A DNA stretch of 35,973 nucleotides. Source: Opitutia bacterium. Lineage in GTDB: Bacteria; Verrucomicrobiota; Verrucomicrobiia; Opitutales; UBA953. The stretch is from the NCBI GenBank assembly GCA_947377865.1, contig CANCHK010000019.1, positions 1-35,973 of the forward strand. The letters run 5' to 3'. Under the pieces are notes generated by a model, which saw nothing but the letters and a program-made list of their open reading frames with translations, ran no database searches and had not been told where the DNA came from. Within the stretch, counting starts at the first letter, position 1. Every line of letters begins with the position of its first letter. A program made the translations under genes and the position numbers. This document shows, piece after piece, positions 1 through 35,973 of the stretch.

Positions 1-20
1 TTTAAGAGGGGTGGCACATA

Positions 21-1409
21 GTGGAGGCGATGATTCCTCCCATGAACCAACCCAAGATCGAAATCCTGCCCCTCAAAAAGGGCTTCCTCCGCGCCGCCGC
101 TGATGCGACGCATGTCCTCGTCCGCCTCGTCGCCCCAGCCCAGCCCGCCGATGCCGCTGCGACTCCCCGCGCCCCCCTCGACCTCTCCCTGGTGATCGAC
201 CGCTCCGGTTCGATGAACGGCGAGCCCCTCGAAGCGGCACGCGAAAGCGCGGCTCGCATCGTCCGCGGCCTTCGTGCCGATGACCGCGTTGCCATCGTCG
301 CTTTCGACAGCTCCATCGAAGTCGTCCAGCCACTAACCCAGGTCACCGACCGCGAAGCCATCGTCGCCCGCATCAAGTCCATCGACGCCCGCGGTTCGAC
401 GGATCTCTTTGGCGGCTGGGAAGAAGGCGTGAAGCAACTTGCGCCCTTTACCCGCAAGGATCGCATCGCCCGCGTCATCCTGCTCAGCGATGGCCAGGCC
501 AACCAGGGTCTTGTCAACGAACTGGAGATCTTCGCTCGCGTCACCAAGGCCGCCGGCGCTGGTATCACGACCTCTACCGTAGGCCTCGGCCACGGCTTCA
601 ATGAATCGCTCATGACCGGCATGGCCACCGCCGGCGAAGGCGTCGCCAACTTCGGCCAGACGGCCGACGACCTCGACGAAGCCTTCGAAGAGCAGTTCGC
701 GATCATCTCCAACTCGTTCCTCCGCCAGGTTAAGGTGAGCGTGCAGGGCGGCAGCGATGTCCAGGTCCGCCTGGTCGGTGAAATCCTCGAGAACGGCGCG
801 ACCCGTAGCCGCAAGCTCGGCACCCTGCCCTGGGATGCTTCGCTCGTCGCGGTGATCGAACTGAAGATTGGCGCGCTCGCCAAGGGCGATGCACTCGCGG
901 CGGTCAACTTCGAGGCGATCACGAAGGAAGGCGAACCCGTCAAATTCGGCCCCGCGCTCATCACGCTCCCAGAAGTGGACCTCGCCGCCTTCTCCGTCCT
1001 GCCCGTCGACGCCGACGTCTCCGCCCTAATCGACGAGGCGATTGTCGCCGAGAAGATTGAAGTCATCGAAGCGCTCACGCGTAGCCATAAGTACGCCGAA
1101 GCAAAACTGGCTTTCGAAGACCTTCTGAAGCGCCCGAGCCTCTCGGACTGGGCCAAGCAGAAGATCGAATACCTCAAGCAGCTCCTCGACGAGGATGCGA
1201 TTATGGCCGCCAAGGAAATGCGCTACGGCCGTACCCGCATGATGAGCCAGTCGAAGATGGCGGCGATGGCCTGCTACAGCATGCAGGTCGACGAAGACGT
1301 CGAGGCGAAGAAGGCCTCCTACCTTCGCCGCAAGCGCGCTGACGGCCAGGCCTCTAAGCCGAAGCCCCCGCAGGGCGGCACGACGGGCGGCCAGCCCCCG
1401 CAGGCCTAA
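21..1409 (+). CDS. VWA-domain protein (YfbK / Ca-activated chloride channel-like)
   Basis: The protein has 462 residues. A von Willebrand factor A domain starts near residue 53, with a complete metal-ion-dependent adhesion site: DRSGS at 60-64, a Thr in GSTDL at about 127 and an Asp in LLSDG at about 157. A beta-rich middle follows, then a helical part rich in EAKLAFEDLLKR-type segments and a low-complexity Pro/Gly/Gln tail. No signal peptide is visible. The family mediates metal-dependent protein binding; its partner here is unknown. Start choice is uncertain. GTG at 21 has AGAGGGG about 9 nt upstream, while ATG at 42 would give a protein starting MNQPKIEI. The gene seems monocistronic because a strong terminator follows at once. 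Domain call is confident, precise role is not. Confidence 0.85.
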   Translation: MEAMIPPMNQPKIEILPLKKGFLRAAADATHVLVRLVAPAQPADAAATPRAPLDLSLVIDRSGSMNGEPLEAARESAARIVRGLRADDRVAIVAFDSSIEVVQPLTQVTDREAIVARIKSIDARGSTDLFGGWEEGVKQLAPFTRKDRIARVILLSDGQANQGLVNELEIFARVTKAAGAGITTSTVGLGHGFNESLMTGMATAGEGVANFGQTADDLDEAFEEQFAIISNSFLRQVKVSVQGGSDVQVRLVGEILENGATRSRKLGTLPWDASLVAVIELKIGALAKGDALAAVNFEAITKEGEPVKFGPALITLPEVDLAAFSVLPVDADVSALIDEAIVAEKIEVIEALTRSHKYAEAKLAFEDLLKRPSLSDWAKQKIEYLKQLLDEDAIMAAKEMRYGRTRMMSQSKMAAMACYSMQVDEDVEAKKASYLRRKRADGQASKPKPPQGGTTGGQPPQA

Positions 1410-1430
1410 GCGGGCCAAACGGCGGATTTC

Positions 1431-1461
1431 GCCCGGTGGAAGCAATTCCACCGGGCTTTTT
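1431..1461 (+). terminator. Intrinsic terminator after the VWA gene
   Basis: A perfect 11-bp inverted repeat (GCCCGGTGGAA at 1431-1441 and TTCCACCGGGC at 1446-1456) encloses a GCAA tetraloop and runs straight into TTTTT. It lies 22 nt after the VWA stop codon. It also argues that the next gene does not start at the in-frame upstream GTG at 1436, which would lie inside this hairpin. Confidence 0.9.
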
Positions 1462-1504
1462 GTTGCCCGGTCAAATCCTCGGGGCAAGATGGGCGTCCGT
1501 CCCT

Positions 1505-4500
1505 ATGTCCCGCGTTCTCCGCTTTACCCTCTGGAGCGTCGGCATCCTTGCCGTCGTGCTTGGAGCCACCCTTTTCTGGGTCGAATCCCAACTCCGCCCC
1601 GAACCGCTGGGCGCACGCATCAAAGTCCTGCTCACCGACGCCAAGATCCAGGGCGGCATCGCCCGCGTCGAAGCCTCCCTGGATGGAAAATTCTCCGCTG
1701 AAGGTATCGACCTAATCTTACCCGACGGCACCAAGATTTCCGCCGCCGCCATCAAAGGCGAAGCGCAAATTATCTCGATCATCAAAGGTACCTACGCCCT
1801 CAGCAGCCTTGAAATTAAGACCCTCGATCTCGACTTGAGCGACCGCAAGCCGCCTGCGAAGACCACGACCGCCGCTTCCACGGCCGCAACCAAGACCACT
1901 TTGCCTCCCATCGTGCTCGGACCCTACGCCGTCTCTGGACGCGTGAAGCTCGCCGATGGCACGCTGCTTCGTTTCAGCGTCCGTGGCGACGAATTCGATA
2001 CCCGAGGTAAAGCAGACTTTCGCGCTGGGATTGCTTGGCCGGGCTTCGCCGTGGGCAAGCAGATGACCGACCCGCGCGGTGAAATCACGTTGAAGGCGGA
2101 GTTCCGTCGTCCGCTCGGTGCCGACGGCATCGGCCTCGATGACCTCATCGCCGACATGGGTAGCCTGCGCCTCGAACTCACGGCCAAGGATGCCAGCCCG
2201 ATCGCCGCCGGCTCCGTCGGCTTCGTCCTGGATGCGACCAGCACCCCCGGCAAGCCGGGCGTAAACTTCACCGGCACGCTCAGCGATTCGGCTAATCGCG
2301 CTGCAGTGAGACTCTCTGGCAACCACCTCGCCGGACGGACGACCGCCAACGCTCAGCTCGACGTCGACCCGACCCGCTTCGGTATCCTCAGCCAGCAGCT
2401 GCCCGATGTCCACCTGTCGGGCAACGCCAACGGCGAACTCGAAGGCTCACGCTGGCAGGCCAGCGCCGATCTCAAGGCGCTCTGGTCGGACCTGAGCAAG
2501 TTTTCAAAATCACTGGCAAAGAATAGTCGCTCGGAATGGAAACTTGCAGCCAGTGCACAGAGCACCGCCGTCGGCTTCGCCGTCAACAGCCTCGCCGTCA
2601 CGGGGAACGGCGTGACGATTGCAATTCCGCAGACGCTGACCTGGAAGGGAGGCCTGCTTCCCGAGAACGCCAACGACGCGACGGTGACCATCGCCGCCAA
2701 CGACGCCGACATGGTGGCCCTAAACCCCTTCCTCGCCGCCGCTGATATCATCGCGACGGCAGGCCGCTGGACGGGCGAAGCCTCGGTCTCCTTCAAGGAT
2801 GGTAAGCCCGCCGTCACCAGCATCCGCACACACAGCCTGCGCGGCGTCACGCTCGAGCGTGGCGGCAAGCTGCTCATGCGCGAGATCGACGCCGAGCTCC
2901 CGATCAAGTCTGAGGATGGCGCCATCTCCCTCGCTCCGTTCAGCCTTGGCTGCGCCGCCGGCAACATCGCCACGGGCTCGCTCACGCTGCGCCCCGGCGC
3001 CGATGGCGCATGGTCCGCCGTCGCCAACGTCAATGTAGGCATCGTCGAACTCGCCTCTCAGCCCAACTGGGAAGACCTACCGGTCGACAAGCTTAAGGGC
3101 ATCCGTGTCAGCGCTCAGGCTGCCGTCAATCGCGCGGCCGGCAAGGCTCCGGGCGTCGACTCCGCCGAAGCCCGTATCTTTCGCCAAGGCCTGAACCTAC
3201 TTTCGCTCAAACTCCGCCAGCCTCTCGCCCTCGACGGAACCAAACCCACCGGCGTCCTCGTCGAAGCCTCGGCGCGCGACCTACCGCTCGAATCCCTCTC
3301 CGCAGTCGTTCCTGGCCTCAAACTCACCGGCGACCTCAAGCGCGCCGATGTCGTCGCTGGCTTCAGCCGCGAGGGGCTCTTCGTCCGCACCGAGGGCGCG
3401 CCGCTTTCCTTCTCACACACCAGCGTCAGCTGGACCGGCAAACTGTGGGTCAAGGACTGCGATTTGACCGCCAGTCTGGACCTGCTAGTCGGCGAGAAAT
3501 CCACGACCATCGGCTTCAACCAAGCCGAACTAAAGAATCGCAACCGCATCCTGGCATCGGGCGACATCAAGGTGGGGCTTGGCGACACTGGAACGACACT
3601 GAAGCTTGAAGGCGATCTCGGCGCTCTGGCCGAACAGCCTTTTGCAGGGCCTCTGAGTGTCGTCACGGGTGGTCAGTATCGCGCGAGCGCAGACCGAGCC
3701 CAGGGAGGCGAAATCAATGTCGCGCTCCAAATCAGCGAAGTCGGACTACGCCAGAGCGAGGGCCGCATCAAGACCGCCGCCGTGAGCGGTCGATACGCCC
3801 CCACTGCCACTGGGCTCAACGCGGAAGGTTCTTTCAAACTACAAGCCTCCGAACTGAGCGGCGGAAAATTCACCCTCACGCAGAAAACGTCCGGCTCTAA
3901 GACAGACTGGCAGGCCGTGATCACCATCGACAACGTCGACGTCGACGACTTCCTCTCACTACTCCCCAAGGGCGAAGAGGATGCTCCTAGCGTCTCCGCT
4001 TCGACCAAGCCCGATCGTGTCCCGTTCTGGACGAACCAGAGCGGCACACTGCAGCTGACGATTGGCACCGCGAAGGCCTACGGCATCCGCGCTGAGAAAG
4101 TCATCTTCCGCGCTGAAGCGGAAGAGAAGGCCATCCGGCTAACTCAGCTCAGCGGACAGCTTGCCGAAGGCACGCTCAGCGGCCGCGGGCAACTCGCCTT
4201 CCAGCCCACAATTAGCAACGGTCCCTACTCGCTGTCGGCTACGCTCGCGCTGAACCAGTTCGAGTTCGGCAGCGTTGCGCAGGCCTTCCCCTCGGTGAAG
4301 GAATTCTTACAAGGCAAGGCCGACGCCACGGTATCACTCACAAGTGTCTGCGGGACGCCGGGAGAAATCCTCGGGAAACTTCAGGTCGACGCGCAGCTCA
4401 CCTCCAAGGGTGGCCGCATCCGTGCCTTCGGGGACACGAGCAGCGCCATGTCGCTGTCCGCCAATAAAGCGGGCGACATCGGGGAGACGCTAGGCGGGCT

Positions 4501-5068
4501 CGCGCTCATTGCGGGCGCGCTCACAAAGAACCAGCAGCAGGGCGAAAAAATCGCCAAGATCGGCGCCGCGATGAGCGCCGCCGCCAAACTCCAGAAAGCC
4601 GTCGCAGACTTCCAATACACCGCCGCCACAATTAAAGCGACTCGCCTCGCCTCCGGTACGATCAAACTCGAACAGGCTGACATTCGTAACGATGTCCTGC
4701 ACCTCGCGGCCAAGGGTGGTATCAGCGTCGACCCAAAAGTCGGCTTCACCGACTGGCCAATGGCCTTCAGCACGCAGATGCGAGGCAAGGGTGAGTTTGC
4801 CCAGCACTTCCAGGCACTCGGCTTCGGCTCCAGCGCTTCGCCTACAGACGGATTCACTGACGGTCCCGGCATCAACGTCACCGGCTCGCTCAATCAGGTG
4901 AAGACCGACCTCGTCGAGAAACTTCAGCAGGCAGTGGACAATGTCCGGGCCAACTCAAACGCCGCCGCCAATCCGCCCCAGACCACGCCCAGCACGCAGG
5001 TCGCGCCAGCCCCCACGACAAAGAAGCGGAATCCGCTGGGCGACTTGCTCAAGGAACTTGGTCGCTGA
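1505..5068 (+). CDS. AsmA-like / YhdP-TamB-type giant envelope protein
   Basis: This protein of about 1187 residues has one N-terminal membrane segment (LWSVGILAVVLGATLFWV, residues about 8-25). A very long, repetitive, beta-rich body without cysteine clusters follows, and it ends in a basic tail KKRNPLGDLLKELGR. A signal anchor plus a long beta-strand body is the architecture of AsmA-like proteins (AsmA, YhdP, TamB), which bridge inner and outer membranes and are tied to phospholipid transport. I chose ATG 1505 (MSRVLRF) because an earlier start would overlap the terminator and spoil the signal anchor. No Shine-Dalgarno precedes it. Its TGA stop overlaps the ATG of the permease gene (TGATG), so the two are probably translationally coupled, an unusual partner for an AsmA-like gene. 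Family call is by architecture; substrate unknown. Confidence 0.75.
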   Translation: MSRVLRFTLWSVGILAVVLGATLFWVESQLRPEPLGARIKVLLTDAKIQGGIARVEASLDGKFSAEGIDLILPDGTKISAAAIKGEAQIISIIKGTYALSSLEIKTLDLDLSDRKPPAKTTTAASTAATKTTLPPIVLGPYAVSGRVKLADGTLLRFSVRGDEFDTRGKADFRAGIAWPGFAVGKQMTDPRGEITLKAEFRRPLGADGIGLDDLIADMGSLRLELTAKDASPIAAGSVGFVLDATSTPGKPGVNFTGTLSDSANRAAVRLSGNHLAGRTTANAQLDVDPTRFGILSQQLPDVHLSGNANGELEGSRWQASADLKALWSDLSKFSKSLAKNSRSEWKLAASAQSTAVGFAVNSLAVTGNGVTIAIPQTLTWKGGLLPENANDATVTIAANDADMVALNPFLAAADIIATAGRWTGEASVSFKDGKPAVTSIRTHSLRGVTLERGGKLLMREIDAELPIKSEDGAISLAPFSLGCAAGNIATGSLTLRPGADGAWSAVANVNVGIVELASQPNWEDLPVDKLKGIRVSAQAAVNRAAGKAPGVDSAEARIFRQGLNLLSLKLRQPLALDGTKPTGVLVEASARDLPLESLSAVVPGLKLTGDLKRADVVAGFSREGLFVRTEGAPLSFSHTSVSWTGKLWVKDCDLTASLDLLVGEKSTTIGFNQAELKNRNRILASGDIKVGLGDTGTTLKLEGDLGALAEQPFAGPLSVVTGGQYRASADRAQGGEINVALQISEVGLRQSEGRIKTAAVSGRYAPTATGLNAEGSFKLQASELSGGKFTLTQKTSGSKTDWQAVITIDNVDVDDFLSLLPKGEEDAPSVSASTKPDRVPFWTNQSGTLQLTIGTAKAYGIRAEKVIFRAEAEEKAIRLTQLSGQLAEGTLSGRGQLAFQPTISNGPYSLSATLALNQFEFGSVAQAFPSVKEFLQGKADATVSLTSVCGTPGEILGKLQVDAQLTSKGGRIRAFGDTSSAMSLSANKAGDIGETLGGLALIAGALTKNQQQGEKIAKIGAAMSAAAKLQKAVADFQYTAATIKATRLASGTIKLEQADIRNDVLHLAAKGGISVDPKVGFTDWPMAFSTQMRGKGEFAQHFQALGFGSSASPTDGFTDGPGINVTGSLNQVKTDLVEKLQQAVDNVRANSNAAANPPQTTPSTQVAPAPTTKKRNPLGDLLKELGR

Positions 5069-6009
5069 TGACAGCGACGAAAGCATGGACGGTGGGATGC
5101 GTCGTGCTAGCAAGTCTCGTCATTCTGGCACTTTCATTAGGTGCGCAGGGCTGGGGCTGGGGCGACGGTGGGTCGCTCCTATTATTGCGTACTCCGCGCG
5201 TGCTAGCGGCCCTCGCCGCCGGCCTCGCACTCGGCATTGGTGGCGCGGCGCAACAAGGCGTCTTTCGCAATCCGCTGGCTGACCCCGGATTGACCGGCGT
5301 CTTCGGCGGAGCACTCTTCGGTATCGCCGTACTACTCGGACTTTTCCCAGACGCCGCTTGGCATCGAGCCTGGTTCATTCCGGCCGCAGCGTTCGGCGGC
5401 GCACTCGGCACGTCCACCCTCCTTGCACTGTTTGGAAGCGGAGGCTCGCCGTCCCGCCTCCTGCTCACCGGACTAGGACTCAACGCCTTCACCGCAGCAG
5501 GGACGCTCGTGATCGCCTCGCGCAGCGGCGAATCCCGCGAGCTACTGACGAACGGAGCCTACGGCGACTGGCTGGGCATGGCCACGTTCGAACTGACCTG
5601 GCTACCCGCACTACTCTGCCTCAGCGCGGCGCTCCTGCTCCTTCCTCTCGCACGATCGCTCGACCTTATGTCCTTCGGCGAAGACGCCGCCCGCGGCTTC
5701 GGTTGCGACGTTGTGGGTTCACGTCGTAAAGCGGTGCTGCTGACCGCGATGGCCGCCGCCGCCGCCACCTGCCTCGTCGGCCAGGTGGCCTTCATCGGGT
5801 TGCTTGCACCGCATCTAGCCAGGACGCTGGCAGGGCCGCGCCACGCGAAGGTCCTACCCCTGTCGGCCCTGCTCGGTGCAATCCTGCTGCTGGGCGCAGA
5901 CACCATCGGTCGGGGCCTCTGGCCGCAGGCGCCACTTTCCGCTGCCGCGGTGACCGCCGTCATCGGCGCGCCTCTTTTCATCTGGATAGCGAGGGGGCGC
6001 CATGAGTGA
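5068..6009 (+). CDS. FecCD/BtuC-type ABC transporter permease
   Basis: A hydrophobic protein of 313 residues with about 8-10 membrane segments. The N-terminal stretch LLLLRTPRVLAALAAGLALG and the following GAAQQGVFRNPLADPGLTG block are the hallmark of FecCD-family permeases, which import iron-siderophore, haem or vitamin B12 (NPLADPxxLG is the usual signature). A second conserved block, GQVAFIGLLAPHLART, lies near residue 233 and contacts the ATPase. It is slightly shorter than the usual 330 residues or so. Its start overlaps the AsmA-like stop by one base, and its end overlaps the ATPase start by eight bases. No substrate-binding protein or TonB receptor is adjacent, so the substrate cannot be assigned. 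Confidence 0.9.
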   Translation: MTATKAWTVGCVVLASLVILALSLGAQGWGWGDGGSLLLLRTPRVLAALAAGLALGIGGAAQQGVFRNPLADPGLTGVFGGALFGIAVLLGLFPDAAWHRAWFIPAAAFGGALGTSTLLALFGSGGSPSRLLLTGLGLNAFTAAGTLVIASRSGESRELLTNGAYGDWLGMATFELTWLPALLCLSAALLLLPLARSLDLMSFGEDAARGFGCDVVGSRRKAVLLTAMAAAAATCLVGQVAFIGLLAPHLARTLAGPRHAKVLPLSALLGAILLLGADTIGRGLWPQAPLSAAAVTAVIGAPLFIWIARGRHE

Positions 6010-6709
6010 CGCCTTGATCAATGCGCTCGGTCTCGGCATCGAACTCGCCGGACGCCGCATCATCGACGGCGTATCGCTCTCCGCCGATCGCGGGCAGACC
6101 ATTGCGGTCGTGGGCCCCAACGGCGCTGGCAAGACAACGCTACTGCGTGCCTTGGCCGGGCTGCTACCCTCCGAAGGAGAGCTGGAAGTCGCTGGCTATG
6201 ACCCGAGAGTCATCGACGCCAAGACCTGCGCCCAGACCCGTGCCTACTGTGCGCAGAAACCGGTCAGTGCTTGGAATTACCGGGTAAGCGACCTCGGCAA
6301 CATCGTCGGCGAACCTGCCGGATTCGCTGATTGGCTGGAAAAGCTTCACCTTGGTGAGTTTGCCGACAGGCGACTCTCTGAGCTATCCGGCGGAGAACAA
6401 AAGGGGGCGCATCTTGCGATGACCTTCGCTGCGCTAGCGGAACCTTTCGACGGGGCTATGCTGCTGGACGAGCCTGCCGCTGCGCTTGATCTCGGCCGAC
6501 AAGAAGCAGTCCGTCAGGCTATCCGATTCTTCGCCCAAGCCGGCGCCGCCTGCGTGATCGCGACGCATGACCTCTCATTCGCGAAGCAATGCGACACTGT
6601 CATCGTGCTATCGGAAGGGCGCCTAATCGCCGCCGGCGAACCGACGTCCACCCTGACTCCGGAAATCATTTCCGAGGTCTGGGGCGCGGCGGCTTCACCT
6701 TCACGCTAA
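6002..6709 (+). CDS. ABC transporter ATP-binding protein (FecE/BtuD type)
   Basis: A 235-residue ATPase with all nucleotide-binding motifs: Walker A GPNGAGKT at 38-45, Q-loop Gln85, signature LSGGE at 128-132, Walker B MLLDEP at 153-158 and H-loop His189. The length and the short helical domain fit the FecE/BtuD group that powers siderophore or cobalamin import. It pairs with the FecCD permease whose reading frame it overlaps, and would sit on the cytoplasmic face of the inner membrane. Its 3' end overlaps the convergent glycosylase gene by 44 bp, with no terminator seen between them. Function as the importer ATPase is secure; substrate is open. Confidence 0.93.
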   Translation: MSDALINALGLGIELAGRRIIDGVSLSADRGQTIAVVGPNGAGKTTLLRALAGLLPSEGELEVAGYDPRVIDAKTCAQTRAYCAQKPVSAWNYRVSDLGNIVGEPAGFADWLEKLHLGEFADRRLSELSGGEQKGAHLAMTFAALAEPFDGAMLLDEPAAALDLGRQEAVRQAIRFFAQAGAACVIATHDLSFAKQCDTVIVLSEGRLIAAGEPTSTLTPEIISEVWGAAASPSR

Positions 6710-7592
6710 CCGCGGCCCGGATTAGCCGACCGTTACGCGCCGCGGAGAAAAGATACTGCTGAGCTAGGCCGGCGGCCTCTCCGAAGTGGGCCTTCCCGAA
6801 TTGCTCCAGCTGGGCGGGCTTCCATCCGCGCAGGCCATAGGCATCGGCAAGTGCCTGAACCACCCACGTATCTACCGGAAAGCTTTCTAGGCGCCCGAAA
6901 CCGAACAGCGCCACGCAAGCGGCAACCTTCGGTCCAACGCCCGGCAGCGACTGTAATTCCGCCAAGAGAGCCGGCGTTTCCAATTCGGCGAATTCTTCGG
7001 CCCAACGCGGCCGTACGAGCAGCTTCTTGGCGGTGCCCCGCAGATAGGCCGCGCGATAGCCCAACGAGCATGACCGTAACACCGATTCTTCGGCGCGGGC
7101 GATGGCTTCCCAGGAAGGCAGCGCATGGAAGTCGCCGCCCAATGACTCACCGAGTTTCGCAGCCAAGGCCGCTACCATGACGCGAATCTGCAAGATGCGC
7201 TTATTGGAACTGCAAAGAAAACCAATCAGCGCCTCGTGCGGATCCTGACGCAGGATACGAAGTCCAAGGTAAGCCGCACGGGCGGATCGGAGCACGTCAT
7301 CGGAGCGCCACGGCAGCGCCTCCGAAAGACTTGCCTGAGCACCGTCCGCATCGAGATATCCCCGCAAGGCGGCTTCGGTGTGCGTCGCGCCTTTCTGCCC
7401 GCGCCACTCCAAGCCCTGCGGACCAGAACGAACAGCGGCCAGCGTGCGGCCGAAGACGCCAACCCAGCTGCCGTCGGCCGCAAGTGCCCAGCGGAAAGAC
7501 TGCCCTCCGTCCATCTGTTCGGCGAGTGTTGCGGCCGGAACATCCTCGACGAGCCGCAACGGCCGCCAAGATGTCCACTCCGCCGAGGCCAT
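6666..7592 (-). CDS. ogg: 8-oxoguanine DNA glycosylase/AP lyase, OGG1 type
   Basis: The protein has 308 residues. The N-terminal domain contains GGQSFRW (29-35), the box typical of OGG1. The helix-hairpin-helix motif LPGVGPKVAACV (about 216-227) carries the catalytic Lys222, and PVDTWV supplies the catalytic Asp241 at the OGG1 spacing. The enzyme excises 8-oxoguanine from DNA and nicks the abasic site. Most bacteria use the unrelated Fpg/MutM for this, so an OGG1-type enzyme is a less common bacterial choice. It is the last gene of a minus-strand run, 5 nt after the lipoprotein gene, and overlaps the convergent ABC ATPase gene by 44 bp. Confidence 0.88.
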   Translation of the reverse strand: MASAEWTSWRPLRLVEDVPAATLAEQMDGGQSFRWALAADGSWVGVFGRTLAAVRSGPQGLEWRGQKGATHTEAALRGYLDADGAQASLSEALPWRSDDVLRSARAAYLGLRILRQDPHEALIGFLCSSNKRILQIRVMVAALAAKLGESLGGDFHALPSWEAIARAEESVLRSCSLGYRAAYLRGTAKKLLVRPRWAEEFAELETPALLAELQSLPGVGPKVAACVALFGFGRLESFPVDTWVVQALADAYGLRGWKPAQLEQFGKAHFGEAAGLAQQYLFSAARNGRLIRAAVSVKVKPPRPRPRK

Positions 7593-7597
7593 CGGAC

Positions 7598-8113
7598 TCA
7601 GCGATGCGCGAGGTCCGAAGGCGTCCCCCAGAGGAAGCTATGCTTCGAAGCGAGAAACTTGCCTTTCGCGTCGACCAACGAGACGCGCCAGGCGATCGGG
7701 CGCCACCTGACGTCTCCGGACTGCTTGCCGGTGAGTCCGATCACGTACTCGCCGAACGGGAAACCCGGCTTCAGGTTGACCGCGAAATCATAGCGCTCCG
7801 GCGGCGTGTTTTCCTTGCGAACCACTTCGAGGACCAGGCGACCGTCGGCCGGAGGCACGACGTCGAGCTTCACGAAAAAATAATAGCCCGGACGGGAATC
7901 TTCTTCCGTCCGGAAGACCACGTCGGAGCCATGATGCTCCTTGGCGTAGAAAGCCTCCGAGGCGCGGGCCACTTCGGCTTCGCTCCGGCGTCGTTCGTTG
8001 ACGTAGGCTATGCCGGGCACCTCATCCGAGGACGCCACGGGGGTGTCGCAACCCGAGAGGAGCAGCGCAGCGAGCGCGGCCCACGCAGAGGCCTGGCTCA
8101 CCGCTCGCCTCAC
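7598..8113 (-). CDS. Putative lipoprotein of unknown function
   Basis: A 171-residue protein with a short basic N-terminus, a hydrophobic stretch and lipobox LSGC, with the lipidated cysteine at residue 22. The mature part is charged and probably beta-rich, with segments such as GYYFFVKLDVVPPADG and LEVVRKENTPPERYDF. I recognise no family. The start is GTG at 8113, which overlaps the stop of the upstream small gene in a GTGA arrangement, so translation is probably coupled. It lies 5 nt before the OGG1-type gene. It is likely anchored in the envelope; no link with DNA repair can be seen in the sequence. Confidence 0.75.
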   Translation of the reverse strand: MRRAVSQASAWAALAALLLSGCDTPVASSDEVPGIAYVNERRRSEAEVARASEAFYAKEHHGSDVVFRTEEDSRPGYYFFVKLDVVPPADGRLVLEVVRKENTPPERYDFAVNLKPGFPFGEYVIGLTGKQSGDVRWRPIAWRVSLVDAKGKFLASKHSFLWGTPSDLAHR

Positions 8114-8229
8114 TTCTTGGCCTTCTTCTTGCTCGCGGCGGCGCGGGCGACCTTGACGCGATCCTTCTTGCGCTCGAGGTAGGCGCGGCGACGGCGACGC
8201 TTGATGACTTTATTGCTCTGTTGGCCCAT
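8110..8229 (-). CDS. Small highly basic protein (39 aa)
   Basis: A 39-codon ORF starts with ATG at 8229 (MGQQSNKVIKRRRRRAYLER...) and ends with a Lys/Ala-rich tail KKKAKK. About half the residues are Arg or Lys, and no acidic patch balances them, as in small ribosomal or RNA-binding proteins. The NKVIKRRRRR segment loosely recalls the mS38/bS22 (AURKAIP1-type) motif, but I cannot confirm homology. A GGAGG sits 11 nt upstream, one of the few Shine-Dalgarno sequences in the window. Its stop overlaps the GTG start of the lipoprotein gene, and tRNA-Asn lies about 90 nt upstream on the same strand, consistent with a translation-related role. Confidence 0.7.
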   Translation of the reverse strand: MGQQSNKVIKRRRRRAYLERKKDRVKVARAAASKKKAKK

Positions 8230-8320
8230 AGTGAATGCATCCTCCCGCAACCCCTTGGATGGTCAAGGAGAAGGTTTACGGACCTTCCCCGGTGGGCCGG
8301 GGCGAGGAAAGAGTCCTTTC

Positions 8321-8395
<75 letters not shown>

Positions 8396-8435
8396 GTGCG
8401 AAAGGAGTCCAATCAAGGCAAGGTCAGGGCATCTC

Positions 8436-8441
8436 TGTCAA
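8436..8441 (-). promoter_or_regulatory. Candidate -35 box (TTGACA) for tRNA-Asn
   Basis: An exact TTGACA on the minus strand lies 40 nt before the mature tRNA 5' end. The matching -10 position (about 8412-8418) reads CCTTGAT, a poor fit to TATAAT. The same TTGACA-to-tRNA distance recurs upstream of tRNA-Phe at the other end of the window. Confidence 0.5.
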
Positions 8442-8445
8442 ACAA

Positions 8446-8469
8446 ATCCTCCGCCCGAAGTCGGAGGAT
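8446..8469. repeat. Inverted repeat, 8-bp arms, in the tRNA-Asn / kelch gene gap
   Basis: ATCCTCCG and CGGAGGAT form a perfect 8-bp inverted repeat around an 8-nt loop. It sits just upstream of the tRNA-Asn -35 box and about 130 bp before the kelch gene on the other strand. There is no T-tract on the plus strand. It could be an operator or a structured leader; nothing more can be said. Confidence 0.4.
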
Positions 8470-8490
8470 CTTATCCCTAAAAAGACTCCG

Positions 8491-8514
8491 CAATCATACC
8501 AAAAGTGATGATTG
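8491..8514. repeat. Operator-like inverted repeat upstream of the sialic-acid cluster
   Basis: CAATCAT and ATGATTG are perfect 7-bp arms separated by 10 nt in the divergent gap, about 85 bp before the first kelch gene. Dyads of this size often bind dimeric repressors, and sialate operons are commonly repressor-controlled, but no regulator gene is nearby and the role is inferred. Confidence 0.35.
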
Positions 8515-8598
8515 GCGGGGGTGTGAGACGACATTCGACCCAAGGCCCCCTAATCTCTGGACTCCCTTGTGGGGCCTGTCTTCCTTGTACTCATTCCT

Positions 8599-9570
8599 AT
8601 GCGCTGGTCCCGACTTCCTGAAACTCCCAACGCCCCCGGCTTCGGTGGAGCCTTCGTGGGCACCTCCGGCGACCTGCTGCTCTGCGGCGGCGGCTCAAAT
8701 TTCCCAGATAAGCCCGCCTGGGAAGGCGGCGTCAAAGCCTGGCACGATGAAGTCTTCTCGCTCAGCAGCACCCGCTCCAAGAAGTGGGCGAGCCTCGGCA
8801 AGCTTCCCCGTCCTTGCGGCTACGGCGTCAGCGTCTCGATTCGCCAAGGACTCCTGATGATTGGCGGCGCGGACTCCCATCGCCACTACGCAGACTGCTA
8901 CACACTCTCCGTCGAGGAAGGCGAACTCAAGGTCCGCCCCTTCCCTTTCCTGCCTCGTCCGCTCGCCTACGCGACCGGCGCGCTCGTCGGCAGCAAGGTC
9001 ATCGTCGCGGGCGGCACCGAACGCCCGGATGCCACCGCGGCCTCCTCCAGCGCCTTCGCCATCGACCTCGCCAATCTCAACGCCGGCTGGAAGGAACTTC
9101 CCCTCTGCGCCGGATCCGGCCGCATGCTCGCCCAATCCGCCGGCACGAAGGACACGTTCTTCCTCTTTGGCGGCGTCGCGCTCAGCCAGGGTACCAAGGG
9201 CGTCGAACGCGAATTCCTCTCCGATTGCCACGCCTTCACTCTCGGCAAGGAATGGCGACGCCTCTCCGCGATGCCCCGCGCTATCGCCGGCGCACCTTCG
9301 CCCTGCCCGGTCTTCGACAACGAAATCCTCGTGCTCGGCGGCGACGACGGCACGCTGGCCGGCAAGGTCGAAGCCTCCAAGCACCCTGGCTACGCCAAGT
9401 CGGTACTCTCTTACGACAAATCGACGGACACCTGGAAAGAAGCCGAGGAAGGCTCGGCCAACGTCCTCTCGACCGCTTGTACAAAGTGGTCCGGCGGCTA
9501 CGCCCTGACCAACGGCGAACTCCGTCCGTTCGTCCGCTCCGCCGAAGGCTGGCTGCTCCGCCCGGAATAG
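8599..9570 (+). CDS. Kelch-repeat mutarotase, NanM-like, cytoplasmic
   Basis: A 323-residue protein built of kelch-type blades with repeated GG doublets (LLLCGGGSNFPD, LLMIGGADS, VIVAGGTERPD, FLFGGVALS, ILVLGGDDG). The block GGGSNFPDKPAWEGG is diagnostic of the N-acetylneuraminate epimerase (NanM/YjhT) and permuted-mutarotase families, which convert alpha- to beta-sialic acid. ATG 8599 is chosen over GTG 8569 because homology-like sequence begins at once (MRWSRLPETPNAPGFGG). There is no signal peptide, so it should act in the cytoplasm, unlike its exported paralogue 55 nt downstream. It heads the sialate cluster. No Shine-Dalgarno precedes it. Confidence 0.82.
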   Translation: MRWSRLPETPNAPGFGGAFVGTSGDLLLCGGGSNFPDKPAWEGGVKAWHDEVFSLSSTRSKKWASLGKLPRPCGYGVSVSIRQGLLMIGGADSHRHYADCYTLSVEEGELKVRPFPFLPRPLAYATGALVGSKVIVAGGTERPDATAASSSAFAIDLANLNAGWKELPLCAGSGRMLAQSAGTKDTFFLFGGVALSQGTKGVEREFLSDCHAFTLGKEWRRLSAMPRAIAGAPSPCPVFDNEILVLGGDDGTLAGKVEASKHPGYAKSVLSYDKSTDTWKEAEEGSANVLSTACTKWSGGYALTNGELRPFVRSAEGWLLRPE

Positions 9571-9625
9571 TCGTTGGGGCTGGCAAGTCGCCGTAAACGG
9601 AATACAAAAGCGCCATCCCTGGCGC

Positions 9626-10675
9626 ATGCTCCGCCTCACCCCATTGCTCGGCCTCTTTGCAGCGGCACTCGCCTTCGCTCAAGGAGAGCCGTTGCCGGAT
9701 TTACCCGATCCGCTCGGCCGCGCCGGCATGATGGCGGCGGTCCTACGCGAAGCCGACGGCAGCGAAGTCATCGTAGCCACGGGTGGCACGAATTTCCCGG
9801 ACAAGATGCCCTGGCAAGGCGGTCAGCGTAAATATCATAAGGACATCCTCAAGCTCGCGCGTAAGGACGGTGCCTGGGGATGGAGTAAAATTGGCGAGCT
9901 CCCCGAAGGGCTCGTGGGCGCGGCCTTCTGTCCGACACCTAGGCGCGACGGACTCGTCATCGCCGGCGGAGCCTCCGCCGAAGGCCATCGGGCTGATGTC
10001 TGGGTCGTCGGCCTTGATGGTAAAGTCACGCGCTTCGCGGAAAGCATGGCCCGCCCGCGCGCCTACGCCGGCTTCACCGCCACCAACGGACACCTGATCG
10101 TCATCGGTGGCATCGCCCGCCCTGATGACACCGCCGCGATTGCCACGCTGACTTCGCTCGACCTCGACGATCCCGATAAGCCTTGGCGCACGACCGATGC
10201 CGACCCGAGCTACGGCCGCATCATCCCGCTCGTCGGGGCAGGGCCTCGCAAATTGGTCTGGGGCGGTGGCTGCTCGCTATCGGAGAAAGACGGCAAACCC
10301 TTCCGCAGCTACCACGAGAACCTCGCCTACCAATCGACTGACAGCGAAGGCGACCGCTTCCACGGTCTGCCGAACAAACTTGCTGGTGCCGCTGGCCCCG
10401 GCGTCCTCACGCAGACCCATGTGCTCTTCGTCGGCGGCGATGACGGCACCCAATACGGTCATCCGAACGAGACACACACCGGCCTGGCACGCAGGATTCT
10501 CGCGCTGGACCTGGAGACGTTCGAGGTGACCGATATCGGCGAGTGGCCTCACCCCGTGGCCGTAGCACCGCTGCTCCGGCTCGGAGACGACCTGGTCACC
10601 GTCAGCGGCGAAATACGCCCCGGCGTTCGTACGCCTAAACTTACCCGCTGGCCGATTCCGGCTAAATATCGATGA
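9626..10675 (+). CDS. nanM: N-acetylneuraminate epimerase-like kelch protein, exported
   Basis: The protein has 349 residues with a signal peptide (MLRLTPLLGLFAAALAFAQG, cleavage near residue 19). Kelch blades follow, marked by GGTNFPDKMPWQGG, VIAGGASAEGH, IVIGGIARPDD, VWGGGCSLSEKDG and FVGGDDGTQYG. The first and last blocks match NanM, the periplasmic mutarotase that turns the alpha-anomer released by sialidase into the transported beta-anomer. Its stop overlaps the MFS transporter start (ATGA), which supports the idea that it supplies that transporter. It is a paralogue of the cytoplasmic kelch protein just upstream. Confidence 0.82.
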   Translation: MLRLTPLLGLFAAALAFAQGEPLPDLPDPLGRAGMMAAVLREADGSEVIVATGGTNFPDKMPWQGGQRKYHKDILKLARKDGAWGWSKIGELPEGLVGAAFCPTPRRDGLVIAGGASAEGHRADVWVVGLDGKVTRFAESMARPRAYAGFTATNGHLIVIGGIARPDDTAAIATLTSLDLDDPDKPWRTTDADPSYGRIIPLVGAGPRKLVWGGGCSLSEKDGKPFRSYHENLAYQSTDSEGDRFHGLPNKLAGAAGPGVLTQTHVLFVGGDDGTQYGHPNETHTGLARRILALDLETFEVTDIGEWPHPVAVAPLLRLGDDLVTVSGEIRPGVRTPKLTRWPIPAKYR

Positions 10676-11898
10676 ACGAAACTCCCTCCGCTTCCCGCAC
10701 AGCCTGGCTGGTCGTCATGCTGCTCATCCCAGTGGCATTGCTCAACTACCTCGACCGACAGATGCTCGCGACGATGAAGTCGTCCATGATCGGCGACATC
10801 CCGGACATCCAGACCAAGGCGCAGTGGGGCCTGATCCTTGGTTCATTCAAGTGGGTCTACGCGATTTTCAGCCCGATCGGTGGCTACCTCGCCGACCGAA
10901 TCAGCCGACGCCATGTCATCTGCTTCAGTCTTTTCACCTGGTCCGCGATCACGTGGGCCACGGGCCAAGTCCATAGCTACGACCAGCTCCTCTGGACCCG
11001 CGCCATCATGGGCGTCAGCGAAGCCTTCTATATCCCTGCCGCATTGGCGCTGATCGCCGACTATCACCTCGGCCCTACCCGCTCACGTGCGGTCGGACTC
11101 CACCAGATGGGCATTTATGCGGGCGTGATCATCGGCGGGTTCGCTGGTTACGCGGCAGACAATCCCGACCTCGGCTGGCGCGGCGCTTTCGCGTGGTGCG
11201 GACTGCTGGGTATCGCCTACTCGCTCCCGCTCTTCCTGTTCCTTCGAAATCGACCGGCCTCGAACGATGACAAGCCTAAGCAGGCAGCCGGATCGGCAGC
11301 CCGCACCCTACTGGGAAACACGAATTTTCTGCTCTTGATCCTGTACTTCACCTTGCCGGCGATGGCGGCATGGATTGTGCGCGACTGGATGCCCGACATT
11401 CTCCGCGAACGATTCGACCTCGGACAGGGCAAGGCTGGCATCTCCGCCGTGCTCTACTGGCAGCTCGCCGCCATCGTCGGCGCGGTGCTCGGAGGGTGGC
11501 TGGCGGACCGCTGGATGCGCACGAATATCCGCGGACGTATCTTCGTGAGCGCGATCGGCACCTTCCTGCTTCTTCCGGCCCTCTTCGGCGTCGGCAACGC
11601 GACCACCCTCGTCGTCGCCATCCTCTTCCTCATCGTCTTCGGGCTCGGCTGGGGCTTCTTCGACTGCAACAGCATGCCGATCCTCTGTCAATTAGTCGGA
11701 CCAGAACATCGCGCCACCGGCTATGGCTTGATGAATTTCGTGAGCATCAGCTGCGGCGGCTTCGCCGACTGGATCTTCGGCGCTCTGCGTGATCGGCACT
11801 TGCCCCTGAACGCTATCTTCGGCGTCTTCGCGGGCATCGCTCTGCTTTCCATTTTCATCGCCCTCCGTATCAGACCAAGCGATAATTCCACCTCCTAA
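10672..11898 (+). CDS. MFS transporter, probably for sialic acid
   Basis: A 408-residue, 12-helix major facilitator protein. The N-terminus LLNYLDRQMLATMKSSM is typical of the anion:cation symporter branch (hexuronate, sialate and phthalate permeases). MFS motif A appears as GGYLADRISRR after helix 2 and is repeated as GGWLADRWMR in the second half. Specificity for N-acetylneuraminate is inferred from its position: it overlaps the nanM-like gene by 4 nt and lies 4 nt upstream of the sialate lyase gene. It acts in the inner membrane. Confidence 0.85.
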   Translation: MNETPSASRTAWLVVMLLIPVALLNYLDRQMLATMKSSMIGDIPDIQTKAQWGLILGSFKWVYAIFSPIGGYLADRISRRHVICFSLFTWSAITWATGQVHSYDQLLWTRAIMGVSEAFYIPAALALIADYHLGPTRSRAVGLHQMGIYAGVIIGGFAGYAADNPDLGWRGAFAWCGLLGIAYSLPLFLFLRNRPASNDDKPKQAAGSAARTLLGNTNFLLLILYFTLPAMAAWIVRDWMPDILRERFDLGQGKAGISAVLYWQLAAIVGAVLGGWLADRWMRTNIRGRIFVSAIGTFLLLPALFGVGNATTLVVAILFLIVFGLGWGFFDCNSMPILCQLVGPEHRATGYGLMNFVSISCGGFADWIFGALRDRHLPLNAIFGVFAGIALLSIFIALRIRPSDNSTS

Positions 11899-11902
11899 CC
11901 TC

Positions 11903-12820
11903 ATGCCCTCCTTCAAGTTCTCCGGCCTCTGCACGGCCACCCACACGCCCTTCCACGCCGATGGTTCGCTTAACCTCGCTGTCGTCGAAAAGCAGGCGGC
12001 CTTCCTCCGCAGCCACGGCATCACCTCCGTCTTCATTGGGGGCACCACGGGCGAAAGTAGTTCGCTGACTGCCGCCGAACGTGCGGCCCTCAATGACCGA
12101 TGGGCCGTCGTTGGCCCGGCGACCGGCATCGATGTCATCGTGCATGTCGGCACGAACTGCCTGACCGAAGCCGCGCAGCTTGCCGCGCACGCAGAAAAGA
12201 ATGGGGCCAAGGCGGTGTCGATGATCGCTCCTTCCTACTTCAAGCCGCGCACGATGGCCGACCTCGTGGCCAGCTGCGCGATGGTGGCAAAAGCCGCCCC
12301 GAATACGCCGTTCTATTATTACGACATCCCAGGCATGACCGGCATCGGCGGCTTCCCGGTCGACGAATTCGTAAAGGCGGCCTCGCCGATCATCCCGAAC
12401 CTCGCCGGCGTGAAGTATTCCAACCCGGATCTCGAAGCGATGCGACGCGCGCAGGCGCTCGAAGGTGGCCGGTTCGACATTCCGTTCGGGGTCGATGAAC
12501 GTTTCCTTGCCGCGCTCCGCGCTGGCGCCACGGCCGGAGTCGGCAGTACCTACAATTTCAATCCTGGTCCCCTCCAGCGCGCCATCGCTGCCCACGCTAA
12601 AGGTGACGACGCCCAAGCCGAAGCCGAACAGGCCAAGGTCCAGCCGGTCGTCGATATTCTCGCCAAACGAGGCTACATGGGGGCAGCCAAGGCCTTGATG
12701 GGGTATCTAGGCGTACCGCTCGGCCCCGCCCGCCTCCCCAACGGCAACCCCGACGCCGCTGAAACCAAGAAGATGATTGGCGAACTCGAAGCGATAGGTT
12801 TCTTCAGCTGGAATTTCTGA
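11903..12820 (+). CDS. nanA: N-acetylneuraminate lyase
   Basis: A 305-residue TIM-barrel protein of the dihydrodipicolinate synthase/NanA family. It shows GGTTGES (46-52) for carboxylate binding, the catalytic Tyr140 in YYYDIPGMTG and the Schiff-base Lys171 in GVKYSNPDLE. The YDIP and GVKYS contexts fit the sialate-lyase branch better than DapA. It splits sialic acid into N-acetylmannosamine and pyruvate in the cytoplasm. It is 4 nt after the transporter and 2 nt before the sialidase, so clearly in the operon. Genes for the following steps (NanE, NanK or an N-acylglucosamine 2-epimerase) are not in the window. Confidence 0.9.
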   Translation: MPSFKFSGLCTATHTPFHADGSLNLAVVEKQAAFLRSHGITSVFIGGTTGESSSLTAAERAALNDRWAVVGPATGIDVIVHVGTNCLTEAAQLAAHAEKNGAKAVSMIAPSYFKPRTMADLVASCAMVAKAAPNTPFYYYDIPGMTGIGGFPVDEFVKAASPIIPNLAGVKYSNPDLEAMRRAQALEGGRFDIPFGVDERFLAALRAGATAGVGSTYNFNPGPLQRAIAAHAKGDDAQAEAEQAKVQPVVDILAKRGYMGAAKALMGYLGVPLGPARLPNGNPDAAETKKMIGELEAIGFFSWNF

Positions 12821-12822
12821 AC

Positions 12823-13908
12823 ATGCGCCTCATGGTGATGCTCGGTCTGCTCTGCGCCCAACTACACGCAGCAGACGGTGCGGACGTCGTCGTCTTCGAA
12901 GCGAAGCAGAACCTATCGCACCCCTCCGTGCGCATCCCTTCCCTGCTACGCACGCAAAAGGGAACGCTGCTCGCCGTCGCCGAAGGGCGCGATAAGCCCA
13001 CCGACCAGGCCGGCAACGACCTGGTGATCTCCTTCTCGAAAGACGAGGGCGTTACCTGGTCCAAGCCTAAGGTCGCCTACGAACAAGGGAATGACAGCTG
13101 CAACAACCCGTGCCTCGTCCAGGAATCAAAGTCCGGCCGCATCTTTCTCTTCTATCAGACTTTCCCAGCCGGCGGAAAAGAGTTTGGCGGACTGCCAGCC
13201 GGCCCTGCGGACCCGAAGGGCAATCGCTCCTGCTTCATCACCTCCGATGATGATGGTGCGACGTGGAGCAAGCCGACCGACGTCTCCGCGCACCTAAAGC
13301 CCAACGATGCCATCACCACATGCTCCGGCCCCGGTATCGGAATACAACTCAAGTCCGGCCCGAAGTCCGGCCGCTTGATCATCCCCTTCAACTCCCAAGA
13401 CGCTAAGAAGAACTTCTTCAACTGGGTCGCCACCAGCGACGACGCCGGTGTCAGCTGGAAGCGCGGCGAGAAAGTCCCGCAGACCGACCTGCTTCAGCTG
13501 AATGAAGTCCAAGTGTCGGAAACTTCAGAAGGCGGAATCTACCTCAACTCCCGCCGGTGGAAAGGTGCCGGCTTCCGAAAGGTCTCTTGGTCAAAAGATG
13601 GCGGAGAGACCTGGACGAAAGCCCAAGATGACAACAACCTTCCCGACCCCACCTGCCAAGGAAGCCTGTTGCGCCTGGATGACCACACCATCGCCTTACT
13701 CAACCCAGCCGGACCCAAGCGAGCCAACGGCACGCTACGCCTCACACACGACGATGGCCGCACCTGGGCGAGCTCCCGCCTGACCTTCCCCGGACCTTTC
13801 GCTTATAGCAGCATGGCCCTCCTCAAAGACGGGCGCATCGGCGTGCTGTATGAGCCTGCCAGCAATACCCTCATCAAGTTCCGCGTCATCGATCCGACGG
13901 TCAAGTGA
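12823..13908 (+). CDS. Secreted exo-alpha-sialidase (GH33-type)
   Basis: A 361-residue protein with a signal peptide (MRLMVMLGLLCAQLHAADG). The RIP motif (VRIPSL, Arg37) and four canonical Asp-boxes with Ser-x-Asp-x-Gly-x-x-Trp (72-79, 141-148, 205-212, 257-264), plus a degenerate one near 309-315, define the six-bladed sialidase fold. Candidate catalytic residues are Glu228 (NEVQVSE), Arg244/245 (NSRRW), Arg306, nucleophile Tyr328 (AYSSMALL) and Glu344 (LYEP). It releases terminal sialic acid from glycoconjugates outside the cytoplasm and would feed the mutarotase, transporter and lyase encoded just upstream. Confidence 0.9.
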   Translation: MRLMVMLGLLCAQLHAADGADVVVFEAKQNLSHPSVRIPSLLRTQKGTLLAVAEGRDKPTDQAGNDLVISFSKDEGVTWSKPKVAYEQGNDSCNNPCLVQESKSGRIFLFYQTFPAGGKEFGGLPAGPADPKGNRSCFITSDDDGATWSKPTDVSAHLKPNDAITTCSGPGIGIQLKSGPKSGRLIIPFNSQDAKKNFFNWVATSDDAGVSWKRGEKVPQTDLLQLNEVQVSETSEGGIYLNSRRWKGAGFRKVSWSKDGGETWTKAQDDNNLPDPTCQGSLLRLDDHTIALLNPAGPKRANGTLRLTHDDGRTWASSRLTFPGPFAYSSMALLKDGRIGVLYEPASNTLIKFRVIDPTVK

Positions 13909-14049
13909 AGTGACCTTAAAAAGTGCGGGCTCGGATCGATAACCGATGCTTATGGCAGACGGGGTTACGCGGCTATTTCCAGACAAGCTTAGCACAAGCC
14001 AACGCCGGCTTGAACCAATGCCGTTTCTGGCTGTCCATAGGACAACCCC

Positions 14050-15342
14050 ATGCGAAACATTATCGCCCTGCTCCTCCTGCCTTTGGCCGCCCTGGCCGAC
14101 GGCACCAAATACTCCGTCAGCTATCCGGCCTCGGACAAGCCCGGCGAACTCATCTTCCCGTCGACCTATAATCTCTGGCTTCCCGAAGGGGTGAAGACCG
14201 TCCGCGGCATCATCGTGCACCAGCACGGTTGCGGCACGGGCTCCAACGCCAAGGCCGTGACCGTCGCCGACGACCTGCATTGGCAGGCCCTCGCGCGCAA
14301 ATGGAACTGCGCCCTGCTTGGTCCCGTCATCGGCGAACCCGAGAAGGCCAACTGCCGCATGTGGTGCGACCCACGCAACGGCTCGGACAAGACCTACCTG
14401 CAGGCCCTCGCCGCCCTCGCCAAGCAAACCGGCCACCCCGAGATCGCCACGGCTCCGTGGTGTCTCTGGGGCCACAGCGGCGGCGGCTTCTGGTCGAGCA
14501 TCATGCAGGCGAAATACCCCGAGCGCATCGTCGCCATCTGGTTCCGCTCCGGTACGGCCTACTCCTATTGGCAGCAGCCCGAAGACAAGACGAAGGAGCG
14601 CCAGATTCCCGAAGTCGTCCTACCGCCCGAAGCCTACGAGATCCCGATGATGTCCAATCCCGGCATGAAGGAGAATGGTGACAAACGTTTCAACACCGCC
14701 TGGACCGGCAACCTCGCGATGTTCAAGGCCTACCGTGCCAAGGGCGCGCCGATCGGCTTCGCACCAGACCCGCTCACCTCGCACCAGACTGGCGATCAGC
14801 GCTACGCTTCCATCGCGTTCTTTGACGCGTGCCTTGAACTCCGTCTGCCTGAATCCGGCAACCAGCTCCGCAAGATCGACCAATCCAAAGGCTGGCTGTC
14901 CCCTCTACTCGGCAACGAAGCCAAGCCCGCGGGCGAATACTCGGGCGACAAGGCCGAATCCTGCTGGCTGCCCAACGCCACCTTCGCCAAGGCTTGGACA
15001 GAATACGTGAAGACCGGCTCAACGACCGACACCACGCCTCCGCCCGCGCCCTTCAACGTCGCGTCCAAAGCCATCGCCGATGGCGTCGAGCTCACTTGGG
15101 ACGCGTACGCCGACTTCGAAAGCGGCCTCCGCCAGTTCCTCATCAAGAAAGACGGCCAGATCGTCGGCCGCGTGCCGGAGAAGCTCGCTAATCCTTACGG
15201 CAAGCCGCTCTTCCAGGGCATGAGCTACGGCGACACCCCGGAACTGCCGCTCGCCCGGATGCGCTTCGTCGACAAGGGCGCCAAAGCTGGGGCGAAGTAC
15301 GAGGTCATCGCGGTGAACTCCGCCGGCCTCGAGTCGAGGTAA
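14050..15342 (+). CDS. Secreted alpha/beta hydrolase with C-terminal Fn3-like domain
   Basis: A 430-residue protein with a signal peptide (MRNIIALLLLPLAALADG). The N-terminal two thirds form an alpha/beta hydrolase: IIVHQHGCGTG around 54-64 for the oxyanion hole and GHSGGG with nucleophile Ser143. From about residue 328, TTPPPAPFNV...GVELTWDAYADFESGLRQFLI looks like a fibronectin type III-like beta sandwich. It has AGGA 9 nt before the ATG, and a 141-bp gap separates it from the sialidase, so it may have its own promoter. In this context it could deacetylate sialic acids or host glycans, but that is only inference; a general esterase or peptidase is equally possible. Confidence 0.72.
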   Translation: MRNIIALLLLPLAALADGTKYSVSYPASDKPGELIFPSTYNLWLPEGVKTVRGIIVHQHGCGTGSNAKAVTVADDLHWQALARKWNCALLGPVIGEPEKANCRMWCDPRNGSDKTYLQALAALAKQTGHPEIATAPWCLWGHSGGGFWSSIMQAKYPERIVAIWFRSGTAYSYWQQPEDKTKERQIPEVVLPPEAYEIPMMSNPGMKENGDKRFNTAWTGNLAMFKAYRAKGAPIGFAPDPLTSHQTGDQRYASIAFFDACLELRLPESGNQLRKIDQSKGWLSPLLGNEAKPAGEYSGDKAESCWLPNATFAKAWTEYVKTGSTTDTTPPPAPFNVASKAIADGVELTWDAYADFESGLRQFLIKKDGQIVGRVPEKLANPYGKPLFQGMSYGDTPELPLARMRFVDKGAKAGAKYEVIAVNSAGLESR

Positions 15343-15367
15343 GCCCCGCCACATCGGACAACAAAAA

Positions 15368-15396
15368 GGGCCGCCCATCGGGCGGCCCTTCGTTTT
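15368..15396. terminator. Bidirectional terminator between hydrolase and enolase
   Basis: GGGCCGCCC (15368-15376), loop ATC and GGGCGGCCC (15380-15388) form a perfect 9-bp stem. TTCGTTTT follows on the plus strand and TTTTTGTTG on the minus strand (plus-strand AAAAA at 15363-15367), so it can stop transcription of both convergent genes. Confidence 0.88.
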
Positions 15397-15411
15397 ACCT
15401 AAGACCCGGGA

Positions 15412-16962
<1,551 letters not shown>

Positions 16963-17011
16963 AAGAAAGAGGAAAGTGAACAAAGGGAGGCAACCGCCCT
17001 CTGGCAAGCCT

Positions 17012-17506
17012 TCAATGCACGTCGCCGAGATAGGTAGCCGAACCGTCTTTAAGTGCCTTGGCGATGACCTCCCCCAAGCCCTTGGGAGAAAGGGGGTAAT
17101 CCGCCAGACGAGCCAGCGGAAGCCATTCGAAACCGACCTGCCGGCGATCGCGCTCCCGCCCTTCCCCGATGGGCGAAAGATCCTCACACAGGCAATGGAA
17201 GACCGCTTCGACCTGGTGGAAATGGCCATGGATACGATGCATGGCGTGGTTCTTGCCGACGTATTCCCGAAGGTACAGGAGACCCTGCGGCACGACCTTA
17301 AGACCGAGTTCTTCCAGGACTTCACGACGCACCGTGTCACGCAACGTCTCGCCGTGATTCTGACCGCCGCCGGGAAGGACAAGAAACTCCCCTTCTTCGG
17401 TGCGGATGCGGACCGTGAGGATATCACCTCCGCGCAGAATGACAGCACGCGCCGCTGTCCGGACCCCAGAAGAAGTACTACCAGACTGGCGACGAGGAGC
17501 GGACAC
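17012..17506 (-). CDS. Nudix hydrolase
   Basis: A 164-residue protein with a complete Nudix box at residues 47-69: G-x5-E-x7-REVLEELGL (GGQNHGE...REVLEELGL). The preceding strand, EFLVLPGGG, is typical for this superfamily, which hydrolyses nucleoside diphosphates linked to other groups. The exact substrate cannot be read from sequence. Translation most likely starts at GTG 17506, since an in-frame stop lies three codons upstream. It follows yebC by 65 nt on the same strand, and tRNA-Val lies 49 nt downstream. Confidence 0.88.
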   Translation of the reverse strand: MSAPRRQSGSTSSGVRTAARAVILRGGDILTVRIRTEEGEFLVLPGGGQNHGETLRDTVRREVLEELGLKVVPQGLLYLREYVGKNHAMHRIHGHFHQVEAVFHCLCEDLSPIGEGRERDRRQVGFEWLPLARLADYPLSPKGLGEVIAKALKDGSATYLGDVH

Positions 17507-17571
17507 GAGGCCACACTACCCAGACCAGCCGGACAGTGAAGCCGTAAAGCATGGGCGGAATTCCGCCCAAC

Positions 17572-18312
17572 TCAGGACACCAGCTTCTCGTCGATCTCCT
17601 GATTGCCATGGACGGCCTTCACGTCGTCCAGAGCCTCAAGGGCGTCGATAAGTTCCAGCACCTGCTTGGCCACAGCGGCGTCACCGACGGGCACCGGGAT
17701 ACTGGAGATATAAGCCAATTCAGCCGACTCCGGCTTAATAGACTTCTCCTGCAAGGCCTTGGAGATAGCGTCGAAAGCCGAGATCGGCGAAAGCACCTCG
17801 AAGTGATCTCCATTATTCACGACGTCGTCGGCACCTGCTTCAAGGACGAGCTCCATCAGGGCATCTTCTCCAATCTGGGCAGCACCGATAAGGAACTGGC
17901 CCTTCTTCTGGAAGCTATGGGACACGGCGCCGGTCTGGGCCATGTTGCCACCGTTATCGTTGAAGGCCTGACGGACTTCGGCTGCGGCACGGTTCTTGTT
18001 GTCAGTGGTGACTTCGACGATGAGGCCGACGCCGCCCGGGGCGTAGCCTTCATAGACGATCTCTTCGTAAATCACGCCGGGGATCTCGCCGGTGCCCTTC
18101 TGGACTGCGCGCTTAATGTTGTCCGACGGCATGTTGGAGGCGCGAGCCTTGTCCATCAGCGTGCGCAGGCGGACGTTGGATTCGGGGCTACCGCCTCCGG
18201 CACGAGCCGCAAGGGTGATTTCCTTGGCGAGCACCGAGAAGATCTTGCCGCGCTTGGCGTCAATGACGGCCTTATGCCGCTTCGTCGTGTGCCATTTGCT
18301 ATGACCAGACAT
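17572..18312 (-). CDS. yebC: YebC/PmpR family protein
   Basis: A 246-residue protein of the usual family length. MSGHSKWHTTKRHKAVIDAKRGKIF is the signature N-terminus, MPSDNIKRAVQKGTGE lies near residue 60, and YEGYAPGGVGLIVEVTTDNKNR and GAVSHSFQKKG follow. YebC proteins were described as transcription regulators; more recent work links family members to ribosome function at difficult sequences. Cytoplasmic. It lies 22 nt after yidC, and its leader is strikingly C-rich with no Shine-Dalgarno (CCCCCACCCCCACCCCATC then ATG). Confidence 0.96.
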   Translation of the reverse strand: MSGHSKWHTTKRHKAVIDAKRGKIFSVLAKEITLAARAGGGSPESNVRLRTLMDKARASNMPSDNIKRAVQKGTGEIPGVIYEEIVYEGYAPGGVGLIVEVTTDNKNRAAAEVRQAFNDNGGNMAQTGAVSHSFQKKGQFLIGAAQIGEDALMELVLEAGADDVVNNGDHFEVLSPISAFDAISKALQEKSIKPESAELAYISSIPVPVGDAAVAKQVLELIDALEALDDVKAVHGNQEIDEKLVS

Positions 18313-18334
18313 GATGGGGTGGGGGTGGGGGAAA

Positions 18335-20101
18335 TCAGCCTTTAACCTTCTTCGTCGTGGGCTCGATTACTACGACGTTGGGTTCTTCCTTGGTAAGCCA
18401 AGTCTGCAGAATCGTCAATAGGTTCTGGATTGTCATGTACAGGGTCAGCGCCGCGGGCATCGGGTAACAGATGACTGGGAAGAGCAGTGTCATCATGAGG
18501 AAAATCGTCTTCTGCGAGCTATCCGTCGAAGGATTCGGGGTCATGCGCATCGACTGCCACATGGAGAGTCCCATGAGGATTGGGAGCAGGTTCACCGGGA
18601 AGCCGCCGAGATGGAAAATCGTGTCGGGGGCTGAAAGGTCATGAATCCAGAGGAACGAGTGCAGGCGCAGCTCGACGGTAGTCTGGAAGGCCGTGTAGAG
18701 GCCGAAGAAGATCGGCATCTGGATGAGGATCGGGAGGCAGCCAGCGAACGGGTTGATCTTGTTCTCGGTGTAGAGCTTCATGAGCTCCTTCTGCATCTTC
18801 TCGGGGTTGTCCTTATGCTTCTCGCGGATGTCCTGCATCGGCTTCGCGAACTTCTGCATCTTCTTCGCGGCCTTCATCTGGATCGAAGTCAGCGGCCAAG
18901 TCACGAGTTTGATGAGGCACGTTAGTAGGACGATGGCCCAACCCCAAGACCAGGCACCGCTCCACTCAAGAAGCCAGTGGACGCCGCCAAGGATGGCGAG
19001 GAGAAGCTTGCAGATCGCGCCGAAGGAAATGAATCCGAGGAGTTTCGAGAACTGCAGAACGGCAACCTGACCGTCGGGCAACGCGGCGACTCGGGCGTAT
19101 TCCTTGGGGCCCACGAAGAAGTCTCCCTCCAGCGTACGGGAAAGGTCGGCGGCGGGGAGGGTCTCCCATGAGGCGAAGGCCTGCAGGCCGCGCTTATCCG
19201 CTCCCAGCGGGACAGGCAGAACGACGACTTCGGTGCGCGCACCGCGGGCGTTAGCATCGGCAGGGTGCAGGATGGCGGCGAAGAACTGGTTGCCAGAACC
19301 GACCCAAAGGAGCGGCTTGGCGACAGAGGCGACGGGATGCTCAGCCAGCGCCTTATGCGAACCGAGGCCGAAGAAGCCGCTGGAATCAGTGAACTTGTCG
19401 AGGCCGACGCGCGTCAGGTCTTCGCCGTCATAGGCGAGCACCGAAAGGAACTGGTTGGCGGAATCGCCAGGAGTGGGCTGCCAGCAGCCGGTCGAGACCC
19501 AGATTGAAGGTGCGGGCTTACCAGCGGGAGGGATAACCTTGGTGGAAAAGCGGAGCGAGTAGCCTTCGATCGTCTCGCCATCCTTAGGCACGACGAACGA
19601 GAACGTACGCTCGACGCGAGCACCATCGAGGGAACCCACGAGGGTGATCGAGTTCGCGGAAGCGTCGGGCTGGACGGCGAATTCGGAGAGGATGGCTTCC
19701 AGCTTTCCCGTCGTCTGATTCTTGACCGCAAGAGCCAGAGCCGACTCGTCATTGCCAGCATTAAAGGTCACGATGCCTTCTTTGCTGACGTCGGCGAATT
19801 CCTTCTTGAGTTCGATCTTCGAAATCGCGCCACCACGACTGCTGAGCGTCACCTTGATGTGCTCGTTCTCAATGACGAAGCTCTTAGCGTCGGCACGGGC
19901 GACGGGCTTGGCCGCCTGAGCGGAAGGAGCGAGCGAGCTCTTGGCCGCAGGGTTGAGCGAGGTCGCAGCGACCGGCGCGGCCGAAATCTGGGCGACCGGC
20001 GCAAGGGCTCCGGCAGGCTTAGGGGCGGGCTTAGTCAGGAAGAAAAGGGCGAAGGCGCCGACGATGCAGGCCATACCCAGGAGGAAGTTCTTGCGATCCA
20101 T
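18335..20101 (-). CDS. yidC: Membrane protein insertase YidC
   Basis: A protein of about 588 residues. An N-terminal membrane anchor (FLLGMACIVGAFALFFL) is followed by a long periplasmic domain. The conserved Oxa1/YidC core comes after about residue 370: WGWAIVLLTCLIKLVTWPLT, the MQKFAKPMQDIREKHKDNPEKMQ cytoplasmic hairpin, NPFAGCLPILIQMPIFFGLY and the last helices ending at LLTILQTWLTKEEP. It inserts and folds inner-membrane proteins with or without SecYEG. ATG 20101 (MDRKNFLLG) is chosen; an upstream in-frame extension (to 20146) would put an odd leader before the anchor. No Shine-Dalgarno is seen. It follows pyrE and precedes yebC. Confidence 0.97.
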   Translation of the reverse strand: MDRKNFLLGMACIVGAFALFFLTKPAPKPAGALAPVAQISAAPVAATSLNPAAKSSLAPSAQAAKPVARADAKSFVIENEHIKVTLSSRGGAISKIELKKEFADVSKEGIVTFNAGNDESALALAVKNQTTGKLEAILSEFAVQPDASANSITLVGSLDGARVERTFSFVVPKDGETIEGYSLRFSTKVIPPAGKPAPSIWVSTGCWQPTPGDSANQFLSVLAYDGEDLTRVGLDKFTDSSGFFGLGSHKALAEHPVASVAKPLLWVGSGNQFFAAILHPADANARGARTEVVVLPVPLGADKRGLQAFASWETLPAADLSRTLEGDFFVGPKEYARVAALPDGQVAVLQFSKLLGFISFGAICKLLLAILGGVHWLLEWSGAWSWGWAIVLLTCLIKLVTWPLTSIQMKAAKKMQKFAKPMQDIREKHKDNPEKMQKELMKLYTENKINPFAGCLPILIQMPIFFGLYTAFQTTVELRLHSFLWIHDLSAPDTIFHLGGFPVNLLPILMGLSMWQSMRMTPNPSTDSSQKTIFLMMTLLFPVICYPMPAALTLYMTIQNLLTILQTWLTKEEPNVVVIEPTTKKVKG

Positions 20102-20190
20102 GGAAAGTGAGTGGTTTGGCGTAGGGAGCGGACCGCCTCTGTGCAAGGCACAAGGCGAGCCAAGGCCCCTAATAAGGGGTTTTCAGGCTC

Positions 20191-20229
20191 AAAAACGGAA
20201 CAAGAGGGCACCCTTCCCCACCCGCCCTC
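20191..20229 (-). terminator. Candidate terminator at the end of pyrE
   Basis: On the minus strand, GAGGGC (overlapping the pyrE stop codon) pairs with GCCCTC (20204-20209) and is followed by TTGTTCCGTTTTT. A second small hairpin (CCCCT-TATT-AGGGG) lies just beyond. It probably attenuates transcription between pyrE and yidC. Confidence 0.5.
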
Positions 20230-20797
20230 AGGAACCAGGCTTGGTCGCCGGAAGCTTCGCCAACTCTGCCGGCACGGCATCAGCGGCGTAGGTTGGGAAA
20301 TTCAGTTCCAGCAACGAGATGAAAGGGACGCTGAACTGGGTCTGACCGGCCGACCGGTCGACGAGCGAAGCCACGGCCACCGCGGTGGCGCCATTCGCCT
20401 TGAGGATATCGAGACACTCTTGGGCACGGCCGCCACGGGTCACGACGTCTTCGGCGACGATCACGCGCTCGCCCGGCCGGAAAGTGAAGTTGCGGCGCAG
20501 CACGAGTTTGTCGTTTTCCTTTTCAACGAAGACGAAACGGACGCCTAGCTGGCGGGCGATTTCCTGGCCGACGACGAGTCCGCCCATCGCCGGAGCGAGG
20601 ACGGTATCGCAAGGGTGCGCGGCAAGCTTCGGGCGGAGTAATTCGATCAGACGCGTAACCTTATCCATGTGCTGGCAGACCTGTGCGCACTGGAAGAAAT
20701 GGCCGCTATGGAGGCCCGAGCGCAGGACGAAGTGGCCGGTCAGGAGGGCCTTCGAGTCGCGGAAAATCTGGAGGACTTCTTCTTGGGACGAGCTCAT
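20228..20797 (-). CDS. pyrE: Orotate phosphoribosyltransferase
   Basis: A 189-residue protein starting MSSSQEEVLQIFRD. It contains GHFVLRSGLHSGHF near residue 21, the LAPAMGGLVVGQEIARQLG block near 67, KENDKLVLRR (lysine-rich catalytic loop region) and the PRPP-binding motif VIVAEDVVTRGGR at 112-124. It makes orotidine monophosphate from orotate and PRPP in pyrimidine synthesis. The PRPP motif reads TRGGR instead of the common TTGGS, a mild deviation. ATG 20797 is preferred over far-upstream in-frame starts, because homology begins there and a weak AGAGG precedes it. It is divergent from the formylglycine-generating enzyme gene across about 109 bp. Confidence 0.93.
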   Translation of the reverse strand: MSSSQEEVLQIFRDSKALLTGHFVLRSGLHSGHFFQCAQVCQHMDKVTRLIELLRPKLAAHPCDTVLAPAMGGLVVGQEIARQLGVRFVFVEKENDKLVLRRNFTFRPGERVIVAEDVVTRGGRAQECLDILKANGATAVAVASLVDRSAGQTQFSVPFISLLELNFPTYAADAVPAELAKLPATKPGS

Positions 20798-20906
20798 GCT
20801 GCCTCTGGATAAGGCGAAAATGCCCTGTTGGGCGAGGCGATATCCGAACCGCCTCCGCAAAAGGTTCGCCCTGCCCCGCCCGCCCACCAACATAACCGCC
20901 CTCCCC

Positions 20907-21971
20907 ATGGACTCTGCCGTCAGCCCTAAACCCGCCCAATCCGCTAAGGGTTGGATCATCCTCATCGCGGCCATCCTGATGGCGACACCCTTCGTGGTTC
21001 TGGCCCTGCGCAAGACGCCGGCCGCCCAGAGTCCGGCAACCACTGGCATGGTCTGGATTCCCGGAGGCGAGTTCACCATGGGCACCGACAAGGCCGACGA
21101 AAAGCACGCCGAAGAGGCACCTGGCCACGCCGTCGTCATCAAAGGATTTTGGATGGACGTCACGGAAGTCACCAACACTCAGTTCCAGGCCTTCGTCGAT
21201 GCGACCAAGTACGTCACCGACGCCGAGAAAGATCTCGACCCGCGCCAGTTCCCTGATGCGCCTCCGGAAATGCTCAAGGGCGGTTCCCTCCTCTTCAAGA
21301 AGGTCTCGGGCGTGAATCCGTTCCAATGCGGGGGCGCTAATCTTCCTTGGTGGAACTTCACCGCCGGCGCCAACTGGCGTCAGCCCGAGGGTGCCAATTC
21401 CTCAATCAAGGAACGGATGAACCATCCTGTGCTCTGCCTGACCTATAAGGACGTCCAAGCCTACGCCAAGTGGGCCGGCAAGCGCCTACCGACCGAAGCT
21501 GAGTGGGAATTTGCCGCGCGCGGCGGCCTCAAGGACAAGCCTTACGTGTGGGGCGACGAAGAGCGCCCAAACGGAAAGATCATGTGCAACCATTGGCAGG
21601 GCAAATTCCCGGAGCGCGACAACGGCATCGATGGCTTCACCTATGTGGCCCCGGTGAAATCGTTCCCGCCGAACGGGTATGGTCTCTACGACATGGCCGG
21701 CAATGTCTGGGAGATGTGCGAAGACTGGTACGGAACCGAATATTATAAGGTCTCCCCGAAAGACCGTCCGGTCGGACCCGCCATCGGCCATGACCCGGAG
21801 AAGACTGGCTACGGCCAGCACGTCATCCGCGGTGGCTCGTGGCTCTGCGACGAAGGCTACTGCTTCCGCTACCGCGCCACGGCCCGCCAAGGACTGGACA
21901 CGCTGACGTCGACCAACCACGTCGGCTTCCGCTGTATCTCGGACGAGCCAGCGCCGTCCACCAAGCAGTAA
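20907..21971 (+). CDS. Formylglycine-generating enzyme (sulfatase-modifying factor)
   Basis: A 354-residue protein with an N-terminal membrane anchor (GWIILIAAILMATPFVVLAL). The FGE/SUMF1 domain begins at MVWIPGGEFTMGTDKADEKHAEEAPGH and includes RLPTEAEWEFAARGG and GLYDMAGNVWEMCEDWY. The decisive motif RGGSWLCDEGYCFRYRATAR carries both catalytic copper-binding cysteines, Cys314 and Cys319. This marks a true aerobic FGE, which converts a sulfatase cysteine to formylglycine, rather than a look-alike. No sulfatase is in the window, so its clients are elsewhere. The membrane anchor suggests action on exported sulfatases. Its stop is only 3 bp from the end of the convergent MFS gene. Confidence 0.92.
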   Translation: MDSAVSPKPAQSAKGWIILIAAILMATPFVVLALRKTPAAQSPATTGMVWIPGGEFTMGTDKADEKHAEEAPGHAVVIKGFWMDVTEVTNTQFQAFVDATKYVTDAEKDLDPRQFPDAPPEMLKGGSLLFKKVSGVNPFQCGGANLPWWNFTAGANWRQPEGANSSIKERMNHPVLCLTYKDVQAYAKWAGKRLPTEAEWEFAARGGLKDKPYVWGDEERPNGKIMCNHWQGKFPERDNGIDGFTYVAPVKSFPPNGYGLYDMAGNVWEMCEDWYGTEYYKVSPKDRPVGPAIGHDPEKTGYGQHVIRGGSWLCDEGYCFRYRATARQGLDTLTSTNHVGFRCISDEPAPSTKQ

Positions 21972-21974
21972 AGC

Positions 21975-23312
21975 CTACTTCTTCTCCTGGTAGTCCAGGT
22001 CTTTGCCGAACGTCTCTTCCATGGTCGCCAGTGCGATGAATGCGGCGCCGAAGCAGATAACTCCGAGAATCGCACCGGCGATTGGCGGAGAGACGCGCGC
22101 CTGCGCAAGCGGCATGGCGAGGTAGGTGAAGAGGAACGTGAGCGGCACCAGTGATCCGCGGGCGAAGTTCGGGACAGTGGTCGCAACGGTGGCGCGAAGG
22201 TTCGTGCCAAACTGTTCGGCGGCGATCGTCACGAAGAGCGCCCAATAGCCCATACCAAAGCCCATCAGGAAGATGAGGCGGTAATAGGCGTCGGAGCTCC
22301 AGCCGTTGGAGCCGAAGAGATAGAAGCCGACGCAGGCCAGGCTGAAGAGCAGGAAGCCGAGCACGACTTTCTTGCGGGAGCGCAGCAGCTGACTGCCGAC
22401 ACCGCTGGCGAGGTCGCCAAACGTCAGCCCCAGATAAAATGCGGCGACGGACCAATTATCCTTAATGGGCTCGCCGGTGATACCATTGGCTGGAGCAAAG
22501 ACGGTCGAGGCGCGCTGCACGAGGATGCCAATCATAAACCACGTCGGTAGGCCGATGAGAATGCAGCGGAGGTAGCGCAGGAAACGGTCGCGATTCGAGA
22601 ATAACGCGAAGAAATTACCGCGAGAGACAGAACCTTCGTCCGCATGATCGCGGGCCTGATGATACATGCCCGATTCGCGCACGCCAACGCGTAGAGCGAG
22701 CAACATGAGGCCAAGGCCGCCGCCGATAAAATAGCTCATGCGCCAGCCTGCGACAGGCGTGCCGAAGAAGCCGCCGACGACGCGGCCGATATCGCCGACG
22801 TGGTCAGCCATGTAGCCTGCGACGACCGCTCCGAAGACGCCGACGGTGGCGACCAGGGCGGTGCCGTAACCGCGACGTTCCTTGGAGAGGGTCTCGGAGA
22901 CCAGCGCAATACAGCCGCCCAGCTCGCCCGCGAGGCCGAGACCGGCGATGAAGCGCCAAGTCGCATAAGCTTCGAAGCTATGCACGAAGCCGTTCGCAAT
23001 GTTTGCGACGGAATAAAGCAGGATGGAGCCGAAGAGGGTCGTGAGGCGACCCATGCGGTCACCAAGGATGCCGAAAAGGATTCCGCCGATTAGCATGCCA
23101 GCCATCTGCCAGGAAAGTAGATCCTGATACCAGGCGGCCCCGCTGATTAGGTGACCTAGCCCGAGGCTGGTCAGACTGTCCTTACGGATTGTCATGAACA
23201 GCGTAAGGTCGTAAATGTCCACGAAGTAACCGAGCGCGCCGACGATGACGGCGGGCTGCAGCAGGTCCTTCCAGAGGGGTCGTTGCTGGTGCGGAAAAAC
23301 AGGGGTGCTCAT
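21975..23312 (-). CDS. MFS transporter, metabolite:H+ symporter-like
   Basis: A 445-residue, 12-helix protein. GGILFGILGDRMGR after helix 2 is MFS motif A, and RFIAGLGLAGELGGCIALVSE in helix 4 is typical of the MHS/sugar-porter-like branch (for example proline, shikimate or dicarboxylate symporters). The N-terminus has a short cytoplasmic tail before GALGYFVDIYDLTLFM, where FxxxYD is common in this branch. Substrate is unknown. It lies 10 nt downstream of the FAD oxidoreductase gene and probably shares its transcript. Confidence 0.85.
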   Translation of the reverse strand: MSTPVFPHQQRPLWKDLLQPAVIVGALGYFVDIYDLTLFMTIRKDSLTSLGLGHLISGAAWYQDLLSWQMAGMLIGGILFGILGDRMGRLTTLFGSILLYSVANIANGFVHSFEAYATWRFIAGLGLAGELGGCIALVSETLSKERRGYGTALVATVGVFGAVVAGYMADHVGDIGRVVGGFFGTPVAGWRMSYFIGGGLGLMLLALRVGVRESGMYHQARDHADEGSVSRGNFFALFSNRDRFLRYLRCILIGLPTWFMIGILVQRASTVFAPANGITGEPIKDNWSVAAFYLGLTFGDLASGVGSQLLRSRKKVVLGFLLFSLACVGFYLFGSNGWSSDAYYRLIFLMGFGMGYWALFVTIAAEQFGTNLRATVATTVPNFARGSLVPLTFLFTYLAMPLAQARVSPPIAGAILGVICFGAAFIALATMEETFGKDLDYQEKK

Positions 23313-23322
23313 GAAGGCGGGG

Positions 23323-24744
23323 TTACGCCTTCAGACCGTGCAGATTGGCCATGGAAATACCAGACAACATTGCCCCGGTCACCCCCAGGAATCCTTGGTC
23401 TGTACCAATTAGGAACAGGTTATCGAGGTCGGTCCGGCCGTCGCGTCGCTTGACCGTCGACCCATAGATGGCGCCGTTGAGATGGCCGGTAAACTTACGG
23501 ACGGTACGTGGCGTGAAAACGTCTGTCGAAGTCAGCGCGGCGTCATGGTTCATATCGGTGACGACGGGCAGATGGGCACGGGCGACACGGTTGAGGCGTC
23601 CGCACCACTCTTGCTTACGGGCTTGGTATTCGGCCTCAGGCAAGGCACACCAAGCGTCATGGCTAGCAAGGGCCGTGACGCGCAACCAGCCTTCGTCCAA
23701 CGCCCTACCCTCTCCATACTGATAATTATTCGGGATACAGATCACGCCAGAACGCGGGTCGACCAGCTCCTTCGGCGAACGGTAGTTGAAACGCTCATCA
23801 TCACAGAAGAAGACAATCGTGTCCTTCCAACCGAAACCGGCGAAGGCGACAGGATCGTAGGTGGCGATGGTCTCAGCATAACCGAGCCGCCCGACGGTGG
23901 CGGCCCCGGCGGTGGGTTCTACATCGGAACGCAGACGCATCGTCTCGACCGCTCCGGCGGAAGAGTACACCGCCGTAGCGGTAACCTCGGTGCCATCGTC
24001 TAGGACAAGGGCGGTGGCGCGACCAGCGCGCACCTCGATTCTCTTTACTCCGCATTTCATACGTCGCTCCACACCGTGCTCGCGGCAACGATCGGTGAGC
24101 AGTCGAATAACATGGCGCACGCCGATGAACGGCCGCGCAAAACCTTCCCGGAAAAGCGACCTCCACATCACGGCGAACTGCGAGACCTCGATGTCGTCCT
24201 CGAGCGCGCTGCCGTAGAAGCAGGTCGGTAGCAGCAGCATGTCGCGCAGCAAGGGGTCTCCGAGCCGCTCGTCCAATAGTGCCCGCGCCGAACCGCCGTG
24301 GGCCTCGAGCGCGGCTTCGTCGAGGCCCGTGATCCAGGCGTCCAGCGCGCGGAAGCGGTCAGCCGATTTTGGAAACTCGCGGTCGACGTCAGCCAGCAGG
24401 GCCTCGAAATCGTTGTTCAGGCGGAGGTTCTTCCCGGCCATCGTGACACGGGAGCCGAGCTGCGGACAGAGGTCGAGCTCCTCGCGGCGGATGCGGAGCT
24501 GGCGCATCAGTTTGACCAAGGGCGCGCCCTTGGCGCCCTCAGGTACCCAATTCGTCAGGGCATGGAGACCGACGTCATACTTCCGCTTACCGCGGGCGTA
24601 GAAGGAGTTGAGCCCGCCTGCGGCGTTGTGGCGCTCAAGCACCAGGACCTTGCGACCGAACATCCCAAGCCGGACCGCAGCGGCGAGGCCAGACATACCG
24701 GCGCCGATGATGACGGCGTCGTAATGGGCGGTAGCGCTGGACAC
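23323..24744 (-). CDS. FAD-dependent oxidoreductase, phytoene desaturase/CrtI-like
   Basis: A 473-residue flavoprotein. DAVIIGAGMSGLAAAVRLG at about 9-27 is the FAD-binding GxGxxG dinucleotide fold, followed by LVLERHNAAGGLNSFY. The C-terminal NLFLIGTDQGFLGVTGAMLSG closes the FAD site as in phytoene desaturase, carotenoid isomerase (CrtISO) and retinol saturase relatives. It could act on a carotenoid or another polyunsaturated lipid, but no carotenoid genes are adjacent, so the substrate is open. It lies between the MFS transporter and a glycosyltransferase gene of the same strand; a 43-nt gap precedes it. Confidence 0.8.
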   Translation of the reverse strand: MSSATAHYDAVIIGAGMSGLAAAVRLGMFGRKVLVLERHNAAGGLNSFYARGKRKYDVGLHALTNWVPEGAKGAPLVKLMRQLRIRREELDLCPQLGSRVTMAGKNLRLNNDFEALLADVDREFPKSADRFRALDAWITGLDEAALEAHGGSARALLDERLGDPLLRDMLLLPTCFYGSALEDDIEVSQFAVMWRSLFREGFARPFIGVRHVIRLLTDRCREHGVERRMKCGVKRIEVRAGRATALVLDDGTEVTATAVYSSAGAVETMRLRSDVEPTAGAATVGRLGYAETIATYDPVAFAGFGWKDTIVFFCDDERFNYRSPKELVDPRSGVICIPNNYQYGEGRALDEGWLRVTALASHDAWCALPEAEYQARKQEWCGRLNRVARAHLPVVTDMNHDAALTSTDVFTPRTVRKFTGHLNGAIYGSTVKRRDGRTDLDNLFLIGTDQGFLGVTGAMLSGISMANLHGLKA

Positions 24745-24779
24745 GGGTCTAAGGTCGCAGATGTCGCCAGCAGGTCAAG

Positions 24780-24798
24780 CGACGCCCTCAGGGCGTCG
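24780..24798 (-). repeat. Hairpin with the GT9 stop codon as its loop
   Basis: CGACGCCC and GGGCGTCG (8 bp) flank TCA, which on the minus strand is the TGA stop of the glycosyltransferase gene. There is no T-tract, so it may stabilise the 3' end or slow terminating ribosomes rather than terminate transcription. Confidence 0.5.
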
Positions 24799-25786
24799 TG
24801 ATACGGATAACCTCCTCGGCCGCGTGCGTGACCTGCTGCGCCGTGATCCGGGCGAGGGCCCGGTCCATGCGCGCTAAATAGTCCGCCCGGAGCTCGCCTT
24901 CGAACATCGTGGTGTCGACGCGGACGACCCGATGGACTGTACCCCATGGCCGGGCGCGGGCGTAATCGGAGGGGCCGAAGACGCCCACCACTGGCGTGCC
25001 GACCGCGGCGGCAAGCTGGAGCACGGAAGAATCAGCTCCCAGGAAAAGGCGCGACTCCTTGATAAGACGGGCGAGCTGCGAAAAACGAAGACGGCCGCCG
25101 GTCGACATCGCCACGGGGCCGATTAATCCGCACAGCGCCTCGGCCATGATACGCTCCGCTCCGTCAGGGCCAGCGGAGATGACGATGCGTTCGACGCAGC
25201 GCGAAGCGATGAGCTCACGGGCGACGGCCGCCCACTTATCGATTTCCAGGATACGCTCAGGTCGTGTGGCACCGGGGTGGATGACTGCGAAGCGCCCCTC
25301 CTCCAGCATCATGCCGTGCTCCTGCATGCGCGACGGGGCGAACCACATCGCCGGCGTCTCGGCATGGAACCCAAGGACGCGAGACATCACTTCATGGTCA
25401 CGGGCAGCCTCATGCGGGTCGACGACGGCCCCGAAGACCTGCTGGTGCATTAGGGGGAGAAGATAGAACGGGGCGTGCCCACCGCAGGCCCGGACGGTAG
25501 CACCGCTGAGGGCTACGAGTCGGTTTGCCCGAGGATGCCCCCCGAGTGCGATGGCGAAGTCGAAACGCTGACGACGAAGCCGGGAAATCAGTGCGAGAGA
25601 AGAGCCCTCTTCGCCGAAACCGATGACCTCGACGACCGCCGGACACCCCTCGAGGGCGACCTCGGAGCCCGGCATGGTAACGAAGGTAATCTGCGCGCCT
25701 GGGTGCCGTTCGCGGATTGTACGAAGCCCTGCCGTCGCGGCCAACGCGCCGCGGAGTCCGGTGAACTTGACGACCAGCAGCCGCAT
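24788..25786 (-). CDS. Glycosyltransferase family 9 (heptosyltransferase-like)
   Basis: A protein of about 332 residues starting MRLLVVKFTGLRGALAATAGLRTIRERHPGAQITFV. That is the usual N-terminal fold of family 9 transferases (RxGDLVLTTPxLxxLK...), though the usual GD is LR here. The donor-site half contains VIHPGATRPERILE and the region LFLGADSSVLQLAAAVGTPVVGVFGPSD, the conserved D(T/S)x(x)MH-like block of heptosyltransferases. It probably adds a heptose-like sugar to lipopolysaccharide core at the inner-membrane face. ATG 25786 lies one base after the MsbA-like stop, so the two are co-translated. Confidence 0.85.
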   Translation of the reverse strand: MRLLVVKFTGLRGALAATAGLRTIRERHPGAQITFVTMPGSEVALEGCPAVVEVIGFGEEGSSLALISRLRRQRFDFAIALGGHPRANRLVALSGATVRACGGHAPFYLLPLMHQQVFGAVVDPHEAARDHEVMSRVLGFHAETPAMWFAPSRMQEHGMMLEEGRFAVIHPGATRPERILEIDKWAAVARELIASRCVERIVISAGPDGAERIMAEALCGLIGPVAMSTGGRLRFSQLARLIKESRLFLGADSSVLQLAAAVGTPVVGVFGPSDYARARPWGTVHRVVRVDTTMFEGELRADYLARMDRALARITAQQVTHAAEEVIRITTP

Positions 25787-25787
25787 C

Positions 25788-27593
25788 TCAGGCGAGGTTC
25801 TTGGCTTGATTATCCCAGAGACGGCGGAACAGGTCCGAAGAAGCATAGACCTCTTCGCGGGTGCCGTCGGCGACAATCCTGCCTCCGTCGAAGACTAGCA
25901 CCCTTCCGACGTCGCGGATCGTACTAAAGCGGTGAGCGACGATGAGGGTCGTGCGGCCTTTCATTAAGAGCGCAAGAGACTGCTGAATGCTACGCTCGGT
26001 GTCGGTATCGAGAGCGGAAGTGGCCTCGTCCAGAATAAGAATAGGGGCATCTTTCAGGAAAGCGCGGGCAATGGACACGCGCTGGCGCTGGCCGCCGGAC
26101 AGACGCCCGCCTCTCTCGCCCACCTTGGTCAAGAAACCTTCGGGTTGGGCTTCGATAAACTCGAGGGCACCAGCGAGGCGGGCGGCCTCGCGAACGTCCG
26201 CATCCGTGGCGGCGGGCCGACCTAGGCGGATGTTCTCGAGGATTGATTCATTGAACAGGACGGGCTCCTGCGAGACCAGCGCGATGTTCGCGCGTAAATC
26301 CGCCTGCCGAACCTGGCGGAGATCGTGTCCGTCGATAAGGATGGAGCCCAACTGGGGGTCAAAGAAGCGAGGCACTAGGTTGACGAAGGTACTCTTGCCG
26401 GCGCCACTGGGGCCGACGAGCGCGACGGACTGGCCAGCGGGGATCTTCAAGGTAACTTCGGCGAGTACCGGGTCGGCGCCATAGCTGAAGGAGACGCCGC
26501 GCATCTCGAGGGCACCTAGGACGCGGGCGAGAGGACGGGCGTCCGCCGAGTCGGCGACCTCGACCTTGGCGAGAATGATCTCCTCCAAGCGGACGAGTCC
26601 GGGGGCAGCCATGCTGAGGCGGCTGCTCACGTTGCCCAGCCGCTTAATTGGTCCGTAGGCGAAGTAGAAGGCGACGATCAACGAGATTAGCTCGCTCATG
26701 GTGAAGCCGTTCACCGCCCCGACGGCGATGGCAGCGGAAATTCCCATCGCAGCAGTGATTTCCACCAATGGCGATAGGGCTTTCTCGTAACGGATTAACT
26801 TACCCTGGATGCGCAGCCCTTCGTGGCTTGCTTGGTTGAAGCGCTTCGCTTCGCGCTCCTGAAGCCCGTAGGCGCGGACCTCTCGGGCCGACTGCAGGTT
26901 TTCCACCGCAATACTGTTCAGGTCGGAGGCGGATTCCATGCCCTGGCGCGTCCTGCGCTGGATACGGACGGCGACGCCGCGCACCAGAAGCACGGCGGCG
27001 GGTACGACCAATAGGCAGGCTAGGAACCAATAGCCTCTATCATGGGAAAGGCATACCATTACCACGTAACCCAGGGCGAACAACGTGGACAGCGGCTGAA
27101 CAATTAGGTCGTTAGAAACGTCGACCAGTACGAGGCGAACCGAATTGGCGTCGGCGATGAGACGGGAAAGCAGGTCGCCGACCGGAAGGCGGCTGAAGAA
27201 ACCCAGGTGCAGGAGCTGCAGCTTGGCGAACACATCACGGCGGACGGCCTCGATGACGCGCAGGCCCGCGAGATTAAGCAGGTAAGTGGAGAAGAATTCG
27301 CCAAGGCCGCGAACCAGCATGACGACGGGCAGGAACGCGACGGCGAAGGCCATCTCGTAGCCCTTCGGTAAATAGAAAGCTGGCTGGCCGCCTAGCCACT
27401 TAGGCCAGGTCAGGAGAGGGGCGGCACGCGCAGCCTCATCGCCGAAAACGGCCGGTAAGACCTTGCCGACTAGAAAGGGCAGACCGAAGGCGTTGGCGGC
27501 AGAAAATATGATCGCCGCCAGCAACGACAAGAAGAGCAATGCGCGACTCCCCTTCAGATAGGGCAGGTAGAGCTTGTAGCGGCTTCGGAACAC
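25788..27593 (-). CDS. msbA: MsbA-like ABC exporter (lipid A/lipid flippase)
   Basis: A 601-residue half-transporter. Six membrane helices occupy about 15-320, and the ATPase has Walker A GPSGAGKS (394-401), signature LSGGQ (498-502), Walker B ILILDE (518-523) and H-loop His554. A fused membrane and ATPase domain of this length is typical of MsbA, which flips lipid A-core. The adjacent heptosyltransferase-like gene supports that role, though drug-exporter relatives look alike. Translation starts at GTG 27593; the next codons upstream contain a TAG in frame. A hairpin (27593-27608) abuts the start codon and there is no Shine-Dalgarno. Confidence 0.85.
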   Translation of the reverse strand: MFRSRYKLYLPYLKGSRALLFLSLLAAIIFSAANAFGLPFLVGKVLPAVFGDEAARAAPLLTWPKWLGGQPAFYLPKGYEMAFAVAFLPVVMLVRGLGEFFSTYLLNLAGLRVIEAVRRDVFAKLQLLHLGFFSRLPVGDLLSRLIADANSVRLVLVDVSNDLIVQPLSTLFALGYVVMVCLSHDRGYWFLACLLVVPAAVLLVRGVAVRIQRRTRQGMESASDLNSIAVENLQSAREVRAYGLQEREAKRFNQASHEGLRIQGKLIRYEKALSPLVEITAAMGISAAIAVGAVNGFTMSELISLIVAFYFAYGPIKRLGNVSSRLSMAAPGLVRLEEIILAKVEVADSADARPLARVLGALEMRGVSFSYGADPVLAEVTLKIPAGQSVALVGPSGAGKSTFVNLVPRFFDPQLGSILIDGHDLRQVRQADLRANIALVSQEPVLFNESILENIRLGRPAATDADVREAARLAGALEFIEAQPEGFLTKVGERGGRLSGGQRQRVSIARAFLKDAPILILDEATSALDTDTERSIQQSLALLMKGRTTLIVAHRFSTIRDVGRVLVFDGGRIVADGTREEVYASSDLFRRLWDNQAKNLA

Positions 27594-27608
27594 GCCACTA
27601 GCGTGGCG
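27593..27608 (-). promoter_or_regulatory. Hairpin abutting the msbA start codon
   Basis: CGCCAC-GCTA-GTGGCG (minus strand, 6-bp stem with 4-nt loop) ends in the G that begins the GTG start codon of the MsbA-like gene. Structure at this place could limit initiation. The gap to the upstream terC stop is only about 48 nt. Confidence 0.4.
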
Positions 27609-27641
27609 ACGTGGCCCGCAGGTGGAAACACCAAAACTTTC

Positions 27642-28691
27642 CTATTTCTTCTTCGGGAAGGCGACCGAACAGGCGATTGCCAGCGCGAGGATGAATCCGA
27701 TAATTGAGAGCGAGACGGAAGTAGGGACATGGACTTTACCGTCGTTTACGAGGATCGACGGAACCCATGCACCCATAAGGCCTTCAGGCTGGCCGAGCCC
27801 CGCCGCCCAGGGCAGGACCATCTTGAGGCCGATGAAGACCAAGATGAAGGATAGGGCCGGCTTAAGAAACCGGAAGTAATGCATGAAGCCGGATATGGCG
27901 AAGTACATCGAGCGCAGGCCCATGATCGCAAAGATATTTGAGGTGAAGGCGATGAAGCGCTTTTCTTCGATTGGCATCTGTACAGGCAGGATGCCCAGTA
28001 CGGCAGGAATGGAGTCGATCGCAAAGAGCAGGTCGGTGCTCTCGATTACTATGAGAACGACAAAAAGGGGCGTGAAGACTCGCCGGCCGTCCTCACGGGC
28101 GACAAAGGCCTCGCCGTGCAGGCGGTTGGTGACTGGCAGGAATTTCCTCGTAATGCGCACGACAAAGTTCTCGTCGACGCCCTTGCCTTCGGCCTCGTCA
28201 GGTGAGAAGGCCATCTTCACGCCGGTGAACAATAGGAATGCCCCAAAAAGCGGCAATAGAAGGACGAAGCGGTCGACTGCGGCGATGCCCGCAATAATGA
28301 AGACAGCCCTCATGGCGACGGCGCCGAGGATTCCCCAAAAAAGCACGCGATGCTGAAGATGAGCAGCAATACCGAAATGGGCGAAGACCAAGATAAAGAT
28401 GAATAGGTTGTCCACCGAGAGGGCCAGCTCCAGGACATAGCCTGCGGCGAAGAGCTCGGCGTCCTCCGGCCCGCGCCAGGCGGAGAGCAAGAAGGCGAAG
28501 CCGACGGCCAGCGAGACCCAGACCACACACCAAGCGACCGCCTCCTTGAACGTGGGGGCCTGATCGGAGCGCTTCTTGAAGACGCCGAGATCCAGGGCGA
28601 GCATAAGCCCCACGAAGCCGAGAAAAGCACCCCAAGCCCAGCCGGGTATAACCAAAGGAGCCTCGGCGACGGCGGAAAAGGCGAAGGACAT
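27642..28691 (-). CDS. TerC family membrane protein
   Basis: A 349-residue, roughly nine-helix protein. ELALSVDNLFIFILVF (about residues 88-103) and VLIVIESTDLLFAIDSIPAVLG carry the paired acidic/Asn residues (DN and DxxxAIDSIPA) that define TerC/Alx proteins. Relatives export manganese, and several assist secreted metalloproteins. A basic loop (RITRKFLPVTNRLHGEAF) separates the halves. I looked for a manganese riboswitch (yybP-ykoY type) upstream and did not see one. It precedes the MsbA-like gene by 48 nt. Confidence 0.9.
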   Translation of the reverse strand: MSFAFSAVAEAPLVIPGWAWGAFLGFVGLMLALDLGVFKKRSDQAPTFKEAVAWCVVWVSLAVGFAFLLSAWRGPEDAELFAAGYVLELALSVDNLFIFILVFAHFGIAAHLQHRVLFWGILGAVAMRAVFIIAGIAAVDRFVLLLPLFGAFLLFTGVKMAFSPDEAEGKGVDENFVVRITRKFLPVTNRLHGEAFVAREDGRRVFTPLFVVLIVIESTDLLFAIDSIPAVLGILPVQMPIEEKRFIAFTSNIFAIMGLRSMYFAISGFMHYFRFLKPALSFILVFIGLKMVLPWAAGLGQPEGLMGAWVPSILVNDGKVHVPTSVSLSIIGFILALAIACSVAFPKKK

Positions 28692-28725
28692 GCCTTGAAG
28701 TTATCCTAAACACCGGGGAGTCAAG

Positions 28726-28766
28726 CCCACCCCGCCGATGCGGGCTTGCCCGCCCCACCCCGCCGA
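28726..28766. repeat. Tandem 13-bp direct repeat in the terC / tRNA-Arg gap
   Basis: CCCACCCCGCCGA occurs at 28726-28738 and again at 28754-28766. In addition, CAAGCCC (28722-28728) and GGGCTTG (28742-28748) are inverted. The 92-bp gap is divergent (terC minus, tRNA-Arg plus), so these are candidate control sites, but I see no known element. Confidence 0.35.
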
Positions 28767-28783
28767 GGCTAACTACCCATCGC

Positions 28784-28855
28784 GTTCCCGTAGTTCAACG
28801 GATAGAACATTGGTTTCCTAAACCGAGGATGTGGGTTCGATTCCCGCCGGGGACA
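28784..28855 (+). tRNA. tRNA-Arg (CCT)
   Basis: Plus-strand cloverleaf with acceptor GTTCCCG/CGGGGAC (one G-T pair), D-arm GTTC/GAAC, anticodon stem TTGGT/ACCGA around loop TTCCTAA (anticodon CCT, reading AGG), and T-arm GTGGG TTCGATT CCCGC. The discriminator is A. No CCA is encoded (GCG follows), unlike the other three tRNAs in the window. Confidence 0.93.
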
Positions 28856-28872
28856 GCGACGCGCAACACAGC

Positions 28873-30030
28873 CTACTTCTTGAGGCGATAGCCTTGGATA
28901 CGCGTGTTCGGCGACCGTCGGTAAATTGAATCCACATCCTTGAGCTGCATCAGCGCCCACGGGGCCAGGATGCTGTCGCCGTTCTTGGTAAGCACGATGT
29001 CGTCAGCGATATGAACGCAGGTGTGCAGGCCTTCGCCTTCGTCCATAAAGCAGAGCACGTCGCCAAAATGATAGGGGGCATCGACGACCTCGTAGTCCTT
29101 GAGCAGGCGCTCGGCGGCCTGCTTGGTATCGAGATAGACATCCTTGGGGACAATGTTGAAGAAATTCAGTGAAGTCCAGTGGCAGTCGGGGAAGCGACCC
29201 TTCATCCCGAGATCCATCTCCGGAAAGGTGTAGGCGCGCTGTCGGATAATCGACGGCAGGAAGTGCGTGATATCGACGCTCTGCTTAGCTCGGCGCTGGG
29301 TGATCGCCTTGATGAAAGCGAGGCGCGGCGCATCGGTCTGTCCAGCCGACCAGTAGTCGATGAAGGCCTGCCGGTCGGTGGACAATGGCAGCCGAAGCTC
29401 GACAATTAGGCTCCGCACGCGGGTGATGGAGCGGAAGACCGCATTCACCTCATCTGGCGTCTTGGCCAATGACAGCAAGGCCTGGACATCGCTGAAAACC
29501 AAGGTGTCACCGCGCTTCCAGAGAAGACGGCGGAATAGGTCCTGCTGAATCTTACTAAGTGAGGCTCCCTGCATCCAGTCGTCCACGTCACCCCCCAGAA
29601 TGAAGACGGGGTCTCGCTGATACTCGTTAACCGCATACTTCGCCAGCTCGAGGTAAAGGGCGCTCCGGGATTCTTGGCTCAGGGCTGTGAGATCTTCCGC
29701 TTCCGGGAGCAGGACGACGCTATTGCCACTGGCAACAAGCCGAACCGGACTGAAGAGGCGCCCGATAACTTCATCCGGCACCTTGGCCTTCGCCAGAGTC
29801 TGGCGCACCGCGTTCGCGGTGGTCTGCTCAAAGGTCCAACGCGTCACCGTGCTGGGCTTGGCGACGATTGCGAGCTGCGACTCAGGGGGCTCCAAGTAGA
29901 CCGTCCGGACCTCCAGTTCGCCCCAAGGGCCTGACTTCGCTATCCACATGGGCTCTACGACGGCCGCAGCGACGATTGCCCAGCAAGCAGCGACCAAAAG
30001 GCCGAATGAGCGAGGGAAGCGACGATTCAC
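28873..30030 (-). CDS. Exported protein, possibly NlpC/P60-like, function unknown
   Basis: A 385-residue protein with an N-terminal hydrophobic segment (FGLLVAACWAIVAAAVV) that serves as signal or anchor. Residues about 50-260 are helical and unfamiliar. The C-terminal 110 residues resemble a papain-like NlpC/P60 layout: a Cys at 283 (DCHWTSLNFFN), a GDVLCF strand near 323-328 (compare GDLVFF) and a His at 336 or 340 (LHTCVHIADDIVLTKNG). If right, it would cut peptide bonds in the cell wall or envelope. I do not recognise a named family and the match is by eye. It is divergent from the NYN-domain gene. Confidence 0.6.
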   Translation of the reverse strand: MNRRFPRSFGLLVAACWAIVAAAVVEPMWIAKSGPWGELEVRTVYLEPPESQLAIVAKPSTVTRWTFEQTTANAVRQTLAKAKVPDEVIGRLFSPVRLVASGNSVVLLPEAEDLTALSQESRSALYLELAKYAVNEYQRDPVFILGGDVDDWMQGASLSKIQQDLFRRLLWKRGDTLVFSDVQALLSLAKTPDEVNAVFRSITRVRSLIVELRLPLSTDRQAFIDYWSAGQTDAPRLAFIKAITQRRAKQSVDITHFLPSIIRQRAYTFPEMDLGMKGRFPDCHWTSLNFFNIVPKDVYLDTKQAAERLLKDYEVVDAPYHFGDVLCFMDEGEGLHTCVHIADDIVLTKNGDSILAPWALMQLKDVDSIYRRSPNTRIQGYRLKK

Positions 30031-30177
30031 AACTTTTTAACAACAACTTAAATGAAAGGTTCCAAATAAAATATGACGCTTAGCCTAAAAAAGTTCCAAG
30101 CCGCCCCCGGAGAACCCTACGGCGTTTCGCATTGTAGCGGCGAGGGTTTGGTCGCACGGATAAGGACCTTTTCCACC
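30031..30177. promoter_or_regulatory. AT-rich divergent promoter region
   Basis: About 45 bp of AT-rich sequence (30031-30075), in an otherwise GC-rich window, separates two divergent genes. It contains TAAAAT at 30067-30072, a good -10 hexamer for rightward transcription. The following about 100 bp has poor codon quality for the rightward frame and is better read as a leader. Confidence 0.45.
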
Positions 30178-31344
30178 GTGCCCAGACCCAAGCCCAAGAA
30201 AGCCGCCGCTCCCGCGCGCGGGCGAGCCTCCAGCAAGCCATCCGCTCGCCGTTCCGCCAAACCGACTCGACGCCAAGCGGATGCCGCCTCGACCTCCACA
30301 CCCGAAGCCGCGAAGGCCCAGCCCAACCAGCGCATCGGGGTACTCGTAGACGCGGACAATGTCTCGCACCAGCACCTCCCCACCCTGCGGCGCTTCATCG
30401 GCATGACAGAGATCTCCGCCGCCCGCGCCTATGGAGATTTCCAAGGCCGCCTCAGCGGCTGGCGTGCCGCCGCGCAGGACTGGCCCGAACTCGAGCTCGT
30501 TGACCAGCGTAGCTACACCCCTGGGAAGAACGCCGCCGACATGCGCCTGACAATCGACGCAGTCAAGCTGATGGCCGGACCAAATCCGCCCACGACCCTG
30601 ATCTTCGTCACGAACGACAGTGACTTCACGCCAGTGGTCGAAGATGCGAAGCGCCTCGGCGTCCGTATCATCGTGATGGGCGAACGGACGCACAAGGCCC
30701 TGCGATCCACCGCCCATCACTACCTGAACCTCTCCGAACTCCGCGAACGTATGGATCAGGAACAGTCGGCTAAATCCGACCCTCGCGTTGCCCTCGGACT
30801 CCTTGCGCAAGCGCTCCGCGCGCTCACACCGAAGACGAACAAGGAAGTTGGCACATGGCTCGACCAGTTCGATAAGATGCTGCCCGAACTACGCTTCGCC
30901 GATGCCCCACGACCGCAGCGCGAGGCGCGTCCGGCCCGTGAAGCTCGCCCCGAACGCGCCCAAAGAGAACCCCGCCAGACGCGGGAACCGCGTGCGCCTC
31001 GCGAGTCTCGCCAGGCGCAGGACAACGCTGGCCAGGACTATCGCGACCGCCCGAACCTGACCTCAGCTCAACAGGCCCAAGGCAAGGCTGAGGCCGATCA
31101 GCGCCGCGCCCAATTACAGCAGCGCCAGGATATCATCGAGGCACTCGTCGACGTCGCCACCGGCCTTGCACCAGAAGGCGAATGGCTGAAGGTCGAAGTC
31201 ATCAAAAAGTTCCTGCTTCAGGAACACCCAGGCCTCGAAGCCAATGCCCCGCGCTACGCTAAATTCTATCGGATGCTCGAGGATACTGGACGCTTCGACG
31301 TACAGCTACAGGGCTCAACGGTTATGGCCCGCCTAAAGGAGTAA
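30178..31344 (+). CDS. NYN-domain (PIN-like) RNase-type protein with OST-HTH-like tail
   Basis: About 388 residues from GTG 30178. A Lys/Arg/Ala/Pro-rich disordered head (1-50) precedes an NYN domain: VLVDADN (56-61), an Asp near 121 (NAADMRLTID) and VTNDSDF (144-150), the acidic triad of this PIN-like nuclease fold. Next comes an Arg/Glu/Pro-rich linker with REARPAREARPER-type repeats. The last 75 residues or so resemble an OST-HTH/LOTUS RNA-binding domain (EWLKVEVIKKFLLQEHPG...). It likely binds or cuts structured RNA. An earlier in-frame ATG (30073) exists, but codons 30073-30177 look non-coding and the promoter sits there; AAGGA precedes the chosen GTG by 11 nt. Confidence 0.8.
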   Translation: MPRPKPKKAAAPARGRASSKPSARRSAKPTRRQADAASTSTPEAAKAQPNQRIGVLVDADNVSHQHLPTLRRFIGMTEISAARAYGDFQGRLSGWRAAAQDWPELELVDQRSYTPGKNAADMRLTIDAVKLMAGPNPPTTLIFVTNDSDFTPVVEDAKRLGVRIIVMGERTHKALRSTAHHYLNLSELRERMDQEQSAKSDPRVALGLLAQALRALTPKTNKEVGTWLDQFDKMLPELRFADAPRPQREARPAREARPERAQREPRQTREPRAPRESRQAQDNAGQDYRDRPNLTSAQQAQGKAEADQRRAQLQQRQDIIEALVDVATGLAPEGEWLKVEVIKKFLLQEHPGLEANAPRYAKFYRMLEDTGRFDVQLQGSTVMARLKE

Positions 31345-31347
31345 GAC

Positions 31348-32337
31348 CTACTTTCCAATCGCCCGGGACAGGAAGGCCAAAGTGACCTCAGTCAACTCGG
31401 GTTTGTCCGATGAACTGCTCACTTCGGCTCCGGCAACGACGCCGGCCCGCTTCCATCCCTTGCCCTTGGGGTGGAGATCGAAGGTATGCGGGGCGCCGTC
31501 GACGACGACGTATTCATAAGGTGTCTTCGCTGCACGTAAGGCTTTGGCCATGTCGTCAGACTGCGAGAGATCTACCGTCGTATCGGCGGTGCCATGCAGA
31601 ATCAGGACCGCCGGATCCTGCGCGTCGCACTGAAGCTCAGGTAAGTAGGACTTTTGCTCGTCCAGCGACACGCCTGGAACGTCGCCCTTGCCGTGCTTCG
31701 AAAAGTTCACCACGCCATACATGTCTATGACGGCAGATACCTTGGCGGAGATCTTCGCAGCCGGGTCACCGCCGGGGCCGGTCCGGTCGTCGGAAAGGCC
31801 GACCATCAGAGCGAGGTAGCCTCCGGCCGATCCGCCGGCGACGGCGATACGCGCCGGATCGACGCCGAGTTCCTTCGCATGGGCGCGGACCCAGCGGACA
31901 GCGTTGCGGCAATCGGCGATATTCTGAGGCCAGACGCCTTCCTTCGTCTTGGAGCCTAGCACGTAATTACAGCTCACGACGACGTAGCCGGCGCGACAAA
32001 GGTCAGCGCTCACGCTGGCGGACCGGTACTCGGCCTTGTCGCCGCCAGTGAAACCGCCGCCATGGATGAAGACTACGGCCGGACAATCCGAACGGGCGGC
32101 ACCTGGCGGGAAATACAGGTCGAGCTTCTCCTTGCGCTCGGCACCAAGGAAGGCGACATCGCTTAGGCGAAAGACCGGCGACGCCGAAGAGTCGATGGCG
32201 TAGGCGACCGCTGCCAGAGCCGGCACCTTTGCGATCTCGACCGCCTCACCGGGCTTAGCCAGCTCGCGGATACCAAGTTTGGAAGTGTCGGCGGCGAAGA
32301 CAGAAGCGGCGGCGAGGAGCAGGATAAACGGACGCAT
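31348..32337 (-). CDS. Secreted alpha/beta hydrolase (BD-FAE-like esterase)
   Basis: A 329-residue protein with a signal peptide (MRPFILLLAAASVFAADT). Oxyanion motif HGGG at 92-95, nucleophile Ser170 in GGSAGG, Asp252 in HGTADTTV and His284 in GAPHTF form a full catalytic triad. The HGGG...GxSAGG layout belongs to the hormone-sensitive-lipase/BD-FAE group, many of which are feruloyl or acetyl-xylan esterases; substrate is not fixed here. It would act in the periplasm or outside. Its end lies 3 bp from the convergent NYN gene. No Shine-Dalgarno is seen; the leader is C-rich (ACCCCCGCCCTTT). Confidence 0.85.
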   Translation of the reverse strand: MRPFILLLAAASVFAADTSKLGIRELAKPGEAVEIAKVPALAAVAYAIDSSASPVFRLSDVAFLGAERKEKLDLYFPPGAARSDCPAVVFIHGGGFTGGDKAEYRSASVSADLCRAGYVVVSCNYVLGSKTKEGVWPQNIADCRNAVRWVRAHAKELGVDPARIAVAGGSAGGYLALMVGLSDDRTGPGGDPAAKISAKVSAVIDMYGVVNFSKHGKGDVPGVSLDEQKSYLPELQCDAQDPAVLILHGTADTTVDLSQSDDMAKALRAAKTPYEYVVVDGAPHTFDLHPKGKGWKRAGVVAGAEVSSSSDKPELTEVTLAFLSRAIGK

Positions 32338-32398
32338 AAAGGGCGGGGGTGAACTTTTCTACCCCGCCCTTGAAGGCAGTCAACGCGTCAGCCTAACC

Positions 32399-33169
32399 TT
32401 ACTTGACGGAACCGGCCGAGGCTTTGGAGGAAAGGGCGTTCTCCCAGACTTTCACGTCATCAAGGAGGACAGTCCCGGACGCACCGACCAGGAAGACGAT
32501 GCGTGACTTGGGGGCATCCAGCACCGTACCCTTAGCGGAGAGCGGAGGCAGGGCATCCAACTGCACGAGCACGTCGTTACCGTTCTGCTCAATGAAGACT
32601 TGGTGCCACTGGCCGTCGGCTACCTTCATGGGCTGCGCCGCCAGCTTCTCGACCCGATAGAATTTCGGATCAGCCAACTGCTCTTTGGTCAGAGCGGGCA
32701 GGACGCGGCCGCTCTTATCAGCTTCGCGCTTCTCCTTGCCTTGGGCGATATGGGATGCCGGTTCGCCGCGGTCCTGCTGGATGGCCAGTTGCGTCGGGGC
32801 AAGGGAGACGCGCAGAAGATGGGCAGCCCCGCCGAACTGGCTTTCGCCATCGAGCAAGAAGAGGAAGTATCCCGGCTTCGCATACTTGAATCGGAAACTG
32901 ATGCTGAAGTTGCGGCCCGTGAGCGGTACGCCGATCGCCGGACCGTGATGATCATCCGGCGAGCAGACGCCCTGCAGGGCACCGTCGACGATACTGAAGG
33001 CGCCAGCGCGACCGCCGGGCTCCCAGGGCTTGACAATCGCGGTACCAGAAAAGCTTTCGTCCAGCAGGACCTTACCCGAATCGGTGAGGCGGGGATGGAG
33101 CGCCTCAGCCGCCTGCGTCAAGCCCCCGAGAAGGCAGCAGGCAATGAACGCTAGCGGAGAGAGCTTCAT
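32399..33169 (-). CDS. Secreted LamG/DUF1080-like protein
   Basis: A 256-residue protein with a signal peptide (MKLSPLAFIACCLLGGLTQAAEA). The mature part has jelly-roll features: LLDESFSGTAI near residue 45, ISFRFKYAKPGYFLFLLDGE, WHQVFIEQNGNDVLVQLD and TVLLDDVKVWEN. These are the strands usual in concanavalin-like LamG or 3-keto-disaccharide hydrolase (DUF1080) folds of PVC bacteria, which bind or cut glycans. It starts 14 nt after the cimA stop; GGAGG lies 9 nt before its ATG, one of the rare Shine-Dalgarno sites. An earlier in-frame start would overlap cimA and give an Arg-rich, unlikely head. Confidence 0.72.
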   Translation of the reverse strand: MKLSPLAFIACCLLGGLTQAAEALHPRLTDSGKVLLDESFSGTAIVKPWEPGGRAGAFSIVDGALQGVCSPDDHHGPAIGVPLTGRNFSISFRFKYAKPGYFLFLLDGESQFGGAAHLLRVSLAPTQLAIQQDRGEPASHIAQGKEKREADKSGRVLPALTKEQLADPKFYRVEKLAAQPMKVADGQWHQVFIEQNGNDVLVQLDALPPLSAKGTVLDAPKSRIVFLVGASGTVLLDDVKVWENALSSKASAGSVK

Positions 33170-33183
33170 AGAATTGGGCCTCC

Positions 33184-34743
33184 TCAGGACAGCGCGTGGG
33201 CGTAGCCGTCGACAATCGCCTGCAGGGAGGCTTCGACGAGGTTTTCGCTGACGCCGACCGTACCCCATGAGCCCTTGCCGTCGGAAGAACGGATAACCAC
33301 GCGGGTCTTGGCCGCGGTGCCGTCAGTACCGCCGAGGATGCGGACCTTGTAATCCACGAGGCTGACCTTCGCCAGCTTCGGGAAAGACTTCACCAAGGCG
33401 GAACGCAGGGCCTGATCGAGAGCGTGGACCGGTCCATCGCCTTCGGCGACGGTGAGGGTCTCCTTGCCGCCGATACTGAGGCGCACCACGGCTTCGCAAT
33501 AGGCCGAACCCTTGGCGCCGCGCGCGGTGACATGGTAGGAAGCGACCTCGAACGGCGCGGCCTTGCTCTTGCCGATATGACGACGGAGCAGCAGCGCAAG
33601 CGAGGCTTCGGCGTCTTCGAAACTCCAACCACCGTGCTCAAGCTTCTTAAGTTCGTCGAGCGCGGTGGCCGTGGCGGGATTATCGCGGTCGAGGTCGATG
33701 CCGAGGGACTTCGCCTTGAGGACGATGTTGCTGCGGCCGGACTGGTCGCTGACGAGGACGGTGCGCTCGTTGCCGACGACGGTAGGATCGATGTGCTCGT
33801 AGGCCGCAGAGAACTTACGGACGGCGTCCACGTGGGTGCCACCCTTGTGGGCGAAGGCCGCGGTACCGACCCACGGGCGACGCGGATCGGGGGCGAGGTT
33901 GGCGACGCCGTCGACGAAACGGGAAAGGCCGGCGAGGCCCTTGAGCGAAGTCGAGGAAACGCACTTCCAGCCGAACTTAAGCTGGGCGCAAGGGATGACC
34001 GCGGTGAGGTCGCAGTTGCCGGTGCGCTCACCGATGCCGTTGACGGTGCCCTGGACATGGGAGGCGCCGGCTTCAAGCGAGGCGAGGGCGTTGGCGAGGC
34101 CGAGGCCGGCATCGTCATGCGTATGGATGCCGACAGGGGTCTTCTTGAGCGCGGCGAGGGCAGCACGGGTGGCCGCGGCGACTTCGGCCGGCAGGGAGCC
34201 GCCATTGGTGTCGCAAAGGACGATGCGGTCGGCGCCGCCTTCGACGGCGGCGAGCATGGAAGCGATGGCGTAGGCCGGGTCTTCCTTCCAGCCGTCGATC
34301 GCATGTTCGCAATCGTAGACGACTTCGCGGCGATGGGATTTCAGGAAAGCGACCGTGTCGCGGATCATCTCCAGATTCTCTTCGGGCGAACAGCGGAGCA
34401 CCTCGCGGACATGGAGGGCGGAGGTCTTGCCGTAGATTGTGACGACCGGGGTATCGACCTCAAGGAGGCCGCGCACCTGGGCATCTTCAGAGGCGCGCAC
34501 GCCCTTGCGGCGGGTCGACCCGAAGGCCGCCAGTTTGGCATGCTTGAACTTGATCTTCTTGGCGCGGGCGAAGAACTCGACGTCGCGGGGATTGGAGCCC
34601 GGCCAGCCGCCTTCGATGTAGGTCATGCCGAAGCGTTCGAGCTCGGCGGCGATGCGCAGCTTGTCATCGACGGAGAAATGAATGCCCTGCCCTTGCGAGC
34701 CGTCGCGGAGGGTGGTATCATAGATTTCGATGGAGCGTGCCAT
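33184..34743 (-). CDS. cimA: (R)-citramalate synthase
   Basis: A 519-residue enzyme. The HMGL-like TIM barrel opens with IEIYDTTLRDGSQGQGI (metal Asp9), then TYIEGGWPGSNPRD and TPVGIHTHDDAGL, whose histidines bind the divalent metal. GTVNGIGERTGNCDL and the HKGGTHVDAV block separate citramalate synthase from the leucine enzyme LeuA. The C-terminal LeuA-dimer-like regulatory domain (about 400-515) likely binds isoleucine. It condenses pyruvate and acetyl-CoA to citramalate, the first step of threonine-independent isoleucine synthesis. Upstream lies a leader peptide rich in isoleucine codons with competing hairpins. No Shine-Dalgarno is present. Confidence 0.93.
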   Translation of the reverse strand: MARSIEIYDTTLRDGSQGQGIHFSVDDKLRIAAELERFGMTYIEGGWPGSNPRDVEFFARAKKIKFKHAKLAAFGSTRRKGVRASEDAQVRGLLEVDTPVVTIYGKTSALHVREVLRCSPEENLEMIRDTVAFLKSHRREVVYDCEHAIDGWKEDPAYAIASMLAAVEGGADRIVLCDTNGGSLPAEVAAATRAALAALKKTPVGIHTHDDAGLGLANALASLEAGASHVQGTVNGIGERTGNCDLTAVIPCAQLKFGWKCVSSTSLKGLAGLSRFVDGVANLAPDPRRPWVGTAAFAHKGGTHVDAVRKFSAAYEHIDPTVVGNERTVLVSDQSGRSNIVLKAKSLGIDLDRDNPATATALDELKKLEHGGWSFEDAEASLALLLRRHIGKSKAAPFEVASYHVTARGAKGSAYCEAVVRLSIGGKETLTVAEGDGPVHALDQALRSALVKSFPKLAKVSLVDYKVRILGGTDGTAAKTRVVIRSSDGKGSWGTVGVSENLVEASLQAIVDGYAHALS

Positions 34744-34780
34744 GGTGGTGTGGGTGGGAAAGAGGTGTAAAGGGAGGGGG
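34744..34780 (-). promoter_or_regulatory. 37-nt G-free, C-rich stretch before cimA
   Basis: On the minus strand the 37 nt ahead of the cimA ATG contain no G at all (they begin CCCCCTCCCTTTACACC and end ACACCACC). It is unstructured by composition. It could be a Rho utilisation site in the attenuator or a C-rich ribosome-landing leader of the kind seen at other genes here. Confidence 0.5.
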
Positions 34781-34846
34781 CCGTTCCGGGCGCCGCGGAA
34801 CGGGGAGTCGCCCGTCGGGCGTTCCGTTCAGCGGGCTTAGAGCCCG
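34781..34846 (-). promoter_or_regulatory. Competing hairpins of the putative cimA attenuator
   Basis: In transcript order: hairpin 1 (34832-34846, CGGGCT-CTA-AGCCCG) holds the leader stop codon. CGGAACG (34820-34826) can pair with CGTTCCG (34796-34802). The second of these can instead join an 8-bp stem with CGGAACGG (34781-34788), loop 34789-34795. A further small hairpin is at 34809-34821. The 2:3 versus 3:4 choice is the logic of amino-acid attenuators. The 3:4 stem is followed by CCCCCTCCCTTT, not a clean T-run. Confidence 0.65.
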
Positions 34847-34926
34847 ATGATGGTAATAATCGCCGGAATGATGGCACGACCGGCCGCGGAGCGGAGGGAG
34901 GTCGAAGACTGGGCCAGGGATTCCAT
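34837..34926 (-). CDS. Isoleucine-rich leader peptide of cimA (29 aa)
   Basis: A 29-codon ORF, ATG at 34926 to TAA at 34837-34839, ends in RAIIPAIITIIGL. Six of nine consecutive codons (34846-34872) are isoleucine, using both ATC and ATT. It lies 93 nt upstream of cimA on the same strand, and its stop codon is inside hairpin 1. Size, Ile run near the end and the following competing hairpins match leader peptides of amino-acid attenuators such as ilvL and ilvB leaders. An in-frame extension upstream to 35019 is possible, but the short form fits a candidate promoter at 34963-34968 (TTGACT). Not annotated by usual gene finders because of its length. Confidence 0.7.
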   Translation of the reverse strand: MESLAQSSTSLRSAAGRAIIPAIITIIGL

Positions 34927-34962
34927 GACGAGGACCCCGACTTCAAGGGCGGAGGCTTGGAG

Positions 34963-34968
34963 AGTCAA
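34963..34968 (-). promoter_or_regulatory. Candidate -35 box (TTGACT) for the cimA leader
   Basis: TTGACT on the minus strand, 36 nt before the leader ATG. The 17-nt-spaced hexamer is TGAAGT (34940-34945), a weak -10, giving a start a few bases before the leader ORF. Low certainty. Confidence 0.35.
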
Positions 34969-35033
34969 AGGCAAAGGAGCCGGAAGCGGGTCAATGCTCG
35001 CCAAAAGGCCCATAAACACCCATTAATCAGCCC

Positions 35034-35786
35034 ATGTGCCGCCTCGCCGCCCTTCTCCTGCTCCTGGCGGGCGCCATCACCTCGCCGGCCCAGTGGCAGA
35101 TTTTCGCGGAGAAACTGCCTAAGCCCGGCACCTGGGCACGCTACCAGCACGAGACGATTCGCGACGGCAAGGTCGTCTCGAAATCCGAACTCAGCCTCTC
35201 GATCCGCTCCGGCATGGACGTCGGCGGCAAGCCGCACGTCTGGTTCACCGTCGAACCGGTTGGCTGGTTAGGTTCGCGCGAACAGGCTCCGCTGCGATTG
35301 CTCCTGAGCGCGGACATGGACCGCACGCGTGCCAGCCGTCTGATCGAGAACTCGCAGGAGATCGTCTTCTCCAATCCCGTTAAAGGCTCCTACCACATGA
35401 CCCGCGAGGACATCGACTGGGTGTCGAAGTGGGCGAACCTCACCTACACCAGCGAACTCACCGCCGATATGCCTGCGCAGGAAACCATCGAAGCTGGCGG
35501 AAAGCCCTTCGCCTGCGAACGCATGAGGATGCTCGCGAGCACGGTGACCGATCCTCCCATCGTCCCGAAACAGACCATCGAATTCAAGGGCACCGTCTGG
35601 AGGTCTGACGCGACTCCCTTTGGCGTCGTGCGAGCGGAGTGGGTCGAAAAGACCACCAAGAAGGACCGCAACCGCGAGGAGACCCGCCGCCTCACCCTGA
35701 TGACCAGCGGCTGGGAAATACCGCCGGCCGAGCCGGTCGATCGCGGCAAAGACTTCTCGGTCTGGCGCCTAATCTTCGGTCGCTGA
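35034..35786 (+). CDS. Exported protein of unknown function
   Basis: A 250-residue protein with a signal peptide (MCRLAALLLLLAGAITSPAQ). The mature part is beta-rich with many charged residues (GTWARYQHETIRDGKVVSKSE, FTVEPVGWLGSREQAPL, VWRSDATPFGVVRAEWVEK). I recognise no family. The look of a single globular exported domain is shared by other secreted proteins here. It is divergent from the cimA leader across about 107 bp and is followed by tRNA-Phe on the other strand. Confidence 0.75.
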   Translation: MCRLAALLLLLAGAITSPAQWQIFAEKLPKPGTWARYQHETIRDGKVVSKSELSLSIRSGMDVGGKPHVWFTVEPVGWLGSREQAPLRLLLSADMDRTRASRLIENSQEIVFSNPVKGSYHMTREDIDWVSKWANLTYTSELTADMPAQETIEAGGKPFACERMRMLASTVTDPPIVPKQTIEFKGTVWRSDATPFGVVRAEWVEKTTKKDRNREETRRLTLMTSGWEIPPAEPVDRGKDFSVWRLIFGR

Positions 35787-35838
35787 GCCCTCAAAAGGAC
35801 CAGCCCACCCGGGTTGAATCGGATAGGCTGGCGTTAAA

Positions 35839-35914
35839 TGGTGGCCTGAGTCGGAATCGAACCAACGACACGACGCTCTTCAGGCGTCTGCTCTACCAAC
35901 TGAGCTATCAGGCC
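35839..35914 (-). tRNA. tRNA-Phe (GAA)
   Basis: Minus-strand cloverleaf with acceptor GGCCTGA/TCAGGCC, D-stem GCTC/GAGC, anticodon stem GACGC/GCGTC around loop CTGAAGA (anticodon GAA), and T-arm GTTGG TTCGATT CCGAC. The discriminator is A and CCA is encoded (35839-35841). A candidate downstream stem (CCAGCC/GGCTGG, 35800-35831) followed by TCCTTTT may be its terminator. Confidence 0.94.
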
Positions 35915-35953
35915 AATTAACTGGACGTTCAGAAGGACAAAGCCCCCCTTCCC

Positions 35954-35959
35954 TGTCAA
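35954..35959 (-). promoter_or_regulatory. Candidate -35 box (TTGACA) for tRNA-Phe
   Basis: Exact TTGACA on the minus strand, 39 nt upstream of the mature tRNA-Phe end, the same layout as tRNA-Asn (40 nt). The position 17 nt further reads CCTTCT, again not TATAAT. Confidence 0.5.
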
Positions 35960-35973
35960 TCCGACAAGGAAGG

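Follow-up and report, generated by a model that had tools for sequence, protein, structure and literature searches.

The window, by which we mean the whole stretch of DNA that was analysed (35,973 nucleotides from an Opitutia bacterium whose genome is 76% complete), carries on its minus strand a gene that the preliminary description had named cimA, for citramalate synthase, an assignment borne out by an equivalog model (Table 1). Upstream of this gene, on the same strand, lies a leader open reading frame (ORF) of 29 codons, with its ATG at 34926-34924 and its TAA at 34839-34837, which ends in RAIIPAIITIIGL and contains the run ATC ATT CCG GCG ATT ATT ACC ATC ATC (34872-34846). The segments CGGGCTCTAAGCCCG (34846-34832), CGGAACG (34826-34820) and CCGTTCCG (34803-34796) follow on the same strand. 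All coordinates first given for the 29-codon ORF, its six isoleucine codons in nine, the hairpin around the stop codon and the competing segments proved right.

Further upstream, the sequence TTTGACTC, which contains a predicted -35 box, is identical in 21 of 21 aligned loci of the genus to which the window belongs. In most of these 21 loci, judged by eye, the motif T..AGT stands 17 nt after TTGACT and 10-13 nt before the leader ATG. The transcript would probably start about 5-8 nt before this ATG, and the leader ORF would therefore be almost leaderless if the predicted promoter is real. As regards the other flank, the start listed for the window ORF at 32399-33268 (minus strand) overlaps cimA; a start at 33169, which gives a signal-peptide-like N-terminus, looks more likely.

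Table 1. Features of the cimA locus in the window (paired fractions refer to genus loci)
Feature	Position	Strand	Remarks
Predicted -35 box TTGACT (within TTTGACTC)	34963..34968	-	putative promoter element
Predicted -10 box TGAAGT	34940..34945	-	putative; 17-nt spacer; T..AGT here in most of 21 loci, by eye
Leader ORF MESLAQSSTSLRSAAGRAIIPAIITIIGL	34837..34926	-	stop TAA included; in 38/38 genus loci with sequence
Ile control codons, 6 in 9	34846..34872	-	last two (34851-34846) abut region 1
1:2 hairpin CGGGC-TCTAA-GCCCG	34832..34846	-	contains the stop codon; 99.2% of cells paired, 24 loci
Region 2, CCGCtGAACGG	34824..34834	-	2:3 helix, 98.8% of cells paired
Small hairpin inside 2:3 (CGCC...GGCG)	34809..34821	-	2 pairs changed on both sides
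Region 3, CCGTTCcGCGG	34793..34803	-	near invariant in 24 loci
Region 4, CGGAACGG	34781..34788	-	3:4 hairpin spans 34781-34803; no U-tract after it; 93.8% of cells paired
C/T-rich, G-poor stretch	34744..34780	-	reaches the cimA ATG
cimA, citramalate synthase	33184..34743	-	TIGR00977 equivalog, 645.7 bits, cut-off 450

Conservation of the leader ORF and its isoleucine codons

The leader ORF was compared in a sample made up of 42 of 80 loci and the window, in which four loci belong to the sister genus g5 and 39 do not. An ATG-started leader ORF is present in each of the 38 same-genus loci whose upstream sequence reaches far enough, the window included; this count leaves out L040, whose contig begins within the leader, and L051, L053 and L072, whose contigs begin within cimA. 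The leaders are 29 (23 loci) or 27 codons long (15 loci), and they end in TAA (23), TGA (12) or TAG (3), with the stop codon sitting in the hairpin. Across the 33 distinct leaders, 45% of the final 11 codons are for isoleucine, 10% for leucine and 1% for valine; the two other frames give 0 and 0.3% isoleucine. The search for an Ile-rich short ORF in related genomes, which had been proposed as a check, therefore came out as predicted. Four Ile codons were compared in 24 loci: conservation reaches at least 90% in their first and second letters but stays below that in their third. Both codons are used about equally in the distinct leaders (ATT 87, ATC 79); the counts in the cimA gene of the window are ATC 20 and ATT 2.

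Outside the Ile run, the leader peptide drifts across the genus. Such drift is expected if the control codons alone matter, and it is no independent proof of coding. Over the whole leader there is no excess of third-position substitutions (variable columns 18/15/16 and 17/19/23). A block with the sequence GGTCGTGCC (window positions 34873-34881, minus strand; codons Gly-Arg-Ala) shows more conservation than its codons alone would call for, and a pairing with region 4 is conceivable. In this long-range pairing, suggested by RNAalifold, 94.6% of the cells are paired, but 261 of 500 shuffles attain its covariation score.

The missing third-position excess and the strongly conserved GGTCGTGCC block are what one would expect if the short ORF had arisen by chance and were left untranslated, what is conserved being an RNA element to which a protein or ligand binds. 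We consider this explanation very improbable, given that an in-frame Ile run occurs in two distant groups (see below) whose peptides are otherwise unlike, that three different stop codons are used, that the wobble letters of the Ile codons vary, and that the leaders differ in length by whole codons. It is also conceivable that the leader ORF, lying as it does upstream of cimA, boosts translation of the gene by re-initiation, which the accessible part of PMC4833913 proposes for leaders 10-11 nt before a gene. In the genus loci, 78-108 nt separate the leader stop from the start of cimA, and both the Ile run and the pairings would be left unexplained, which makes re-initiation extremely improbable.

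Mutually exclusive pairings downstream of the leader ORF

The preliminary description proposed that two segments compete for the same partner. The segments lie where it placed them and the competition between 2:3 and 3:4 is kept in the genus, but more distant members of the genus do not retain the pairing register that it gave for 2:3, CGGAACG (34826-34820) with CGTTCCG. The 2:3 helix that is kept across the genus joins 34834-34824 with 34803-34793 (CCGC-U-GAACGG with CCGUUC-C-GCGG); it consists of ten pairs and one U-C mismatch and closes over the small hairpin at 34821-34809. In 24 loci, 97.3% of the cells of this helix and its inner hairpin are paired, as against 24-52% when the register is slid, and their joint covariation score is reached by none of 500 shuffles, a control that ignores relatedness. 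The double changes behind this score are located in the inner hairpin only. The compensatory changes sought in both pairings were thus found at two pairs inside 2:3, but neither in the ten-pair helix, where six of the ten pairs never vary, nor in 3:4. The 1:2 and 3:4 hairpins show one-sided changes only in the 24 loci, with covariation no better than that of shuffles.

Folding of the segments agrees with a switch between these pairings. With region 1 masked, 2:3 forms in 32 of 39 loci (the exceptions being L043, L055 and L064-L068), and with region 2 masked as well, 3:4 forms in 37 of 39 (not in L058 and L061). When shorter segments are folded unmasked, the structures are nearly balanced: 1:2 appears in 12 of 39 loci, and 1:2 together with 3:4 in only five. 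Both hairpins form in a longer unmasked segment of the window.

The order of leader peptide, stop-codon hairpin, 2:3 and 3:4 is conserved in the genus. The region shows three of the features by which an attenuator is recognised: mutually exclusive 2:3 and 3:4 helices that share one segment (seen in the pairing of 24 loci and in the masked folds), a short ORF in which codons for the amino acid of the pathway are clustered (38 of 38 genus loci), and stop and control codons so placed that the position of the ribosome would pick the pairing, the last Ile codons lying directly against region 1. No Rfam model matches the leader region at gathering scores; with the threshold relaxed to an E value of 10, three archaeal snoRNA models appear and nothing else, far below their cut-offs and on the other strand.

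Distribution of the leader in the genus and its relatives

Twenty genus loci were used to build a covariance model of the core (R1). It finds a match in 45 of 55 genomes of the genus and in none of 24 other genomes of the family, 11 of which have a cimA match. No genus genome contains a second strong match; there are two weak extras, with E values of 0.016 and 0.058. Among the 37 genus genomes covered by the cimA search, 34 match R1. The three that do not are G056, which shows no cimA, and G038 and G055, which do not show the 5' end of the gene. A pattern search gave 21 places in 17 of 387 genomes and missed the genus members G001 and G006; the window's own match, the one read in context, is also the one recognised as a cimA leader.

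In four loci of the sister genus g5 (L069, L070, L071 and L075), cimA is present without the leader. Since the CimA tree places g5 within the genus, it has probably lost the leader; the alternative would be two gains.

No Ile leader was seen by eye before ilvB in seven genus genomes (L115-L121, with masked bases in L120), nor before ilvC, with part of the ilvN upstream region, in six (L126-L131). The ilvB upstream regions of L115-L121 have a recurrent promoter-like sequence of their own, TTGCCC-N17-TTTCTAACC, recognised by eye; in most cases a short inverted repeat comes next, and nothing like a leader ORF was seen.

A similar leader in a distant verrucomicrobial order

Six of 33 outgroup cimA upstream regions (L089, L090, L092, L099, L107 and L110) carry the arrangement CGC-U-GAACG ... 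CCCCGUUC-C-GCG ... CGGAACGGGG-UUUU or close variants of it. Taken alone, these six seeds show no convincing covariation, the score of 2:3 being reached by 84 of 500 shuffles and that of 3:4 by 500 of 500. A second covariance model (R2), built from the six seeds without any genus locus, matches 38 of 293 genomes in the order of G459, the seeds included. The core is held by 37 of them; the remaining match, L318 (G650), covers the terminator part only and is left outside the 37. Neighbours in the CimA tree suggest that this order is Limisphaerales. The gene downstream is cimA in 36 of the 37 loci, and the last, L280, ends about 40 nt past the match.

With the reading frame set by the core's own TGA, isoleucine occupies 125 of 555 residues (22.5%) in the last 15 codons of these leaders, compared with 2.2 and 2.0% in the other frames; leucine stands at 3.2% and valine at 2.7%. 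At least one Ile codon is present in 36 of 37 leaders and at least three in 26, with a peak 7-9 codons before the stop, it being understood that the 37 rows include L297, read at the wrong core (the row without Ile), and the near copies L314-L316. The inner five pairs of 2:3 hold in 37 of 37 loci, and the outer pair is C-G in 20, U-A in eight, A-U in two and unpaired in seven; these are raw counts without a shuffle control, in which L270, with one inserted base, was counted out of register. A 2:3 helix with at least six of eight pairs precedes region 4 in 27 of 35 distinct segments, the eight misses comprising six truncated segments (L268, L270, L278, L279, L281 and L287) and two with five pairs. 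The 3:4 hairpin has a median energy of -22 kcal/mol, and at least five U stand in the 8 nt after it in 30 of 37 loci. Taken together, the Ile-rich leader, the pairings and the U-rich tail mean that the phylum has a cimA leader which, in its sequence, carries the marks of a classical attenuator.

A common origin of the genus leaders and those of the distant order is plausible from their sequences. The best nine hits of R2 in 195 kb are genus leaders, with E values from 6e-5 to 0.01, and all nine are 27-codon leaders. On 20 genus loci, R2 matches nine over its full length, the window (E 0.19) and eight more over 3:4 only, and L067 and L068 not at all. In the reverse direction, R1 applied to the 33 outgroup loci places the leader of L110 first (E 0.012) and that of L090 second (E 0.28), and misses the other four seeds. 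Two codons past the stop, 31 of 39 genus loci have a TGA in the same frame (TAA GCC CGC TGA), at the stop position of the distant group, which suggests that the stop has moved. The likeness of regions 2 and 4 between the groups is forced once region 3 is alike. In the CimA tree, the genus lies beside the leader-bearing group and is not nested in it.

Several further candidate types were picked out by eye among 100 cimA upstream stretches. L174 (G346, Opitutales family f3) has, at about -250 to -80 relative to cimA, an Ile-rich ORF (...SLPIIAAIITIARSPGQVDAA) with a U-tract hairpin behind it; this is possibly an independent Ile attenuator, its sequence being unlike that of the window. Upstream of cimA in L177, L178 and L179 (family f5) are short ORFs, MQFIVTTLAIARIR and MQTFQPVIAIERIR, then TAG and a CCCGGG...CCGGGCC hairpin, which may represent another type of attenuator. 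L186 (f14) and L257 (f77) have Ile-containing short ORFs upstream of cimA, followed by hairpins with U-rich tails. A phylum-wide survey of 137 cimA upstream stretches (100 places hand-chosen from at least about 150, plus 37 loci, L082 being left out) gave under a strict rule two Ile cases against a mean of 0.05 in shuffles. Since alanine, glycine and arginine reach three each in the same survey, we do not claim from it that there are many independent Ile leaders.

A proposed mechanism and its off state

Ribosome-mediated attenuation is the best reading of this region, and we assign a probability of roughly 0.8 to cimA being under the control of such an attenuator, with charged isoleucine tRNA as the signal. 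Comparison establishes the ORF, its Ile run, the pairing segments and their succession, as well as a cimA leader of similar layout in a second order; judged from these, the element would work like a classical attenuator, with the ribosome as the likely sensor. Transcription would start 5-8 nt before the leader ATG. When isoleucine tRNA is plentiful, the ribosome would reach the stop codon and, going by usual ribosome footprints, cover the first part of region 2, so that regions 3 and 4 pair. When this tRNA is short, the ribosome would wait on the last Ile codons. As the last two of these abut region 1, the waiting ribosome would mask it and leave region 2 free; region 2 would then pair with region 3, block 3:4 and allow cimA to be expressed. 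This is the reading that had been given to this region at the outset. It gains from the conserved order of the elements, the TTGACT box upstream and the similar leader in the distant order, but the register of 2:3 had to be revised, and in this genus transcription would not end in the way known from textbook attenuators.

In the genus, none of 20 distinct sequences has at least five T in the 8 nt after the 3:4 hairpin (mean 1.35, maximum 2). The hairpin itself has an energy of -9 to -15 kcal/mol, and in 12 of the 20 sequences the first TTT or CTT starts 8-10 nt past it. Terminator prediction found nothing either. A strong U-tract hairpin does exist elsewhere in the window, at least at 1431-1456, but scans of the whole window are no richer in terminators than shuffles (15 versus 14.8, and 17 versus 17.1), and it is therefore mentioned merely as an example. 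Since the U-tract was looked for in the genus and is absent, we do not file the window element as a classical attenuator with an intrinsic terminator. We infer that 3:4 lowers cimA expression by ending transcription; without a U-tract, such termination would either be weak or depend on a factor (Rho, NusA/NusG).

Termination assisted by Rho or another factor is accordingly the main rival for the off step. The sensor and switch would be the same, and the off state would consist of Rho-dependent (or pause- or NusG-dependent) termination in the C-rich, G-poor stretch after 3:4. The absence of a U-tract from all 20 distinct genus sequences fits this proposal, as does the composition of the stretch 34780-34744, which is C/T-rich and almost free of G. 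There is also a precedent in the mycobacterial cys leader peptides, which have no obvious terminators and for which Rho was suggested (PMC1262725, in the part consulted). We nevertheless regard it as possible but rather unlikely. The tract is only about 37 nt long, and C/T-rich stretches are also found before ilvC and ilvB in the genus, so that the tract may belong merely to the translation start; moreover, the 3:4 hairpin of the distant order mostly has a U-rich tail.

The lack of a U-tract would equally suit translational attenuation, with the 2:3/3:4 switch opening or closing the cimA start site. This is improbable in view of the computed openness of cimA from -20 to +15, which averages 0.74 with 3:4 and 0.72 with 2:3. 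Where the two states differ by more than 0.05, it is never the 2:3 state that is more open (0 of 21 loci), while the 3:4 state is so in two.

Relation to known leader peptides

The likeness to the classical ilv and leu attenuators of enterobacteria is extensive: control codons lie by region 1, the stop codon is in 1:2, 2:3 competes with 3:4, and a gene of the pathway follows. In known ilv leaders, codons for Ile, Val and Leu all occur, and a U-tract stands at the end. The window leader differs from them in using nearly Ile alone and in having cimA as its target, and the genus version differs in its lack of a U-tract. With regard to the short distance predicted between transcript start and leader ORF, leaderless polycysteine upstream ORFs (uORFs) of mycobacteria were reportedly described by Canestrari et al. 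in 2020.

According to the portions of the literature available to us, attenuation by ilvB leaders has been tested or proposed in several phyla (PMC13236596, PMC10272879, PMC1262725). The ilvB1NC attenuator of Mycobacterium tuberculosis also has a uORF with branched-chain codons, and a stalled ribosome favours its antiterminator, as examined by codon changes; it differs in its codons (LVVI), its gene (ilvB1) and the presence of a Rho-independent terminator (PMC13236596, in part). The ilvB-II, ilvB-OMG and Leptospira ilvB motifs likewise have uORFs with many branched-chain codons upstream of a gene of the branched-chain pathway, but all of them precede ilvB and use several branched-chain codons, with threonine in two; the portion of the paper available contains no cimA case (PMC10272879). 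The polycysteine uORFs of mycobacteria resemble the window leader in being short ORFs at or near the transcript start (a predicted one in the window), with codons for one amino acid and no obvious terminator (PMC9031893, PMC1262725, both in part). They differ in that the amino acid is cysteine and the targets are cys operons, and translational control has been reported for them (PMC9031893, in part). Other uORF motifs are treated in PMC8632094, whose accessible part does not mention Verrucomicrobia, and in 2010 leader peptides were stated not to have been shown outside Proteobacteria and Actinobacteria before the authors' own Firmicutes case (PMC2965389, in part). The preliminary description knew of no attenuator of this kind for cimA, and our search agrees with it: the open-access titles and abstracts that it listed mention neither a cimA leader attenuator nor any leader attenuator for Verrucomicrobiota, although the comparative study of Lopatovskaya et al. 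2010 might contain one. By its mode of working, we place the window element with the leader-peptide attenuators.

In this pathway the citramalate synthase step is dedicated to isoleucine only, whereas the ilv enzymes also work for valine. Taking into account that no such leader was seen before ilvB (seven loci) or ilvNC (six loci), the isoleucine signal would act at the step that is specific to isoleucine. We tentatively propose, at somewhat less than even odds, that these leaders form an Ile-only class of cimA attenuators in Verrucomicrobiota, whose genus version has no U-tract, a nearly leaderless ORF and an off state of another kind, either factor-dependent termination or a programmed pause. 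If the genus version does regulate without a U-tract, it would be a natural case of what a leader switch needs past its hairpin.
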